A stretch of DNA of 64,000 nt from NCBI GenBank assembly GCA_022821085.1, contig JAJEEG010000006.1:62001-126000 (forward strand), in the 5' to 3' direction. Within the stretch, counting starts at the first letter, position 1. Every line of letters begins with the position of its first letter. This document shows, in pieces, positions 1-64,000 of this stretch. The translations under genes were made by a program, and so were the position numbers. The DNA is from Candidatus Latescibacterota bacterium. GTDB lineage: Bacteria > JAAXHH01. Under the pieces are notes generated by a model, which was not told the origin of the DNA, searched no databases, and saw nothing but the letters and a program-made list of their open reading frames with translations.

Positions 1-295
1 AGGCACGGATCAGCACGTAGAGGTTATGATCGTCGAAAAGGATCTTGAAGGCGGTCTGTTGCGTGGGTTCCCCGCCGTCATCCGGGTCCAGCTGTGTAAA
101 GTCGCCTGACCACTCCACGTCGTCCCAGGCCGGATCATCGCCCAGGCCGTCGATGTCGGGGGCCAGCGATGTTATGTGCCGGGTATTGTACACCCGTTTT
201 TCCGGCGCCGGCTGGCGTGCTTCGGACGCTACGGGTGCCAGTATGATCATGGCGGACAGGATGATCGTCCACCGGTGCAGTCTGTTCAGAAACAA
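1..295 (-). CDS. DUF5916/CBM9-like outer-membrane-associated protein, N-terminal part only
   Basis: The reverse strand reads open from a TTG at 295 to the window edge (about 98 residues), with a GGAGG ribosome site at about 303-307. A short hydrophobic stretch (IILSAMIILAPVAS) looks like a signal peptide. It is followed by ITSLAPDIDGLGDDPAWDD, then a DF-Q-x-DP-x-x-G-E-P-T stretch and ILFDDHNLYVLIRA. This order is typical of the carbohydrate-binding family 9-like domain at the N-terminus of DUF5916 proteins, which usually continue into a C-terminal beta-barrel outside this window. The start is not certain because an in-frame ATG lies 17 codons further in. Substrate is unknown. It is divergent from the sulfatase gene. 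Confidence 0.6.
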   Translation of the reverse strand, partial: MFLNRLHRWTIILSAMIILAPVASEARQPAPEKRVYNTRHITSLAPDIDGLGDDPAWDDVEWSGDFTQLDPDDGGEPTQQTAFKILFDDHNLYVLIRA

Positions 296-690
296 GGTAT
301 GTCCTCCAGCCTTTTGTGGGTCCTCGCCGACCATCGATTCACGTGCTGCATCTAAGACAGGGAAACGACCTGAATGGTTGCGTTTTTTCGAGCCCCCGGT
401 CTCACGCGGCGATATCGAACGGCGAGACGTACTGCTTACATTTCTTCGGACCATCCCATTCACAAAACCTGTCCGATTTTCCCCTGGGCGGATGCACTTG
501 GCCGTTCACCCCGGCCGGCGGCGTGCACACACGCGTGCATCCCCCGCACGCGTTTCCTTACATAATATGCTTTTGCCTATCGGGAATCCGGGCTGCATAT
601 TACCGTACAGGCGGCACCTTTGCCGCCCGTCGCGCCGCGCGGTCTTTCGCCGCTGCGCGCGGCCGCACCCGCAGCACGCGGAGATCCCAC
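296..690. other. Divergent intergenic region, 395 nt, with a perfect hairpin
   Basis: I see no convincing gene here. At 610-627 there is a perfect 7-bp stem (GGCGGCA / TGCCGCC) around the tetraloop CCTT, without a following T run, so it is not a classical terminator. A TAATAT or CATAAT hexamer at 561-568 could be a -10 element for the sulfatase, but no matching -35 stands out. Longer open frames crossing this region have no ribosome site and are not supported. Confidence 0.35.
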
Positions 691-2304
691 ATGCCCGCCG
701 GTCGACCGAACGTACTCTTCATCATGACCGACCAGATGCGGGCGGACTGCATGTCCGGCGTCGGCCACCCCGTGGTCCGGACGCCCCACCTCGACCATCT
801 CGCTTCCGAAGGCGTCCTCTTCCGGCGGGCCTACGTGCAGTCGGCGGTCTGCGGGCCCAGCCGCATGTGCTTCTACACGGGCCGGTATCCCCACGCCAAC
901 CGGTCTCCCTGGAACGAAGTGCCCCTGCCCGCGGACGAGAAAACCATGGGCCACTACTTCGGCGAAGCGGGGTACCGGGCGGCCCTATGCGGCAAGACGC
1001 ACTACACCCCCGATCCCTTCGGCGACCCCGGGACGCAGCCTGAACAGGGCATCCGCCGGGTGGCCCTGGCCGGCCTGGAAACCTGGGAACTGAATGAATC
1101 CAGGGGGGAGGGCTGGCTGGCTCATCTCAGGAGCAAGGGGTACGGCGAAGACGTCATTGCCGATCCTTTCGCGGTGGAAATCCCCGCGGATGCCGCCCGT
1201 ACCGGCCATGCCGACCATGCCGGCCATGCTGGCCGCGACCATTCCGCCTACCCCACGCGATTCAAGCGGGAGGACAGCGATACCGCCTTCATGACGGACC
1301 GGGCCATGGCCTTCATGGACGACGCCGGGGATTCGCCCTGGTTTCTGCACCTCTCCTACTTCAAGCCCCATCTGCCCATCGTGGCGCCCTATCCCTACAA
1401 CGGGTTGTACGATCCCGCCGATTCCCCCGCGCCGAACCGGTCGCCGGAGGAACTGGAGCGTCCCCATCCCTTCCACGTCCCCTTCCGGATCGAACGGGGC
1501 GGCGTGGCCTATGACGACGAGGAAGTGTGGCGGCAGCGAAGGGCGACCTACTACGGGTTGATCACGGAGATCGACGACCACCTGGGCAGGCTGTTCGGTT
1601 TCATGAAGGACCGGGGGCTCTGGGAGGACACGCTGATCGTCTTCACGTCCGACCACGGCGAATACGTGGGCGATCACTGGATGTTCGAGAAGGAACTCTT
1701 CTACGACGAGGCGTACAACGTGCCCTTCATCGTCCGCGATCCCCGGTCCAGCGCGGACGCCACGCGCGGGAGGACGATGGACGAGTTCGTCGAGTCCCTG
1801 GACGTCCTGCCGACCTGCCTGGAGGTGTGTGGACTTGGCGGAGCGGATGGAACAGGCGGAGCGGGCGGAGCGGACGAACTCGGCGGACCCGGCGGTGCTG
1901 GCGAACCCGGCATGCCGCCTGCCCTGCAGGGCCGGTCCCTCGTGCCCCTCCTGCGGGGCGAACGTCCGGCCGACTGGCGCAGAGAGGTTTTCGCGGACTG
2001 GGACTTCCGGTTCTACTGGACGCCGAAGAAACTCGGCATCTCGCCGGAGAAATGCCGGGGATGGATGGTGCGGGACGGCCGGTTCAAGTACTGGTATTTC
2101 AACGGTATGCCGGACGTGCTCTTCGACCTGGAAAGGGATCCGGGCGAACTTCGCAACGTGGCCGGAGATCCGCGCTATGCCGAAGCGGTCCGGGACCTGC
2201 GCGTGAGATTGATGGATTGGCGCATGTCCAACGAGGACGTGAGCCGGGTCGCGTGGACCTATGCGCGCCGCCCCGGATTCGGACGCGATCCCTTCACGGC
2301 GTAA
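691..2304 (+). CDS. Sulfatase family hydrolase (formylglycine type)
   Basis: The 537-residue alkaline-phosphatase-superfamily enzyme would cleave a sulfate ester (or phosphonate) from an unidentified substrate. NVLFIMTDQMRAD at residues 7-19 supplies the first metal-binding aspartate. C54-G-P-S-R is the C-x-P-S-R motif in which the cysteine is converted to formylglycine. FTSDHGEYVGDH later in the chain gives the second metal site. I chose the ATG at 691, just upstream of PNVLFIMTDQ and with GGAG before it; the frame is open far upstream but has no support. There is no obvious signal peptide. Two low-complexity inserts stand out: His-Ala-Gly repeats (1204-1239) and a Gly-rich run (about 1838-1912). 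No sulfatase-maturing enzyme gene is in the window. Confidence 0.88.
   Translation: MPAGRPNVLFIMTDQMRADCMSGVGHPVVRTPHLDHLASEGVLFRRAYVQSAVCGPSRMCFYTGRYPHANRSPWNEVPLPADEKTMGHYFGEAGYRAALCGKTHYTPDPFGDPGTQPEQGIRRVALAGLETWELNESRGEGWLAHLRSKGYGEDVIADPFAVEIPADAARTGHADHAGHAGRDHSAYPTRFKREDSDTAFMTDRAMAFMDDAGDSPWFLHLSYFKPHLPIVAPYPYNGLYDPADSPAPNRSPEELERPHPFHVPFRIERGGVAYDDEEVWRQRRATYYGLITEIDDHLGRLFGFMKDRGLWEDTLIVFTSDHGEYVGDHWMFEKELFYDEAYNVPFIVRDPRSSADATRGRTMDEFVESLDVLPTCLEVCGLGGADGTGGAGGADELGGPGGAGEPGMPPALQGRSLVPLLRGERPADWRREVFADWDFRFYWTPKKLGISPEKCRGWMVRDGRFKYWYFNGMPDVLFDLERDPGELRNVAGDPRYAEAVRDLRVRLMDWRMSNEDVSRVAWTYARRPGFGRDPFTA
1204..1239 (+). repeat. 9-bp tandem repeat inside the sulfatase gene, 4 copies
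   Basis: Units of the form GRCCATGCC run at 1204-1212, 1213-1221, 1222-1230 and a degenerate fourth at 1231-1239. They encode a GHADHAGHAGRD-like stretch. The same 9-bp word type recurs in tolQ at 17881-17952. Confidence 0.75.
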
Positions 2305-2353
2305 GCGGACCGCCTGGACCGCCCGGTCCGCCGCAAAAGGTACCGGAGCCCAC

Positions 2354-3202
2354 ATGAGCAGGTTTTTCTTCCTCGCCAGGAGATTCGTCGCGGGGGAATC
2401 CCTCGAGGCCGCGGTCGACGTCGTCCGGTCGTTGAACGACGACGGGCTCGACGTGACGCTGAACATGCTCGGTGAAGCGACCCGGGAACGGGAAAAAGCG
2501 GACGAGGCCGTCCACCAGTATCTCGTCATGCTGGACCTGATCCGGGACGGCGCGCTTCAGGCCAATATCTCTGTCAAGCTCACCCACCTGGGGCTGGACA
2601 TAGACGAAGCGTACTGCGTAGACAACCTGGGCCGGATCCTGGAAGCCGCCAGGGAACGGGGCATCTTCGTCCGGCTGGACATGGAAGGCTCGCCCTACAC
2701 GCAGCAGACCCTGGATATCTTCTACAACCTGTACGACCGTCACAGGAACTCCGGCGTGGTGATCCAGGCCATGCTGATGCGCAGTCCCCACGACATCTTC
2801 GTGCTCAACAAGATCGGTGCCCGCGTGCGGCTGTGCAAGGGGTCCTACCGGGAACCGGTCGACCTGGCCCTTCAGCGGATGCCCAACATCCGCGGCGCGT
2901 TTCTTTCCATGGCGGAACAGCTCCTTCGAGACGGCCACTATCCCGCATTCGCGACGCACGACGATTACCTGATCGAAGGCGTGATACGGTACGCCGAGCA
3001 ACTGGAGGTACCGCGGGACGGCTTCGAGTTCCAGATGCTCTACGGGCTGCGTCCCGGGTTCCAGAAAGAAATGCGCGCAAGGGGCTTCGGCATGCGGGTC
3101 TACGTGCCCTTCGGAACGGAGTGGATGCCCTACTTCTACCGGAGGCTCAGGGAGCGCAAGGAAAACGTATGGTTCGTCCTGCGGAACCTGGTCCGTAGCT
3201 GA
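2354..3202 (+). CDS. Proline dehydrogenase (monofunctional PRODH)
   Basis: The predicted 282-residue FAD enzyme oxidises proline to 1-pyrroline-5-carboxylate and passes electrons to the quinone pool. The TIM-barrel signatures of the PutA/PRODH family are present in order: ISVKLTHLG, VRLDMEGS, RVRLCKGSY near residue 157, FATHD near 199, FEFQMLYGLR near 224 and VYVPFGTEW near 249, ending with the RRLRERKEN helix that contacts proline. The length fits stand-alone bacterial enzymes (about 300 residues) rather than bifunctional PutA. The ATG at 2354 was chosen because homology begins there. It lies 49 nt after the sulfatase stop and could be co-transcribed. No P5C dehydrogenase gene is in view. 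Confidence 0.9.
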   Translation: MSRFFFLARRFVAGESLEAAVDVVRSLNDDGLDVTLNMLGEATREREKADEAVHQYLVMLDLIRDGALQANISVKLTHLGLDIDEAYCVDNLGRILEAARERGIFVRLDMEGSPYTQQTLDIFYNLYDRHRNSGVVIQAMLMRSPHDIFVLNKIGARVRLCKGSYREPVDLALQRMPNIRGAFLSMAEQLLRDGHYPAFATHDDYLIEGVIRYAEQLEVPRDGFEFQMLYGLRPGFQKEMRARGFGMRVYVPFGTEWMPYFYRRLRERKENVWFVLRNLVRS

Positions 3203-3259
3203 GATTTGAATCGTCACGCGTCCCACCGCGATCTGTGCGCCTTTTCCGCGGTATAATCA

Positions 3260-3289
3260 TTGACAACGCCGCGGCCGTGATACCATAAT
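3260..3289 (+). promoter_or_regulatory. Putative sigma-70 promoter upstream of tsaD
   Basis: A perfect TTGACA lies at 3260-3265 and CATAAT at 3284-3289, 18 bp apart. The tsaD start is about 140 nt downstream. An alternative -10 (TACCAT, 3281) would give only 15 bp. Confidence 0.45.
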
Positions 3290-3429
3290 TTGAAAACCAT
3301 TCACGGGTGTTACATATTTCCTGGACGTGTACCAGTCCGGAACGCGGATTCAACATCCGTATAGACAACGGCGAAATCTGTTTCAGCAGACCCATGGCGC
3401 AGTCTCAGAAGTGAGCCTATCGAGGGGCC

Positions 3430-4470
3430 ATGCACATCCTCGGAATCGATACCTCCTGCGATGAAACCGCGGCCGCCGTCGTTCGCGATGAAACGACCGT
3501 CCTGTCCAACGTGATCTCCTCGCAGGGCATACACGTCGAATACGGGGGCGTCGTGCCGGAACTGGCCTCTCGGGCCCACCTGGCCCTTCTGCTGCCCGCG
3601 ATCGAATCGGCCCTGCAACAAGCCTCATGCGAAGCGGACAGCCTGGACGCGATCGCCGTGACCTACGGGCCCGGGCTGGCGGGCTGCCTGCTGATCGGAC
3701 TTTCCACGGTCAAATCCATCGCGATGGCCATGGGCAAACCCCTGGTCGGCGTGAACCACATCGAAGGGCATGTGTTCGCGGGGCGCCTGGCGGACGGGGA
3801 TCTCGCACCTCCCTTCATTTCGCTCGTCGTATCCGGCGGACACACGCAGCTGGTGCTCGTCGAGGACTGGGGCCGGTACCGCATCCTGGGCAATACGCGC
3901 GATGACGCGGCCGGCGAGGCCTTCGACAAGGTCGCCAGGCTGATGCGCATCGGGTATCCCGGGGGCCCCGTCATCGACCGATTGTCGCGCGACGGAGACC
4001 CCGGGTTCCTGGACTTTCCCCGGACCTACCTGGATCCCGACGGTTTCGAGTTCAGTTTCAGCGGCCTCAAGAACGCCATACGCATGTATCTTTCGGGACA
4101 GACCGAAGCGGAGATCGACCGCGACCGCGCCCACATCGCCGCGTCCTTCCAGGAAGCCGTCGTAGACGTGCTGGTCGACAAGTCCGTGGCCGCCGCTGCG
4201 GCCGCCGGTGTGGACGCCATTCTGATTACGGGCGGCGTGGCGTGCAACAGCCGGCTGCGCGAGCGGATGACGGAAAGGGGCGCCGGATCGGGGCTCCGGG
4301 TGGTCTATCCCCCGCCCATTCTGTGCACGGACAACGGCGCCATGATCGCCGCGGCCGGGGCTTACCGGTTTCGCAACGGTCAGCGGGACGGGCTTTCGCT
4401 TTCCGTCCTGCCCCGCGCGCGCCTGGCGGATCTAAACGGCGCAGGTTCCGTCGCGACAGCGCGATCATGA
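3430..4470 (+). CDS. tsaD: tRNA N6-adenosine threonylcarbamoyltransferase TsaD
   Basis: TsaD transfers the threonylcarbamoyl group from TC-AMP to A37 of tRNAs that read ANN codons, working with TsaB, TsaE and TsaC in the cytoplasm. The 346-residue length is standard. HILGIDTSCDETAAAVV opens the ASKHA fold. The iron/metal-binding HIEGH motif lies at about residues 110-114. VSGGHTQLVLV and a C-terminal ITGGVACNSRLRE motif complete the family signature. The ATG at 3430 is preceded by GAGGGGCC. The next gene begins about 60 nt downstream, but the other tsa genes are not here. Confidence 0.97.
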   Translation: MHILGIDTSCDETAAAVVRDETTVLSNVISSQGIHVEYGGVVPELASRAHLALLLPAIESALQQASCEADSLDAIAVTYGPGLAGCLLIGLSTVKSIAMAMGKPLVGVNHIEGHVFAGRLADGDLAPPFISLVVSGGHTQLVLVEDWGRYRILGNTRDDAAGEAFDKVARLMRIGYPGGPVIDRLSRDGDPGFLDFPRTYLDPDGFEFSFSGLKNAIRMYLSGQTEAEIDRDRAHIAASFQEAVVDVLVDKSVAAAAAAGVDAILITGGVACNSRLRERMTERGAGSGLRVVYPPPILCTDNGAMIAAAGAYRFRNGQRDGLSLSVLPRARLADLNGAGSVATARS

Positions 4471-4530
4471 CGGCCAATGGGGTCGGCAGGTTCCGGCACG
4501 CCGGTCAATCCAGGAATCTCGAGTGCGGCC

Positions 4531-5844
4531 ATGAACCGTATAGCGTCATTCTTCAGGTTCGACGAACACAACACGGACTGGCGGACCGAGGCCACCGGCG
4601 GCCTGACGACCTTCATGACGATGGCCTACATCGTGGCGGTAAACCCCGCCATGCTGTCGGAGGCGATGGGCCAGGCGTTGTTCGGGGAACTCCTGTTCGC
4701 CACCTGCGCGTCCGCCGCCATCGGCACGATTTTGATGGCGCTGCTGGCGAACTACCCCTTCGCCCTGGCGCCCGGCATGGGGCTCAACGCCTTTTTCACC
4801 TATACCATCGTGCTGGGCATGGGGGTGGACTGGCCTATCGCGCTCGCCGTGGTGCTGGCGTCGGGTCTCCTGTTCCTGTTGTTGACGGTTCTGCGCGTGA
4901 GGGAAGCCATCATCACGGCGGTGCCCGATCCGCTCAAGCGCGCGACGGCGGCAGGTATCGGACTGTTCATCGCGTTCATCGGTCTCCGGAATGCCGGCAT
5001 CATCGTGGACGATCCGGTCACCCTGGTCGACCTGGGGGAGGTGCGTTCCTGGCCGTTCGCGCTGACGCTCGCCGGTCTGGCGGGCATCGGCGTCATGCTT
5101 GCCCGGGGCATTCGCGGCGCGATCCTGCTGGGCGTGGCCGGGGTCGCTATTCTGGCCATGATCATCGGCGTGGTACCCTGGCCGACCGGCGTGGTCAGCC
5201 TGCCCGCCTGGCCGGCAACCCTCTTCGGGGAGGCGATCGTCCACTTGCCGTACACCCTGGACACGATGTTTCTCCATCTCGTCTTCGCCTTCTTGTTCGT
5301 GGACCTGTTCGATACCATGGGCACGCTGGTCGGCCTCTCGGAACGCTCGGGTTTCCTGGACCGCCAGGGCCGGCTGCCCCGGGCCAACCGCGCGCTGCTT
5401 GCGGACTCCGTCGGGACGGTTTTCGGGAGTGTGCTGGGCTCATCGACCGTGACCACCTACATCGAGAGCGCCACCGGCATATCTTCCGGGGCGCGGACGG
5501 GATTCTCCAGCCTGGTCGTCGCCTTCCTGTTCATCGGAACGTTGTTCGTGGCTCCATTGGTCGAATCCATACCGGTTTTCGCCACTGCGCCGGCACTGAT
5601 CGTAACAGGCGTGCTGATGATGGCCTCGGCGGCGCGGGTGGACTGGAGCGACGCGACGGAAGCGGTCCCTGTTTTCCTGACGATGATTTCGATCCCTTTG
5701 ACGTTCAGCATCGCCGACGGGCTGGCCGTGGGTTTCGTCGCCTATCCGGTCATCAAGAGATTGAGCGGCAGGGGCGCGGACGTGCATCCGTTCGTCGACG
5801 TCCTGGCGCTTGTCTTCATCGCGCGTTACGTTTTCATGGAGTGA
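4531..5844 (+). CDS. NCS2-family purine permease, AzgA type
   Basis: This 437-residue inner-membrane protein should import adenine, guanine or hypoxanthine with protons. The N-terminus FFRFDEHNTDWRTEATGG followed by LTTFMTMAYIVAVNPAML is the AzgA signature. Further on come the VDLFDTMGTLVGL segment and the SSTVTTYIESATGISSGART region around the substrate site. Hydrophobic segments cover nearly the whole chain, consistent with a 13-14 helix transporter. The ATG at 4531 matches family starts; an upstream in-frame start at 4477 would add an unsupported polar extension. It is followed after 66 nt by a TonB-dependent receptor gene, so joint transcription is possible. Confidence 0.9.
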   Translation: MNRIASFFRFDEHNTDWRTEATGGLTTFMTMAYIVAVNPAMLSEAMGQALFGELLFATCASAAIGTILMALLANYPFALAPGMGLNAFFTYTIVLGMGVDWPIALAVVLASGLLFLLLTVLRVREAIITAVPDPLKRATAAGIGLFIAFIGLRNAGIIVDDPVTLVDLGEVRSWPFALTLAGLAGIGVMLARGIRGAILLGVAGVAILAMIIGVVPWPTGVVSLPAWPATLFGEAIVHLPYTLDTMFLHLVFAFLFVDLFDTMGTLVGLSERSGFLDRQGRLPRANRALLADSVGTVFGSVLGSSTVTTYIESATGISSGARTGFSSLVVAFLFIGTLFVAPLVESIPVFATAPALIVTGVLMMASAARVDWSDATEAVPVFLTMISIPLTFSIADGLAVGFVAYPVIKRLSGRGADVHPFVDVLALVFIARYVFME

Positions 5845-5910
5845 TCTTCGTTTACAGGCCTGTACCAGTGGCCTCCAATCACCACCGGCAACTGTGGGGA
5901 GGGATTCATC

Positions 5911-8745
5911 ATGCGCATTACGAGCGTGGTACTGCTTTTGCTGTTCAGTGTATGGCCGGCGGCAGCCCAGGAAACCGGCAGCCTGGCCGGCAGAATCGCC
6001 TCCGATGACGGCATGGCGCTGTTCGGCGCCAATATCGTTGTCGAGAGCGACGCGATCGAAGGACTGCGGGGAACGACGAGCGACGGAGAGGGAATGTTCC
6101 GCATCGACGGCCTCCCCCCCGGCGTCTATGAAGTAACTGCTTCCTTCCTCGGTTACGCATCGATTACCACGGCCGGCGTGATGATCCGCGGCGGCGAAAC
6201 CACCACGCTGAATATCGGCCTGGCGGCTACGACGCTGATCGGCGAGCAGGTCGTGGTTACCGCTTCACGCAAGCAGGAGAAGCTGCTGGACGCGCCGGCT
6301 TCCATTTCCGTGGTCGAGCTGGACGAGATCATGAACCGGCCCACCCTGTCGGCAACCGATTACATCAAGGACCTGGCCGGCGTGGACCAGGCCAAGGTCG
6401 GCGTTTCCCAAAGTTCCACCGTGATCCGGGGATTCAACCGCACGTTTACCGGATCCCTCCTGCAGATGGTGGACAACCGGATCGCGCGCATTGCCTCGCT
6501 CCGGCTCAACATGGGTAGCGCCATTCCCTTGACGAGCGAGGACATCCAGCGCATCGAGGTCGTCCGCGGGCCGGGTTCCGCCCTGTACGGCCCCAACAGC
6601 GCCAACGGGGTCATGCACATCGTGACCCGTTCGCCCATCGGTTCGGAGGGCAACGCGATTTCTCTGTTCGGCGGTGAACGCAGTATGCGCAAAGCGACCT
6701 TCCGGCACGCCAGCAGCGTCGACGGAAAAATAGGGTTCAAGGTTTCGGGCGAGTACTCGAAGGCGAGCGAATGGGAATACGAAGACCCCGCGGAGGTCAT
6801 CCCACGGGATAACGACAACGAACGCCTGCTCGGAGAAATCCGTATCGACCTGCGTCCGACCGACGACCTGTCCATCATCGGATCGGCCGGTTATTCCCGG
6901 ATAAAAGCCGTCCAGATGACCGGGCAGGGGGCGGCCCAGGCCGCCGACTGGTCCACCCGGTTCTTTCAGGCCCGGTCGCAATACAAGGGATGGTTCGCGC
7001 AGATCTTTGTAAACATGAACGACGCGGGCGATACCAGGCTCCTCCGGACCAACGAGCCCATCGTGGATACGTCCAGGTTGACCGTCATGCAACTGCAGCA
7101 CAACCTCGAATTCGGTGCAAGGCAGCAGTTCACCTACGGCGTCGACGCGCTGCTGACCCGGCCCAATACCGGAAACACGACCCACGGCCGTTATGAAGAC
7201 GATGACAGTCTGGACGAATACGGGTTGTACCTGCAAAGCGAGACGAACCTGAACGACCAGGTCAGCGTGATGCTGGCCGGCCGGCTGGACGAGCACAGCA
7301 AGTTCGAAGACCCGGTTTTCTCGCCGAGGGCGGCCCTGGTCATCAAGCCTTCGACGGAGAGTACGCTCCGTCTTACCTACAACCGGGCGTTCGGCACACC
7401 CAGTTCCGTGCATTACTTTCTAGACCTGAAGGCAAGCTCCGACCCCTTCGGACTGGGCAGGAATTTCGGCGCCCTGGGCCTGGGTCCGGACCGCACCATC
7501 GATCTGCGCACGCAGGGGGTCAACTCGCAGTTCACCTTCCGGCGCGGGGACAACGGCCTGCCCATGTACCGTTCGCCCTTCGCTCCCGTGGCGGGGCTGC
7601 CCGCGGACACGTACCTGCCCATGAACGATCCGGCCAGCACCAATCTCCTCTGGGGCGTGGCCCGCGGGGCTGTGCTGGCGCAGCTTGTGCCGCAGCTCCA
7701 GGCGCTGGCGACCCCCCTCATCACGCAACAGATTATCGCACTCGGCCTCCCCGCCGAAACGGCCGCTCAACTGGCGGGCCAGCAGGCTGCGCAACTGGCC
7801 GCCGCGTTCCCGGGCGTCATCCCGTCCGCGCTGCCGGGGCTCACGAATTCACTGGGCGTGCTGGACACGGGGACAGGCTCGTTCAATCCGGTCGATCCTT
7901 CCTGGGTCAGGGGAATCGACCCGATGAGACCGTCCATCACCGAGACGATTGAAGTGGGTTACAAGGGTGTCGTCGGCAACAAGCTGGTGCTGACCGCGGA
8001 TTTCTATCGCAACAAGATTCACGACTTCATCAGTTCCATCCACATCGTGACCCCCAACGTGTTCCTCGACCCCGGACCGCTGGCCTCTGCCCTGGGCGCG
8101 GGTATCGCGCAGCAACTCGCCCTTCCGGAGAACGCGCAGCTGGCGCAGGTCGCCGCGGCGATCGACAATCCCGCCCTGGGCCTGGGCGGCAACGGAAACG
8201 GATCGCCGGTGGACGAACTGGCGGGGATCTTCGTGAGCACGGCGGCCATGATCCCCTTCGGTACGGTGACGCCGGCGGAAGCCTCGGACCCCAATGCCGT
8301 GATGCTGACCTACCGCAATTTCGGAGAAGTTACCTACCACGGCGCGGACCTCGGATTTTCCTTCTATCCGAGCGACGTGTGGAACCTCTCGGGCAGTTAC
8401 TCCTATATCAACACGAACCTGTTCGAGAACGTGGACGGCATGGACGACATACCGTTGAACGCGCCGCGTCACAAATTGTCCCTGGCGATCGGTCTGAAGC
8501 CGCCCGGCACGCCGCTCAACCTCGGCGCCCGCATGCGTTACCGCGGGGATTTTGAAATGGCCGACGGCGTCTATGTCGGCGACGTGGATTCCCATACCGT
8601 CGTGGATATGAGCGCCGCCTATGAATTCTCCAGGGTCACGTTCAGCGTGGAGGCCAGCAATCTGTTCAACACGGAGTATCAGGCGTTCGTCGGGGCGCCG
8701 ATGATCGGGCGCCTGGTCATGGCGGGTATGGCGGTGCGTTTCTGA
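5911..8745 (+). CDS. TonB-dependent outer-membrane receptor, copy 1
   Basis: This 944-residue receptor would carry an unknown ligand across the outer membrane using TonB energy. A signal peptide (MRITSVVLLLLFSVWPAAAQ) is followed by a carboxypeptidase-regulatory-like beta-sandwich (about residues 26-110). A plug domain follows (VVVTASRKQEKLLDAPASI, then VRGPGSALYGPNSANGVMHI near 222) and then the barrel, which ends in F as outer-membrane barrels do. A GGAGG site precedes the ATG. Residues of about 587-665 form an Ala/Gln/Leu-rich insert, probably in an extracellular loop. The next gene is a clear paralogue in the same orientation, so this is a tandem duplication. Confidence 0.93.
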   Translation: MRITSVVLLLLFSVWPAAAQETGSLAGRIASDDGMALFGANIVVESDAIEGLRGTTSDGEGMFRIDGLPPGVYEVTASFLGYASITTAGVMIRGGETTTLNIGLAATTLIGEQVVVTASRKQEKLLDAPASISVVELDEIMNRPTLSATDYIKDLAGVDQAKVGVSQSSTVIRGFNRTFTGSLLQMVDNRIARIASLRLNMGSAIPLTSEDIQRIEVVRGPGSALYGPNSANGVMHIVTRSPIGSEGNAISLFGGERSMRKATFRHASSVDGKIGFKVSGEYSKASEWEYEDPAEVIPRDNDNERLLGEIRIDLRPTDDLSIIGSAGYSRIKAVQMTGQGAAQAADWSTRFFQARSQYKGWFAQIFVNMNDAGDTRLLRTNEPIVDTSRLTVMQLQHNLEFGARQQFTYGVDALLTRPNTGNTTHGRYEDDDSLDEYGLYLQSETNLNDQVSVMLAGRLDEHSKFEDPVFSPRAALVIKPSTESTLRLTYNRAFGTPSSVHYFLDLKASSDPFGLGRNFGALGLGPDRTIDLRTQGVNSQFTFRRGDNGLPMYRSPFAPVAGLPADTYLPMNDPASTNLLWGVARGAVLAQLVPQLQALATPLITQQIIALGLPAETAAQLAGQQAAQLAAAFPGVIPSALPGLTNSLGVLDTGTGSFNPVDPSWVRGIDPMRPSITETIEVGYKGVVGNKLVLTADFYRNKIHDFISSIHIVTPNVFLDPGPLASALGAGIAQQLALPENAQLAQVAAAIDNPALGLGGNGNGSPVDELAGIFVSTAAMIPFGTVTPAEASDPNAVMLTYRNFGEVTYHGADLGFSFYPSDVWNLSGSYSYINTNLFENVDGMDDIPLNAPRHKLSLAIGLKPPGTPLNLGARMRYRGDFEMADGVYVGDVDSHTVVDMSAAYEFSRVTFSVEASNLFNTEYQAFVGAPMIGRLVMAGMAVRF

Positions 8746-8767
8746 GCGACATCGGGCGGTAATTCGC

Positions 8768-8795
8768 TTGACAAATCCGCGTATATTCTTATTCT
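8768..8795 (+). promoter_or_regulatory. Putative sigma-70 promoter of the second TonB-dependent receptor
   Basis: A perfect TTGACA at 8768-8773 is followed 16 bp later by TATTCT at 8790-8795; TATAAG at 8795 is an alternative at 21 bp. The gene starts at 8914, so the second receptor copy appears to have its own control, with a leader of about 110 nt. Confidence 0.45.
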
Positions 8796-8913
8796 ATAAG
8801 TAATTACGCGCGTTTCAACAGATGGTCCGCGCCGGCGCGAATCGGAGGTCGAATCGTGCCGGCGCGGGGTCCATTCTCCCCACGGATCATATCGGCAGGA
8901 AGGAACCGTTCCG

Positions 8914-11688
8914 ATGCGACTGGCAGGCGTTATTCTGGCTGTTCTCATGACGGCGATCCCGGCGGCGGCGCAGGAAACGGGCAGCCTGACCGGCCGGATC
9001 GCTTCGGAGAGCGGGGTTTCGCTCTTCGGCGCCAATGTCGTGGTCAAGAGCCCTGCGATCGAAGGGCTGCGGGGATCGACGAGCGACAGCCGGGGCATGT
9101 ACCGCGTAGACGGACTTCCCGCCGGGGAGTACGAGGTCACCGTTACTTTCCTGGGTTACGTGTCGGAAACCGCGACCGGGGTCATGGTTCAAGGCGGCGC
9201 GCGCACGGAGCGGGATTTCGTACTGGCCGCCACGGTACTTCTGGGCCAGGAGGTCGTGGTCTCGGCGTCCCGCAAGCAGGAAAAAGCGCTGGACGCCCCG
9301 GCATCCGTCGAAGTGGTCGAGATGAGGGACATCCGGGACTCCCAGGCGCTGACCGTCGACGAACACATCAAGAACCTGAGCGGCGTGGACCACGCGAAGA
9401 CGGGCATCGTACAGGCCAGTACGGTGATCCGCGGCTTCAACAAGCTGCTATCGGGCCTCCTCCTCACGATGGTGGACAACCGGATCGCGCGGATCCCGTC
9501 GCTGCGGATCAATTCCTTCCACGTCATTCCCATCACCAGCGAGGACATCGAACGCATCGAGATCGTTCGCGGTCCCGGATCGGCGCTCTACGGTCCCAAC
9601 AGTTCCAACGGCGTGATGCACATCATATCCCGGTCCCCCATCGGATCGGAAGGCAACTTCGTGTCCCTCTCCGGGGGGGAACGCAACCTGCGGAAGGCGT
9701 CCTTCCGGCACGCCAGCAGCTTGAACGACATGATCGGGCTCAAGATTTCGGGGAAATACCTGAAGGCCCGGGACTGGGAATACCACGATCCCGACGAGAT
9801 CATCCCGCGCAACCTCGACATCGAGGGCCAGTACGGGGAAATCAGGCTCGACGTCCGTCCTTCGGAGGACCTGACGTTCATCGGTTCGGCCGGGTATTCC
9901 AAGAGTTCCAGCATCCAGATGACGGGCCAGGGCTCGGCCCAGGGCAAGGACTGGGTGTACAGCTATCTCCAGGGCCGCATGCAGTACAGGGGCTGGTTCG
10001 GCCAGTTCTTCTACAACAAGAGCGACGCGGGGGCTACCCAGTTGCTGCGCACCGGCGACGGCGTGGTGGACAAATCGTCGTTGACCGTGATGCAGTTGCA
10101 GAACACCTCGGATATCGGGCTGCGTCAGCAATTCATCTACGGCGCGGACCTGCTGCTCACCCGTCCGCGTACGGAAGGGACCATCCACGGCGCCTACGAG
10201 GACGATGACGATACCGACGAATTCGGGGTCTACCTCCAGAGCGAGACCCGGTTCACCGACCAGGTGAGCCTGATGCTCGCCGGCCGCCTGGACCGTCACA
10301 GCAGGCTGGACAACCCGGTATTCTCGCCGCGCGCGGCCGTCGTGATGAAGCCCAATGCGGAAAACACGTTCAGGGTCACCTATAACAGGGCGTTCAACAC
10401 CCCCACGATTACCACCATGTCGCTGGATCTCAGGGCGGTTGTCGACGCCTTCGAGTTCGGCGAGTTTTTCGGCGGTCTGGGGCTGGGACCGGACAACGCC
10501 ATCGATATCCGGTCCTATGGCGCGCGCAATCCCTTTACCTTCCGACGCGACGAAACCGGCCGGCCCATGTACCGTTCGCCCTTCGCCACCGTCGCGGGGC
10601 TATCCAGGGACACCTACCTCCGTCTCGACGATCCGGCGGCCAACAACATCCTGTGGGGGGCCGCGCGGGAACTCATGGTCGAGGAGTTGATCAAGCAACT
10701 GGGCGCCAGCAGCGACGGCCTGGTCACCCCCGAACTGGCCGCCCAGTTCACCGGCGTGATCCCCGAGCGTCTCGAAGGCCTGACGAACACCTTGCAACTG
10801 CTCAACCCGGAAACGCAGGATTTCGATCCCTATAGCGTCTCGGCGGTCCAGGACATCGACAAGATCCGGCCGACCATCACGCAGACCCTCGAGTTCGGAT
10901 ACAAGGGCGTCGTCCGGAACAGGCTGGTCCTCGCGGCCGACTTCTACCGAACGCAGATGAACGACTACACCCTGCCGCTCTGGATCTTCACGCCCTCGGT
11001 GTTTCTCGACGAAAGTTCCCTGCGAAGCGCCTTGAGCCAGGGCATCGAAGATTACCTGGCGGATCCTGAGAACACACAGTTGGCTTCCCTGATCAGATTG
11101 CTCGATACGCCGCTTTTCGGTGGCAACGAAAACGGCGACCACACGGACGAGGTCAACGGATACATCGACGAAATGGCGGCAGGCACCGCGATGATTCCCT
11201 TCGGTACCGTTACGCCCGAGCAGGCCTCCGACCCGACGGCGGTCGCCCTGACCTACCGGAATTTCGGAGACGTCACGGTCTACGGCGCCGACCTGGGGTT
11301 CTCCTGGTTCCCCAACCGGTTATGGCACATTACGGGCAGTTACTCGTATATACACCGGAACCTGTTCGAGAACGTGGAGAACCTCGGCGACGTCCCCTTG
11401 AATTCCCCGAAGCACAAGTTCAGTGGAGGCCTTACCTTCCGCCCCTCCGGGATGCCGCTGACCCTGGGCGGCAAGGTCAGTTACCGCGGCGCCTTCCCGA
11501 TGCTGGACGGCGTGTACGCGGGCCCCGTTGATTCCTACGCCGTAGTGGACGTAAACGCCGCCTACGCATTCTCCGCGATCACCTTCAGCGTGGAAGCGAG
11601 CAACCTGCTCAATACGAAGTACCGCGCCTTCGTCGGCGCCCCGGAAATCGGCCGGCTGCTCTCCGCGGGCGTGGCCGTACGGTTCTGA
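8914..11688 (+). CDS. TonB-dependent outer-membrane receptor, copy 2
   Basis: The 924-residue paralogue of the preceding receptor has the same layout. A signal peptide ends near QETGSL, followed by a regulatory-like domain, plug motifs VVVSASRKQEKALDAPASV and VRGPGSALYGPNSSNGVMHI, and a barrel ending in F. AGGAAGGAA precedes the ATG. The plug and last strands (for example VEASNLLNTKYRAFVGAPEIG) are almost the same as in copy 1. The extracellular loop around residues 585-640 and the stretch before AMIPFGTVTPEQASDP have diverged. This pattern suggests a conserved transport mechanism with a changing ligand-facing surface. Substrate is unknown. Confidence 0.93.
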   Translation: MRLAGVILAVLMTAIPAAAQETGSLTGRIASESGVSLFGANVVVKSPAIEGLRGSTSDSRGMYRVDGLPAGEYEVTVTFLGYVSETATGVMVQGGARTERDFVLAATVLLGQEVVVSASRKQEKALDAPASVEVVEMRDIRDSQALTVDEHIKNLSGVDHAKTGIVQASTVIRGFNKLLSGLLLTMVDNRIARIPSLRINSFHVIPITSEDIERIEIVRGPGSALYGPNSSNGVMHIISRSPIGSEGNFVSLSGGERNLRKASFRHASSLNDMIGLKISGKYLKARDWEYHDPDEIIPRNLDIEGQYGEIRLDVRPSEDLTFIGSAGYSKSSSIQMTGQGSAQGKDWVYSYLQGRMQYRGWFGQFFYNKSDAGATQLLRTGDGVVDKSSLTVMQLQNTSDIGLRQQFIYGADLLLTRPRTEGTIHGAYEDDDDTDEFGVYLQSETRFTDQVSLMLAGRLDRHSRLDNPVFSPRAAVVMKPNAENTFRVTYNRAFNTPTITTMSLDLRAVVDAFEFGEFFGGLGLGPDNAIDIRSYGARNPFTFRRDETGRPMYRSPFATVAGLSRDTYLRLDDPAANNILWGAARELMVEELIKQLGASSDGLVTPELAAQFTGVIPERLEGLTNTLQLLNPETQDFDPYSVSAVQDIDKIRPTITQTLEFGYKGVVRNRLVLAADFYRTQMNDYTLPLWIFTPSVFLDESSLRSALSQGIEDYLADPENTQLASLIRLLDTPLFGGNENGDHTDEVNGYIDEMAAGTAMIPFGTVTPEQASDPTAVALTYRNFGDVTVYGADLGFSWFPNRLWHITGSYSYIHRNLFENVENLGDVPLNSPKHKFSGGLTFRPSGMPLTLGGKVSYRGAFPMLDGVYAGPVDSYAVVDVNAAYAFSAITFSVEASNLLNTKYRAFVGAPEIGRLLSAGVAVRF

Positions 11689-11841
11689 CGGACCTGCCAG
11701 GCATATTCTTCCAACAAATCGAAACTATATCCGGGGTTATTCGTGCAATCCTATATGGACGCTGCGGACGCGCGCTGAATGATCTCCGTCCGGCGTGCCG
11801 GACGCGCGGCCCTGTCCGATATCGGCATGACACGTATTGGC

Positions 11842-11870
11842 TTGACACGGAGTGCGGCCGGCCGTATGAT
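11842..11870 (+). promoter_or_regulatory. Strong sigma-70 promoter upstream of the peptidase/propeller/barrel gene
   Basis: TTGACA (11842-11847) and TATGAT (11865-11870) are separated by exactly 17 bp, followed by AAGGAG at 11883-11888 and the ATG at 11896. The implied leader is only about 20 nt. This placement also excludes an in-frame start further upstream at 11779. Confidence 0.7.
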
Positions 11871-11895
11871 GTGTCCATCCTCAAGGAGCCCGAAA

Positions 11896-14800
11896 ATGCC
11901 ACATCGGTTGCGGTATATACTGGCGATTCTGTGCCTGCTGGCTACGCCTGCGGCCGTGCTTGCGCAGGGAGATTACTTCGGCCGGAACAAGGTCCAGTAC
12001 CGCGACTTCCAGTGGGAAATCATCTCCACGCCCCACTTCGAAATCTACTACTACCAGGGAGAGGAAGAGGCCGCCTACGATGCCGCCAGGATGGCGGAGC
12101 GTTCTTATAACCGATTGAGCCGCATCCTGCAGCACAGGTTCAGCGACAAGATCCCGATCATCCTCTACGCCTCCCATACCGATTTCCAGCAGACCAACGT
12201 CCTGCCCGGGTTTATCAGCGAGGGCACCGGCGGCGTGACGGAATTCAACAAGAACCGCATACTGCTGCCCTTCACGGGATCCTACGCGGAACTGGAACAC
12301 GTACTCACCCACGAACTCGTTCACGCCTTCCAGGGAGACGTGATCTACGGCGCGGGTCCGGGGGTCTCCATCCTGAATCCCATGGCCTTCGTCGCCCCGC
12401 TGTGGTTCATGGAGGGCATGGCCGAATACCTGTCCCTCGGCCGCATCGACGCCTATACCCACATGTGGCTGCGCGACGCGGCGCTGCAGGGCTATCTGCC
12501 GCCGTCCATCCCCGCCATGGACTACAGTTTTGGCGTCTACCGGTTCGGCCAGGCGCTGTTCGCCTACATCGGCGACCGGTACGGAGATCGGAAGATCGGC
12601 GAGATACTCCGCAAGACGGCCCGCATGCGGAACGTGAACGAAGCCTTCCGCTCGTCCATCGGCAAGGACATCGAGAAGCTGTCCGACGAGTGGAACGAGC
12701 ACGTGCGCAAGACCTACCTGCCGCAGATCGAGGACTACGAAAAACCGCAGGCCTTCGCCCGCCAGCTGACCGACGTCCGGGAATCCATGGCGGGCCTGCA
12801 CCTCGCCCCGGCGATTTCGCCGCGGGGCGACAAGCTGGTCTTCATTTCCAACCGAAGCCTGTACAACGATATCTACCTGGCCTCCGCCATCAACGGCGAG
12901 GTCATTTCCAAGCTGGTCGAAGGCGAACGCTCGGCCGATTTCGAGTCCCTCCGGTTCTTTTCCACGTCCATTTCCTGGTCGCCCGATGAGCAGTACATCG
13001 CCTTCCCGGCCAAGGTGGGGGCTCAGGACGCCCTGTATATCATGGACGTCAGAAGGAAGAAGGTGATCCGGCGCATCAAGGTCAATCTCGACGGCGCGAC
13101 GTCGCCAAGCTGGTCGCCGGACGGCAGCAAGCTGGTCTTCGTCGGTCTCCAGGGAGGGCAGTCCGACCTGTACGTGGTCGATGCCACGGGCGGGAACCTG
13201 AAGGCCCTTACCCGGGACCGGTACACGGACCGGGACCCCGTATGGTCGCCGGACGGCAGGACGATCGCCTTTTCCACGGATCGGGGCGACGTGACCGATT
13301 TCCGGACGCTCACCTTCGGATACCAGCAGCTGGCGCTGTACGATCTGGACACGGGAAAGGTCGAGAAGATCCCGGACCAGATCGGCAAGAGCATTTCGCC
13401 GCAGTGGTCGTCGGACGGCAGCAAAATCGCGTTCATTTCCAATCGCACCGGCGTGTCGAACATTTTCATCCGGGACATGGTGAACGGCGAGACCTACCAG
13501 ATCACCAACGTACTGACCGGGGTGACCAACGTAACGGCCGCCGGGCCCGCCATCACCTGGGCGCAGAAGTCGGATCGCATGGTCTTCTCCGCCCTGTCCT
13601 GGGGGGGATTCGACCTGTTTGCCATCAGCGACCCGGTGTCGTTGATGAAGGAACCCTACGACCACGAAAAGGCGGCCAGGCCCGGTGCGTCGCCCGATGC
13701 GCAGCAGTTGGCGCCGCCCTTGAGAACCGAACCACCGGATGAACCTCTCGCCTCCGGGGACGCGGAGGGAGACGTGGAAGAAACCGCCTCCGGGGACGCG
13801 GAGGGATCTTCGGAAGAAGCGGCCGCCGGTGACGCAGAGGGTTCATCGTCGTCGGCGACGGAGGACGCCGCGCGGTCCACCTCGACGGACGCCGCGCCCG
13901 AGGCGGGAAAACCGTCCGGGACCCCGGAGCGGGAAAAGGTGACCACGATCCAGACCGTGCTTACCGCGCCGCCGGACACGACGTCCGCCTCGGAGTCGGC
14001 CGCGGAGTCGGCCGCGCCCGGGGAGATGCCCGAAGCGTCGACGGGTTCCGGCCTCCTGGAGACGCCGCAGTTCCCGTTCGGGCCCATCGCCGGGGGTATC
14101 GGTCCCGGGGGTGAGTTGCCGGATACCACCGCCTGGACCGACGGCACGTTCAAGAAGCGGAAATACACCCCCCGTTTCGGACTGGATTACCTGGGGGGGA
14201 ATGCCGGATACTCCACGCACGTCGGTCTCGTGGGCAGTTCGGTCCTTTCCTTCAGCGACATACTGAACAACCACAAGATACTCGTCGGCGCCAACGTTTT
14301 CGGGTCCCTGACGGACGCGAACCTGCTGCTCCAGTACACCAATCTGACGCGGCGCGTCAACTGGAGCGTGGCGGCGTTCCAGTACAGCTACGACCTGTTC
14401 CGCGCCTATCAGACTTCCTGGATTTCCCAGGTAACGACCCAGATCAACCGCGGCGTCCAGTTCCACCTGAGCCGGCCATTCAGCAAGTTCAACCGTTTCG
14501 AACTGGGGGTCCAGGGCGTCAACCGTTCCCGGGAGCTGGTGGACCTCAGTTTCACTTACTTCGGCATCCGGCGAACCAGGCGGGGAAGCCTGGGTAGCGT
14601 CAACTTCATTCAGCCCACCGCCGCCCTGGTCACCGATCACACGCTGTACGGGCCGACCGGTCCGATCGCCGGCGCGCGGGGCCGTGTCGAAGTGACGCCG
14701 ACTTTCGGCGAACTGCAGTTCACGCGGATCTTCGTCGACTACCGCGCCTACTACAACGTCCTGCAGCGTTACGCCTTCGCCTTCCGCCTGTACGGACTGA

Positions 14801-15375
14801 GCAGCGACGGACGGGACCAGGAGCTGTATCCTTTCGGCGGTCCTTTCAACTTCCGCGGTGCGGACTACTGGTCCGTCTGGGGGAGCAAGGTCGCGCTGGT
14901 CAATGCAGAGTTCCGGTTTCCCCTGATCGAGGTCCTCGCCTTCGGCTGGCCGCTGCCGCTGGCCTTTCAGCAGATCCGCGGTTCGCTGTTCGTGGATGCG
15001 GGGGCCGCCTGGGACCAGACCACCAGTTCCACCCAGGCCAACCAATATTCCGGCTATCCCAACGTGGGTCAATTCGTCGACGGCAGCCTGGTGCGAAACA
15101 ACGGCCTGGGGCCGCGTACGATGGAGGAACTGTCGGGCGGACCGATCGCGGTGGGGTACGGCATCGGCATGCGCTCGCGCATCGGCTTCCTGATCCTGAA
15201 GTTCGATATCGCCCGCCAGTTCGACCTGGGAAGGCGGCCTGCATGGTACAACAACGAAAACCTGGACAACGTACCCCGGGGTCTTGAGTCCGAGTTCCCG
15301 GGCACGCGTTCATACCGGCTGAGGAGTGCGTTGGACGACACCCAGTTCTTCTTTACGATCGGAGCCGATTTCTAG
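11896..15375 (+). CDS. Zinc-peptidase-like / PD40 propeller / outer-membrane barrel fusion protein
   Basis: This exported protein has 1159 residues and three recognisable parts. A signal peptide (residues 1-23, ending AAVLAQ) leads into a peptidase MA-like domain with H139-E-L-V-H143 and a downstream E-G-M-A-E at 173-177, the layout of a gluzincin active site. Repeated SWSPDGSKLVF-type blades from about residue 300 to 570 form a TolB-like PD40 propeller. After an acidic Ser/Gly linker built from a 36-bp repeat, the last 400 residues read as a surface-antigen/BamA-like barrel ending FFFTIGADF. Similar fusions occur in environmental FCB bacteria and are often mislabelled as Tol components. A role in outer-membrane protein handling is inference. 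Confidence 0.8.
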   Translation: MPHRLRYILAILCLLATPAAVLAQGDYFGRNKVQYRDFQWEIISTPHFEIYYYQGEEEAAYDAARMAERSYNRLSRILQHRFSDKIPIILYASHTDFQQTNVLPGFISEGTGGVTEFNKNRILLPFTGSYAELEHVLTHELVHAFQGDVIYGAGPGVSILNPMAFVAPLWFMEGMAEYLSLGRIDAYTHMWLRDAALQGYLPPSIPAMDYSFGVYRFGQALFAYIGDRYGDRKIGEILRKTARMRNVNEAFRSSIGKDIEKLSDEWNEHVRKTYLPQIEDYEKPQAFARQLTDVRESMAGLHLAPAISPRGDKLVFISNRSLYNDIYLASAINGEVISKLVEGERSADFESLRFFSTSISWSPDEQYIAFPAKVGAQDALYIMDVRRKKVIRRIKVNLDGATSPSWSPDGSKLVFVGLQGGQSDLYVVDATGGNLKALTRDRYTDRDPVWSPDGRTIAFSTDRGDVTDFRTLTFGYQQLALYDLDTGKVEKIPDQIGKSISPQWSSDGSKIAFISNRTGVSNIFIRDMVNGETYQITNVLTGVTNVTAAGPAITWAQKSDRMVFSALSWGGFDLFAISDPVSLMKEPYDHEKAARPGASPDAQQLAPPLRTEPPDEPLASGDAEGDVEETASGDAEGSSEEAAAGDAEGSSSSATEDAARSTSTDAAPEAGKPSGTPEREKVTTIQTVLTAPPDTTSASESAAESAAPGEMPEASTGSGLLETPQFPFGPIAGGIGPGGELPDTTAWTDGTFKKRKYTPRFGLDYLGGNAGYSTHVGLVGSSVLSFSDILNNHKILVGANVFGSLTDANLLLQYTNLTRRVNWSVAAFQYSYDLFRAYQTSWISQVTTQINRGVQFHLSRPFSKFNRFELGVQGVNRSRELVDLSFTYFGIRRTRRGSLGSVNFIQPTAALVTDHTLYGPTGPIAGARGRVEVTPTFGELQFTRIFVDYRAYYNVLQRYAFAFRLYGLSSDGRDQELYPFGGPFNFRGADYWSVWGSKVALVNAEFRFPLIEVLAFGWPLPLAFQQIRGSLFVDAGAAWDQTTSSTQANQYSGYPNVGQFVDGSLVRNNGLGPRTMEELSGGPIAVGYGIGMRSRIGFLILKFDIARQFDLGRRPAWYNNENLDNVPRGLESEFPGTRSYRLRSALDDTQFFFTIGADF
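13750..13857 (+). repeat. 36-bp tandem repeat, 3 copies, in the propeller-barrel linker
   Basis: Units at 13750-13785, 13786-13821 and 13822-13857 encode ASGDAEGDVEET, ASGDAEGSSEEA and AAGDAEGSSSSA. The period is 12 codons, so copy-number change keeps the frame. Confidence 0.8.
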
Positions 15376-15388
15376 GCGCTCCTCGCGT

Positions 15389-15406
15389 ACCGGCCGGCCG
15401 GCCGGT
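15389..15406. repeat. 18-bp perfect palindrome made of CCGG repeats
   Basis: The sequence from A15389 to T15406 is four CCGG units flanked by A and T and equals its own reverse complement. It lies just after the barrel gene stop; there is no T run, so it is not an obvious terminator. Confidence 0.4.
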
Positions 15407-15458
15407 CTATCCCACGTTGGTTCATCTTTGCCAGAACGCGGAGATTCGGCAGGTATAC

Positions 15459-16391
15459 ATGCATACATCAGAAGAGATCAGGGCCTTAAGGGAGCAACAT
15501 TATAACGCCACGCTGACCGAAATCCATGAACTGAACCCCGAACTCTGGATCATCCGGGTGAAACCGGACGAGGAACTACCGCCGTACAAGCCCGGTCAAT
15601 ATACCACGCTCGGCCTGGGTGACTGGGAAGCCACCAACGATCCCGAACACAACGAGGACGTCAACGAGAACCTCAAGACGAAACTCGTCCGCCGCGCCTA
15701 CTCCATGTCCTTTCCCATGTACGAGGACGATCCCCGCCAATTGATGGATCCGGCGGACATGGACTACTACGAGTTCTACATCACGCTTGTGGCCCGCGAC
15801 GGCGAAGAAGGACAGGACCCCTCCCTCACGCCGAGGCTGTGGATGCTGAAGGAAGGCGACCGGCTCTGGATGGGACCGAAGGTGACCGGCCATTACACCC
15901 TGGAACACATGGGTCCGGACGACCAGGTCATCTTCGCCGCGACCGGCACCGGCGAAGCGCCCCACAACTGCATGATCGCCGAACTGATGCGCAATGGCCA
16001 CGAGCCGGAGATCATTTCGGTGGTCTGCGTGCGATACGCCCGGGACCTGGGTTACCAGTCCACCAACGAGCGCCTGGAGCACCTGCATCCGAACTACCAT
16101 TATATCACGCTGACCACCCGGGAAGCCCACAACCTCAACCGCAAGGTGTATATACAGGATCTGATAAGGACCGGGGAACTGGAGGAGCAGACCGGTATCG
16201 TCCTGGATCCTGAAAGGACCCACGTGTACATCTGCGGAAACCCCGACATGATCGGCGTGCCCAACTATACCAGGGAGGGCGACAAGTCGTACCCCTCGCC
16301 CACCGGGATGGTGGAACTGCTCGAATCCCGTGGATTCAAGGCGGATCATCGCAGGGACAAGGGCAACATTCACTTCGAGGAATACTGGTAG
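15459..16391 (+). CDS. Ferredoxin--NADP reductase-like flavoprotein
   Basis: The 310-residue protein fits the ferredoxin-NADP(+) oxidoreductase fold, moving electrons between NADPH and ferredoxin or flavodoxin in the cytoplasm. YKPGQYTTLGL and RRAYSMSFP form the FAD-binding part (the R-x-Y-S motif). ATGTGEAPHNCMIAEL is the NADP phosphate-binding loop. YICGNPDMIGVP near the C-terminus is the conserved nicotinamide-side C-G motif. The ATG at 15459 was chosen for homology; an earlier in-frame start at 15417 has no ribosome site. It lies between the barrel gene and an MDR enzyme with no pathway partner in view. Confidence 0.85.
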   Translation: MHTSEEIRALREQHYNATLTEIHELNPELWIIRVKPDEELPPYKPGQYTTLGLGDWEATNDPEHNEDVNENLKTKLVRRAYSMSFPMYEDDPRQLMDPADMDYYEFYITLVARDGEEGQDPSLTPRLWMLKEGDRLWMGPKVTGHYTLEHMGPDDQVIFAATGTGEAPHNCMIAELMRNGHEPEIISVVCVRYARDLGYQSTNERLEHLHPNYHYITLTTREAHNLNRKVYIQDLIRTGELEEQTGIVLDPERTHVYICGNPDMIGVPNYTREGDKSYPSPTGMVELLESRGFKADHRRDKGNIHFEEYW

Positions 16392-16452
16392 TCCACGGTC
16401 CGGTCCACCGGGACCGGAGGCGGGTCGCATCCTGAAAATCGAAGAGGCCGCC

Positions 16453-17469
16453 ATGCAAACACTGACGCTGGATGCGGAGGGCAATCCCGAGGTATCCAGC
16501 GGGCCGGTACCGGCCTGCAACGACGAGGACGTACTGGTCAAGGTCCGGGCATGCGTGCTGTCGAGCCGGGGTAATGCCGATGAAGGCGCCGGTCCGGCAT
16601 CGGCCGCCAACGGTCCGGCATCGGCCGCCAACGGCCCGGTATCGGCCGCCAACGGCGCCCTCGGGGCCATCAGCCGGAGTTTCACGGGTGTCATCGAGTC
16701 CATCGGCCGGCGCGTGGATTCGCCTGACCGGCGGATGGATTCGCCCGGCCGGGGCGACCGGGTCGTTGTCTGCCATGCCGAAGGCAGTTTTTCGGAATAC
16801 CTCAGCGTGCCTGCGAACCAGGTCGTAAAGTTGCCGCAAGGCGTCAGTTACGAAGAAGGCGCCATCGCCGGACTGATGCCGACGGTACTGAAGGGCATGG
16901 AACGGGCCGAGGTGAAGGGCAGAACCGTTTTCGTCAGCGGCGCGGGAACCACCGGGTTGCTGGGTACGCAGGTGGCCTCCATATCGGACGCCGCGGCCGT
17001 GATCGCGTCGGACCTTCACGCGAAACGCCTGCAGCGGGCGGCGGATACCGGCGCGGACACCCTGATCAACGCCTCCACGGAAGACGTTTACCGGCGTGTC
17101 ATGGACCGGACCGGCGGCCGGGGTGTGGACGTCTGTCTCGAATGCGCCGGCAACCAGACGTCCTTTGCCCAGTGCGCGGCGGTGCTGCGGCCGGGCGGGA
17201 AACTCGTCGTCCTGAAAGCCGATACCCACTCCGTATCCATCGACATGGGGGAATGGTCGGAGCGATCCCTGCAGCTGATCATGGGCAGGGAACAGCCGTT
17301 CGAAACCCCCAGCCTGATGGACCGGGGGCTGAAACTCGTGGGCATCGGCGCCGTCAGGCTGCGTCCCCTGCTGACCCACGTTTTCCCCGCGCATCGTGCC
17401 GCCGAAGCCCTCGAACTGATCGACGGCCACCCTGATCTGGCCGTCGAAGTCGCGCTGATATGGGGGTAG
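16453..17469 (+). CDS. Zinc-independent MDR-family dehydrogenase with in-frame repeats
   Basis: This 338-residue medium-chain dehydrogenase/reductase has a clear Rossmann half (FVSGAGTTGLLGTQVA, DVCLECAGNQTS, LRPGGKLVVLK). The N-terminal GroES-like domain is unusual. The expected C-G-S-D and G-H-E zinc-ligand segments are absent, replaced by VLSSRGNADEG and a GPASAAN repeat encoded by three 21-bp copies (16591-16653). A second 21-bp duplication (16711-16752) encodes RVDSPDR and RMDSPGR in front of GDRVVV. It is therefore unlikely to be a zinc alcohol dehydrogenase; the substrate is not known. The ATG at 16453 follows GAAGAGG. Confidence 0.75.
   Translation: MQTLTLDAEGNPEVSSGPVPACNDEDVLVKVRACVLSSRGNADEGAGPASAANGPASAANGPVSAANGALGAISRSFTGVIESIGRRVDSPDRRMDSPGRGDRVVVCHAEGSFSEYLSVPANQVVKLPQGVSYEEGAIAGLMPTVLKGMERAEVKGRTVFVSGAGTTGLLGTQVASISDAAAVIASDLHAKRLQRAADTGADTLINASTEDVYRRVMDRTGGRGVDVCLECAGNQTSFAQCAAVLRPGGKLVVLKADTHSVSIDMGEWSERSLQLIMGREQPFETPSLMDRGLKLVGIGAVRLRPLLTHVFPAHRAAEALELIDGHPDLAVEVALIWG
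16591..16653 (+). repeat. 21-bp tandem repeat, 3 copies, in the MDR gene
   Basis: Two identical units (16591-16611, 16612-16632) and one with two substitutions (16633-16653) encode GPASAAN, GPASAAN and GPVSAAN. Identity between the first two copies suggests a recent expansion. Confidence 0.85.
16711..16752 (+). repeat. 21-bp duplication, 2 copies, in the MDR gene
   Basis: Units 16711-16731 and 16732-16752 encode RVDSPDR and RMDSPGR, a second independent 7-codon duplication within 60 nt of the GPASAAN repeat. Confidence 0.7.
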
Positions 17470-17579
17470 GGATCGACCGAGTCCAGCGTCCTGTTGTGCT
17501 TGACACGCACGCTTCCTTGTTCCAACTTTCAAGCCGCCGGTAAGGGCCGCGAGATCAGTCGAAAGGACTTGAACGCACT

Positions 17580-18350
17580 TTGTCATCCGAAATCAGTATC
17601 CTGAATCTGATTCTGGATTCGGGCGCCGTCGCCAAGACCGTCATTGTCGTTCTCCTGATGTTCTCCATCGTTACATGGGCGATCATGGCGGAGCGCTGGC
17701 GGTACTTTCGCCGGGCCCAGGCGCAGTCGGGGGAGTTCCTTGCGTTCTTCCGGTCGGAGCGCAACTACAGACAGGTTTACGCCGCCGCCTCGAAGTTGCC
17801 GTTCAGTCCCGCTGCCGCGGTGTACCGCGAGGTATACGAGAAGTACGCGCCGGCGTTTCCGCTTCCGGCCGGCGGCGCAGGCCATGCGGACCATGCGGAC
17901 CATGCGGACCATGCGGGCCATGCGGGCCAAGCGGACCAGGCGGACCAGGCAGGCCGGCCGAAGGAAGCCGACCAGGACCTGGTGGAATCCGTCTATCGCG
18001 ACCTGCGGCTGGCCGCCCACCGGGAACTGGCCCGGTTCGAGCAACGTCTTCCCCTGCTGGCCACCGCCGGAAGCGTGTGTCCGTTTCTCGGCCTGTTCGG
18101 AACGGTGTGGGGTGTCATGACCGCCTTTCTGGACATCAGTACCCAGGGCTCTACAAATATCGTGGTCGTGGCGCCCGGGATCGCGGAAGCCCTGATCACG
18201 ACGATCGCGGGTCTGGCCGTGGCGATCCCGGCCATGGTGGCGTATAATTTCTTCGTGCAGCGGTCGCGGGTGCTGGGCCTGGAACTCGAGGACCTGGCCA
18301 CCTCGGTACTGAACATCCTCCAGTTGCGGACCATCGCGGGGAGGCCATGA
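17580..18350 (+). CDS. tolQ: TolQ/ExbB-family proton channel subunit
   Basis: This 256-residue inner-membrane protein is the stator channel of the Tol-Pal motor, turning proton flow into work on TolA. An N-terminal helix (VIVVLLMFSIVTWAIMAERW), a long cytoplasmic loop, and two C-terminal helices carrying LLATAGSVCPFLGLFGTVWGV and ALITTIAGLAVAIPAM are the MotA/TolQ/ExbB pattern. The cytoplasmic loop holds a run of His-Ala-Asp and Gln-Ala-Asp triplets from a 9-bp repeat (17881-17952), not known in the family. The start is a TTG at 17580 with AAAGGA upstream at 12 nt; a TTGACA at 17500 may belong to its promoter, but no good -10 is visible. The stop overlaps tolR (ATGA). Confidence 0.9.
   Translation: MSSEISILNLILDSGAVAKTVIVVLLMFSIVTWAIMAERWRYFRRAQAQSGEFLAFFRSERNYRQVYAAASKLPFSPAAAVYREVYEKYAPAFPLPAGGAGHADHADHADHAGHAGQADQADQAGRPKEADQDLVESVYRDLRLAAHRELARFEQRLPLLATAGSVCPFLGLFGTVWGVMTAFLDISTQGSTNIVVVAPGIAEALITTIAGLAVAIPAMVAYNFFVQRSRVLGLELEDLATSVLNILQLRTIAGRP
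17881..17952 (+). repeat. 9-bp tandem repeat, 8 copies, inside tolQ
   Basis: Eight units of the form RCCAWGCGG or close variants fill 17881-17952 and encode a GHADHADHADHAG... stretch that drifts into QADQADQAG. The first copies are nearly identical and the last have changed His to Gln, suggesting ageing at the 3-prime end. Confidence 0.85.
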
Positions 18351-18766
18351 ATTCCTTTGATTTCAATGGCGCGGGTTCGCCCCGCGTCCTATCGGAAATC
18401 AGGGTCACGGCGCTGGTCGACGTCATGACCGTGCTCCTGATCATCTTCATGATCACCACGCCGATGATCCAGAGCGGCGTCCAGGTGGATCTGCCCAGGG
18501 CGAGCGCGGCCGCGCCGGATCTCGGCGAAGGCCTCGTCATCACGATAACGAGCGAAGGTTCGCTCTACCTTGAAGACCGGCTGCTTTCGATCGCCCAGTT
18601 CGACGGGGTGTTCGGGGAGATATTCGAGGATCAGCAGGATAAGCCGGTGTTTATCCGCGGAGACGAGCAGGTGCCCTACGGCGCCGTCATCGGCGTGCTG
18701 GATAAACTCAAGCAGCACGGCGTAACGCAGATTGGCCTGGCGACCAGTCTGAGGACCTCACGATAA
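18347..18766 (+). CDS. tolR: TolR/ExbD-family biopolymer transport protein
   Basis: The 139-residue partner of TolQ has a single N-terminal transmembrane helix (ALVDVMTVLLIIFMITTPMI) that carries the conserved proton-bearing aspartate (LVDVM). A periplasmic domain follows, ending KLKQHGVTQIGLATSL, which binds peptidoglycan in homologues. The start codon overlaps the tolQ stop by 4 nt and its own stop overlaps the next start by one base, so translation is coupled within the operon. Confidence 0.93.
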   Translation: MNSFDFNGAGSPRVLSEIRVTALVDVMTVLLIIFMITTPMIQSGVQVDLPRASAAAPDLGEGLVITITSEGSLYLEDRLLSIAQFDGVFGEIFEDQQDKPVFIRGDEQVPYGAVIGVLDKLKQHGVTQIGLATSLRTSR

Positions 18767-19389
18767 TGGCACGCATGATCTGGGCTTCCGGATTCTTTCA
18801 TATCGCGGTGATTGCCGGGTTGATCGGTGTGAACACCTGGTGGTCCGCGCCGGCGTCGTCGCTGGACCAGCAGGTCTACCGGGTCGATCTCGTGACGCTG
18901 AACGAAAGCCCGCCGGTTCAACGTCCGCCCGCGATCGACGAGCCCTATGAAGTGGTCTCGAAGAAGGAGGCCGCCGCGCCGCAGGAGGAGGCGGCCCTGG
19001 CGCTGGAACGGACGCCGCGCCTGGTCTCCGAAGAACCGGACCCCGCACCGGAAGCGCCGCGGACCTTCGAGACCGATTCCCCGGAAATCCGCCTGGACGA
19101 GCGGAACTTCGAATACCCGTATTACCTGGGCATGATGCAGCGGAAGATCCAACAGCATTTCAACGTGCCCAGGATGCTCGGCGTAACCCGACTCGAGACG
19201 GTCATCTATTTCCGCGTGGTACGGTCCGGCCGGATTACCGGCGTTGTCATGGAGCGTTCGTCGTCCAATCCGACCTTCGACCTGGCGGCGCAACGGGCTT
19301 TGAACGCGGCCGATCCGCTGCCGCCGCTGCCGGAAGGTTACAGGAAGTCCTACCTGGGCGTGCATTTCGCCTTCCAGTACGCGTTGTGA
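18766..19389 (+). CDS. TolA/TonB-like energy-transducing protein
   Basis: The 207-residue protein has an N-terminal membrane anchor (FFHIAVIAGLIGVNTWW), a proline/glutamate-rich periplasmic spacer (about residues 45-110), and a TonB-type C-terminal domain (MMQRKIQQHFNVPRM ... VIYFRVVRSGRITGVVMERSSSNPTFD ... AALRAL-like helix). By position it fills the TolA place between tolR and tolB, but the C-terminal domain reads as a TonB family member. It may serve Pal/TolB, the TonB-dependent receptors at 5.9-11.7 kb, or both. The spacer is much shorter than in E. coli TolA. Confidence 0.82.
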   Translation: MARMIWASGFFHIAVIAGLIGVNTWWSAPASSLDQQVYRVDLVTLNESPPVQRPPAIDEPYEVVSKKEAAAPQEEAALALERTPRLVSEEPDPAPEAPRTFETDSPEIRLDERNFEYPYYLGMMQRKIQQHFNVPRMLGVTRLETVIYFRVVRSGRITGVVMERSSSNPTFDLAAQRALNAADPLPPLPEGYRKSYLGVHFAFQYAL

Positions 19390-19457
19390 AACCGCAACGA
19401 ACGCACGCGGTACCCTGACCCGGGGCCAGGATCGGATTACAGCTTGGAAGGCTTGCA

Positions 19458-20969
19458 ATGAGAGAACATCGGAGTGCCTGGCCGTTGCGGAGTGCCTGGC
19501 CGTTGCGGAGTGCCTGGCCGCTACAGAGTGCCTGGCCGCTACGGAGTGCCTGGCCGTTGCGGAGTGCCTGGCCGTTGCGGATCCTGCTGACAGCATGCGT
19601 CCTGTTTCTGCCCGGCGCGCAGTCCGCGTCGGGCCAGGACGAGGTCAATCTCAGCGTGCAGGCCCGCGTCTCCCCCCGCATACCGATCGCCTTCAAGCCC
19701 TTTGTCCCCAAGGATGGGACGGCCTTCGACGCCGCCGTCCAGGACACCGTCAACCAGGTACTCATGCGGGACCTGTCCTTCTCCGGCGTATTCGCCGTGC
19801 GGGACCTTTCCATCCCGGCCCGGGTCGGTGCGGACGATGGCGCCCAGGTACTGACGGGCAGCGCGGGCGACACCACCTACGTATTCCTGGACGCCGCCGG
19901 CGAAGTGGACCTCGAGCTGCTTCGCAAGTTGTCCGTGCAGGTCATGGTGTCGGGAACGTACGAAGTATCGGGAACCCGGGTGGAGATCTCCGTGCGTCTT
20001 ACCGACCTGGGTACCCGGCGGACGATCCTCGAGAAAGGATACGCCGCCTTCGAACTGACATTGAGACGGATCGTGCATCTCATGGCCGACGACATCGTGT
20101 TCCAGCTGACCGGGGACCGGGGCACCGCCCAGACCCGAGTCGCCTTTATTTCCCAGCGCAGCGGCGCCCCGGAACTGTACATCTCGGATTACGACGGTTA
20201 CAATGTCCGCCAGCTGACCCGGGACGGCGCACGGAAATATTCGCCGAACTGGTCGCCGGACGGCACCAGTATCGCCTACACCTCCTACCGGGACGGCCCC
20301 CACGAACTGTATATCCTCGACCTGCAGAGCGGGGAGACCCGCAAGGTCCCTTTCGGGGGAAGAACGGTGCTATCGCCGCGCTGGTCGCCGGACGGCCGCC
20401 ACCTGATCCTGAGCCTGGTCACGAAGGGGGTTTCCAGGCTGTACATCAGCACGCTGGACGGGAGCCGGCTGGTACCGCTGGCGACCGGTTACGGGATCAA
20501 CGTTTCACCGTCCTGGTCACCGCGGGGCGACCAGGTGGTATACATGTCGGACCGATTGACACAGAAGCACCTGTACGTTATTAATATAGATGGCTCGAAC
20601 GATCATCGCATCACCTTCGAGGGCGGTTACAACGGATCGCCGGCGTGGTCGCCCCGGGGCGACCGCATCGCCTTCGTGGGCGGTGATCTGGCGACGGGAA
20701 GGCGGGGAGGCCCCCGGCGGGTCTTCAATATCTACACCTGCGACGTCAACGGCAGCAACCTGGTAAAACTCACGGGCGTCCGCGGACCGGAAGGAGACAA
20801 CGTGAACCCGACCTGGTCCCCGGACGGACTGCACATTCTCTTCAGTTCCGACCGCGTCCGCAGCGGAGCGTACCATATATACCGGATGTCCTGGAACGGA
20901 GGCGACGTCCATCCCGTCATTACGGAGGGCAACAACCGGCAGCCCAGCTGGGGACCCCGACCCGAATGA
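19458..20969 (+). CDS. tolB: Tol-Pal system protein TolB with repeat-expanded N-terminus
   Basis: This 503-residue periplasmic protein would bind Pal and TolA. A TolB N-terminal domain (RIPIAFKPFVPKDG onward) is followed by five or six PD40 blades (NWSPDGTSIAYTS, RWSPDGRHLILS, SWSPRGDQVVYMS, AWSPRGDRIAFVG, TWSPDGLHILFSS). The extraordinary part is the start: between the ATG at 19458 (GGAAGG at 19446-19451) and the hydrophobic core ILLTACVLFLPGAQ lie six SAWPLR-type hexapeptides from an 18-bp repeat. This greatly lengthens the signal-peptide n-region. No good later start exists before the core, apart from weak CTG/TTG codons. The stop overlaps cpoB (ATGA). Confidence 0.92.
   Translation: MREHRSAWPLRSAWPLRSAWPLQSAWPLRSAWPLRSAWPLRILLTACVLFLPGAQSASGQDEVNLSVQARVSPRIPIAFKPFVPKDGTAFDAAVQDTVNQVLMRDLSFSGVFAVRDLSIPARVGADDGAQVLTGSAGDTTYVFLDAAGEVDLELLRKLSVQVMVSGTYEVSGTRVEISVRLTDLGTRRTILEKGYAAFELTLRRIVHLMADDIVFQLTGDRGTAQTRVAFISQRSGAPELYISDYDGYNVRQLTRDGARKYSPNWSPDGTSIAYTSYRDGPHELYILDLQSGETRKVPFGGRTVLSPRWSPDGRHLILSLVTKGVSRLYISTLDGSRLVPLATGYGINVSPSWSPRGDQVVYMSDRLTQKHLYVINIDGSNDHRITFEGGYNGSPAWSPRGDRIAFVGGDLATGRRGGPRRVFNIYTCDVNGSNLVKLTGVRGPEGDNVNPTWSPDGLHILFSSDRVRSGAYHIYRMSWNGGDVHPVITEGNNRQPSWGPRPE
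19472..19579 (+). repeat. 18-bp tandem repeat, 6 copies, in the tolB signal region
   Basis: The unit GAGTGCCTGGCCGTTGCG occurs at 19472, 19490, 19508, 19526, 19544 and 19562. Four copies are identical and the third and fourth differ only in the last five bases (CTACA, CTACG). It encodes SAWPLR five times and SAWPLQ once. Confidence 0.92.
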
Positions 20970-21796
20970 AACCGAAGCGGATCAATGAGGAAATGAACGA
21001 AAGGGCCCTGAAACCCCTCGGCCTCCGCCTGCTGCCGGCGATCTTCGTCGTTATCGTCACAGGCGCATGCGGCGTCCAGTCCGACCTGACCAACCTGAAG
21101 AACGACACGACACATCTGCGGGCCCAGATGCAGGTCATGCGCGAGGAGATCGCCCTTCAGGAGGATATAGACTCGCTGCGAGTGCACATCGTGCGGCTGG
21201 AAGCCCTCGTACGGTACCAGACGGATGAGCTGCTGAGCATGCGGGCGGGCATGGGGCAGCGGGTCGGCGCCCTGGAAAGCCGGTTGCAGACCCTGACCAC
21301 GCGCATCACGGAAAGCGACCGTCAATTTTCGGCCCTGGTGCGCAGGCTGGAGAGCCTGCAGGTCCAGCTGAGCGTGCCGGCAGGACCGGATACGTCCGGG
21401 GCGCAGACCGCGTCATTCGACCCGGGCGAACTGTACGACCTGGCGCTGCGGGATTACCAGCGAGGCGACTACGACGTGGCCGTCCGGCAGTTTACCCAGT
21501 ACATCGAGTACTTTCCGGATTCGGACCTGGCCGACGACGCGCAGTTCTACATCGGCGACAGCTACTATACCCAGAGCCTGTACACCCCGGCGCTCGATGC
21601 TTACGAAAAGCTGTTGGACACCTATCCGGATGGAAGCAAGGTGCCGGCCACCCTGTTGAAGATCGCCTTCATAAAGGTGGCCCGGAACGAACCGTCCGAG
21701 GCGCGGTCCTACCTGGAACGGGTAATCGGTGAATTCCCCGATGCGGAGGAGGCCCAGCTCGCGAGGATGAGACTGGACCTGATGCCGGAAGACTGA
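20966..21796 (+). CDS. cpoB: Tol-Pal associated lipoprotein/periplasmic protein CpoB (YbgF)
   Basis: The 276-residue protein matches CpoB, which couples Tol-Pal action to septal peptidoglycan synthesis. The hydrophobic stretch ending VVIVTGACG offers a lipobox cysteine. Residues of about 35-130 form a coiled coil (LRAQMQVMREEIALQEDIDSL begins it). The C-terminal 120 residues are TPR repeats (YDLALRDYQRGDYDVAVRQF, DDAQFYIGDSYYTQSLYTPA, VPATLLKIAFIKVA). The start overlaps the tolB stop by 4 nt. E. coli CpoB is not a lipoprotein, so the lipobox here is a difference worth noting. Confidence 0.88.
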   Translation: MKPKRINEEMNERALKPLGLRLLPAIFVVIVTGACGVQSDLTNLKNDTTHLRAQMQVMREEIALQEDIDSLRVHIVRLEALVRYQTDELLSMRAGMGQRVGALESRLQTLTTRITESDRQFSALVRRLESLQVQLSVPAGPDTSGAQTASFDPGELYDLALRDYQRGDYDVAVRQFTQYIEYFPDSDLADDAQFYIGDSYYTQSLYTPALDAYEKLLDTYPDGSKVPATLLKIAFIKVARNEPSEARSYLERVIGEFPDAEEAQLARMRLDLMPED

Positions 21797-21961
21797 ATAG
21801 GGCTGACTTTTTGCTTTACTTTCACAACCAAATGGGGATTTTAAGTGTGGATGTGCCGGATTGATCTACGCATCGAAAAACCCGGTGAAGTCGAGAAGGT
21901 GTCCATATACCAGCCACTCATTGAAGGATGAGTAACGCACCCATTTGAAAGGAGTGCTAAA

Positions 21962-22603
21962 ATGAAAAGATGGCGCAGCACGTATTCGGTCCTGGCGCTC
22001 TGTGTGTTGGTCGCGGCTCCCGCATGGATAGGTGCCGCCTGCGCCAGGGGTCCTTCCGCGGAAGAACTGGCCGCGATGGAGGCAGCGCGTCAACAGGCCA
22101 TAGCGGATTCGCTCAGAGCGGCACGCGCTGAAGAGGAAGCCCGTCTGGCGGCCGAGGAAGAAGCCCGGCGCATGGCCGAGGAAGAAGCCCGTCTCGCGGC
22201 CGAGGAAGCAGCCCGTCTCGCGGCCGAAGAGGAAGCCCGCAGGGCTGCCGAGGCCCGGCACCAGGAGATGATGTCCCTTTCCACCGTCTACTTCGACTAC
22301 GACATGTCGAACATCCGGGAAGACCAGCGTTCTGCCCTGGACGAGAACGCCCGCAAATTGCGGGAGTACCAGCCCGAGGATATGGTGATGGTCGAGGGTC
22401 ACTGTGATGAACGGGGTACGATCGAATACAATCTGGCGCTGGGCGAGCAGCGAGCCCAGGCGGTCAAGACGTACCTTGTGGATGCCGGCGTGGCGGAGGG
22501 CCGCATCGAAACCGTCAGTTTCGGTGAAGAACAGCCGGCGGTCATGGGTGGTGACGAAAGCGCGTGGTCGCAGAACCGGCGCGCCGAGTCGAAACGCAAG
22601 TAA
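21962..22603 (+). CDS. pal: Peptidoglycan-associated lipoprotein Pal, copy 1
   Basis: This 213-residue OmpA-family protein tethers the outer membrane to peptidoglycan. A signal sequence ends near IGAACARGPS. A charged helical region of repeated EEARLAAEE heptad-like units follows (about residues 45-95). The OmpA/Pal domain is STVYFDYDMSNIREDQ, VEGHCDERGTIEYNLALGEQ and QNRRAESKRK. The GHCDERGT form is the classic Pal version. AAAGGAG precedes the ATG. It follows cpoB by 165 nt and ends at a strong terminator (22638-22665). Confidence 0.92.
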   Translation: MKRWRSTYSVLALCVLVAAPAWIGAACARGPSAEELAAMEAARQQAIADSLRAARAEEEARLAAEEEARRMAEEEARLAAEEAARLAAEEEARRAAEARHQEMMSLSTVYFDYDMSNIREDQRSALDENARKLREYQPEDMVMVEGHCDERGTIEYNLALGEQRAQAVKTYLVDAGVAEGRIETVSFGEEQPAVMGGDESAWSQNRRAESKRK

Positions 22604-22637
22604 GCGTTTTCCCCATCACCCGTACCGGTACAGGACT

Positions 22638-22665
22638 GGGGCGGCCATATGGTCGCCCCTTTTTC
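22638..22665 (+). terminator. Rho-independent terminator after pal copy 1
   Basis: GGGGCGGCC (22638-22646) pairs with GGTCGCCCC (22651-22659) around the loop ATAT, with one G-U pair, and is followed by TTTTT. A closely related hairpin follows pal copy 2, so the terminator was duplicated with the gene. Confidence 0.85.
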
Positions 22666-22744
22666 GTTTGTTTCCGGGAAACGGTTTCCGGTTTTCGTAA
22701 ATCATGTGGATGCAAGGAACAAACTCGGGCGTTGTAAAAAAACA

Positions 22745-22773
22745 TTGAAAGATGAAGCAGATATACATATACT
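22745..22773 (+). promoter_or_regulatory. Putative sigma-70 promoter of pal copy 2
   Basis: TTGAAA (22745-22750) and TATACT (22768-22773) are 17 bp apart. The leader would be about 90 nt to the ATG at 22871. With the terminator just upstream, pal copy 2 appears to be an independent transcription unit. Confidence 0.6.
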
Positions 22774-22870
22774 TTGCCGCTCAGGATGAAACAGACGTTA
22801 AGCGGAGAAGGGCAAGGCTGACCGGATCAACTCAGGACGTAAAAGACAACTCAGAGGAAAGGAGTTCTGC

Positions 22871-23524
22871 ATGAAGCGATGGAGCAATACGGCATCGGTC
22901 CTGGCGCTCTGCGTGCTGGTCGCCGCTCCCGTGTGGATGGGCGCCTGCTGCGCCGTAACCCGGGGACCTTCCGCGGAGGAACTGGCCGCGATGGAGGCGG
23001 CGCGTCAACAGGCGATCGCGGATTCGCTCAGGGCGGTACAAGCTGAAGAGGAAGCCCGCTTGGCGGCCGAGGCGGAGGCCCGGCGCATAGCCGAAGAGGA
23101 AGCCCGTCTGGCGGCCGAGGCGGAAGCCCGGCGCGTGGCCGAAGAGGAAGCCCGTCTGGCGGCCGAGGCGGAAGCACGGCGACAGGAGATGATGTCCCTG
23201 GCCACCGTCTACTTCGATTACGACCAGTCGGCTGTCCGGGAAGACCAGCGCGCGGTCCTGGATGAAAACGCCCGCAAGCTGCGGGAATACCAGCCCGAAG
23301 ACAGGGTGGTGGTCGAGGGCCACACCGATGAACGGGGCACGATCGAATACAACCTGGCGCTGGGTGAACGGCGTGCCCAGGCGGTCAAGGCGTACCTCGT
23401 GGATGCCGGCGTGGCGGAAGACCGTATCGAGACCGTCAGTTACGGTGAAGAGCGGCAGGCGGTCATGGGCAGCGACGAAAGCGCCCTGGCGCAGAACCGG
23501 CGTGTGGAGCTCAGGCGCCAGTAG
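22871..23524 (+). CDS. Peptidoglycan-associated lipoprotein Pal-like, copy 2
   Basis: The 217-residue paralogue of the preceding pal has a lipobox at WMGAC, three longer repeats of AEAEARR-x-AEEEARL, and an OmpA domain (ATVYFDYDQSAVREDQ, VEGHTDERGTIEYNLALGER, QNRRVELRRQ). It has GHTDERGT, the OmpA-type form, where copy 1 has GHCDERGT. AGGAAAGGAG precedes the ATG. Gene, leader and terminator are all similar to copy 1, showing a duplication of the whole unit of about 900 bp. The two copies may be used under different conditions, since copy 2 has its own promoter. Confidence 0.9.
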   Translation: MKRWSNTASVLALCVLVAAPVWMGACCAVTRGPSAEELAAMEAARQQAIADSLRAVQAEEEARLAAEAEARRIAEEEARLAAEAEARRVAEEEARLAAEAEARRQEMMSLATVYFDYDQSAVREDQRAVLDENARKLREYQPEDRVVVEGHTDERGTIEYNLALGERRAQAVKAYLVDAGVAEDRIETVSYGEERQAVMGSDESALAQNRRVELRRQ

Positions 23525-23555
23525 GCATTCCCCGCATCACCCGTACCGTTACAGG

Positions 23556-23593
23556 ACAGGGGCGGCCAATTAAGGTCGTCCCTGTTTTTTTTT
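23556..23593 (+). terminator. Rho-independent terminator after pal copy 2
   Basis: A 12-bp stem with two G-U pairs (ACAGGGGCGGCC at 23556-23567 with GGTCGTCCCTGT at 23574-23585) encloses the loop AATTAA and runs into nine T residues. It lies at the convergent end with the minus-strand amidohydrolase, whose stop is at 23592. Confidence 0.85.
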
Positions 23594-24485
23594 ATGGCTC
23601 CCGGAGAAACGGTTTCCAGTTTTCATAGATCATGTTGTGTATGGCCTCTTCCGGAAACACGGGCAGGGACGTATTCCGAACGATGTCGTTTACTTTCCAC
23701 TGGCCCGCTATGACCTGCGCCGGTGTGGCGGAGGGGAAGTCGGAGCCGAAGATCAGCTTGTGCTCCACGCCGTACTCCAGGGCGGACATGAAGGCCATGT
23801 AATGCCGAAGCGGGCGATAGTGCAGGGCCGATATGTCCGCGTAAAGATTCGGATGCTTGCGGATCAGCACCACGCATTCGTCCTCCCACGGATGCCCCAT
23901 GTGGGCGATCATCATCCGGAGGTCCGGGCAGGCCACCGCGATGTCCTCCAGCTGGATCGGATTGGCCCACTTGAGGGGTCCCGGCCGCACGAAGGAAGTG
24001 CCCTGGTGCCAGATCACGGGGATGTCCAGCGCTTCCGCCTTCTTGAACAGGGGAAGATGGGCCGGGTCCTGCGGGTCGAAGTGCTGGTAGATCGGAGCGA
24101 CCTTCAGTCCGCGCAGGCCGAGTTCATCTACGTTGTATTCGAGTTGTTCGACAGCGTCTTCGTCGTTCGGGTTGACGGAACACCATCCGATGAACCGGTC
24201 CGCGTGTTTCGCCACGAACCCGGCGACGAGTTCCTGGGGCACGTCCATCCCGCAATAAGGCGCTTTCAACCCGAACACCACCACCCTGTCACAGTCTTCG
24301 GTCGCCTTCAGCAGCGTTTCGGGCGTGGAATCGAAGGCATTCTTGTACCGGTCCTCGTGGCCGGCGTAGTAGACGTCCTCGGACAGCCGCATCTTGGCCT
24401 TCTTGGCGGCGTAGGCGAATTCCACGAACTCGTCGGACATATGGTCCGGGTACCACATCAGGTTGGTATGGATGTCGACTAGCAT
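23592..24485 (-). CDS. Amidohydrolase-2 family metal-dependent hydrolase
   Basis: The predicted 297-residue TIM-barrel hydrolase opens with MLVDIHTNL (in place of the D-x-H-x-H metal motif, only the first His is kept). It has VIWHQGTSF, MIAHMGHPWEDE and IFGSDFPSATP, which supply the later His and Asp ligands of amidohydrolase-2 proteins (decarboxylase/ACMSD-like). The missing second His of the first motif (HTN) is worth noting. The ATG at 24485 overlaps the stop of the ECF ATPase gene by 7 nt, so this is the last gene of the operon starting at 29638. The true substrate is unknown. Confidence 0.8.
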   Translation of the reverse strand: MLVDIHTNLMWYPDHMSDEFVEFAYAAKKAKMRLSEDVYYAGHEDRYKNAFDSTPETLLKATEDCDRVVVFGLKAPYCGMDVPQELVAGFVAKHADRFIGWCSVNPNDEDAVEQLEYNVDELGLRGLKVAPIYQHFDPQDPAHLPLFKKAEALDIPVIWHQGTSFVRPGPLKWANPIQLEDIAVACPDLRMMIAHMGHPWEDECVVLIRKHPNLYADISALHYRPLRHYMAFMSALEYGVEHKLIFGSDFPSATPAQVIAGQWKVNDIVRNTSLPVFPEEAIHNMIYENWKPFLREP

Positions 24486-26347
24486 GAATGGCTTTCCCCG
24501 GGGCTTGAGTGATCGTTGCCGTTGACTCCGTTGCCGTTGAATACGCAAGCGCGGATCATGTCCGCGGCTTCTTCCAGGTCGAAACAGGCGGGATCGACAG
24601 GGATCCCGGCTTCACAGGCGGCGGCCAGCAGGTCGCACAACCCGGGCCGTCCGGGCTGCCCCGGCGCTCCGGGCCGTCCACACTGCCGCGCGTCAACGCC
24701 GGCCTCCCGGGCGAACAGGCGGACCGGCGTGGTGTCCGCCGCGATGCCGCCGTCTTCCATGACCAGGATCCGGTCCGCCAGGTGGGCGATCAGGTCCATG
24801 TCATGGGTGATCAGGAAAAGGGTCGTCCCCTTCGCCTTGCAGGCCATGAAAATCGCTTCGACCTGCCGTACGCTTTGCGGATCGAGCCCGGACGTGGGTT
24901 CATCCAGCGCGAGAACGGAAGGTTCCATGGCCAGGATTCCGGCGATCGCGGCCCGGCGTTTTTCCCCGCCGCTCAACGATAGGGGATGCCGATGTGAAAA
25001 CCGGCCGGGGTCCAGGCCTACCTGCTCGAGCGCCCGGTTAACCAGGTCCGGGATTTCCGACGCTGCGAAACCCGTCTGCCGGGGACCGAAGGCCACGTCG
25101 TCGAACACGGTTTCCTCGAACAACTGGGCCTCGGGAAACTGGAAGACCAGTCCCACCTTCTGACGCAGCTTTTGCAGGTCGGTCTTTGGGGACGTCACAT
25201 CCGCTCCCTCGACCCGAACCGTGCCCGAATCCGCCTTCAGCAGGCGGTTGAGGTGCTGAATCATCGTGGACTTACCCGAGCCGTTCGGCCCGGTCAGCGC
25301 GACGCACTCCCCGGGGAACACCCGGGTGGTTACGTCGCGCAGCGCGGGGATCTCCAGGGAAGTGCCGGGGGAATAGGTATGGCACACCCGTTCGAAGGCG
25401 ATGATGGGCGGCGTGGACGGCGGCTCGGGCGCCCCTGGCGACTCGAGTACACTGGGTGGCTCAGGTGCTATTGGCGACTCGGGCGCCCTTGGCGACTCGG
25501 ACGCCCTTGGCGACTCGGACGCCCTTACGGTCAGCCACTGGACCAGGGGCTTCGGAAGAACGATGCCGTCCGGTACCGCGACACCGCGCGTGCGCAGGGC
25601 GTCCGCCAGCCGTTTGGCCAGCGGCGCGTCGAGCCCGTGTGCCGCGAGACGATCCGTTTCCCGGTACACTTCCTCCGGCGTTCCCTCGGCGGCGACGTCC
25701 CCGTCCACCACCAGCGCGATGCGGTCCATCCGGACGGCTTCCTCCGGCGACTGCGTAATGAAGACCACGCTCAACCGGTATTCCTCCACGATCGCCAGGA
25801 GCAGGTCGAGTATGTCCCGCCGGTCGCCCGGGTCCAGCGACGAGGTGGGCTCGTCGCATACGAGGTAACGGGGGCGCATGGACGCCACGGCGGCGATGGC
25901 CAGGCGCTGCTTCTCGCCGCCGGACAACCTGTGGGGAGGATACTGGCGGTACTTTTCCAGGTTGAACCGGCTTAAGGCCCACGCGACACGGTCGTGGATC
26001 TCCGGGGAAGGCAGGCCGAGGTTTTCCAGGCCGAAGGCCACTTCCCGTTCCACCGTGGTGGAGACCAACTGGTTGTCCGGGTTCTGAAAGATCATGCCGG
26101 CCCGTTGATGGACCGGCCACTTGTTCTCCAGGTCCGCCGTGTCCAGGCCGTCCACCAGGACCCGGCCGGACCGGGGAACGATCAATCCGTTGAGGCAACG
26201 GGCGAGCGTGCTCTTGCCCGAGCCGTTGGGTCCGATCACGGCCAGGCTTCCGGAATCGCCGATCTCAAGGGACAGGCCCTTCAGCGTGGGGACCTCGTCC
26301 CCCGTCGGAAGATGGTAGCTGAAAGATACGTCTTCGACGACGATCAC
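24479..26347 (-). CDS. Fused ECF-transporter ATPases (EcfA1-EcfA2 in one chain)
   Basis: The 622-residue protein carries two complete ABC ATPase domains. Domain 1 has GPNGSGKST (39-47), a PDNQLV Q-loop, LSGGEKQR and LVCDEPTSSLD. Domain 2 has GPNGSGKST, FPEAQLF, LSGGEKRR and LALDEPTSGLD. The two Q-loop types are those of EcfA1/EcfA2 (CbiO), which drive vitamin, nickel or cobalt uptake with EcfT and an S-component. The domains are joined by a Ser/Glu/Pro linker from an 18-bp repeat. The GTG at 26347 overlaps the larC stop (GTGA). Nickel uptake is suggested by the larB-larC neighbours but not proven; an S-component gene lies at 44662 and no ecfT is in the window. Confidence 0.9.
   Translation of the reverse strand: MIVVEDVSFSYHLPTGDEVPTLKGLSLEIGDSGSLAVIGPNGSGKSTLARCLNGLIVPRSGRVLVDGLDTADLENKWPVHQRAGMIFQNPDNQLVSTTVEREVAFGLENLGLPSPEIHDRVAWALSRFNLEKYRQYPPHRLSGGEKQRLAIAAVASMRPRYLVCDEPTSSLDPGDRRDILDLLLAIVEEYRLSVVFITQSPEEAVRMDRIALVVDGDVAAEGTPEEVYRETDRLAAHGLDAPLAKRLADALRTRGVAVPDGIVLPKPLVQWLTVRASESPRASESPRAPESPIAPEPPSVLESPGAPEPPSTPPIIAFERVCHTYSPGTSLEIPALRDVTTRVFPGECVALTGPNGSGKSTMIQHLNRLLKADSGTVRVEGADVTSPKTDLQKLRQKVGLVFQFPEAQLFEETVFDDVAFGPRQTGFAASEIPDLVNRALEQVGLDPGRFSHRHPLSLSGGEKRRAAIAGILAMEPSVLALDEPTSGLDPQSVRQVEAIFMACKAKGTTLFLITHDMDLIAHLADRILVMEDGGIAADTTPVRLFAREAGVDARQCGRPGAPGQPGRPGLCDLLAAACEAGIPVDPACFDLEEAADMIRACVFNGNGVNGNDHSSPGESHSC
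25418..25528 (-). repeat. 18-bp tandem repeat in the ECF ATPase linker
   Basis: Repeating GGCGACTCGGACGCCCTT-type units, tight at about 25470-25528 and increasingly degenerate towards 25418, encode ASESPR, APESPI and APEPPS-type hexapeptides between the two ATPase domains. Confidence 0.75.
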
Positions 26348-27585
26348 GGCAGGTCGTCCAGGTCCATGCGGCCGACAGCCTCGTGGACGGCAGCGTACAC
26401 CTCGGCGAGCGGGATCCCCGCCTTCAACGCGGCCTGACGGCAATCCTCGTATTCAGGGGTATAGCGCGTGGCGTTCCCCTGCCGAACGACTTTTATCCCG
26501 ATCGAGCCGAAGGGGGTCTCCGCCCTGGCCTCGCTACGGGGGAGCACACTCCGGGTGACGGGGTAGCTTCTGAGGCCGATGGTTGTCGTTTCCCTGAAAA
26601 TGAGCTCGGTCAGCCGGCCGGCCTGGGCGGTTGGCGCCAGCACGGTGAGCAGCACGCCCGGCCTGCTTTTTTTCATGATCACCGGCGTGAGAAAGGCGTC
26701 CAGCGCCCCGGCGTCGAGCAGCAGGTCCAGGACATGACCGTAGAACTGTGGATTCATATCGTCGATCTGCGTTTCAAGGACCTGCACGGACTCACGGTCG
26801 CCCGATGCGCCGGCCTCCTCGTCGCCGGCCTGGGCACCTTCACCCATGGGGGCGACTACCCCAATACCCAGCCGTACCATGTTTCCATCACCACGGTCGG
26901 CGTCGTTTCCCCCGCAGCCCACCGACCGCAGCGTAAAACCGGAACTGTGCATCGATCCCGCGGAGAGTGCGGTCAGCACGGCGCATCCTGCCAGGTCGAC
27001 GGGGGCGCGGTCGACGGGCCGCACGGTTGCGCCCCGCATCAGGGCGGCGAGCAGGGGAGGCGTAGCATCGATGCCCGTGGCGAAGGGCAGCGCTACGTGG
27101 TGAAGGGATTCGATCCCGAGCAGGTGAAGGGCGTTGCAGAGGACGAGGATACACAACGCCGCGTGGCGGCCGCCCAGTGCTTCCACCGATGGCGCGTTGC
27201 CCGACGCGTTGCCCGACGCGTGACCCGGCGTGTGGTCCCGTGCGTGGTCCGGAGACGGGTCCTGTGCCCCCCAGAGCTCGTTCACGTTCTGCTCGAGGTG
27301 GCCCGTTACCCGGCCGATGAGCGTGCCGGCCGGTGCGTCCGCTCCTCCACCCGGTATGGTCCGGTACGTCTCGGGAACGGACGCCTCGACGCAGGACAGG
27401 GAGGCGTACGTCACCCGCATTCCGTCGACCCGTTCTTTGGTGACGTTGATCACGCAGTCCACGCCATGGTGGCGTTTCAGAGCCGCTTCAATCTCCTCGC
27501 GGTCCACCCCCGCGTCGATCAGCGCGCCGAGCAGCATGTCGGCGCTAAAGCCGGATAACTGGTCGAAATAACCCGCCACTGCCAT
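26344..27585 (-). CDS. LarC-like nickel-insertion protein, divergent N-terminal half
   Basis: LarC inserts nickel into the pincer cofactor precursor made by LarB and LarE. The C-terminal half is clear (ETQIDDMNPQFYGHVL, ALDAFLTPVIMKKSRPG, ELIFRETTTIGLR) and GYFDQLSGFSADMLLGALI is a variant of the LarC start. But the H-F-H-E-V-G-A segment and the HG-x-x-P-x-PAPAT segment expected in the first half are missing. The region between about residues 110 and 150 is a low-complexity stretch from a 12-bp repeat (27191-27262). In Lactobacillus larC is split by a programmed frameshift; here it is one 413-residue frame. It lies 13 nt after larB and overlaps the ECF gene. Function may be altered or lost. 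Confidence 0.8.
   Translation of the reverse strand: MAVAGYFDQLSGFSADMLLGALIDAGVDREEIEAALKRHHGVDCVINVTKERVDGMRVTYASLSCVEASVPETYRTIPGGGADAPAGTLIGRVTGHLEQNVNELWGAQDPSPDHARDHTPGHASGNASGNAPSVEALGGRHAALCILVLCNALHLLGIESLHHVALPFATGIDATPPLLAALMRGATVRPVDRAPVDLAGCAVLTALSAGSMHSSGFTLRSVGCGGNDADRGDGNMVRLGIGVVAPMGEGAQAGDEEAGASGDRESVQVLETQIDDMNPQFYGHVLDLLLDAGALDAFLTPVIMKKSRPGVLLTVLAPTAQAGRLTELIFRETTTIGLRSYPVTRSVLPRSEARAETPFGSIGIKVVRQGNATRYTPEYEDCRQAALKAGIPLAEVYAAVHEAVGRMDLDDLP
27191..27262 (-). repeat. 12-bp tandem repeat, about 6 copies, in the larC-like gene
   Basis: Units GGCGCGTTGCCC, GACGCGTTGCCC, GACGCGTGACCC and then more diverged ones at 12-bp steps encode PDHARDHTPGHASGNASGNA on the minus strand. 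The period is four codons. Confidence 0.75.
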
Positions 27586-27598
27586 AGGACCCGCCGTC

Positions 27599-28351
27599 CT
27601 ATTCGTGCTTCCGGTTGATGAGGCCCGCCGCGTACCCGGCGTTGAACCCCCCGTCGATGTTCACCACCGTGACGCCCGAGGCACAGCTGTTCAGCATGGC
27701 CAGGAGCGCCGCCAGCCCGTTGAAACTCGCGCCGTACCCCACGCTGGTCGGTACGGCGATCACCGGCCTGGAGACTATCCCTCCGACCACGCTGGGCAGG
27801 GCGCCTTCCATGCCCGCCACGACGATGAGCACCGACGCGTTCATGATGGCCTCGCGATGGGAGAACAGGCGGTGGATGCCGGCCACGCCGACGTCGAAGA
27901 CGCGTTCCACCCGGTTGCCCAGGACCCGGGCGGTCACCGCGGCCTCTTCGGCCACGGGAATATCGCTCGTGCCCGCCGAGACGACCAGGACCTCGCCGAT
28001 GCCCTGGTCCTGCCAGTTTTGCTGGACCACGATCGTTCGGGCCGCCTCGTGGTACTCCGCAGACGGGCACCGCGTCCTCACGGCTTCATGCATGGCCGGG
28101 GTCGCCCGCGTGGCGAGCAGGTCGCTGCCCGAGGCAACGATACGCTCCGCGATCGCGGCCACCTGGTCGTCGGTCTTCCCCGTGCAGAAAATCACCTCGG
28201 GGAACCCGCACCGCAGCGCCCGGTGGTGGTCCACCTGTGCGAATCCGAGGTCCTCGAAGGGCAAGGAGCGCAGCCGCGTGGAAGCCTCGTCTACCGGCAG
28301 CTCCCCCGAACGGACCTGTTCGAGCAACGCTCTGATCTGCGATTCATTCAC
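27599..28351 (-). CDS. larB: LarB, pyridinium-3,5-biscarboxylic acid mononucleotide synthase
   Basis: LarB carboxylates nicotinic acid adenine dinucleotide and releases AMP, the first step of the nickel-pincer cofactor of lactate racemase and related enzymes. The 250-residue protein keeps the PurE-like signature [52 protein letters not shown], and NSCASGV, whose cysteine is the substrate-attacking residue in LarB. Conservation is strong, in contrast to the drifted LarC. The start codon is 3 nt past the dipeptidase stop. Confidence 0.93.
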
Positions 28352-28354
28352 GGG

Positions 28355-29638
28355 TTATTCCCCATCCGGCGTCCCGCCGTCCAGGACTTCGATGCGTGCG
28401 CCCGAGGCGTGGCGCTCCTGCTGCAGCCGGGCCGCCACCGCCTCCGCTCCGCGCATCACGCGCAGCACGTTGCGTCCGAGGATCTTCATGATGTCCTCGT
28501 CCGAATACCCCCGCCGGACCAGTTCGGCCGTCAACATCGGATAGGTGGAGACGTCCTCCAGTCCCACCGGTAACGAGGAAATACCGTCGTAATCCCCGCC
28601 GATGCCGATATGATCAATGCCGGCTACGTCCCGGATGTGGTCGATATGGTCGGCCACCTGGGCGAGGGTGGCGGGCGGCGTGGGATTGGCCTCGTTCCAG
28701 GCGGCAATGCCTTCCGCGACGGATTCATCCGTACTGCCGGGCATCGCCGCGAGGCGCTCGCGTTCCTCGTTGCGCTTCACGCCGTGCAGGCGGGTCTCTT
28801 CCGAGATGTAGCCCGGAACGAAGGTGACCATGATCACCCCACCGTTATCGACCAGCCGTTCAAGGACGTCATCCGGTGCGTTGCGCACGTGGTTGCATAC
28901 GGCAAGCGCCGAGGAATGGCTGAAGATGACCGGGGCCTCGGTCACGTCCAGGGCGTCCCGCATGGTCGCCGGGGAAACGTGGGACAGGTCCACCAGCATG
29001 CCCAGGCGGTTCATCTCCCGGACCACTTCGTTCCCGAATTCCGTCAGTCCGTCGACTGCCATGGTATCCGTCGCCGAATCGGCCCACGGTATGTTGCGGC
29101 TGTGGGTCAGCGTCATGTACCGGACGCCCAGCAGGTGAAACATGCGGAGCGCGCCGAGAGAGGAATCGATGGAATGGCCTCCTTCGATGCCCATCATGGA
29201 CGCGATCTTGCCGGCCGCGAAGGCAGCTTCCACTTCGTCGGCCGTGGTGGCCAGCTGGAACGTGTCCGGGTACCGCTCGATCATCTGGTACACGATGTCG
29301 ATTTCTTCCATGGTAGCCCGCGTCGCCTCCTTGCCCTGCATGGACGCGGGTACGTAGACCGACCAGAACTGAGCGCCCAGCATGCCCTCGCGCAGACGGG
29401 GAATGTCGGTATGGAAATCGGGCTGAGGTTCGTTGATGTCGATCGACCACACGTCCCGGTTCGCCTTCCTGCGAATCTGCCAGGGCAGGTCGTTGTGGCC
29501 GTCGATCAGCGGGACTTTCGCGTGCAGTGCCTTCGCGCGTTCGACGGGGTCCTCAGGCATGGGTTCTTCCGCCGGCGTGCACGCGGCGGTAACCGCGATG
29601 AGACAGAGGCCGGTCAGCAACAGGGCGATTGAGTGCAT
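28355..29638 (-). CDS. Membrane dipeptidase (peptidase M19 family) lipoprotein
   Basis: The 427-residue exported zinc hydrolase should cleave dipeptides, possibly D-amino-acid containing, outside the inner membrane. A lipoprotein signal ends [21 protein letters not shown] supplies the H-x-D zinc pair, MGIEGGHSI the bridging Glu, and LVDLSHVSP and IFSHSSA the two His ligands. GIGGDYDG closes the barrel. GGAGGAACC precedes the ATG at 29638. It leads the operon dipeptidase-larB-larC-ecfA-amidohydrolase. Release of D-amino acids next to a pincer-cofactor pathway would fit a racemase or epimerase function, but this is inference. Confidence 0.9.
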
Positions 29639-29973
29639 GGTTCCTCCGGTGTGAAGCCATTCATTTCTGATTTCTGGCGGTCACGGGCAGCGAATCGGAT
29701 TACCGAGATGGAAGGCAATTGCAACTTGGAAATAGGATCCTGTCCTCATTTGGCCAATCTCATCTAAAATCAACGATATTCGAGTCAGGGCAAGGGATAT
29801 TTAGGCGCTCCGATCGGGCGAATCCGGTTGGCTCCAGGGCCTGCGATGTCCTCCCCGGACAGAAACGGATCCGCATCTGACCACCATCGAATTCTCATAT
29901 TGCCAATCCCGCCGCCCCGGTATACTTTTCACTGGTCGCAATCATCCGAAATCCCCCATCCGAAGGAGTCCGC
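29639..29973. other. Divergent intergenic region, 335 nt
   Basis: I see no gene. The right side holds a putative promoter (29900-29926) for the dehydrogenase. On the minus strand TTGGCC with TATTTC 17 bp later (within about 29731-29762) is only a weak candidate for the dipeptidase-larBC operon. The region is more AT-rich than the flanking genes. Confidence 0.3.
29900..29926 (+). promoter_or_regulatory. Putative promoter of the hydroxyacid dehydrogenase gene
   Basis: TTGCCA (29900-29905) and TATACT (29921-29926) are 15 bp apart, slightly short. GAAGGAG at 29960-29966 precedes the ATG at 29974. Confidence 0.35.
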
Positions 29974-30984
29974 ATGGCCGGTTTCACCATTCTCGCGCCC
30001 GGTAATCCAGATAACCCCGGTCCCAATCAATATATACGTGACGAACTGAAGACTATTGGCGCCGAGCTCAAGATCCGGCCCTTCAGCACGCTCGAGGAGA
30101 TGCTCGAGGAAGCCCGGGACGTAGACGGGTTCACCCAGGGCGGTCTCACGTACAACAGGGAAGTCGTCGAAGCGCTGCCCGAGCGCATCCGCGTGGTCGG
30201 CGCGGGCGGGATCGGCGTGGATTTCATCGACGTGGAGGCGGCCACGGAACGGGGCATCATCGTCTACAACATCCAGCGGGTGTTCGAACGGGAAGTCGCC
30301 CAGCACGCCATGATGCTGCTGCTCGCCTGCGCCCGGCGGCTGATGATCATCAACCGGTCCATGCTGGAGGGTACGCCCATCAGCCGCGGAACCATTCAGC
30401 CGATTTACGAGCAGACGCTGGGACTGGTTTCCTTCGGGAACATCGGCCGGGCCATGGCGAAGATCGCCGCCGGATTCGATCTCCGGGTCATCGCCTGCGA
30501 CCCCTTCGTCACCCAGGCCGACGCCGACCCCTGGGGCGTGACCATGGTGGACCAGGAAACGCTGTTCAGGGAGTCGGACTTCGTCTCCTGCCACGTACCC
30601 CTGGGCCCGAAGACCTTTCACCTGATCGGGGAGCCGGATTTCCGGAACATGAAACCTTCCGCCTACTTCATCAATACGGGACGCGGCAAGGTCGTGGACG
30701 AGAAGGCGCTGATCCGGGCCCTGCAGGAAGGCTGGCTCGCCGGCGCGGGGCTGGACGTGCAGGAACAGGAACCGCCCGCCCCGGACAACCCACTGCGGTC
30801 GATGGAACAGGTGGTCCTCACGCCGCACTACGCTTCGGCGTCGGTGCGGGGCGGCATCGAGCGTTTCAAAAAGGCCGGCCGGCAACTGGTCACCATCCTC
30901 AGTGGCCAATGGCCCGAAGACGGTCTCGTAAACCCCACCGTGAAACCGATCGCCGCCGAAAAATGGGGCATGCCCGCGGAGTAA
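29974..30984 (+). CDS. D-isomer-specific 2-hydroxyacid dehydrogenase, CtBP-like
   Basis: The 336-residue NAD-dependent enzyme would interconvert a 2-keto acid and a D-2-hydroxyacid. LGLVSFGNIGRAMA is the Rossmann loop, with the first glycine of G-x-G-x-x-G replaced by Ser in this reading. VSCHVPLGPKT, FINTGRGKVVDEKAL (catalytic Arg), DVQEQEPP (catalytic Glu) and VLTPHYASAS (catalytic His) complete the active-site triad. GAAGGAG lies 5 nt before the ATG. It is followed by a HAD hydrolase and a Gfo/Idh/MocA gene in the same orientation, a small catabolic cluster of unknown substrate. Confidence 0.88.
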   Translation: MAGFTILAPGNPDNPGPNQYIRDELKTIGAELKIRPFSTLEEMLEEARDVDGFTQGGLTYNREVVEALPERIRVVGAGGIGVDFIDVEAATERGIIVYNIQRVFEREVAQHAMMLLLACARRLMIINRSMLEGTPISRGTIQPIYEQTLGLVSFGNIGRAMAKIAAGFDLRVIACDPFVTQADADPWGVTMVDQETLFRESDFVSCHVPLGPKTFHLIGEPDFRNMKPSAYFINTGRGKVVDEKALIRALQEGWLAGAGLDVQEQEPPAPDNPLRSMEQVVLTPHYASASVRGGIERFKKAGRQLVTILSGQWPEDGLVNPTVKPIAAEKWGMPAE

Positions 30985-31033
30985 TCGGGTGCTTGGCGGC
31001 GGATGCGTAATGGGGCGGCAGTTCGGATCATCC

Positions 31034-31738
31034 ATGTTCTACGACACCGTGATCTTCGATGCGGCCGGTACGCTCGTCGGCCGGGATTCTCCCGATTTCT
31101 TCGAGGAGTTCTTCGTCGTCGCGGCCGGTGAACTCAGCGCCGCGATCACGCTGGACCAGGTGAAGGCGGCGCTTTCAAAGGCCATGGAGGAACCCCGGTT
31201 CGGCAAGCGCGACGGCCGCATGAGCACGCCGGAGCAGACACGGCGATACTTTGTCGATCTCTATGCGCACGTGTTTCGTACGGCGGGTATCGAGGGCGAC
31301 CTGGTGCCCGGGTTACAGCAGTACTACGACCGGTTTCAGGACGGCAGGTACCTGGACGTGTACGGCGACGTCCGGCCCACGCTGGAAAAACTCAAAGGCC
31401 GCGGCGTGCGCCTCGGCGTGCTGTCGAACTGGTCGGAACACCTCGCTCAAGTGCTCAAGCGGCACGGCCTGGACCGGTATTTCTCCTTCCTTGTTGTTTC
31501 CGCCGAGGCGGGTTGCGAAAAGCCCGACGAAAGGATCTTTCGCATGGCCATAGATCGCGCGGAAGCTCCGGCCGACCGAATTCTTTACATCGGGGACTAT
31601 CCGGAGGAGGACATCCTACCGGCTGAGCGCGTCGGCCTGGACGCCCTGCTCATCGATCGGTACGGCAAGTACGGCCGCTATCGCCTGCCTTCCATCCGGC
31701 AGCTGACGGACGTCCCGGGGCTTATCGGCATATCATGA
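31034..31738 (+). CDS. HAD-IA family hydrolase
   Basis: The protein of about 234 residues has HAD motif I as FDAAGTLVG. It has the nucleophile Asp but Ala in place of the second Asp, as in dehalogenase/HDHD3-like members rather than typical phosphatases (D-x-D). LGVLSNWS is motif II, CEKPDERIF carries the motif III lysine, and YIGDYPEEDILPAERVG is motif IV. The start is uncertain: the ATG at 31034 begins at the fold, but ATG 31010 and GTG 30989 are in frame upstream. Phosphatase versus dehalogenase cannot be decided from sequence. Confidence 0.82.
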   Translation: MFYDTVIFDAAGTLVGRDSPDFFEEFFVVAAGELSAAITLDQVKAALSKAMEEPRFGKRDGRMSTPEQTRRYFVDLYAHVFRTAGIEGDLVPGLQQYYDRFQDGRYLDVYGDVRPTLEKLKGRGVRLGVLSNWSEHLAQVLKRHGLDRYFSFLVVSAEAGCEKPDERIFRMAIDRAEAPADRILYIGDYPEEDILPAERVGLDALLIDRYGKYGRYRLPSIRQLTDVPGLIGIS

Positions 31739-31795
31739 TTCGGGACGCTTCGTGAGGGGCGGCCGTGCGTGTCACATCGTGAACGAGGACGAACC

Positions 31796-33037
31796 ATGAG
31801 CAACCGACCGATCCGCGTCGGCGTGGTGGGCGTGGGACGCGGGAAGAGCTTCGCACAAAGCGCGTCCGGCGCCGTGGGCATGGAGCTCGTCGCGTTGTGC
31901 GATATCTGGGAGGAGCGGTTGCGCGAGTTGGCCGGCGAACTCTCCGTCGACGGGTACACCGACTACGACGCGTTCCTCGCCCACGACATGGACGCCGTGG
32001 TCCTGGCCAACTACTTCCACGAACACGCGCCGTTTGCCATAAAGGCCCTGCGGACGGGCAAGCACGTCATGAGCGAGACCGCATGCAACGGCACGCTCGC
32101 GGAGGGGGTCGCCCTCTGCCGCGCCGTGGAGGAATCCGGCCGGATCTACATGTTGGCCGAGAACTATCCCTACACCGTGTTCAACCAGGAAATGCACCGG
32201 CTTTACCGCGAGGGAGAGATCGGCGAAGTCACCTACGCCGAGGGCGAGTACAACCATCCCATGTCCCGGGACGCGAGCCTGCGCATTTCACCGGGATTCG
32301 ACCACTGGCGGGCGTGGATACCCTCGACCTATTACTGCACCCACGCCCTCGCGCCCCTGGTGTATATCACCGACACGCGGCCGGTCGGCGTGAACGCCCT
32401 GGCCATCGCCCGGCCCGAGCGCACCCTCACGCTCCGGAGGGGAGATCCCGGATCCGTCATCCTCTGCCGCATGGACAACGGCGCGGTCTTCCGGCTCTTC
32501 GGACTCGGCCTGCCCGGGCACAGCAACTGGTACCGCCTGCACGGCGAACGCGGCGCCATGGAAATCACCCGGGGACCGGGGTACTTCGGACCCGGGGACG
32601 TGCGGGTGTGGCATGAGCCGTGGCACCTGGAGCCCGGGGAGGATGCGGAGCGGGTCTACAAGCCGGACTGGCCGGAGCACGGCGATCTCGCCCGCAAGGC
32701 CGGCCACGGTGGCGGCGACTTCTGGACCAGTTTCCATTTCGCACGGGCCATCCGTTCAGGCGAACAGCCCTTCCTGGACGTGTACCGCGGCGTGGCCATG
32801 TCGTCGGTGGGCATCCTGGCCTGGAAGAGCGCGCTGGAAGACGGCCTGCCCTTCGAAGTGCCCGACTTCAGGGACGAGGACGCCCGGAAATCCTGGGAGA
32901 ACGATCACTGGTCGCCCTGGCCCAAAGATGCCGGACCGGGACAGCCACCGCCCAGCATACTGGGCCGCCGCGAACCGGATCCGGAGCACGTCCCGTACGC
33001 CCTGCGGCTATGGAAGGATATGGGTTACGAAGGGTAA
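31796..33037 (+). CDS. Gfo/Idh/MocA-family oxidoreductase
   Basis: This NAD(P)-dependent oxidoreductase of 413 residues, usually acting on sugars or inositols, begins with RVGVVGVGRGKSFAQSA (Rossmann loop) and DAVVLANYFHEHAPFA. KHVMSETACNGTLAEGV stands in the E-K-P position, with T-A-C in place of K-P. The C-terminal half has the alpha/beta domain typical of the family. Loss of the usual Lys of the EKP motif may alter catalysis. GAGGA precedes the ATG at 31796. It is the third gene of the 29974-33037 cluster. Confidence 0.85.
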   Translation: MSNRPIRVGVVGVGRGKSFAQSASGAVGMELVALCDIWEERLRELAGELSVDGYTDYDAFLAHDMDAVVLANYFHEHAPFAIKALRTGKHVMSETACNGTLAEGVALCRAVEESGRIYMLAENYPYTVFNQEMHRLYREGEIGEVTYAEGEYNHPMSRDASLRISPGFDHWRAWIPSTYYCTHALAPLVYITDTRPVGVNALAIARPERTLTLRRGDPGSVILCRMDNGAVFRLFGLGLPGHSNWYRLHGERGAMEITRGPGYFGPGDVRVWHEPWHLEPGEDAERVYKPDWPEHGDLARKAGHGGGDFWTSFHFARAIRSGEQPFLDVYRGVAMSSVGILAWKSALEDGLPFEVPDFRDEDARKSWENDHWSPWPKDAGPGQPPPSILGRREPDPEHVPYALRLWKDMGYEG

Positions 33038-33044
33038 AAAAGGC

Positions 33045-33073
33045 TTGCGTTTCGAGGGTCCGTCCGGTATTTT
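33045..33073 (+). promoter_or_regulatory. Putative promoter of the tRNA-Glu gene
   Basis: TTGCGT (33045-33050) and TATTTT (33068-33073) are 17 bp apart and end about 20 nt before the mature tRNA 5-prime end. Confidence 0.5.
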
Positions 33074-33094
33074 AGGACGGCTTTGGAGGATCGA

Positions 33095-33169
33095 GACCCC
33101 ATCGTCTAGCCTGGCCAAGGACACCGCCCTTTCACGGCGGCAACACGGGTTCAAATCCCGTTGGGGTCA
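33095..33169 (+). tRNA. tRNA-Glu (anticodon UUC)
   Basis: A 75-nt cloverleaf is complete: acceptor GACCCCA (33095-33101) pairs with TGGGGTC (33162-33168) followed by discriminator A. The anticodon stem CCGCC/GGCGG encloses CTTTCAC, giving UUC. The T arm reads ACGGG-TTCAAAT-CCCGT. The 3-prime CCA is not encoded. It stands alone, flanked by its own promoter and terminator. Confidence 0.95.
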
Positions 33170-33193
33170 TGTTTCTTAACCGGAAATGGCAGA

Positions 33194-33223
33194 GGGGGTT
33201 GCGTGCATGCGCAATCCCCTTTT
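33194..33223 (+). terminator. Rho-independent terminator after tRNA-Glu
   Basis: GGGGGTTGC (33194-33202) pairs with GCAATCCCC (33211-33219), one G-U pair, and TTTT follows. The stem can extend by further pairs inside the loop. It also separates the tRNA from the convergent gene that ends at 33249. Confidence 0.75.
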
Positions 33224-33248
33224 CGCTTGATGTGCGAACCGGCTTAAT

Positions 33249-34535
33249 TCAATGTTCGAAGGGTTCGACCCGGATGACTTCGATCGTGCCGGCCGGGGTG
33301 AATTGCCAGACCGCGACGAAACCCGTGGCCAGATCGCCGTTCTCGTCCCAGTCCAGGGGCATGGCCGCGCCTTCGTAGTTGATCGCGCCGCCGTCGGCCA
33401 GGACGCGCAACCCGTTTGCGATACTGCTCGCCTCGGCAATAACGAGCTCGCCGGGAGGCCTTCCGATCGTCCGCAACTGGTCCCGGATGGCCGCTCCCTC
33501 CAGCCTGCCCGCCGCCTGGGCCGCCAGGGCCAGCGCCACGGTTGCGTCAAAGGTCTGTTTCACATAGGGAAAAGGTGGAGGATTGCTGCCGTAGGCGTTT
33601 TTATACCCGTTTTCCCAGGCGATCGCCGAAGGCGTATCCTGTGCGGATCCTGGTGACGTGCCGATCATTCCGGCGAGGTGCTCGGGACCGATAGACCGGA
33701 TCAGGTCCAGGCTGCGTCCGGTGGGGCCGAAGACGAATACGTCATAGAAGCCGTTGTCCAGCGCTTCCCGCACGATGGTTTCCTGCTGGGGTTGAAAGGC
33801 GAGGACGATCAGCGCCTGCGTGTCTTCGAGGACGCCCTTGCTTTCTCTAAGCTCCTCCACGAGGGTCGTCTTATCGGGATCCGCCGCGACCCGGATGAGC
33901 TTGCCTTCCCAGGCATTCTCGAAAGCGTCGGCAATGCCCCGGCCCCAGACGTCGTCGCGATAGATCATGCCCACGTTGCCATATCCCAGCTCCAGCGTGA
34001 TCTTGGCGAGGACCGGTCCCTGGTCGTGGTCGGACAGGGTGGTGCGAAACAGGAAATCGTTATCCATGGCGGTCGTGAGCATGGGAGAAGATGAGGCCGG
34101 AGAGATCATGGGAATGCCGGCATCCGCGACCACTTCGTCCACGATGGCCAGCGTCGAGGAACTTGCCCAGGCGCCTACGATCGCGTGGACGCCATCCTTC
34201 TCGATAAGGTCCATCGCCTCGGCTACCGCGGTTTCGGCGTTCAACTCCGTATCGGCCACCACGCCCTCGACCGGTTCCCCGAGCACGCCCACCTCGTTGA
34301 CGTGCGCGATCGCCATTTCGAATCCCCGCCGCATGAGGACGCCGTGTTCCGAACCACCTTCCGACAGGTCGATCAACAGCCCGATCTTCAGCGCGGGCTG
34401 ATCCACCGGCTCGGGCGGATCCGGCGGTTCGGGCGATACCGGATCCTCACTGCCGCACGACAACAGGAAGGTGATCATCAGGACGATCGAAAGCCAGGGC
34501 CCCCAGGAGAAGATCGATCCTCGCATTTCACGCAT
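33249..34535 (-). CDS. Branched-chain-amino-acid-type solute-binding lipoprotein
   Basis: The 428-residue periplasmic-binding protein (Peripla_BP_6, LivJ/UrtA-like fold) has a lipoprotein signal ending ITFLLSCGSE, then a proline-rich spacer (EPPDPPEPVDQP). The mature domain runs LKIGLLIDLSEGG, VGAWASSSTLAIVDEVVADAGIPMISPASSSP, YGNVGMIYRDDVWGRGIADAF. I chose the ATG at 34535 because GGAGG lies 7 nt before it; the ATG six nt upstream is too close. No permease or ATPase neighbours it, so it is either an orphan binding protein or a sensory ligand-binding lipoprotein. Confidence 0.87.
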   Translation of the reverse strand: MREMRGSIFSWGPWLSIVLMITFLLSCGSEDPVSPEPPDPPEPVDQPALKIGLLIDLSEGGSEHGVLMRRGFEMAIAHVNEVGVLGEPVEGVVADTELNAETAVAEAMDLIEKDGVHAIVGAWASSSTLAIVDEVVADAGIPMISPASSSPMLTTAMDNDFLFRTTLSDHDQGPVLAKITLELGYGNVGMIYRDDVWGRGIADAFENAWEGKLIRVAADPDKTTLVEELRESKGVLEDTQALIVLAFQPQQETIVREALDNGFYDVFVFGPTGRSLDLIRSIGPEHLAGMIGTSPGSAQDTPSAIAWENGYKNAYGSNPPPFPYVKQTFDATVALALAAQAAGRLEGAAIRDQLRTIGRPPGELVIAEASSIANGLRVLADGGAINYEGAAMPLDWDENGDLATGFVAVWQFTPAGTIEVIRVEPFEH

Positions 34536-34594
34536 CTTCATGCCTCCCGCGCATCGAAGCGCATTCGGTCGGTATGTCCATGTCCGGTTGCGGG

Positions 34595-34623
34595 TTACTG
34601 ATCCGTGACAATGTAGATATACT
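34595..34623 (+). promoter_or_regulatory. Putative promoter of the MATE exporter gene
   Basis: TTACTG (34595-34600) and TATACT (34618-34623) are 17 bp apart. The -10 hexamer overlaps that of the opposing promoter on the minus strand. Confidence 0.35.
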
Positions 34624-34644
34624 GCGTACCGTTTACGCTGTCAT
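34616..34644 (-). promoter_or_regulatory. Putative promoter of the solute-binding lipoprotein gene
   Basis: On the minus strand ATGACA (34644-34639) and TATATC (34621-34616) are 17 bp apart. The element faces the lipoprotein gene and overlaps the divergent MATE promoter. Confidence 0.4.
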
Positions 34645-34742
34645 CCCTTTTCTTATCTATTGCGCCATCAACAACTTGGGTGGCATCGGGCACCGGCTGA
34701 ATTGCCTTGCCGGTTCGCAGTGGGCGGAATACATTCCATCCC

Positions 34743-36128
34743 ATGCCCGACGATACCGCCGATTCCCCGAAACCGGCTGACAACGAGGTCCCGCCTTCCC
34801 AGGTCCTCCGTCACGTCTGGGCCATCGCCTGGCCCGTCGTTGTCGCATCGCTGATCGACGCCACAGAAGGTCTCGTAGACATCTACTTCGTGGGATTCCT
34901 GGGTCCCGCGGCGATCTCCGCCATCGGCATGAGCCGCCAGATCGTATTCATCGTCATGGTCATGGCCATTTCGATCACCGGGGGGACGCGGACGCTGGTA
35001 GCCCAGTACTACGGGGCCGGCAGACACGGCGACGTAAGCCGGACCGGCCAGCAGGCGATCCTGATGGGCACCTACCTGGCCCTGGGTCTCGCCGCCGTCA
35101 GTATCGTGCTCACGCGGCCCGCGCTGGTCCTGCTCGGCGCCCCGGAAGAGGTCCTCACCCACGGCATGCTCTTCCTGAGGCTCTACTTCGCCGGCATGGT
35201 CTTCATGATTCTCAATTACGTGATGAGCGCCATCTTCGGGGGCGTGGGCGACACCCGCACGCCGCTCAAGATCTCCGTCATCGTCATCATCGTGAAATGC
35301 GTAACCTCCTACGCGTTTATCTTCGGCGCCTGGGTAGTGCCCGCGATGGGTGTGGCCGGCGCGGCCGTAGGCATGATCATCTCCCGGCTGGCGGGATGCG
35401 TCATCGGACTGGCGATCCTGGTCCGGGGCCACGGGCAGGTGCGACTCTCGAGGAACTGGCGCGTCAAACCGGACTGGAGCATCATGTCCCGCATGCTCGA
35501 CATCGGCCTGCCCTCGGGCGCGTCCGGCTTCTTCCGCAACGGCGCGCGCGTGCTCCTGTACCGCGTGATTTCGGGCGTGAGCCGTCCCACGGCGGCCATT
35601 GCGGCCCTGACCGTGGGTTTTCAGATCCGCCTCTTCGCGATCATGCCCGCCCTGGCCTTCTCGGTCGCGGCGACCTCCCTGGTCGGGCAGCGGCTGGGCG
35701 GCCGGCAGGTCCGGTCGGCCGGGCAATACGGCGGGCAGACGATCCTGCTCTGCATGGTCGTGATCGGGGCCGGTTCGGCCTTGATCTGGATATTCGCCCA
35801 GGGGATCGCGGCCGTATTCACGACGGACGAGACGGTCCTGGGCATCAGTTCGGTCATGCTGAGGTTCTTCGCCATTGCCCAGGTCTTTTCCGCGTTGTCC
35901 ATCGTGGCCAGCGGCGTGCTGGCCGGCGGCGGCGAGACGCGTCCTTCGCTGTATTACACGCTCTTCTCCCAGTGGGGCATCATGCTCGTATTCTCCTACA
36001 TCCTGGCCTTTCCCCTCGGGCTGGACGTGACGGGCATCTGGATCGCCTGGCTCGCCGCGGCGATTCTGCAGGGCCTGCTCACACTCAGGCGCTTCTTCAA
36101 GGGGACCTGGAAAAGGGCGGTGGTCTGA
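34743..36128 (+). CDS. MATE-family multidrug/toxin exporter
   Basis: The 461-residue inner-membrane protein has twelve likely helices in two six-helix halves, each starting with the family signature (AWPVVVASLIDATEGLVDIYFVG for half one, DIGLPSGASGFFRNGARVL for half two). YFAGMVFMILNYVMSAIFGGVGDTRTP and FFAIAQVFSALSIVASGVLAGGGETRP are the paired conserved loops. It would export drugs or cations with Na+ or H+ exchange. The ATG at 34743 is favoured over an in-frame start 36 nt upstream because family homology begins shortly after it. Confidence 0.9.
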   Translation: MPDDTADSPKPADNEVPPSQVLRHVWAIAWPVVVASLIDATEGLVDIYFVGFLGPAAISAIGMSRQIVFIVMVMAISITGGTRTLVAQYYGAGRHGDVSRTGQQAILMGTYLALGLAAVSIVLTRPALVLLGAPEEVLTHGMLFLRLYFAGMVFMILNYVMSAIFGGVGDTRTPLKISVIVIIVKCVTSYAFIFGAWVVPAMGVAGAAVGMIISRLAGCVIGLAILVRGHGQVRLSRNWRVKPDWSIMSRMLDIGLPSGASGFFRNGARVLLYRVISGVSRPTAAIAALTVGFQIRLFAIMPALAFSVAATSLVGQRLGGRQVRSAGQYGGQTILLCMVVIGAGSALIWIFAQGIAAVFTTDETVLGISSVMLRFFAIAQVFSALSIVASGVLAGGGETRPSLYYTLFSQWGIMLVFSYILAFPLGLDVTGIWIAWLAAAILQGLLTLRRFFKGTWKRAVV

Positions 36129-36192
36129 GGGTAATGCGGTGTCCAGGGCACGGTGTCGCCGCGGGACGATGAAGCGGTCCGAGACCCGGTAG

Positions 36193-36846
36193 TCAGTCCC
36201 GGCCGCGCAGCGTCCGGATGCCTTCGGCGGCGCCGGCCGGATGCTTGAACACGGCCGTGGCGGCCACCAGGACGTTGGCGCCCGCCGACACGACGTCCGG
36301 CGCGGTATCGGCGTTCACGCCGCCGTCCACCTCCAGGTCGCACGCGATCTCCCGGTCAGTCAGGGTCCGTCGGATCTCGCGGATCTTCGGCAGGACGGAC
36401 GGGATGAACCGCTGGCCCGAGTACCCCGGGTTGACGGACATGACCAGGACGAGATCGAGTTCGTCGATGATCCCGTCGAGGACCCGGGCGGGCGTGGCCG
36501 GGTTCAGGGCGACCCCGGCCTGCTTGCCCCGTTCCCGGACGGACTGTACCACGCGGTGCAGGTGGGTCGTATTCTCCTGGTGCACGATGATCACGTCGGC
36601 CCCGGCTTCCATGAAGGCGTCGATGTACCGGTCCGATTCCTCGATCATCAGATGGGCTTCCAGCGGCAGTTCCGTCAGGGAGTCGATGGCCTCGACGATG
36701 AAGGGTCCCATGGAGATGTTCGGGACGAACCGGCCGTCCATGACGTCGATATGGATCCGGTCCGCGCCCGCGCGCTCCACGGTCCGGACCTCATCGGCCA
36801 GGCGGGTGAAATCCGCCGACAGGATGGATGGAGCGATCTGGATCAT
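36193..36846 (-). CDS. rpe: Ribulose-phosphate 3-epimerase
   Basis: The 217-residue TIM-barrel enzyme interconverts ribulose-5-phosphate and xylulose-5-phosphate. [35 protein letters not shown] (metal His/Asp), [27 protein letters not shown] and [13 protein letters not shown] are the five Rpe signatures. GGGGGAGG precedes the ATG at 36846, which overlaps the gnd stop (ATGA). It is the last gene of the pentose-phosphate group transaldolase-gnd-rpe. Confidence 0.96.
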
Positions 36847-37943
36847 GGCCCTCCCCCGGTTTTCTGCTGTTCGACGTGACCGCCGAACTGGTGGCGCAGG
36901 GCGGAAAGCACCCGCATGGCGTAGGATTGCTCCTGCCGCGACTGGAACCGCGTGAAGAGCGAGGCCGTGAGCACGTGGGCGGGCACGTCCTCCTCGATGG
37001 CCGTCTGCACCGTCCACCGGCCTTCCCCGGAGTCCTGCACATGCCCGGAATAGGCCGACAGGTCACGGTCTTCCCGCAACGCGATCTCAAGGAGGTCGAG
37101 CAGCCAGGAACTGACTACGCTTCCGTGGCGCCAGACCTCGGCGATGTCGTGCAGGTCCAGGTCGTACCGATGGCGCGGGTCCACGCGCTCGGAACCCGAT
37201 TCTCGCAGGATTTCCAGGCCCTCGGCGAAGGCCTGCATCATACCGTATTCGATCCCGTTGTGGATCATCTTGACGAAGTGTCCCGCGCCTGCCGGTCCCA
37301 CGTGCACGTAGCCCCTGCGGGCCGTTGAAGGGGGATCGCCTGTCGAAGGAGGAGCGTCTGTCGAAGGAGGAGCGTCTGTCGAACTGGGAGCGCCGGTAGT
37401 ATCCGACGCGTCGCCGGATTCCCGGCCGGCGTCGTACCCGGCGTTCTGATTGGCGTCCTGGCCGGCGTCCGTTCCGGGACCGGGCGCCAGCGTATCGAAC
37501 AGGGGGTCCAGGCGCTCGACGATCTCCGCCGGGCCCCCGATGGTCATGCAATACCCCCGCTCCAGGCCCCATACGCCTCCGCTCGTACCCACGTCGACAT
37601 AGTGCAGGCCCCTGGCGGACAACCGCTCCGCGCGGGCCACATCGTCCTTGAAGTAGGTGTTCCCGCCGTCGATGACGGTATCGCCCGGAGACATCAGTCC
37701 GAAAAGTTCGTCGACGGTCCGTTCCGTGGCGTCGCCGGCCGGGACCATGACCCAGACCGAACGCGGCGGGCGGAGCGCGGTTACGAGACCGTGGAGCGTC
37801 GAAGCGCCCGAGGCGCCCGCTTTCTCCGCCTGGCCGACCGCTTCGCCGCTGTGGTCGTAAACGACGACTTCGTGACCGCCGCGCAACAGCCGCCGCGTCA
37901 TGTTGCCGCCCATCCGGCCGAGTCCGACCATGCCCATTTGCAT
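36843..37943 (-). CDS. gnd: 6-phosphogluconate dehydrogenase, decarboxylating, with a repeat insert
   Basis: Gnd oxidises and decarboxylates 6-phosphogluconate to ribulose-5-phosphate. The 366-residue chain is the short bacterial form (about 300-315 residues) plus an insert. [49 protein letters not shown] and [18 protein letters not shown] hold the NADP loop and the active-site Lys/Asn. Between FDTLAPGPG and [15 protein letters not shown] lies a low-complexity insert of about 50 residues. It includes four APPSTD-type hexapeptides from an 18-bp repeat, at the junction to the catalytic helix. GGGGAG precedes the ATG at 37943. The insert should be surface-exposed if the enzyme still works. Confidence 0.92.
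37330..37401 (-). repeat. 18-bp tandem repeat, 4 copies, inside gnd
   Basis: Units start at 37330, 37348, 37366 and 37384. The second and third are identical (GGAGGAGCGTCTGTCGAA) and the outer two are diverged, a pattern consistent with growth from the middle. Confidence 0.85.
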
Positions 37944-37966
37944 GCGATGCTCCCCGGACCCGGCGA

Positions 37967-39103
37967 TCAGGCCGATCGGACCGGCTGCAGCCGTTTCCGG
38001 TCGATGGCGGCGATCAGCTTCTCGAAGGGTTCCACGAACTTCTGCACCCCTTCTTCGACGAGTTGTTCCGCGACCCGGTCCATCGAAATCCCGGCTTTCT
38101 CCACACCGGCCATGATCGACCTGGCTTCGTCGATACCGGCCTCGAGGGTATCCGCCAGGCGCCCGTGATCGCGGAAAGCGCTGAGCGTTTCGTCGGGCAG
38201 GGTGTTGATGGTGTTCTTCCCGATCAGTTCTTCGACGTAGAGCACGTCGCGGTATTCGGGGTTCTTTGTGCTCGTGCTTGCCCACAGCAGCCGCTGCTTC
38301 CTCGCGCCCCGTTCGGCCAGCGCGGACCAGCGCGGCGACGCGTACAGCGCCTTGTACCGCTGGTAGGTCGTCTTGCCGTTTGCGATAGCCGTCTTGCCGG
38401 TCAGGTCCAGGATGGCGGCCCGTTCTCCAGGATCGCCCGTCCGCTCCGCTCGTTCGGCCAGCAACGCGTCAACGAGCGTGTCGATGCGGCTGATGAAGAA
38501 GCTGGAAACGCTCGCGATGCCGCTTATGTCTCGTCCCGCGGCAAGACGGTCCTCCAGCCCGCTGATATAGGCGTCGGCCACGACCTCGTAAACCGCCCGG
38601 GAGAACATCAGGGTCACGTTGATATTCAACCCCTCGCCGATCAGTTGACGCACGGCCGGTACGCCGGCCTCCGTCGCCGGCACCTTGATCATGACGTTCG
38701 GGCGGTCCACGGCCTTCCACAGCCGTCGGGCCTCCTCGATCGTACCCGCGGTGTCGTCCGCCAGTTCCGGGGACACCTCCAGGCTCACGAAGCCATCGGC
38801 GCCGCCGGTCGATTCGTACACGCCGGACAGGTGGTCGGCGGCTTCCCGGATGTCCGAGATGGCCAGGGTCTCGTAGATCTCCAGCGCGGTCCGGTTCGCT
38901 GCCGCGAGCCGCTCGATATCTGCGTCGTAGTCCCTACTTCCCGCAATGGCCTTCTCGAAGATGGCCGGGTTGGAGGTCATGCCTTTCAGGCCGTCTTCCT
39001 CGATCAGTTTCCTCAACCGGCCGGAGTACATCAGTTCCCGGCTTATGCTGTCCAGCCAGAAGCTCTGGCCGTGCTGCTCGAGCTGGTTGAGCGGATTTGC
39101 CAT
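37967..39103 (-). CDS. tal: Transaldolase
   Basis: The 378-residue enzyme transfers dihydroxyacetone units between sugar phosphates in the non-oxidative pentose-phosphate pathway. [40 protein letters not shown] (with the Schiff-base lysine) and [16 protein letters not shown] are the family motifs, and the length fits the long TalA-like subfamily. AAAGGA precedes the ATG. It is followed after 23 nt by gnd and then rpe, so three pentose-phosphate genes are co-transcribed. It lies 100 nt after the quinone reductase gene, in a gap holding a 14-bp repeat. Confidence 0.94.
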
Positions 39104-39156
39104 GTCGAATTCCTTTACCGGTCGCGTGCCCTTCCTTCACCGGCCGAATACTGCGC

Positions 39157-39198
39157 GTGGTCCGTACCGCGAGGTCCGTGCCGCGAGGTCCGTGCCGC
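39157..39198. repeat. 14-bp intergenic tandem repeat, 3 copies
   Basis: GTGGTCCGTACCGC then GAGGTCCGTGCCGC twice at 39157, 39171 and 39185, between the quinone reductase stop and the transaldolase start. The period is not a multiple of three, in contrast to repeats inside genes. Confidence 0.8.
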
Positions 39199-39203
39199 GG
39201 ACT

Positions 39204-40166
39204 TCAGGGGATCAGTACGATCTTTCCATAAGCGCCGGGTTCCATGACGGCGGCATGGGCCCGCGCGGCGTCTTCCAGCGGGAACTCCTTGCCGACGACC
39301 GGTTTGAGCGTGCCGTTTTGCAGTCCGGCGTACAATCCGGCGTGGATGCCGACCAGATCCTCCGGAGACGCGAGCAGCAGGACCATGCCGAGGATACTGG
39401 CGTCCCGCGCCATGGCGTCCCGCGGATTGATCTCGATGACGCCCCGGTTGCCGATGACGACGACCCGTCCGCCATAGGCCAGCATGTTCAGGTCCTTGTC
39501 CAGATTGACGTTGGCCAGCATTTCCATGATCACGTCTACGCCCAGGCCGCCGGTGAGCTCCATGATCTTGTCCGTATAGCCGGGGACGTTGTGGTCCACC
39601 ACGTGATGGGCGCCCTGTTCCTCTACCAGCGCGGCACCCTGTTCCGATCCGGCGGTGCCGATGACCGTCATGCCCGCGGCCCGGGCCATCTGGACGGCCG
39701 CGATCCCCACGCCGCCGCTCGCGCCGTGCACCAGGACGTTTTCGCCCGCCTTTCCCCCTGCACGCTGGAACAGCCCTCTCCACGCCGTCGCGTAAGGGAC
39801 GTATATCCCGGCGCCCTGCGTGAATGAAACGTTGTCGGGCAGTGGATACACCTGGTCGGGCGAGCACAGGGCCTGCGACGCATAGGAACCGGTAAGGGTA
39901 CCGGCCAGGTACACCCGGTCTCCGACGGAAACATGGGCCGCGTCGTCGCCCACTTCGGCGACCGTTCCGGCGCCGTCCATGCCCGGGGTGAAGGGCAGAT
40001 CGGGTTTCATGGCATAGGTGCCCGCCCGGATATAGGTGTCCACCGGGTTCACGCCGGCGGCCCGTATGTCGACCAGGATCTGTCCGGGGCCTGCCTGCAG
40101 ATCCGCGCCGGTTTCGAGATTCATTACCTCGGGACCGCCGAATTCGTGAATGCGTATCGCTTCCAT
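39204..40166 (-). CDS. NADPH:quinone reductase-like MDR oxidoreductase (zeta-crystallin type)
   Basis: The 320-residue zinc-free MDR enzyme begins MEAIRIHEFGGPEVM and continues with AAGVNPVDTYIRAGTY, FTPGMDGAGTV and VHGASGGVGIAAVQMARAAG (NADP loop AxxGxxG). It ends EDAARAHAAVMEPGAYGKIVL, all typical of quinone oxidoreductases. GAGGAG lies 7 nt before the ATG at 40166; a start 42 nt upstream would overlap the preceding gene. It sits 22 nt after the M20 peptidase gene in the ROK-led operon, with no evident shared pathway. Confidence 0.9.
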   Translation of the reverse strand: MEAIRIHEFGGPEVMNLETGADLQAGPGQILVDIRAAGVNPVDTYIRAGTYAMKPDLPFTPGMDGAGTVAEVGDDAAHVSVGDRVYLAGTLTGSYASQALCSPDQVYPLPDNVSFTQGAGIYVPYATAWRGLFQRAGGKAGENVLVHGASGGVGIAAVQMARAAGMTVIGTAGSEQGAALVEEQGAHHVVDHNVPGYTDKIMELTGGLGVDVIMEMLANVNLDKDLNMLAYGGRVVVIGNRGVIEINPRDAMARDASILGMVLLLASPEDLVGIHAGLYAGLQNGTLKPVVGKEFPLEDAARAHAAVMEPGAYGKIVLIP

Positions 40167-40188
40167 TTGCGTCTCCTCGATGCAGAAA

Positions 40189-41502
40189 TCAGCCGCAGAG
40201 TTTTTCAATGACTTCGTAGAGGATTCTCGGACCCCGTTCCATGTTCTCCACGGAGATCCGTTCGTCGTTGCCGTGGATACGTCTGAGCTCTTCGTCGATC
40301 AGCAGAAAGGGCATGAAGCCGTAGCAGTGGATCCCCAGCTCGCGGAAGTAGTGGCTGTCCGTGAAGCCGGACAGAATGTTCGGTACGACCTCCGCGCGTT
40401 CGTGGTGCCGGGAAACGACCTCGCGCACCGCCTCGACCAGGGGCGAATCGAAGGGCGATGACGTGTTCCCGAAGTTCAGTATGGTCTCGATTTCGATCCC
40501 GTCGTCACCGACCACCTGTTTCAGCTCCCGGACGAAATCTCCGGGCGCTTCCCCCGGAAGCAGCCGGCAGTCCAGTTCGGCCGTCGCCGCCTGGGGTATG
40601 ATATTGATTTTGTCGCTGCCCTGCAACATGGTTATCGAGATGGTATTGCGCAGGATCGCTGCGTGATGCTGGTTGCGGAGCAGGTCCGCCAGGAAACGGC
40701 GGTCCCGGACGGACTCCCGTATATTCGCGAATCGCTGGCGGTATCCGTCTTTCTGCAGGTGGGCGATGCCTTCGAAGTACCGTTCGGCCGCGTCCGTCAC
40801 CTTGATCGGAGGCGTGTATGCCATGATGGCGCTCAAGGCGCGGATGAGCCGGTTCACGGCGGAATGGGGCTTTGGTCGGGAGCCGTGGCCGGGCTCGCCG
40901 CGGGCGATCAGGCGGACCCAGCAGGGCGACTTCTCGGTGATGTCGATGGAATAGACGGCCCTGCCGTTCTCAAGGCGTCCCTTTCCGCTCTCGTTGATCA
41001 GGAATTCCGCGTCCGAGACGAGTTCCGGACGGTTCCGGGTGATCCACCGGGCGCCGGCCGATCCGCCGGCCTCCTCGTCGGCGGTGACGAGAAAGATCAC
41101 GTCCCGCTTCAAAGGAAAGCGATTCCGGTGCAACGCGAGGAAGACCACCAGTTGCGCGATGCCCAGGTTCTTCATGTCGAGGGCGCCACGACCCCAGATG
41201 TAGCCGTCACGGACCACGCCGCCAAAGGGATCGACAGACCAGTAACGGCGGTCGGCGGGTACCACGTCGCTGTGGCTCAGCAGCACGACGGCCCGCTTCG
41301 AACCGTCCCCTTCCAGCCTGGCGTAGAGATTGGAGCGTCCCGGGGCGGACGCGTGAACCTGGCAATCGATGCCTTCTTCAGCGAGGATGCGGCTGAGGAA
41401 GGCGGTCGCGCGATCCTCGTTCCCGGGGGGATTCGTCGTGTCGATGCGCAGGTACTCGCCCAGCAGTTGTACGGCTTCCCGTCCCAACGCGTTCCAGTCC
41501 AA
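40189..41502 (-). CDS. M20-family metallopeptidase
   Basis: The 437-residue di-zinc exopeptidase or deacylase carries LSHSDVVPADRRYWSVDPF (His/Asp zinc ligand), GRGALDMKNLG, TADEEAGG (catalytic and bridging Glu), and HGNDERISVENM near the C-terminus. A dimerisation domain with RGEPGHGSRP lies between. The family includes aminoacylase, succinyl-diaminopimelate desuccinylase and carboxypeptidases; residues here fit the aminoacylase/carboxypeptidase branch, but the substrate is not known. It starts 4 nt after the ROK kinase stop. Confidence 0.9.
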   Translation of the reverse strand: MDWNALGREAVQLLGEYLRIDTTNPPGNEDRATAFLSRILAEEGIDCQVHASAPGRSNLYARLEGDGSKRAVVLLSHSDVVPADRRYWSVDPFGGVVRDGYIWGRGALDMKNLGIAQLVVFLALHRNRFPLKRDVIFLVTADEEAGGSAGARWITRNRPELVSDAEFLINESGKGRLENGRAVYSIDITEKSPCWVRLIARGEPGHGSRPKPHSAVNRLIRALSAIMAYTPPIKVTDAAERYFEGIAHLQKDGYRQRFANIRESVRDRRFLADLLRNQHHAAILRNTISITMLQGSDKINIIPQAATAELDCRLLPGEAPGDFVRELKQVVGDDGIEIETILNFGNTSSPFDSPLVEAVREVVSRHHERAEVVPNILSGFTDSHYFRELGIHCYGFMPFLLIDEELRRIHGNDERISVENMERGPRILYEVIEKLCG

Positions 41503-41506
41503 TGTC

Positions 41507-42505
41507 CTAGATGCTCCCTTCGGATCGAACCGCCTGCCGGATCACGGCGATGGCGGCGAGATCGCCCACTTCGTCTCCCAGTCCGGCCGGCACAACCCGC
41601 ACCTTGTCGTAGACCCGCGGCCAGGTTTCGCGCCGGAGGTACGCGCGGATGGGTTCCAGCAACAGGTCCTGCGCCTTGACCAGTATGGTGCCGATGACGA
41701 TGACCTCCGGGTTCAGGATATTTACGATGTTCCCCAGTCCGACGGCCATGTACCGCGCCGTCTCGTCCACGATTTCCCGGGCAGCGGGATCGTCCTGCCT
41801 GGCCGCGTCCATGACGGTCTCCGCCGTGATGCATGCCGGCTCGCCACCGGCCAGGTCGACCATGCGCGAGCCGTGCGCCGCCTGCGCCTTCTCCCGGGCC
41901 CGCCTGGCGATCGATGGCCCCGAACACAGGGCTTCCAGGCACCCGCGCTTTCCGCAACCGCAGACCGGCCCGTTCTCGACGATGGTCATGTGCCCCACTT
42001 CGCCGGCCGTGTCGTTCGGGCCGCGGTAGAGCCGGCCGTCGAGTATGATGCCGCCGCCGATACCGGTGCTCATGGTCAGGTACACCATGTGCCGGCAACC
42101 CCGCCCGGCCCCGAAGGACCACTCCGCCAGGGCACTGGCGTTGGCGTCGTTCTCGACGAATACCGGCAGCGATAGCGCGCTTTCCAGCCACGCCCTCAGC
42201 GGGACCTCGTCCCAGCCCGGCAGATTGGGCGGCGCGTAGACCACGCCGGTCTCCGTGTCCAGGGGACCGCCGCAACTGACGCCGACGCCGGCCAGCTCCG
42301 CCGGGGAGAGCGCGGCGCGCGCCATGGCCTCGCGGGACATGTCCACCAGCGATGCCACCACGGCCCGCGGACCTCGTTCGGCTTCGGTCGGCCGGCGGAT
42401 CTTTTGCAGGATCTTCCCGTTCCGTTCGGCAACGGTCACGGCGAGCTTGGTGCCGCCGATGTCATGGCCCAGGAGGTACGAAGCGTTCCGGTCTGGCCGG
42501 GGCAT
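41507..42505 (-). CDS. ROK-family sugar kinase/regulator, glucokinase-like
   Basis: The 332-residue protein has LGHDIGGTKLAV (phosphate loop), VSCGGPLD, FVENDANASALAEW (catalytic Asp), GEVGHMTI and the ROK zinc motif CGCGKRGCLEALCSG, with no DNA-binding helix-turn-helix. It should be a cytoplasmic hexose kinase, fitting the pentose-phosphate genes downstream. The start is ambiguous. A 36-bp duplication (42499-42570) spans the start, so an identical in-frame ATG lies at 42541, which would add MPQPGLTLQPST. Neither has a good ribosome site. Confidence 0.85.
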   Translation of the reverse strand: MPRPDRNASYLLGHDIGGTKLAVTVAERNGKILQKIRRPTEAERGPRAVVASLVDMSREAMARAALSPAELAGVGVSCGGPLDTETGVVYAPPNLPGWDEVPLRAWLESALSLPVFVENDANASALAEWSFGAGRGCRHMVYLTMSTGIGGGIILDGRLYRGPNDTAGEVGHMTIVENGPVCGCGKRGCLEALCSGPSIARRAREKAQAAHGSRMVDLAGGEPACITAETVMDAARQDDPAAREIVDETARYMAVGLGNIVNILNPEVIVIGTILVKAQDLLLEPIRAYLRRETWPRVYDKVRVVPAGLGDEVGDLAAIAVIRQAVRSEGSI

Positions 42506-42570
42506 AGTCGAGGGTTGAAGGGTTAATCCTGGCTGGGGCATAGTCGCGGGCTGAAGGGTTAATCCTGGGT
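42499..42570 (-). repeat. 36-bp tandem duplication across the ROK kinase start
   Basis: Units 42499-42534 and 42535-42570 differ at only three or four positions and each contains the ATG on the minus strand; a decayed third copy begins at 42571. The period is 12 codons, so both ATGs are in the same frame. Confidence 0.8.
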
Positions 42571-42645
42571 GGGCATCGTCGCGGTTCGACGCATGAATCC
42601 CGGGGTTTCGCGGTCGCTTGCCGGCTATCCGGAAAACATGCTGTA

Positions 42646-42673
42646 ATTATAGCCCGCGGACGGCCTGTGTCAA
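42646..42673 (-). promoter_or_regulatory. Consensus sigma-70 promoter of the ROK-led operon
   Basis: On the minus strand a perfect TTGACA (42673-42668) and a perfect TATAAT (42651-42646) are separated by 16 bp. The leader would be about 100-135 nt. This is the strongest promoter match in the window and could drive the ROK, M20, quinone reductase and pentose-phosphate genes down to 36193. Confidence 0.75.
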
Positions 42674-42720
42674 CTGCTTTCAGCCGGATCGCGATGTCGT
42701 TCCCGACAGCCAAAAACTGA

Positions 42721-42750
42721 TTGACAGCGACCGTCCGTTCCGGGCATTTT
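42721..42750 (+). promoter_or_regulatory. Putative promoter of the heme o synthase cluster
   Basis: TTGACA (42721-42726) is followed 18 bp later by CATTTT (42745-42750). It is divergent from the ROK promoter and about 105 nt upstream of the first gene of the cluster. Confidence 0.45.
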
Positions 42751-42855
42751 GGCAGGAGTCGGACGGCCGCTTCCCGGTGAGGCGGCCCCGGCCTTGACGC
42801 GCTGATCCTAAAGGCCGTTCCACGGCCCGCTGGAGGAATGTGAGGAGGACGGCAT

Positions 42856-43353
42856 ATGTTGGATACCAAGATTCTGTGGATGTGGCTGCATGTACTGGGC
42901 GTCATACTCTGGGCGGGTGGTTTCTTCTACGTCCTGGTCGCGCTCACTCCGGCGCTCCGGTCGGGCAGGGCATCCGATGAACGCGTGGAGATCATGCGCC
43001 GGACCGGCGCCATCTTCCGGCGGATATCCTGGACGGCGATCATCATCCTCGTCGTGAGCGGATCGTTCAGTCTGTACAACCGGATCATGGACGGGGTGGC
43101 CGCCCGGGCGATGTCGTCCCAGCCCGAGTTGTACCCGCTGCTTCCCCCGGGGTATGAAGCCCTGATGACGGTCAAGCTCCTGATCGTCATCGCGTTGATC
43201 GTGCACCATGCGGTCCGGCTCCTGGAGCCCCGGGTCCTCGAAGACGGCAGCATCGGGTTCAAGTCCAGGGCATCGGGCATCGTGGGCGCCGTGCTCTTCG
43301 CGGCGGCGGTGCTGCTGGGCCTGATCCTGCTGACCATGAATGTCTCTGTCTGA
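42856..43353 (+). CDS. CopD-like integral membrane protein
   Basis: The 165-residue protein has four hydrophobic segments (about residues 8-28, 58-76, 105-120 and 142-160) with conserved-looking histidines (WLHVLGVILWAGG, IVHHAVRLLEP). This is the shape of CopD or related four-helix proteins found near cytochrome oxidase genes. The W-L-H-x-x-G-x-x-x-W-x-G-G start is typical of that group. GAGGAGG precedes the ATG. It is 9 nt upstream of ctaB, so a role in heme/copper oxidase assembly is plausible but inferred from context. Confidence 0.7.
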   Translation: MLDTKILWMWLHVLGVILWAGGFFYVLVALTPALRSGRASDERVEIMRRTGAIFRRISWTAIIILVVSGSFSLYNRIMDGVAARAMSSQPELYPLLPPGYEALMTVKLLIVIALIVHHAVRLLEPRVLEDGSIGFKSRASGIVGAVLFAAAVLLGLILLTMNVSV

Positions 43354-43362
43354 TTCGGCTTC

Positions 43363-44208
43363 ATGAAGGACTTCATCGCCCTGACCAAGCCCGGCCTGGT
43401 CATCATGCTGGTGCTGACCACCTGCGTCGGGTTCTACCTGGGGTCCGACGGACCGGTGGACTGGCTGCGCCTTTTGCACACGCTGGCCGGGACCGCCCTG
43501 GCGGCCGGGGGCACGCTGGCCCTGAACCAGTTCATGGAGCGAGATCGGGACGCCATGATGCGGCGGACCCGGAAGCGTCCGCTCCCCGCGGGGAAGTTGC
43601 GGCCCGCGCAGGCCCTTGGGTTCGGCGCGGCCATTACGGTGGCGGGCCTGTTGTACCTGGCGCTGGTGATCAACGTCCTGAGCTGCGTGGTCACCGCGCT
43701 GATCACCGCCACCTACCTGTTCCTCTACACGCCGCTGAAGCACCGGACCACGCTGTCGACCGTGTTCGGCGCCGTCCCGGGCGCGTTGCCCCCGGTGACC
43801 GGCTGGGCGGCCGCCCGGAATGAACTGGGGCTGGAGGCCGGCGTCCTGTTCGCCATCCTCTTTCTCTGGCAGATGCCCCACGCCCTCGCGCTGGCCTGGC
43901 TCTTCCGCGAAGACTACGCCCGCGCCGGGTTTCAGCTGCTGCCCGCCGTCGATCCCGACGGCCGGTTCACGAGCGTGCAGATCCTGATCAACTGCCTGGC
44001 CCTGACCACTTTCAGCCTGGTCCCGACCATACTGGGCATCTCGGGGGTCGTCTATTTTTACGCGGCTTTCGCGGCCGGACTGGGACTGCTCGCTTTCGCC
44101 ATCCACCTGACCGTGACCCGGACCGAGGCTTCGGCAAGGAACCTGTTCATCGCGTCGCTGGTGTTCCTGCTGGTCCAGTTCTCCGTGATGGCCTACGACA
44201 AGGTGTAA
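43363..44208 (+). CDS. ctaB: Protoheme IX farnesyltransferase (heme o synthase)
   Basis: The 281-residue UbiA-family membrane enzyme adds a farnesyl group to protoheme, giving heme o for cytochrome oxidase. LTKPGLVIMLVLTTCVG opens the protein. NQFMERDRDAMMRRTRKRPLP is the N-x-x-x-D-x-x-x-D prenyl-diphosphate site with the conserved R-T-x-x-R-P-L. LFLWQMPHALALAWLFREDY is the second signature loop. About eight helices are predicted. It is tightly linked to the CopD-like and DUF420 genes. No cytochrome oxidase subunit is in the window. Confidence 0.95.
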   Translation: MKDFIALTKPGLVIMLVLTTCVGFYLGSDGPVDWLRLLHTLAGTALAAGGTLALNQFMERDRDAMMRRTRKRPLPAGKLRPAQALGFGAAITVAGLLYLALVINVLSCVVTALITATYLFLYTPLKHRTTLSTVFGAVPGALPPVTGWAAARNELGLEAGVLFAILFLWQMPHALALAWLFREDYARAGFQLLPAVDPDGRFTSVQILINCLALTTFSLVPTILGISGVVYFYAAFAAGLGLLAFAIHLTVTRTEASARNLFIASLVFLLVQFSVMAYDKV

Positions 44209-44211
44209 CGC

Positions 44212-44634
44212 ATGCTCGAACTCTCCGACCTGCCCCTGGTGAACGCCTGCCTGAACACGACCAGCGCGGTTTTCCTGGTCGCGGGCTACGTCAACATCCG
44301 GAAACGGAACATCGCCGCGCACAGGAAGTGCATGCTGGGTGCGGTCGCCGCTTCCATACTGTTTCTCACCACCTATCTGATTTACCACTTCAATCACGGA
44401 AGCACGCCCTTCACCGGCGAGGGATGGACCCGTTACGTCTATTTCACCATCCTCATCAGCCACACGATCCTGGCCACGGCCATCGTGCCCATGGTCGTGC
44501 TGACGCTGCGCCACGCGCTGAAGGGGCGTTTCGAACGCCACGCCCCGCTGGCCCGATGGACCCTGCCGATCTGGCTGTACGTGTCCGTCACCGGCGTGCT
44601 GGTGTACCTGATGCTGTATCAATGGCAGGGATAG
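44212..44634 (+). CDS. DUF420 membrane protein (CtaM-like)
   Basis: The 140-residue protein has four hydrophobic helices and the DUF420 signature AHRKCMLGAVAASILFLTTYL, then YHFNHGSTPF, ILISHTILA and RHAPLARWTLPIWLYVSVTGVLVYLML. The DUF420 protein CtaM is needed for heme-A oxidase assembly in Staphylococcus. Here it follows ctaB by 3 nt, which supports a role in the same process. Confidence 0.88.
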   Translation: MLELSDLPLVNACLNTTSAVFLVAGYVNIRKRNIAAHRKCMLGAVAASILFLTTYLIYHFNHGSTPFTGEGWTRYVYFTILISHTILATAIVPMVVLTLRHALKGRFERHAPLARWTLPIWLYVSVTGVLVYLMLYQWQG

Positions 44635-44661
44635 GTGCAATGGCAAGGACAGGTGCCTGAT

Positions 44662-45195
44662 ATGGCCGCTGTTCCGGTACGCAGATTGACGCTGGCCGCG
44701 CTCTCGATCGCCCTCGTGACGCTGGCGACCGTGATCATACGCATCCCCAATCCGGCCACGCAGGGATACATCAACCTCGGCGACGCGCTGCTGTTCACCC
44801 TCGCCCTCGTCTTCGGATGGCGCATCGGCGGTCTCGCGGGCGGGGTCGGTTCCGCCCTGGCCGACGCGCTGGGCGGCTACTTCATCTGGGCGCCCTGGAC
44901 GCTCGTCATCAAGGGGATCGAAGGGATCCTGGTCGGAACGATCGCGTTCTGGGGCGTGCGGGGCGGACGCCATCCCGGTCGTATCGCGGCCTTCGCAGCG
45001 GTGCTGGTGGCCGGCGCCTGGATGGTTACCGGTTACTACCTGGCCGGATCGGTCCTGTTCGGCGGTGTCGCCGCGCTGACGGAGATCCCGGGCAACCTGG
45101 TTCAGGCCGGTGTGGCGGTCGTGGTGGCCCTGCCCCTGTCCGTCCTGTTGAGAAACGCCTTGAAACGGAGTGATTATGGACCTCACGCACCTTGA
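44662..45195 (+). CDS. ECF-transporter S-component-like membrane protein
   Basis: The 177-residue protein has about five or six hydrophobic segments and the S-component pattern RLTLAALSIALVTLATVIIRIPNPATQGYINLGDALLF, then GWRIGGLAGGVGSALADALGGYFIWAPWTLVIKGIEGIL. These small proteins bind a vitamin or cofactor precursor and dock on a shared EcfA-EcfT module. The ligand is not predictable. The only ECF ATPase in the window is the fused one at 24479-26347. The ATG at 44662 is preferred to a GTG 27 nt upstream. Its end overlaps moaC by 20 nt. Confidence 0.8.
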   Translation: MAAVPVRRLTLAALSIALVTLATVIIRIPNPATQGYINLGDALLFTLALVFGWRIGGLAGGVGSALADALGGYFIWAPWTLVIKGIEGILVGTIAFWGVRGGRHPGRIAAFAAVLVAGAWMVTGYYLAGSVLFGGVAALTEIPGNLVQAGVAVVVALPLSVLLRNALKRSDYGPHAP

Positions 45196-45667
45196 TGAAA
45201 AAGGACGCGTCCGCATGGTGGACGTGACGGAGAAACCGGTAACGGAAAGGCGAGCGGTGGCCTACGGGGAAGTCCGGTCCGCGACGGATACGATCCGGAA
45301 GATCTCCGCCGACGAAATGGGCAAGGGCGACGTGCTGACCACGGCGAAGATCGCGGGCATCTCGGCGGCCAAGAAGACGGGCGACCTCATCCCCATGTGC
45401 CATCCCATCCCGCTGACCCACGTGGAGATCGACATTACCCTCAACGAGGACCAGGGCAGGATCGGCCTCCTGGCCACGGCCGTCGCGTCCGGCAGGACCG
45501 GCGTGGAAATGGAGGCGCTGACGGCCGTCTCCGTGGCCGCCCTGACCCTCTACGACATGTGCAAGGCCGTGGACCGGACCATGGAGATCGCCTCCATCCT
45601 GCTGGTGGAGAAGGCGGGCGGCAGGTCGGGTACGTTCCGGCGGCCCGGGTGGGAACGTCCGGGGTAG
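45176..45667 (+). CDS. moaC: Cyclic pyranopterin monophosphate synthase MoaC
   Basis: MoaC converts the MoaA product to cyclic pyranopterin monophosphate in molybdenum cofactor synthesis. The 163-residue length and motifs LTHLDEKGRVRMVDV, AAKKTGDLIPMCHPIPLTHV, GRTGVEMEALTAVSVAALTLYDMCKAVDR are diagnostic. GGAG lies 5 nt before the ATG at 45176. It overlaps the end of the S-component gene. No other moa genes are in the window. Confidence 0.96.
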   Translation: MDLTHLDEKGRVRMVDVTEKPVTERRAVAYGEVRSATDTIRKISADEMGKGDVLTTAKIAGISAAKKTGDLIPMCHPIPLTHVEIDITLNEDQGRIGLLATAVASGRTGVEMEALTAVSVAALTLYDMCKAVDRTMEIASILLVEKAGGRSGTFRRPGWERPG

Positions 45668-45935
45668 TATGGACTGCCGTGAGGCCCACCACCTCCATCT
45701 AAGCAAAGGGAATCGCACCGGTAGTTCCTGCAAGTGCTCTTACTTCATTCCATTCTTTCATTTCCTCTGCAGTCTCTTCTGATTTCGTAGAACTTAGATC
45801 CCGGTAGCCAGAACCGATCTGGTTGCCGTGTTTACGTATGTATATATATTGTGTATACATATGTATTCGATACGACGAAATATCGGCCGTTGTACCACCT
45901 GGGTCTGTGCATCGCGAGATACTGGCAGGATCCGG
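45668..45935. other. AT-rich intergenic patch with a possible short minus-strand ORF
   Basis: Base composition drops sharply here, with alternating TA runs at about 45837-45866. On the minus strand 45860-45699 is an open frame of 53 codons from an ATG to TAG whose residues (for example TKSEETAEEMKEWNEVRALA) look protein-like, but it has no ribosome site. It could be the tail of a decayed gene. No reliable promoter call is possible in the TA-rich tract, though it probably serves the nuclease gene downstream. Confidence 0.25.
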
Positions 45936-46673
45936 ATGTTAGGGGCTACCTGGATACTGCTGGTTCTGTGCCAGGTATCGATGGCCGCTGACGCGGAGGC
46001 CCACGGTGGCCGAAAAGACAGGCACGGCGGCCACAACAACCGCAGTGAGGGAAACTACCATTTTCATGATGGACCGCTGGCCGGCAGGACCTTCGACTCC
46101 AAGGCGGAAGCACTCAAGGCGCTGGCAGGTCTGACGGAAGGAAACCGCACCGCTCACCGGACAGTACTAACGGCACCAGGTAAGATGCATCCAATACTGG
46201 GTGTTTCCGTCGCACCGGAAGTGCGGCATACAGTCTACGACAGAAGCGACTATTCCTATCCGGCTTCCATCGAACAGCGGATCGTAATGCAGCAAGGTGG
46301 TGTTTTCTCACCTTATTCGATGCGCTGTTTCAACGATGTGAGGGCAACAGATATCGAGCACATCGTGGCCAATTCGGAAGCCCACGAAAGTGGCATGGGG
46401 TTGAGGACGCGAGCAGAACGACAGCGGTACGCTTCGGACCTGGACAACCTGACACTGGCAGCGCCTCGATTGAATCGTTACGAAAAAAGGGACAAGGATC
46501 CCGCGAACTGGTTACCGGAAAACAACCGGTGCTGGTACGTGGGGAAATACCTGGAAATAAAGCGGAAATACGGCTTGTCCATGGATCAGGCTGAAGCCGA
46601 CGCCGTGCTTGCCGTATACCGGTCCTGTTCAACTTTCAAGATCGTTCAGCCACCATGTAATGGCGGTGAGTAA
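45936..46673 (+). CDS. Secreted HNH-type nuclease
   Basis: A signal peptide (LGATWILLVLCQVSMAADA) starts at the ATG 45936. It is followed by HGGRKDRHGGHNNRSEGNYHFHDGP-like sequence matching the small G-C-H...Y-H-C-H module found before HNH nucleases, but with both cysteines replaced (Gly and Phe). The C-terminal part has DIEHIVANSEAHESG, DLDNLTLAAPRLNRYEKRDKDP and NRCWYVGKYLEIKRKYGLS, a DUF1524/HNH-like nuclease core with its His and Asn residues. The product has 245 residues. Codon use and lower GC differ from moaC, suggesting transfer. Role could be nutrient or competitor DNA degradation; not proven. Confidence 0.75.
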   Translation: MLGATWILLVLCQVSMAADAEAHGGRKDRHGGHNNRSEGNYHFHDGPLAGRTFDSKAEALKALAGLTEGNRTAHRTVLTAPGKMHPILGVSVAPEVRHTVYDRSDYSYPASIEQRIVMQQGGVFSPYSMRCFNDVRATDIEHIVANSEAHESGMGLRTRAERQRYASDLDNLTLAAPRLNRYEKRDKDPANWLPENNRCWYVGKYLEIKRKYGLSMDQAEADAVLAVYRSCSTFKIVQPPCNGGE

Positions 46674-46804
46674 TCCGAAGATGTTTAAACAGGCCATCGG
46701 ACGAATTGGACCGGGGCCGCCACCGGCGCCGTGTTCCATTTGGTGCGGCCCGGCAATGGCCGTTCGGTGACGCTATACCAGATACAGGACCGCAATCCCC
46801 ACAA

Positions 46805-47020
46805 CTATCTGCCCCGAATCTCTTCGACGTACTCGTCTGTGTTTTCTTGCATGCAAAGCAGACCAAAGACTCGGTCGACCGGGTGTTGGTCCATTGCCCG
46901 TTTCTGGATGAGTATACCGTTTCTTAATGGTGTCACCACTATTTCGACGCCGCAGTCCATACCGTATTGGTCTCTAAGAAGTTTGGGAATCGTTATCTGC
47001 CCTCGTTTGGAAATTCTCAT
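46805..47020 (-). CDS. AbrB/MazE-family antitoxin, orphan
   Basis: The 71-residue protein opens MRISKRGQITIPKLLRDQYG, the swapped-hairpin AbrB DNA-binding fold. It ends DPVDRVFG-like (QHPVDRVFGLLCMQEN) and TDEYVEEIRGR, the toxin-binding tail typical of VapB antitoxins paired with PIN-domain toxins. GGGAGG lies 5 nt before the ATG. The toxin should follow on the minus strand below 46805. I read all three frames to 46674 and find no PIN start or catalytic acidic motif. The gene is therefore an orphan or a remnant of a pair. Confidence 0.8.
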   Translation of the reverse strand: MRISKRGQITIPKLLRDQYGMDCGVEIVVTPLRNGILIQKRAMDQHPVDRVFGLLCMQENTDEYVEEIRGR

Positions 47021-47142
47021 ACAACCTCCCGGGTGTACTTGCTGAATTTGCTTTTCACATTAGTCGGAGTCTTGCCGAGGTTTCTCGTCCTTTACTTTAA
47101 TCGTTTCCATGTCGGCCGAACCTGACATGCGGGTCTTTTTTC

Positions 47143-47170
47143 TTGACGGCGAGCGAACTGACCATATATT
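47143..47170 (+). promoter_or_regulatory. Putative sigma-70 promoter of the arg operon
   Basis: TTGACG (47143-47148) and TATATT (47165-47170) are 16 bp apart; transcription would start near 47177, just before the candidate ArgR sites. Confidence 0.55.
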
Positions 47171-47182
47171 GTAGTGCGACAA

Positions 47183-47200
47183 TTGGAATAATTATGCCTT
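47183..47200 (+). promoter_or_regulatory. Candidate ARG box 1
   Basis: TTGGAATAATTATGCCTT resembles the ArgR consensus T-N-T-G-A-A-T-W4-A-T-T-C-A: the core GAAT-AATT-AT matches, with changes in the right arm. It lies just downstream of the predicted start site. Confidence 0.35.
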
Positions 47201-47204
47201 TAAC

Positions 47205-47225
47205 TTCATATTTATTTTATTCATC
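47205..47225 (+). promoter_or_regulatory. Candidate ARG box 2
   Basis: The reverse strand reads GATGAATAAAATAAATATGA, whose left half ATGAATAAAA matches the Bacillus AhrC/ArgR box well while the right half is poor. It abuts the argR start and, with box 1, would place a tandem operator spaced about 22 bp centre to centre. Confidence 0.35.
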
Positions 47226-47702
47226 ATGAACGCCAAGCACCAGCGCCAGGGAACCATACGATCGCTCATCGAGCGGGGCCACTTCCATACGCACAAGGAG
47301 GTGATCGCAGCCCTGCACACCGAAGGGATCGACGTCAACCAGGGCACGCTGTCCAAGGATTTCAAGGAACTGCACGTCATCAAGACGCGTCTCGCGGACG
47401 GACAGTACAAGTACGTGCTGCCGCGCTACTACTCGGTGGAGACCCAGGACGAACTGGTCGAGCGGGAGATCCGGGATTTCGTCGTCAGCGCGGACAACGC
47501 GATGAACCAGGTCGTCCTGCAGACCTCCGCGGGTCACGCGTCCGGGGTGTGCGAGGCGATCGACCAGGCGGAATGGCCGGAGATCGTGGGCAGCCTCGCG
47601 GGCGAAAACACGATACTCCTCGTCACCAAGTCGACCGCCCAGGCCAGGAGAACGCTGCAGCGCGTCAAGGCTATCATGAAGCAGAAGAGGGACGGTACAT
47701 GA
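47226..47702 (+). CDS. argR: Arginine repressor ArgR, variant ligand motif
   Basis: The 158-residue protein has the winged-helix N-domain (IRSLIERGHFHTHKEVIAAL, GTLSKDFKELHVIKT) and the hexamerising C-domain (ASGVCEAIDQAEWPEIVGSL). The arginine-binding loop, normally G-D-D-T, reads AGENTILLV here, so both acidic residues that contact arginine are changed (Asp to Glu, Asp to Asn). It heads the arg operon and overlaps argC by 4 nt, with candidate ARG boxes at its own start, consistent with autoregulation. Ribosome site is weak. Confidence 0.92.
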   Translation: MNAKHQRQGTIRSLIERGHFHTHKEVIAALHTEGIDVNQGTLSKDFKELHVIKTRLADGQYKYVLPRYYSVETQDELVEREIRDFVVSADNAMNQVVLQTSAGHASGVCEAIDQAEWPEIVGSLAGENTILLVTKSTAQARRTLQRVKAIMKQKRDGT

Positions 47703-48718
47703 TTAAACTGGGCATCATCGGCGCGACGGGGTACACGGGCATGGAACTGTACCGGCTGGCGTCGCGGCATCCCGGCATTGAAATCGCATTCGCCACGTCC
47801 GAACAGTACACCGGCCGGGAACTCGGCGAGGTCTTCCCACGGGTCGATCCGGACCGGGACATCACGCTGAGATCTCTGGACGATATCACCGGTGAACCCG
47901 CCGACGTGGTCTGTTTCTGCACGCCGGACGGGGTGGCCATGGACCGGGTCGGCGCCTTCCTGGACCGGGGCGTGCGCGTCGTGGACGTCAGCTCCGATTT
48001 CCGGTTCGACGATCCGGAGGTATACACGTCCTGGTACAGCCGGCCGCACACGGCCCCGTCGCTCCTCGATGCAGCGGTCTACGGGATCCCCGAACTGAAC
48101 CGGGACCGCATACGGGCGGCCGATCTCGTGGGCAATCCGGGCTGCTATCCCACCGGGGTGATCCTCGGGCTGGTCCCGCTGCTCGAAGAGGGCGTGATCG
48201 AAGCCGGGCAGATCATCGTGGACGCCAAGTCCGGCGTCAGCGGCGCGGGGCGGGGCCTGAAGCTGCGCAATCTCTACGTGGAGGTGAACGACAGCATCAC
48301 GCCGTACAACATCGGCCACACACACCGGCACGTGGGGGAAATCGAGCAGGAACTGTCCAGGTGCTCCGACGAGCAGCCCTTCGTGGTCTTTTCGCCCCAC
48401 CTGACGCCCATGAGCCGGGGCATCCTGGCGACGACCTACGTACGCGTGAAGAACGGCGCGACCCATGGAGACCTGGCGGCCCTGTACGAGCGGCGTTACG
48501 AAGGAGAGCCCTTCATCCGGTTATCGCAATCGGGCTATCCCGAGACGCGCTTCGTGACCTGGACGAACTACTGCGACCTGCGGATCGACAGGGTGGACGG
48601 ATCGGACCTGGCCATCGTCACGTCCGCCATCGACAACCTGGTCAAGGGCGCCGCCGGCCAGGCGCTGCAGAACGTGAACGTCATGAGCGGCCTGGACGAA
48701 ACGACGGGGCTTATCTAG
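47699..48718 (+). CDS. argC: N-acetyl-gamma-glutamyl-phosphate reductase
   Basis: ArgC reduces N-acetylglutamyl phosphate to the semialdehyde with NADPH. IGATGYTGMELYRLA is the NADP loop, VVDVSSDFRF and YGIPELNR follow, and GNPGCYPTGVILGL holds the catalytic cysteine. PHLTPMSRGILATTY is the C-terminal signature with the conserved His/Arg. The ATG at 47699 overlaps the argR stop (ATGA) with GAGGG upstream; longer in-frame starts lie inside argR and are not supported. Length 339 residues is normal. Confidence 0.96.
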   Translation: MIKLGIIGATGYTGMELYRLASRHPGIEIAFATSEQYTGRELGEVFPRVDPDRDITLRSLDDITGEPADVVCFCTPDGVAMDRVGAFLDRGVRVVDVSSDFRFDDPEVYTSWYSRPHTAPSLLDAAVYGIPELNRDRIRAADLVGNPGCYPTGVILGLVPLLEEGVIEAGQIIVDAKSGVSGAGRGLKLRNLYVEVNDSITPYNIGHTHRHVGEIEQELSRCSDEQPFVVFSPHLTPMSRGILATTYVRVKNGATHGDLAALYERRYEGEPFIRLSQSGYPETRFVTWTNYCDLRIDRVDGSDLAIVTSAIDNLVKGAAGQALQNVNVMSGLDETTGLI

Positions 48719-48719
48719 A

Positions 48720-49508
48720 ATGGCACAAAACATCGTGGTAAAACTGGGCGGCGCGACGATCGAGCAGGACGGCGTGATCGAGGAACTGGCCGCCGACCTT
48801 CGGGACCTGCCGGACATCTTCCCGATCATCGTCCACGGCGGCGGCGCGGAGATCGGGCGGTACCTGGAGCTGCTCGGCAAGGAGTTCACCTTCGTGAACG
48901 GACTCCGGGTCACGGACGGCGACATGGTCGAAATCGTGGAGATGGTCCTGTCGGGCAAGGTCAACAAGGAACTGGTCTCGCGCTTCCAGCACAGCGGGGT
49001 GAACGCCCTTGGCGTAAGCGGGAAGGACATGGGCCTGCTGCGGGCGGAGAAGTACCGGGAGGACGGCGTGGACATCGGTTTCGTGGGAGAGATCGTCGAG
49101 GTGAATACCGCCCTGTTCGATCTATGCGCGTCGAACCACGTCACGCCCGTGGTTTCCCCCATTTCAGGGGGCGTCAACGGGGAGACCTACAACGTCAACG
49201 CGGACCACGCCGCACTGGACATCGCCCGGGCCGTGGCCTGCGACGACATCGTGTTCATATCGGACGTAGCCGGCATCCACCGGTCCGACGGCCGGCCCGT
49301 TCGTAAGTTGACCCCCGAACTGGCCGATGGGCTGATCGAAGCAGGCGAGATCACGGGCGGGATGATTCCCAAGGTCCGCTCCGCCCTCGAGTGCCTGTCC
49401 TATGGCGTCCGCCGAGCCCGCATCATCGCGTGGCGGGGGGCCGGAACGCTGCGAAAGGAACTGGCATCGGAAGAGAGTGTTTTCGGAACGGTAGTGACTA
49501 CCGGATAG
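48720..49508 (+). CDS. argB: Acetylglutamate kinase
   Basis: The 262-residue amino-acid kinase phosphorylates N-acetylglutamate. VVKLGGATI (ATP-binding Lys), IIVHGGGAEIGRYL, FVNGLRVTDGDMVEIVEMVL, YNVNADHAALDIARAV, FISDVAGIHRSDG and GGMIPKVRSALECL match ArgB through the chain. It starts 1 nt after the argC stop. It lacks the N-terminal extension seen in arginine-inhibited hexameric kinases, so feedback control by arginine is not expected from this chain; the acetyltransferase may carry it instead. Confidence 0.95.
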   Translation: MAQNIVVKLGGATIEQDGVIEELAADLRDLPDIFPIIVHGGGAEIGRYLELLGKEFTFVNGLRVTDGDMVEIVEMVLSGKVNKELVSRFQHSGVNALGVSGKDMGLLRAEKYREDGVDIGFVGEIVEVNTALFDLCASNHVTPVVSPISGGVNGETYNVNADHAALDIARAVACDDIVFISDVAGIHRSDGRPVRKLTPELADGLIEAGEITGGMIPKVRSALECLSYGVRRARIIAWRGAGTLRKELASEESVFGTVVTTG

Positions 49509-49533
49509 CAACCACTGGATGAAAGGATCAAGC

Positions 49534-50727
49534 ATGACTACCGAAGAGATCATTGCCCTGGAGGAACAGTACATCGCGCCGACCTACGTGCGTCCGCCCG
49601 TCGTGTTCGACCGGGGCAGCGGCGCCTACGTCTACGACCTCGAGGGCAGGCGGTATCTCGATTTCCTCGGCGGCATCGCGGTGAATTCCCTGGGCCACGG
49701 GGTGCCGGAGATCATCGGCGCCGTGGCGCAGCAGTCCGCGAAGCTGATGCACATCTCCAACCTGTACCACACGGAACCCCATGTGAAGCTCGCGAAGCTG
49801 CTGGTGGATAACGCCTTCCCGGCCAGGATCTTCTTCTGCAACAGTGGATCGGAATCCATCGAGGCGGCCCTCAAGTTCACCCGCCGCTGGGCGTCCGACG
49901 TGGGCGGCGAGACCAAGCACGAGATCGTGACCTTCGAGAACGCCTTTCACGGGCGCACCTACGGCGCCGTCAGCGCCACGGCCCAGCCCAAGTACCACGA
50001 AGGGTTCAAGCCCATGCTCCCCGGCATGGTCTACCTGCCTTTGAACGAGATCGAACCCCTCGAAGAGGCGATATCGGCGGAACGGACCGCGGCCGTTATG
50101 GTCGAACCCGTCCAGGGAGAGGGCGGCGTGAATCCGGCGCACGTGGAATTCCTGAAGCATTTGCGCAAGTTGTGCGACGAACGCCAGGTTGCCCTGATCT
50201 TCGACGAGATCCAGTGCGGCCTGTGCCGGACGGGAAAGCTCTTCGCCTACCAGCACCACGGCATCGAGCCGGACGTCATGACCCTGGCCAAGCCGCTGGC
50301 CGGCGGCCTGCCCATCGGCGCGGTCATGATGAAGTCTCACATCGCCGAGGTCCTCAAGCCGGGCATGCACGGCTCCACCTTCGGGGCGAACCCGGTGGCC
50401 TGTCACGTGGCCCACGCCGTCGTCAGCAAGATGATCGACGAGGGGCTGGCGGACCGGGCCCTGGAAATGGGCGGGAAACTGACCGCCGGCCTGAATGCCC
50501 TTGCCGAAACGCATACGGACATCAAGGAGGTCCGGGGCGCGGGCCTGTTGATCGGCGTGGAATTCGAAGACAAGGTGGGCGACGTCGTTACCGCGTGCAG
50601 GGACGCGGGCCTGATCGTGGGTACGGCCGGGGACAACGTGCTCCGCTGCGCGCCGCCCCTGGTGATCGGGCAGCAACACGTGGACGAAGCGCTCGGGATC
50701 ATCGGCGGGGTACTGGACGCGCGGTGA
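49534..50727 (+). CDS. argD: Acetylornithine aminotransferase
   Basis: This class-III PLP aminotransferase of 397 residues converts N-acetylglutamate semialdehyde to N-acetylornithine. FLGGIAVNSLGHGVPEI, FCNSGSESIEAALKFTRRW, FENAFHGRTYGAVSAT, LIFDEIQCGLCRTGKLFAYQ (cofactor Asp) and MTLAKPLAGGLPIGAVM with the PLP lysine are all present. GAAAGGA lies 7 nt before the ATG at 49534. Such enzymes often also act on succinyl-diaminopimelate. Confidence 0.95.
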   Translation: MTTEEIIALEEQYIAPTYVRPPVVFDRGSGAYVYDLEGRRYLDFLGGIAVNSLGHGVPEIIGAVAQQSAKLMHISNLYHTEPHVKLAKLLVDNAFPARIFFCNSGSESIEAALKFTRRWASDVGGETKHEIVTFENAFHGRTYGAVSATAQPKYHEGFKPMLPGMVYLPLNEIEPLEEAISAERTAAVMVEPVQGEGGVNPAHVEFLKHLRKLCDERQVALIFDEIQCGLCRTGKLFAYQHHGIEPDVMTLAKPLAGGLPIGAVMMKSHIAEVLKPGMHGSTFGANPVACHVAHAVVSKMIDEGLADRALEMGGKLTAGLNALAETHTDIKEVRGAGLLIGVEFEDKVGDVVTACRDAGLIVGTAGDNVLRCAPPLVIGQQHVDEALGIIGGVLDAR

Positions 50728-50761
50728 ATGACGGCGCCGCGGTGAGCAGAATGGGAGCATC

Positions 50762-52126
50762 ATGACCGACAGCCGGGACGCAGCACTCAAACGACTCATG
50801 GATGATTTCCACGCGTCCATCGACGCGGACCGCCGCCTGTTTCGCGTGGACATCCGGGGCAGCATCGCCTATGCCCGTGGGCTGGTGCGCATCGGCGTGC
50901 TCACCGGCGATGAGGGCCGGGTGATCGAAGTGGCACTGGGCGAGATCGAAGGCGAGATCGAAAGCGGCGCCTATGCGCTGACCCGGGACCTGGAAGACAT
51001 CCACATGGCCGTGGAGAAACGCCTGATCGAGAAAGTGGGTCCCGTGGGCGGAAAGCTGCACACGGGCCGGAGCCGCAACGACCAGAACGCCACGGACGAG
51101 CGGCTGTATCTCCGCGAGGTGGTGGACGACCTCTCCGGGCGGATTCGGGAATGCCAGGAAGCGCTGCTGGGCCTGGCCGAACGTACCGTGGACGTCGTCT
51201 TCCCCGGGTATACCCACCTGCAGCAGGCGCAGCCGATCCGGTTCGCCCACTACGCCCTTTCGCTCTTCTTCGGGCTCCAGCGGGACCGGGAGCGTCTGGC
51301 GGACTGCCGGAAGCGGATCAACGTCATGCCCCTCGGCGCCGGGGCGATGGCGGGCAGCGCCTTTCCCATCGACCGCGCGTTTCTGGCCGATGAGCTCGGT
51401 TTCGACGGGCTGTCGCCCAACAGCATCGACGCAGTGAGCGACCGCGATTTCAACATCGAGTTCCTCGCCGCCTGCACGACGCTGATGATCCGTATCAGCC
51501 GGGCGTGCGAGGACCTGGTCATCTGGTCGTCCACGGAATTCGGGTACGTCAGGCAGCATCCCCGGCTGGCCACGGGCAGCAGCATCATGCCGCAGAAGAA
51601 GAATCCGGACGCCGCCGAACTGCTGAGGGGCAAGAGCGGCCGCGTCGCAGGCAGCCTGGTCTCTCTCGTCACCATGCTCAAGGGGCTGCCCCACACGTAC
51701 AACAAGGACATGCAGGATGAAAAGGAACCGCTCTTCGATGCGATCGACACGGTGACCGTCGCACTGACGGTCTTCACGGCGATCTGGGAGACCCTGGAAG
51801 TAAGAGAGGGCCGGGTACGCGAAAGCATGGACGACGCCATGCTTTCCACGGACCTGGCGGATTACCTGACCCGGTGCGGGGTGCCGTTCCGCGAAGGACA
51901 CGGCATCGTGGCCGCGCTCGTGGAGGAGGCCATAAGCCGCGACTGCAGCCTGCGGGATCTGCCGCTCGAGCTGTATCGCCAGTATTCGGAGCATTTCGAC
52001 GAAGCTTCCATCGGGCAACTCAGCTTCGACGACAGCGCCGACAGACGCGCCCTGCCCGGAGGGACCGGTCGCAGCGCGATCGAGCAGCAGCTGGAACAGG
52101 CCCGCGGGATCCTGGGCAGGATGTAA
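50762..52126 (+). CDS. argH: Argininosuccinate lyase
   Basis: The 454-residue fumarase-superfamily enzyme makes arginine and fumarate, the last step of the pathway. LEDIHMAVEKRLIEKVG, GGKLHTGRSRNDQNAT, FPGYTHLQQAQPIRFAHY and the mobile loop GSSIMPQKKNPDAAELLRGK with the catalytic serine are all present. GGGAGCATC precedes the ATG. The genes argF, argG and argJ (carbamoyl transfer, argininosuccinate synthesis, acetyl recycling) are not in the window. Confidence 0.96.
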   Translation: MTDSRDAALKRLMDDFHASIDADRRLFRVDIRGSIAYARGLVRIGVLTGDEGRVIEVALGEIEGEIESGAYALTRDLEDIHMAVEKRLIEKVGPVGGKLHTGRSRNDQNATDERLYLREVVDDLSGRIRECQEALLGLAERTVDVVFPGYTHLQQAQPIRFAHYALSLFFGLQRDRERLADCRKRINVMPLGAGAMAGSAFPIDRAFLADELGFDGLSPNSIDAVSDRDFNIEFLAACTTLMIRISRACEDLVIWSSTEFGYVRQHPRLATGSSIMPQKKNPDAAELLRGKSGRVAGSLVSLVTMLKGLPHTYNKDMQDEKEPLFDAIDTVTVALTVFTAIWETLEVREGRVRESMDDAMLSTDLADYLTRCGVPFREGHGIVAALVEEAISRDCSLRDLPLELYRQYSEHFDEASIGQLSFDDSADRRALPGGTGRSAIEQQLEQARGILGRM

Positions 52127-52141
52127 TGGAGCAGTACGGCC

Positions 52142-52729
52142 ATGAATAAAACGGACACAACCAGGACACCGGCATCGAACGGAAGCGACACCGTCATCCG
52201 TCCGGCCGTGATCGGGGACGTCCCCGAGATCATGGAGATCCTCCAGCCCTATATCGAGGAGGACATCCTTCTTCCGGTGTCGGTCTACCGTCTCTTCGAG
52301 CACATCCGGTATTTTGTCGTCGCCGAGCGGGGCGGCCAGGTGGTGGGCTGCGGTTCCCTCGTGATCGTGTGGCACGATTTAGCCGAGGTCCGGTCGCTGG
52401 CTGTCCGGAGAGGATGCCAGGGCGGCGGCGTCGGCGGGCGCATCGTCGACGAGCTGATCGCTGAGGCCGAGGAACTGGGTGTCGCCCGGGTCTTCGCCCT
52501 GACCTACGAAACCGGCTTCTTCGGCCGCCACGGGTTCGAGGTGGTCGACCGCGATACCCTGCCGCACAAGGTCTGGAAGGACTGTACCAACTGCGCCCGT
52601 TTCACCCACTGCGACGAAATCGCCGTGGCCCGGACGCTGATCCCCGAAGACCAACGGAAGCCGGAACCGGCCCTGCCGGACATGCAGCAGGATCCCACGC
52701 TGATCATGCCTTCTCCTGCGCCACAGTAA
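52142..52729 (+). CDS. argA: GNAT-type N-acetylglutamate synthase
   Basis: The 195-residue acetyltransferase starts the pathway by acetylating glutamate. VIRPAVIGDVPEIMEILQPY, VGCGSLVIVWHDLAEVRSLAV, RGCQGGGVGGRIVDELI (acetyl-CoA loop, a variant of Q/R-x-x-G-x-G/A) and FGRHGFEVVDRDTLPHKVW followed by DCTNCARFTHCDEIAV are the signature of the short, kinase-less synthases. The C-x-x-C...C cluster is typical of this subfamily. It lies 15 nt after argH and closes the operon. Confidence in the symbol is limited because short synthases are named variously. Confidence 0.85.
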   Translation: MNKTDTTRTPASNGSDTVIRPAVIGDVPEIMEILQPYIEEDILLPVSVYRLFEHIRYFVVAERGGQVVGCGSLVIVWHDLAEVRSLAVRRGCQGGGVGGRIVDELIAEAEELGVARVFALTYETGFFGRHGFEVVDRDTLPHKVWKDCTNCARFTHCDEIAVARTLIPEDQRKPEPALPDMQQDPTLIMPSPAPQ

Positions 52730-52740
52730 CAGTTGTGCCG

Positions 52741-52842
52741 CTGCCCGTCGACTCGTCACTCGCTGCCCGTCGACTCGTCACCTGCTACCTGTCGACTTGC
52801 CACTCGCTTCCCGGTGACTCGACACCCGGTCTCCGTTGACTC
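52741..52842. repeat. 22-bp intergenic tandem repeat, about 4.5 copies
   Basis: Units near CTGCCCGTCGACTCGTCACTCG begin at 52741, 52763, 52785 and 52807, with a decayed fifth near 52830. The first two are almost identical and the rest increasingly diverged. It fills the gap between the arg operon and the next gene. The period is not a multiple of three. Confidence 0.85.
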
Positions 52843-52863
52843 CCTTTGACTGGCTGATCAAAC

Positions 52864-54072
52864 GTGCCTGGACGATCTCCCTTATCAAACCACGTGACGG
52901 AAGCGGCGACGCAGCTCAGATGGTGGTTGCGGCTTCCCCCGACCAACCTGATCGATCGGGGCGATCACGTCCGTTTCCGCCACGCCCTCTACCTGATCAT
53001 CCATCAGGTCGCCACCGTGCTCTACGGGATGAATGGCCTGCCGGAAATCATGTACTATCCGTCTCGGCTCGAAGGCGCGCGAGACCGGCTGAACGGCTTG
53101 TCCAGGGCGCCGGAGAACGCGGGGGATGCCTTGTGGACGTTGGCGACCGAACGCGATCCGGCGACAGCCTGGGCGGCTGCGTCCAGGCTGATGCATGATA
53201 CCCTGGCGCTACTGAACAACGCGCCGGAAACAACGGGCAACTTCGGTGTGGTGACCGGCGCGGACCGGAAGATCGACGATGGATCTTTCAAGCCTGATCA
53301 GTCGCGCGGTCCCGCTGAACTATACGCGCTGGCCGCCGAAATCGCGGGTAGAATGCAGCTTCTGGCCGGCGTGAACGCCGTGGCACTGGGCGGATCCCTT
53401 GGCAGGGGTTTCGCCGATCGACAGTCGGACATCGACCTGCTCGTTTTCGGTTCGGGCATTCCCAGGGAGACAGATCGTCGCCGGTTGATCGCCGCCTGGC
53501 CGGACATACGGCACGGTCCCTTGATTGAGCCGGCATGTGACAGCCTGGTACTCGACGGGGCGATGGTCCACATCCGTTACTGGACCAGGCAGACCGTGGA
53601 AAATATGCTGGCGGCGTTTCCCGGTCCGCCCAGGCCGCCCGATCAGCGAGTCCTCGCCGAGGAGTTGCAGTGCTGCCACCCACTGATCGATCCGGACGAG
53701 CGGCTCGGCGAGTGGAAGGCGGCACTGGATGCGCTACCGGCTGAGTTGGTGAAAGCGGTGATCGGTGAAGCACAGAAACGGCTGCCCCTGTTTCGAAACC
53801 AGTGGCGAAAGGCGCAGGGCGCCGACGACCGGATCCACCTCTACTGCCTGGCGAACCAGGCCGTGAACGATCTGCTGATCGCAATGTACATAAGGAATGG
53901 GCGGTTTCTGAGTACGCCGCGATGGGTTCACAAGGATACGCCCGTGTTCAATGTCGGGCCGCCGGACGTGGTAGGGCGGTTGTCTCCGCTTGTTGATGGG
54001 ATTTACGGTAGGATAGACTTGGCGTCTAGATGGCAGGTACTAAGGGGATGCTGGGAAGAGTTAGTGAACTAG
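52864..54072 (+). CDS. Nucleotidyltransferase-fold protein of unknown role
   Basis: The 402-residue protein contains VALGGSLGRGFADRQSDIDLLVF (residues about 173-195), the G-S...D-x-D motif of minimal nucleotidyltransferases. A helical C-terminal region (RIHLYCLANQAVNDLLIAMYIRNGRF) follows. The N-terminal 110 residues (DHVRFRHALYLIIHQVATVLYG) resemble that same C-terminal helical region. This looks as if the tail of an upstream paralogue has been joined to a complete copy. The start is a GTG at 52864 with a poor ribosome site, directly after the 22-bp repeat, so the true 5-prime end is uncertain. Confidence 0.6.
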   Translation: MPGRSPLSNHVTEAATQLRWWLRLPPTNLIDRGDHVRFRHALYLIIHQVATVLYGMNGLPEIMYYPSRLEGARDRLNGLSRAPENAGDALWTLATERDPATAWAAASRLMHDTLALLNNAPETTGNFGVVTGADRKIDDGSFKPDQSRGPAELYALAAEIAGRMQLLAGVNAVALGGSLGRGFADRQSDIDLLVFGSGIPRETDRRRLIAAWPDIRHGPLIEPACDSLVLDGAMVHIRYWTRQTVENMLAAFPGPPRPPDQRVLAEELQCCHPLIDPDERLGEWKAALDALPAELVKAVIGEAQKRLPLFRNQWRKAQGADDRIHLYCLANQAVNDLLIAMYIRNGRFLSTPRWVHKDTPVFNVGPPDVVGRLSPLVDGIYGRIDLASRWQVLRGCWEELVN

Positions 54073-54114
54073 AGATCTGCCAGGGACTTTCATTATTGAC
54101 TTCCTGTTGTACTT

Positions 54115-54429
54115 TCATCCGCGGTAGATTTTATCACGTCTGCCAACTCGTATGACCAGAACGCGCAATGCTCCGGTCTGTATGTCGCAGATCACACGTA
54201 AATCTCCGATCCGATATCGCCACAGTTTACCCAACGGACCAACTAGTGCTCTTCCAGTGTTTCGTGGATCACCAGGGCCTTCAGTGAGTCTGTCTAAGTA
54301 ATTGACGATGCGCTGTATCGTCTTCTTGTCGAGTTTACGTAGATCGTTAAGGACGGTTTCTGTGAACTCAATCGTCCAGGGCGAGTTTCTTTCTCGCTTC
54401 TGAAGCAGTATAGTTTTTTTCCGACCCAC
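54115..54429 (-). CDS. RelE/ParE-family toxin
   Basis: The toxin of about 85-104 residues shows the RelE fold: PWTIEFTETVLNDLRKLDKKTIQRIVNYLD, then LWRYRIGDLRVICDIQTGALRVLVIRVGRRDKIYRG, the conserved R-Y-R-I-G-D-x-R motif with the catalytic Arg set. It would cleave ribosome-bound mRNA. In frame the only usual start is a GTG at 54429, giving a 62-nt overlap with the antitoxin; homology begins at PWTIEF about 18 codons later, where only rare start codons exist. Composition is lower in GC than the neighbours. Confidence 0.85.
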   Translation of the reverse strand: MGRKKTILLQKRERNSPWTIEFTETVLNDLRKLDKKTIQRIVNYLDRLTEGPGDPRNTGRALVGPLGKLWRYRIGDLRVICDIQTGALRVLVIRVGRRDKIYRG

Positions 54430-54595
54430 TTCTGAGGCGATTCAGTACGTCCGCGGCAACGAAGTAGTCTTCCAGGTCTTCGAGGCCACGCTCGATGATT
54501 TCACGCAAGTAGAAATCCTTGGTGCCGCCCGTTCTGGATACTAATGATTCAAGCCGTTTTTCATCTTCGGGTGTCAGTCGTATCGAAGTCGCCAT
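54368..54595 (-). CDS. RelB/DinJ-like ribbon-helix-helix antitoxin
   Basis: The 75-residue protein begins MATSIRLTPEDEKRLESLVSRTGGTKDFYLREII, a ribbon-helix-helix DNA-binding domain. The C-terminal tail (YFVAADVLNRLRSGSEKNYTASEARKKL) has the SEARKKLALDD ending typical of RelE partners. AAGGA precedes the ATG at 54595; a start 24 nt upstream is less likely. It precedes and overlaps the toxin gene, the usual order, and should repress the pair. Confidence 0.87.
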   Translation of the reverse strand: MATSIRLTPEDEKRLESLVSRTGGTKDFYLREIIERGLEDLEDYFVAADVLNRLRSGSEKNYTASEARKKLALDD

Positions 54596-54778
54596 CCTGG
54601 TTGTCCTTTGTCGGTACAACTATAACTGCCAAGATTCATCCCTGTTTCAACGTACCGTATAGATTCACTCGCGTCAACGTCGGATTCGCGCGGACCGAGC
54701 CAGTCTTCCTCTCCTCAGTTGGGAGACAAACAGGACGGTGGTTAAACAATACGCACCGCAGACGGCCACCTGCACCTG

Positions 54779-55237
54779 CTAAATCCTCAATTCCAGTCCA
54801 TCCTCGGTCCGCCTCAAGCCCTCATCTACCAGATCGTCGGAAATCCGGACGACTACGCCGGAACTCGAATCGCCGACAGGCTCGAACGATACGCCGAGGT
54901 TACTGTCCCTGCCTCCGGCCTGCGTAATCTCGACCACGAGCCGGTTACGATCGGATGAAAACGTATCAAGCAAACCTTCCGGCACGTCGCCGTCATCCAC
55001 GACAACAGTCAGACCCTCTGCGTTCCACGATTCGATCACCCCGCCGAACCGGCTCAACGTCCATACGACCGGTTCATTCTCCTTCGAATTAAGTGAAACG
55101 ACCCGTTCTTCCTCCATCACGACGCCAATCCGCTCGCCGGCAATAAGCAGGTGGGTGAGATCTTCCCTCGGTCCCCCGCATCCGGTAGCGATCAGCAGGA
55201 TAGCCGGAACGAAGTAACACAAGCTTTTGGTGTACAT
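54779..55237 (-). CDS. Hypothetical lipoprotein
   Basis: The 152-residue protein has a lipoprotein signal (SLCYFVPAILLIATGCGGP) and a mature part rich in beta strands and acidic residues (VVWTLSRFGGVIESWNAEG, LTVVVDDGDVPEGLLD). GGGAG precedes the ATG at 55237. I do not recognise a family. It lies between a RelBE pair and an oxidoreductase gene and is likely to be periplasmic or outer-membrane anchored. Confidence 0.7.
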   Translation of the reverse strand: MYTKSLCYFVPAILLIATGCGGPREDLTHLLIAGERIGVVMEEERVVSLNSKENEPVVWTLSRFGGVIESWNAEGLTVVVDDGDVPEGLLDTFSSDRNRLVVEITQAGGRDSNLGVSFEPVGDSSSGVVVRISDDLVDEGLRRTEDGLELRI

Positions 55238-55304
55238 GGTCGTCTCCCGGTTGTATGGCGCCGGATGAAATGGGCCGCCTGTTTTCGCGTGCATCAGGCC
55301 TGGA

Positions 55305-56315
55305 TCACGCCTCCTCGATAAACTGTTCCACATCCACGAGGGCCCCTTCCCGACGTGCCGAATCCCAGGCGGCCAGGATTGGCGCGAGCGAACGGAGCCC
55401 GTCGTGGTAATCGCTTTGCAGAATCCCCGGGTCCCCTGAACGAACCGCCTCCACGAAGGTCTGGTCCTGAGCCAGCCACGGATCGAAGGGGTCGGCCTCG
55501 TAGACGACCTCGTCATTCACCTCGATCCGCTCGTAGCCGAATACGGCGAGCCTCCCGCCGTCGAAGTAGATTTTGAAATAGGGTTCTTCGCCCGGCCCGG
55601 TCGGATCGCACTCGATGAAGGTCAGCGTCGCCGTGGCGCCGCCCGACAACTGGTAATGGAAGGATGAAGAAAGCGGCGTATGGTATCCGTCCGGATGGTA
55701 CAGGAATGCCTGGGACCTGATCACGTCCTGCCCGGTCATGAACCGGGTGTAGTCCGTGGCGTGCACGCCCCAGTCGAAGAAGCGGACGCCGCCTTTCTCC
55801 ACCTGGTGCGACCATGCGGTACGGGCAGAGGCGGCCGGTTTCGGATTATGCGAGATCTGCTGGAAGCGGACGTGCACGACGCGCTTGTCCCGGAGCAGCC
55901 GCCGGGCTTCCTGGAAGATGGGCCGGTACCGTTCCCGGAAGCCCACGGTGCTGATCACGCCTCCCTTGCGCACCGCCGCGTCGATCCGCTTCGCCAGGGC
56001 CATGTCCATCGCCTGGGGTTTTTCGCTGAAGAGCTGGATGCCGCGCTCGGCCGCCGCGATTTCCACGTCGGTGCGGGCGAAGGCCGGCACGATGGACCAG
56101 AGGGCATCGAGGTCTTCGGCCTCGAGCATCGCGTGGGCATCCGTGTAGGTACGGGCGACCCCGAACTGCGCCGCCGCCTCCCGCAGAGCGTCTTCGTTGA
56201 TGTCGCACAGCGCCGCGATTTCAACGCCGTCGATTTGGCTCAGGTTGGGCAGGTGCGTGGCCTGGGCAAACCTGCCGGTGCCGTAAACGGCGACCCGGAC
56301 GGGCCTGTCGGTCAT
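55305..56315 (-). CDS. Gfo/Idh/MocA-family oxidoreductase
   Basis: The 336-residue NAD(P)-dependent enzyme has VAVYGTGRFAQATHLPNL (Rossmann loop G-x-G-x-x-A), LWSIVPAFARTDVEIAA, and LFSEKPQAMDMALAKRID with the E-K-P catalytic lysine. WGVHATDYTRFMTG holds the active-site His/Asp. Unlike the gene at 31796, this one keeps the canonical E-K-P. Upstream on the same strand lies an Ldh-family gene, suggesting a sugar-acid or polyol route; the substrate is not known. Confidence 0.88.
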   Translation of the reverse strand: MTDRPVRVAVYGTGRFAQATHLPNLSQIDGVEIAALCDINEDALREAAAQFGVARTYTDAHAMLEAEDLDALWSIVPAFARTDVEIAAAERGIQLFSEKPQAMDMALAKRIDAAVRKGGVISTVGFRERYRPIFQEARRLLRDKRVVHVRFQQISHNPKPAASARTAWSHQVEKGGVRFFDWGVHATDYTRFMTGQDVIRSQAFLYHPDGYHTPLSSSFHYQLSGGATATLTFIECDPTGPGEEPYFKIYFDGGRLAVFGYERIEVNDEVVYEADPFDPWLAQDQTFVEAVRSGDPGILQSDYHDGLRSLAPILAAWDSARREGALVDVEQFIEEA

Positions 56316-56333
56316 GGGTTCTCCTCTATGCTC

Positions 56334-56361
56334 GCGTATGCTGCCGGCGGTATGCTGCCGG
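56334..56361. repeat. 14-bp intergenic duplication, 2 copies
   Basis: GCGTATGCTGCCGG (56334-56347) is followed directly by CGGTATGCTGCCGG (56348-56361), in the gap between the Ldh-type and Gfo/Idh/MocA genes. Confidence 0.7.
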
Positions 56362-56410
56362 CGCCGTACGCCGGCGCGATCGATTTTGTCTATAGCTTAT
56401 ATTACATGTG

Positions 56411-57451
56411 CTAAATCACCGGCATGTCCACGCCGAGTCCGGCCGCCGTCTCCGAAATCGTGTTCCAGGTCTTGTCCGGGATGTAGATGCCCTCGGCGAG
56501 CCGCTGTTGCCGGACGTCCTCCTCGATCTCGCCCGGTGCGTAAACCCTGTCGAATCCCGGCAGGGGCTTTGCCGAACCCACGTAGGCGACGTGGGCTTCG
56601 ATTTCCGCCGTGTAGTCGGCCGGATCCATGAAGGCCCCGATATCCAACGCGGCGATCAGGATCCCGCCACCGCCCTTGCCGCCCGTGCACCCGGCGTTCG
56701 ACAGGGGACCGATGATCATCTCGATCATCATGGCCAGCCCGTGTCCCTTGTGGCCGAACTGCAGGCCGCCCAGGGGCAGCACGGCCACCTGGTCCGGCTC
56801 GGCGTGGTACCGGCTGCCATCGTTCACGTAGCGGCCCTGCTGGTCGATCAGCCATCCGTCCGGCATGGGCTCGCCGCGTTCGATCTTCTGCTCGACCTTG
56901 CCGCCCGCGACCACGCTGAGCGTCATGTCCAGCATGAGGGGCGGACCCTTCTCCCGGGGCACGGCGAAGGCGATGGGCTCGGGCCGCAGGCGCCGGTCGG
57001 CGCTGCCGTAGGGCGCTACGAATTCGCCGCCGCCGTTCAGACCCACCATGCCGATCATGCCCTGTTCGGCGATCCGCGGGGGGAAGTCGCCCAGCCGGCC
57101 GATGTGGGAGACGTTCCGCAGGGCCACCATCCCGATCGTCGAACTGCGCGCCTTTTCCACCGCCAGGGCGAGCGCCTTCGTCACCGCCACGATGCCGTTG
57201 GCGCCGTTCCCGTCGATCTGCGCGAATCCGGGCCGGTCCGCCACCACGATATGGTCTTCCCAGGGCGTGTAATTCTCCTGGAGGGACGGGACGTAGCGGG
57301 GCATGAACCACACCCCGTGAGAATCGTGCCCGAGCAGGTTGCTGGTCGTCAGGTGATCGGCGAGGATATGGGCGTCTTCCACCGGGATGCCAGTCGCCTC
57401 GAAGATAGCGCGGCTCAGGCTGTTGAGCTTGTCGAAGGGCACTACGGGCAT
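56411..57451 (-). CDS. Ldh-family oxidoreductase (malate/L-sulfolactate type)
   Basis: The 346-residue NAD(P)-dependent 2-hydroxyacid dehydrogenase of the type-2 malate/lactate family carries LLGHDSHGVWFMPRYV (catalytic His), ALALAVEKARSSTIGMVALRNVSHIGRLGDF, PPLMLDMTLSVVAGGKV and LGGLQFGHKGHGLAMMIEMI. These match the family from end to end. Known members oxidise malate, ureidoglycolate, sulfolactate or sugar acids; which applies is unknown. AGGAG lies 6 nt before the ATG and is itself duplicated 15 bp upstream (57457-57486). Confidence 0.9.
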   Translation of the reverse strand: MPVVPFDKLNSLSRAIFEATGIPVEDAHILADHLTTSNLLGHDSHGVWFMPRYVPSLQENYTPWEDHIVVADRPGFAQIDGNGANGIVAVTKALALAVEKARSSTIGMVALRNVSHIGRLGDFPPRIAEQGMIGMVGLNGGGEFVAPYGSADRRLRPEPIAFAVPREKGPPLMLDMTLSVVAGGKVEQKIERGEPMPDGWLIDQQGRYVNDGSRYHAEPDQVAVLPLGGLQFGHKGHGLAMMIEMIIGPLSNAGCTGGKGGGGILIAALDIGAFMDPADYTAEIEAHVAYVGSAKPLPGFDRVYAPGEIEEDVRQQRLAEGIYIPDKTWNTISETAAGLGVDMPVI

Positions 57452-57456
57452 GGAAA

Positions 57457-57486
57457 GCTCCTGTGTTTACCGCTCCTGTGGTTTCC
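57457..57486 (-). repeat. 15-bp duplication of the ribosome-site region upstream of the Ldh gene
   Basis: GCTCCTGTGTTTACC (57457-57471) and GCTCCTGTGGTTTCC (57472-57486) each carry AGGAG on the minus strand, so two ribosome-binding sequences lie 15 nt apart before one start codon. Confidence 0.65.
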
Positions 57487-57589
57487 GTGTGGCTGCGTTC
57501 GCGGGGTATTGGGAATCGGGCCGGATCGGCCGGGCCAGAAGGTAAAATATCACATCGCCGGTCAATGACAATCAGAATTGCGAATGCCC

Positions 57590-57618
57590 TTGACATGCCA
57601 GACAGGCATGGCTAAATT
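57590..57618 (+). promoter_or_regulatory. Putative groESL promoter with an inverted repeat in the spacer
   Basis: TTGACA (57590-57595) and TAAATT (57613-57618) are 17 bp apart. The spacer contains CATGCC-AGACA-GGCATG (57594-57610), a perfect 6-bp dyad overlapping the promoter, well placed for a repressor. There is no CIRCE element (TTAGCACTC-N9-GAGTGCTAA) in this 447-nt region. Confidence 0.5.
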
Positions 57619-57634
57619 GGCCTTCTATGTTTAT

Positions 57635-57701
57635 TTGGCATTGCCATATTGGCACTATTGGGCGCATGTGACAGATTGGCAGAAAACAGGAGAGCGTGGC
57701 A
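57635..57701. promoter_or_regulatory. Cluster of TTGGCA/TGCCA motifs upstream of groES
   Basis: TTGGCA at 57635, TTGCCA at 57641, TTGGCA at 57649 and 57676, and TGGCA at 57697 fall within 67 bp, and the first two form a TGGCA-T-TGCCA dyad. With the dyad at 57594-57610 this gives six related pentamers before groES. Function unknown. Confidence 0.35.
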
Positions 57702-57848
57702 GTACCAACAGGTCTTTCGCTACAATGTGTATAACTTTATAAATAACAAAAGATTAAGCTTCGTTTTTAAGGTTATGCGAACGGCAAACTCCATGATGGC
57801 ACGGAAATTGCACGTAAGAAAGCGGACGAGCTTATCGTTTATTATCGT

Positions 57849-57866
57849 GCTGATTTCGAAATCAGC
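57849..57866. promoter_or_regulatory. 18-bp perfect palindrome upstream of groES
   Basis: GCTGATTTCGAAATCAGC is identical to its reverse complement and ends 32 nt before the groES start. It may be a repressor site or form a leader hairpin near the GAAAGGAG ribosome site. Confidence 0.45.
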
Positions 57867-57898
57867 GTTCTTATCACCAGTGAAAGGAGCAGGAAGCA

Positions 57899-58186
57899 AT
57901 GAACGTACAACCTTTGGGCGACCGGGTCCTGGTCAAGCGCCTCGAGGAAGAAGAGGTACAGCGCGGCGGTATCATCATTCCCGATACGGCCAAGGAAAAG
58001 CCGCAGCAGGGCGAGGTCGTGGCGGCCGGTCCCGGGCGTGTCGGCGACAATGGCGACCGCGTGGCGCTGGAAGTCAAGGTCGGCGACAAGATCCTCTTTG
58101 GCAAGTACTCCGGCACGGAAGTCAACCTGGATGATTCCGAATACCTCATGATGCGGGAAGAGGACATCCTGGGTATCGTGTCGTAG
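57899..58186 (+). CDS. groES: Co-chaperonin GroES
   Basis: The 95-residue subunit caps the GroEL cavity as a heptamer. [43 protein letters not shown] (the mobile loop), [17 protein letters not shown] and [13 protein letters not shown] are standard. AAAGGAGCAGG precedes the ATG. groEL follows after 77 nt, the classic operon. Confidence 0.98.
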
Positions 58187-58239
58187 CTAACCGAGTGTAT
58201 GAACCGTGACCTGCAAGATCCGGTTGCGGTTGAACCTGA

Positions 58240-59904
<1,665 letters not shown>

Positions 59905-59944
59905 GCCTCCAGGCCACCGTGCCGGGCAGTTCAAGTGCGTGAAG

Positions 59945-59982
59945 ACCGGCGTCGGCTGTCCAAGTCGGCGCCGGTTTTGTTA
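59945..59982 (+). terminator. Rho-independent terminator after groEL
   Basis: ACCGGCG (59945-59951) pairs with CGCCGGT (59969-59975) over a 17-nt loop that can itself pair partly; TTTTGTT follows. Confidence 0.65.
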
Positions 59983-59993
59983 GGAAGGAACGC

Positions 59994-60374
59994 ATGCCTA
60001 CCTACCAGTACCGTTGCAACGAATGCAGACACGAGTTCTCCGAGTTCCAGTCGATCACGGCGGATCCTCTATCCACGTGTCCGGAATGCGGCGGCGCCGT
60101 GAAGCGCCTCATCAGCGGCGGCGCGGGCTTCCTGTTCAAGGGCGATGGATTCTATACCACGGACTACCGGAGCGAGAACTACAAGCAGGCCGAGAAGGCC
60201 GACCGGGAATCCTCGTCCGGGTCCGGCGGATCCAAGCCGGACGCCAAGTCCAGCGGCGCCAGGTCCGACGGCGCAAAGTCCAGCGGTGGGTCCTCCGACG
60301 CGTCCGGTTCCGGGGGCAGGTCGAGTTCCGAAGCCTCCTCGAAGGGCGATTCGTCTTCCGGCCAGCCTGACTAA
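59994..60374 (+). CDS. FmdB-family zinc-ribbon protein
   Basis: The 126-residue protein starts MPTYQYRCNECRHEFSEF and has C-x2-C at residues 8-11 and a second pair (CPECGG, 29-32), the FmdB putative regulatory zinc ribbon. A G-F-L-F-K-G-D-G-F-Y-T-T-D-Y segment follows. The last 60 residues are Ser/Gly/Lys low complexity (SSGSGGSKPDAKSSGARSD-like). AAGGA precedes the ATG. It lies just after the groEL terminator and before the MoxR gene. Function is not established for the family. Confidence 0.85.
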   Translation: MPTYQYRCNECRHEFSEFQSITADPLSTCPECGGAVKRLISGGAGFLFKGDGFYTTDYRSENYKQAEKADRESSSGSGGSKPDAKSSGARSDGAKSSGGSSDASGSGGRSSSEASSKGDSSSGQPD

Positions 60375-60436
60375 CCGGGCCGGACCGGTCCGTCCGGCTA
60401 GCCTGGCCCGTCCGGCCGTCCGGCTCCAACTGAAGG

Positions 60437-61456
60437 ATGAACATGACCACAGACAATGCGCAAACACCGGACGACATCAAGGCCATCCACGACCGGATCT
60501 ACGAGCAGAGCGTCTTCGTCGACCGGCTGATCTCGGAAATCGGCAAGGTGATCGTCGGCCAGCAGTACATGATCGAACGCCTCCTGATCGGCCTGCTGAC
60601 CAACGGACACGTATTGCTCGAAGGCGTGCCGGGACTGGCCAAGACCCTGGCCGTGCGCACCCTGGCGTCGACGGTCTCGGCCCGGTTCCAGCGCATCCAG
60701 TTCACGCCGGACCTGCTCCCCGCCGATCTCACGGGCACCATGATCTACCAGGCGGGCAGTGGCGAGTTCATCGCCAAGAAAGGCCCTGTTTTCGCCCATC
60801 TCATCCTGGCGGACGAGATCAACCGGGCGCCCGCGAAAGTGCAGAGCGCCCTGCTGGAAGCCATGCAGGAGCACCAGGTCACCATAGGAGACGAGACGTT
60901 CCCGCTGGAGGACCCCTTCCTGGTACTCGCCACGCAGAACCCCATCGAACAGGAAGGAACCTACCCCCTTCCGGAGGCCCAGGTCGACCGTTTCATGCTC
61001 AAGCTGACGACGACCTATCCCCGCAAGGAAGAGGAGCTGGAGATCCTGAACCGCATGACGTCCGGCGAGCCGGCGGAAGTGGACCAGGTCGTCTCGCTGG
61101 AGGACATCGTCCGGGCGAGATCGATCATCAACCGGGTCTACATGGATGACAAGATCAAGCAGTACATCGTCGACCTCGTCTTCGCGACCCGCAAGCCGGA
61201 GGACTACGGCGAACTCGCCGAAATCCGCGATCTGGTGGAGTACGGCGCTTCGCCCCGGGCGACAATCTACCTGGCGACGGCCGCGCGCGCGCACGCCTTC
61301 CTGCGCCGCAGGGGCTACGTGACGCCCGAGGACGTGAAGTCGATCGGGATGGACGTAATGCGCCACCGCGTCATCGTCACCTATGAAGCCGAGGCCGAGG
61401 ACATGACCTCGGAACAGATTCTGCAGCGCGTCTTCGACTGTGTAGAGATCCCTTGA
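60437..61456 (+). CDS. MoxR-family AAA+ ATPase
   Basis: The 339-residue ATPase is likely to act as a chaperone for assembly or metal insertion together with the VWA-like protein encoded next. LLEGVPGLAKTLAVRTLA is the Walker A (G63 to T70). LILADEINRAPAKVQSALLEAMQE is Walker B with the MoxR signature, followed by VLATQNPIEQEGTYPLPEAQVDRFMLKL (sensor 1 and Arg finger region). The stop overlaps the next start by 4 nt (TTGA), so the two proteins are made together. Confidence 0.95.
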   Translation: MNMTTDNAQTPDDIKAIHDRIYEQSVFVDRLISEIGKVIVGQQYMIERLLIGLLTNGHVLLEGVPGLAKTLAVRTLASTVSARFQRIQFTPDLLPADLTGTMIYQAGSGEFIAKKGPVFAHLILADEINRAPAKVQSALLEAMQEHQVTIGDETFPLEDPFLVLATQNPIEQEGTYPLPEAQVDRFMLKLTTTYPRKEEELEILNRMTSGEPAEVDQVVSLEDIVRARSIINRVYMDDKIKQYIVDLVFATRKPEDYGELAEIRDLVEYGASPRATIYLATAARAHAFLRRRGYVTPEDVKSIGMDVMRHRVIVTYEAEAEDMTSEQILQRVFDCVEIP

Positions 61457-62334
61457 TACCCAGGCAGATCATCCAGAAGATCCGGCAGATCGAGATCCGG
61501 ACCAAGCATCTCGTGAACGACGTGTTCAGCGGCGAGTACCACAGCGTCTTCAAGGGACGCGGCATGGAGTTCGCCGAGGTGCGCGAATACGAGCCGGGCG
61601 ACGAGATCCGTTCGATCGACTGGAACGTAACCGCCCGCCTGGGGCGTCCCTATATCAAGCGCTTCATCGAGGAACGGGAGCTGACGGTCATACTCATGGC
61701 CGACGTCAGCGCATCGGGCCACTTCGGCACGGCGAACCAGATGAAGAGCGAGATCACCGCGGAGATCTGCGCGCTGCTGGCCTACGCGGCGATCCAGAAC
61801 AACGACCGCGTCGGCCTGCTCATGTTCACCGACCAGATCGAGAAGTACATCCCGCCGAAGAAGGGCCGGACCCATATCCTGCGGGTGATACGGGAAGTGC
61901 TTTACAATCAGCCCGGACACACCGGCACCGACCTCACGCAGGCGCTTGAATACCTGAACCGGCTGCTGACGCGCAGGAGCATCGTCTTCATCCTGTCCGA
62001 TTTCCTGGCCGAGGACTATATGAAGCCCCTGCGCGTGGCCAGCAAACGGCACGACGTGGTCGCCGTCACGATCACGGACCCGAGGGAACTCAGCCTGCCC
62101 GCCATCGGCCTCATCGAGCTGCAGGACGCGGAGACGGGAGAAGAAGCGCTCGTCGACACCGGCGACGCCGGCTGGCGCAGGCAGTATGCCGAATACAACG
62201 AAGCCTTGCGCGAAGCGCGCGACCAGCAGTTCAGGGTGACCGGCGTGGATGCCATCCACATCCGCACCGACGAGCCCTATATCGATCCGCTGCTGCAGTT
62301 CTTCAAGCTGCGCGAACGCAAATTCGCACGGTGA
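61453..62334 (+). CDS. DUF58 domain protein (VWA-like MoxR partner)
   Basis: The 293-residue protein carries the DUF58 signature GRGMEFAEVREYEPGDEIRSIDWNVTARLGRPYIKRF. A von Willebrand A-like domain follows (VILMADVSASGHFG gives a variant MIDAS D-x-S-x-S, then VGLLMFTD and SIVFILSDFL). The start is a TTG at 61453 in the overlap with the MoxR stop. MoxR-DUF58 pairs are often followed by further VWA and BatD-like genes; here an ABC transporter comes next. Confidence 0.9.
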   Translation: MIPRQIIQKIRQIEIRTKHLVNDVFSGEYHSVFKGRGMEFAEVREYEPGDEIRSIDWNVTARLGRPYIKRFIEERELTVILMADVSASGHFGTANQMKSEITAEICALLAYAAIQNNDRVGLLMFTDQIEKYIPPKKGRTHILRVIREVLYNQPGHTGTDLTQALEYLNRLLTRRSIVFILSDFLAEDYMKPLRVASKRHDVVAVTITDPRELSLPAIGLIELQDAETGEEALVDTGDAGWRRQYAEYNEALREARDQQFRVTGVDAIHIRTDEPYIDPLLQFFKLRERKFAR

Positions 62335-62352
62335 TCGGAAGGCAACAAAGGC

Positions 62353-62381
62353 TTGCTTTACATCACTTTGTGCACTAAATT
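62353..62381 (+). promoter_or_regulatory. Putative promoter of the ABC transporter genes
   Basis: TTGCTT (62353-62358) and TAAATT (62376-62381) are 17 bp apart. The -10 is the same hexamer as that proposed for groES. Confidence 0.35.
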
Positions 62382-62446
62382 AGGATACTTTGAAAATCGC
62401 TGCGCGTTTCGCGCGAAGGTTGTGACAGCGGCGTTGGGAGCCTGAC

Positions 62447-63394
62447 GTGATCGAAGTAAAGGACCTGACCAAGAAGTACGGCAATTTCACCGCGGTCCGG
62501 GACGTGAGTTTCGAGGTCGAAAAGGGCGAGATCCTCGGGTTCCTCGGACCGAACGCCGCGGGCAAGACCACGACTATGCGGGTGCTGACGTGCTTCATGC
62601 CCGCGACGGCCGGCTCCGCCCGGGTGGCGGGGTTCGACACGTTCCGTCAGTCCCTCGACGTGCGCCGCAGGGTGGGGTACCTGCCGGAGAACGTACCCCT
62701 ATACCTGGACATGCGGGTCCGTCCTTACCTGGAGTTCATCGCCAAGATCAAGGACATCCCGTCCCGCGATCGCCGGAGGGCCGTCAACCGCGTGATCGAG
62801 CTGGCCGCCCTGGAAGAGGTCGAGCACCGGATCGTCGGCCATTGTTCCAAGGGGTTTCGCCAGCGGGTGGGCCTGGCCCAGGCGCTGATCCACGACCCCG
62901 ACGTCCTGATCCTGGACGAGCCGACCAACGGCCTGGACCCCAAGCAGATCAACGAGGTCCGGGAGGTGATCAAGGGCCTGGCCGGGGACCATACCATCAT
63001 TCTGAGCAGCCATATTCTGCCCGAGGTAAGCAAGACCTGCGAGCGCGTGGTCATCATCGACCAGGGCCGGATCGTGGCCGGGGACACGCCGGCCAACCTG
63101 GACGCGCGGCTGCGGGGATCGCAGTCCATCACGGCGCAGATCCGGGGGCCGGTCAACGAAGTGATGGACCTGTTGAAGAAGAAGGACGGCGTCGTGGACG
63201 TGAAGACCAGGTCTTCCATCGGCGACGGCCTCTGGCAGTACGACATCGACGTCCTGCCGGGACGGGATCTCCGTTCCGAGGTGGCTTCGTCCGTGGTCGG
63301 AAGCAACTGGGACCTCGTGGAACTCACCACGGCCGGCATGAGCCTGGAGGAGATCTTCCTCGAGCTGACGACCCAGGAAGAGGAGGGCGACTGA
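62447..63394 (+). CDS. ABC-2 type transporter ATP-binding protein (GldA-like)
   Basis: The 315-residue ATPase has LGFLGPNAAGKTTTMRVL (Walker A with Ala in place of the usual Gly), a Q-loop YLPENVPLYLDM, FRQRVGLAQALIHDPDVLILDEPTNGLDP (signature and Walker B, with KGFRQR in place of LSGGQ) and ILSSHILPEVSKTC (switch His). These are traits of the GldA/NatA subfamily. GGGAG lies before the GTG at 62447. It is 2 nt upstream of the permease gene. In Bacteroidota GldA-GldFG supports gliding; outside it similar operons export unknown substrates. Confidence 0.9.
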   Translation: MIEVKDLTKKYGNFTAVRDVSFEVEKGEILGFLGPNAAGKTTTMRVLTCFMPATAGSARVAGFDTFRQSLDVRRRVGYLPENVPLYLDMRVRPYLEFIAKIKDIPSRDRRRAVNRVIELAALEEVEHRIVGHCSKGFRQRVGLAQALIHDPDVLILDEPTNGLDPKQINEVREVIKGLAGDHTIILSSHILPEVSKTCERVVIIDQGRIVAGDTPANLDARLRGSQSITAQIRGPVNEVMDLLKKKDGVVDVKTRSSIGDGLWQYDIDVLPGRDLRSEVASSVVGSNWDLVELTTAGMSLEEIFLELTTQEEEGD

Positions 63395-63396
63395 CG

Positions 63397-64000
63397 ATGC
63401 AGGGATTGCTGGCCATCTGGGGACGTGAATTGAAGGCCTATTTCATATCACCCATCTTCTACGCTCTTTCGACCGTGTTTATTTTCATCGTAAGCTTCAT
63501 GTTTTTCTATAGCTTACAGAGTTACACCCAGTATTTCATGCAGGTCGCGCAGTATCCGACGATGATGGAACGCATCAATATCAACGAGATGATCATGCGC
63601 CCGCTGTTCAATACCATGAGTTTCGTGGCCGTGCTGACGCTCATGCCCATGCTCACCATGCGGGTCTTTTCCGAGGAGAAGAAGACCGGCACGATTGAGT
63701 TGCTGCTGACCTCGCCGGTGCGGGACTGGCACGTGATCCTGGGCAAGTTCCTGGCAGCCTTCACCCTGTACACGGCCATGATCGGGCTGACGATCATCTA
63801 CCCGATGGTGCTCCAGGTGTACGGCGACCCCGACTGGGGTCCCATTTGGGCCGGCTACCTCGGTCTCATTCTACTCGGGGGCGGCGTGATCACCATCGGG
63901 CTCTTCGCCTCATCGCTGACGGAGAACCAGATCGTGGCCGCCGTGATCTGCTTCGGCGCCGCGCTCATTCTCTGGATGATGGATGTGGCGGCGGAATCGA
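63397..64000 (+). CDS. ABC-2 type permease, GldF-like, cut by window end
   Basis: At least 201 residues are readable without a stop from the ATG at 63397, 2 nt after the ATPase stop. LAIWGRELKAYFISPIFYALSTVFIF is the first membrane helix, then MRVFSEEKKTGTIELLLTSPVRDWHVILGKFLAA, the ABC-2 coupling signature, and further helices (LIYPMVLQVYG, GYLGLILLGGGVITIGLFA, ICFGAALILWMMDV). The protein continues past the window. The pairing with a GldA-like ATPase makes this a GldF-type permease. Confidence 0.88.
   Translation, partial: MQGLLAIWGRELKAYFISPIFYALSTVFIFIVSFMFFYSLQSYTQYFMQVAQYPTMMERININEMIMRPLFNTMSFVAVLTLMPMLTMRVFSEEKKTGTIELLLTSPVRDWHVILGKFLAAFTLYTAMIGLTIIYPMVLQVYGDPDWGPIWAGYLGLILLGGGVITIGLFASSLTENQIVAAVICFGAALILWMMDVAAES

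Follow-up and report, generated by a model that had tools for sequence, protein, structure and literature searches.

A six-copy in-frame repeat in the predicted TolB signal peptide of a Latescibacterota bacterium and its setting among genus-wide minisatellites

The tolB gene of this Latescibacterota bacterium carries, in frame between its ATG and the sequence of the hydrophobic core of a predicted signal peptide, an array of six 18-bp units that is, as judged from comparison with congeneric TolBs, a lineage-specific expansion from one to six copies of an ancestral n-region hexapeptide. The explanation that we consider likely is recurrent in-frame minisatellite expansion, tolerated by a permissive n-region, belonging to a genus-wide process and most probably near-neutral in origin. 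Features of the gene are listed in Table 1, with positions counted within the window, i.e., the whole 64-kb stretch of DNA that was analysed.

Table 1. Coordinates of tolB and of the features at its 5' end
Feature	Position (strand)	Description	Basis
Shine-Dalgarno-like GGAAGG	19446..19451 (+)	6 nt ahead of tolB ATG	
tolB	19458..20969 (+)	503 codons, ATG 19458, stop 20969	Pfam domains, PDB TolB matches, orthologues
n-region of predicted signal peptide	19458..19580 (+)	41 codons, net charge ~+6	
Six 18-bp units, codon phase	19470..19577 (+)	RSAWPL x3, QSAWPL, RSAWPL x2	TRF and unit listing
Hydrophobic core ILLTACVLFLPGA	19581..19619 (+)	aligns with that of the single-unit signal peptides in congeners	
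c-region QSASG, predicted cleavage before QDEV	19620..19634 (+)		inferred from congener alignment

Both TolB_N and PD40 propeller repeats were found above the Pfam gathering score in the encoded protein, which also matched solved TolB structures in a PDB search (down to 2e-48) and was 83-95% identical to its orthologues in congeners. The top NCBIfam model was that for TolB protein, TIGR02800, although the score of 316 bits was below the equivalog cut-off of 343 bits. The gene is flanked by a tolA-like gene and cpoB/pal-like genes within a tol-pal cluster of ExbB/TolQ, ExbD/TolR, TonB_2/TolA-like, TPR/CpoB-like and OmpA/Pal-like genes. Assignment as TolB thus rests on domains and gene order, the sub-cut-off TIGR02800 score being read beside the distance of the phylum.

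The array was called by TRF at 19470-19581 (period 18, 6.2 copies, 93% match, score 189), whereas top scores were 77 among 30 Markov-simulated windows and 60 among 500 codon shuffles of tolB. Its units, in the order CGGAGTGCCTGGCCGTTG x2, CGGAGTGCCTGGCCGCTA, CAGAGTGCCTGGCCGCTA and CGGAGTGCCTGGCCGTTG x2 again, lie head to tail within the coding frame, have a length that is a multiple of three and are nearly identical, which is consistent with recent origin. Recent origin would likewise explain the near-invariant peptide across copies, as could selection. The initial annotation had placed the array at 19472-19579, which is the same 108 bp shifted two bases from codon phase. The exact unit did not occur in the genome outside the tolB array. 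Its interpretation as a dispersed repeat element was rejected, given 15 scattered single matches outside the array (2-3 mismatches) as compared to 7 for a reversed control.

Features expected of a signal peptide cleaved by signal peptidase I, namely a basic n-region, a hydrophobic core (mean hydropathy 2.61) and a small residue at the predicted -1 position (Gly), were all evident from the sequence. The predicted signal peptide is 59 residues in total, and the congeners show ASG, SASA or SVSA ahead of QDEV in alignment. The claim that the array stretches the n-region to about 40 residues agrees with the 41 counted here, compared with approximately 11 in congeners; the corresponding net charges are approximately +6 and +2 to +6. 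The repeat tract itself is not hydrophobic, its highest 19-residue mean hydropathy being -0.15. A lipoprotein reading, in which LTAC would approximate a lipobox, was set aside; the Cys is not conserved, several congeners having Phe or Leu instead, and it falls within the hydrophobic core.

The origin of the array was evident from comparison across the genus, in which tolB was present in 11 of 12 genomes (one per species, with the genome under study, G000, included). Thus, one unit was noted in eight congeners (degenerate in G004 and G011), two in G007 and six in G000, so that copy number varies between related lineages (1, 2 or 6 among congeneric species). Examples of single-unit N-termini are MRKQRSAWTLR-ILLAACVLSLL in G006, with an 11-residue n-region, and MRKHLCAWPLR-ILLAACVLPLL in G003, and the two-unit N-terminus of G007 is MIEQRSAWPIRSVWPLR-ILLAAC; G005 has a single unit and an unclear start. 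No unit was seen in the TolBs of other genera (G012, G013 and G014). The six-copy state is therefore, as initially proposed, peculiar to this TolB among those examined, but the repeated Arg and Trp residues are not foreign to TolB as had been supposed, since the unit is ordinary single n-region sequence in the genus. Six units are present but only five were gained, one being ancestral. Phylogeny of the TolB core placed G007 with G004, G005 and G011 at 91% support, apart from G000; remaining nodes close to G000 were weakly supported. The second unit of G007 was thus probably a separate gain, and the G007 and G000 expansions, from the position of these sequences in the tree, are probably independent. 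Isolate names, together with literature on sponge Latescibacterota (e.g., PMC12993501), indicate that the source bacterium and its congeners are probably sponge-associated.

The comparison shows that an 18-bp block, single in the TolB n-region of most congeners, has been duplicated in tandem repeatedly, with slippage or recombination between direct repeats as the likely cause. The six-codon unit keeps the frame, each step inserting one (R/Q)SAWPL, and frame-breaking lengths would then have been purged by selection. Beyond the lengthened n-region, the signal peptide has stayed alike among congeners, as has the mature protein. Export would probably still proceed via Sec and signal peptidase I, its route probably unchanged because an n-region is expected to tolerate length while it remains basic and non-hydrophobic. 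The same process would affect linkers, loops and N-terminal tails throughout the genus, with tolB as one case, which makes a near-neutral origin most likely.

The extent of this process was estimated from the window and a 400 kb sample taken elsewhere in the genome, in which array densities were 35.9 and 24.8 per 100 kb, respectively, compared with a mean of 1.2 arrays per 64 kb of simulated sequence. Periods were divisible by three for 20 of 23 arrays in the window and 78 of 99 in the 400 kb sample (p ~2e-20 for the latter against an expectation of one-third). Syntenic regions of congeners contained 12 to 28 arrays per 100 kb and sampled genomes of other genera and families mostly 0 to 15, although the value of 21.7 for G043 shows that high array density is not unique to this genus. 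Counting against a near-neutral origin, the tolB array has one of the highest scores, equalled or exceeded by only 4 of the 99 arrays sampled over 400 kb.

The majority of coding arrays in the window with alignable flanks vary by whole codons among congeners. An insert in a dehydrogenase, for example, ranges from 9 to 23 residues. Similar observations were made on an in-frame HADHADHADHAGHAGQADQADQAG insert of the TolQ-like protein (17883-17955; 1 to 25 residues in the matching stretch of congeners), a Gly-rich in-frame repeat (1837-1911) in a large ORF at 265-2304 (4 to 52 residues) and another array of six 18-bp units (25419-25526), the source of a SESPRA-type linker that joins the two ABC domains within an ABC transporter (27 to 58 residues). 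A few coding arrays are constant or nearly so, including those of two pal-like genes, for which lengths alone were used as the automatic frame choice was antisense. These neighbouring OmpA-domain genes (21962-22603 and 22871-23524) contain 48-bp repeat regions of near-constant length and are apparently a tandem gene duplication retained across congeners.

Two further genes, both outside the window, resemble tolB in that in-frame units precede the first hydrophobic segment and copy number depends on species. Thus, a 33-bp tandem repeat in an FtsH-like protease (L096:13504-15612) encodes RGNRQQAP-type units, approximately one to four in number among congeners, in the cytosolic N-tail ahead of the first membrane segment, and the signal-peptide n-region of a TPR/SH3 lipoprotein (L078:9214-10146) is extended by repeats, its orthologue in G002 (L136) having approximately seven copies of IPRLGA. 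The units in both genes are unrelated in sequence to that of tolB, each having come from its own gene. The ftsH orthologue of G007 (G007:C104:16519-18590) was recovered as two overlapping match pieces, one with a stop, which suggests a frameshift in either the gene or the assembly.

Among other explanations, the one in which repeat number tunes TolB export, a longer and more basic n-region altering targeting or its rate under selection, is unlikely but retains the most weight. The changes in n-region length and charge noted above are in its favor, as is the finding that the number of in-frame repeats in Escherichia coli tolA alters stress tolerance (PMC3477136), which shows that repeat variation in the Tol-Pal system can matter and makes an effect of the tolB repeat possible. 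However, variation of this kind was seen across the genus in numerous unrelated genes, and eight congeners have retained a single unit. The tuning role specific to tolB that had been suggested initially was thus not borne out, the array being one among many in-frame minisatellites that vary across the genus. A broader proposal, that the hypervariable n-region and N-tail repeats of TolB, FtsH and the TPR/SH3 lipoprotein are contingency loci which, through copy number, adjust the targeting or turnover of envelope proteins, appears slightly less probable again.

Initiation of translation at a TTG inside the array, with the extra units either untranslated or confined to minor products, is also improbable, and more so than either of the foregoing. 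The units that carry TTG also have GGAG, with TTG following approximately 10 bases later, and the last TTG (19575) would yield MRILLTACVLFLPGAQSASG, a complete and ordinary signal peptide; moreover, anti-Shine-Dalgarno pairing was alike for internal sites (-6.1 kcal/mol) and the ATG (-5.5 kcal/mol). Against this, TTG is a weaker start codon than ATG, the internal GGAG is missing from G001, G002, G003 and G008, and length differences 3' of the ATG are in whole codons. The ATG and upstream site were, in contrast, retained in 10 of the 11 genomes with tolB, the latter as GGAAGG or GGAAAG, with G005 as the exception. A further in-frame ATG occurs 9 to 10 codons upstream in many congeners; this codon is AGG in the present genome, leaving 19458 as the first usable start. 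A mis-set start, which had been raised as grounds for rejecting the extended n-region, was itself rejected, as both the ATG and the ribosome-binding site can be aligned among congeners and are kept in those without extra units.

It is highly improbable that the array functions at the level of RNA or DNA, i.e., as a leader structure or protein-binding site, with the peptide incidental; although it lies immediately 3' of the start codon, where structure can influence translation, predicted folding was not stronger than that of shuffled sequences (z of +1.56 over 19420-19640 and +0.40 over the array itself) and the exact unit is confined to tolB. Assembly artefact, a concern as the genome was taken to be a metagenome assembly, is the least credible explanation, considering that internal variants (CTA, CAG) mark individual copies, that the array is just 108 bp within a 2.87 Mb contig and that expansions of the same class occur at other genes in congener assemblies.

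The tolB case shows that a conserved envelope protein can acquire 30 repeat residues in its predicted signal peptide between congeneric species. That in-frame minisatellites pervade this Latescibacterota-type genus is a more interesting context than the tolB array alone, and these arrays provide a natural set for asking how much n-region length is tolerated and which repeats are selected rather than merely tolerated. Open-access papers yielded nothing relevant on tandem repeats in signal-peptide n-regions, which is weak evidence of absence.

Two known systems offer partial parallels. The repeat of E. coli tolA, contraction of which is RecA-dependent (PMC3477136), resembles that of tolB, each being an in-frame minisatellite within a gene of the Tol-Pal system, with a unit of whole codons (15 bp in tolA, 18 bp in tolB) and lineage-variable copy number. 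However, in tolA it is domain II of the mature protein that contains the repeat, whose copy number varies within a species and has a measured effect, whereas the tolB repeat lies in a signal peptide predicted to be cleaved and differs in copy number between species. Autotransporters and two-partner secretion proteins have long signal sequences with an extended signal peptide region (PMC2805444) which, like that of the present TolB, exceed 50 residues and consist of an extended N-terminal part followed by an ordinary hydrophobic core. The likeness is one of organisation. In contrast with those extensions, which share a common domain organisation across many proteins, that of TolB, a soluble periplasmic protein, consists of its own n-region sequence repeated in tandem in one lineage.
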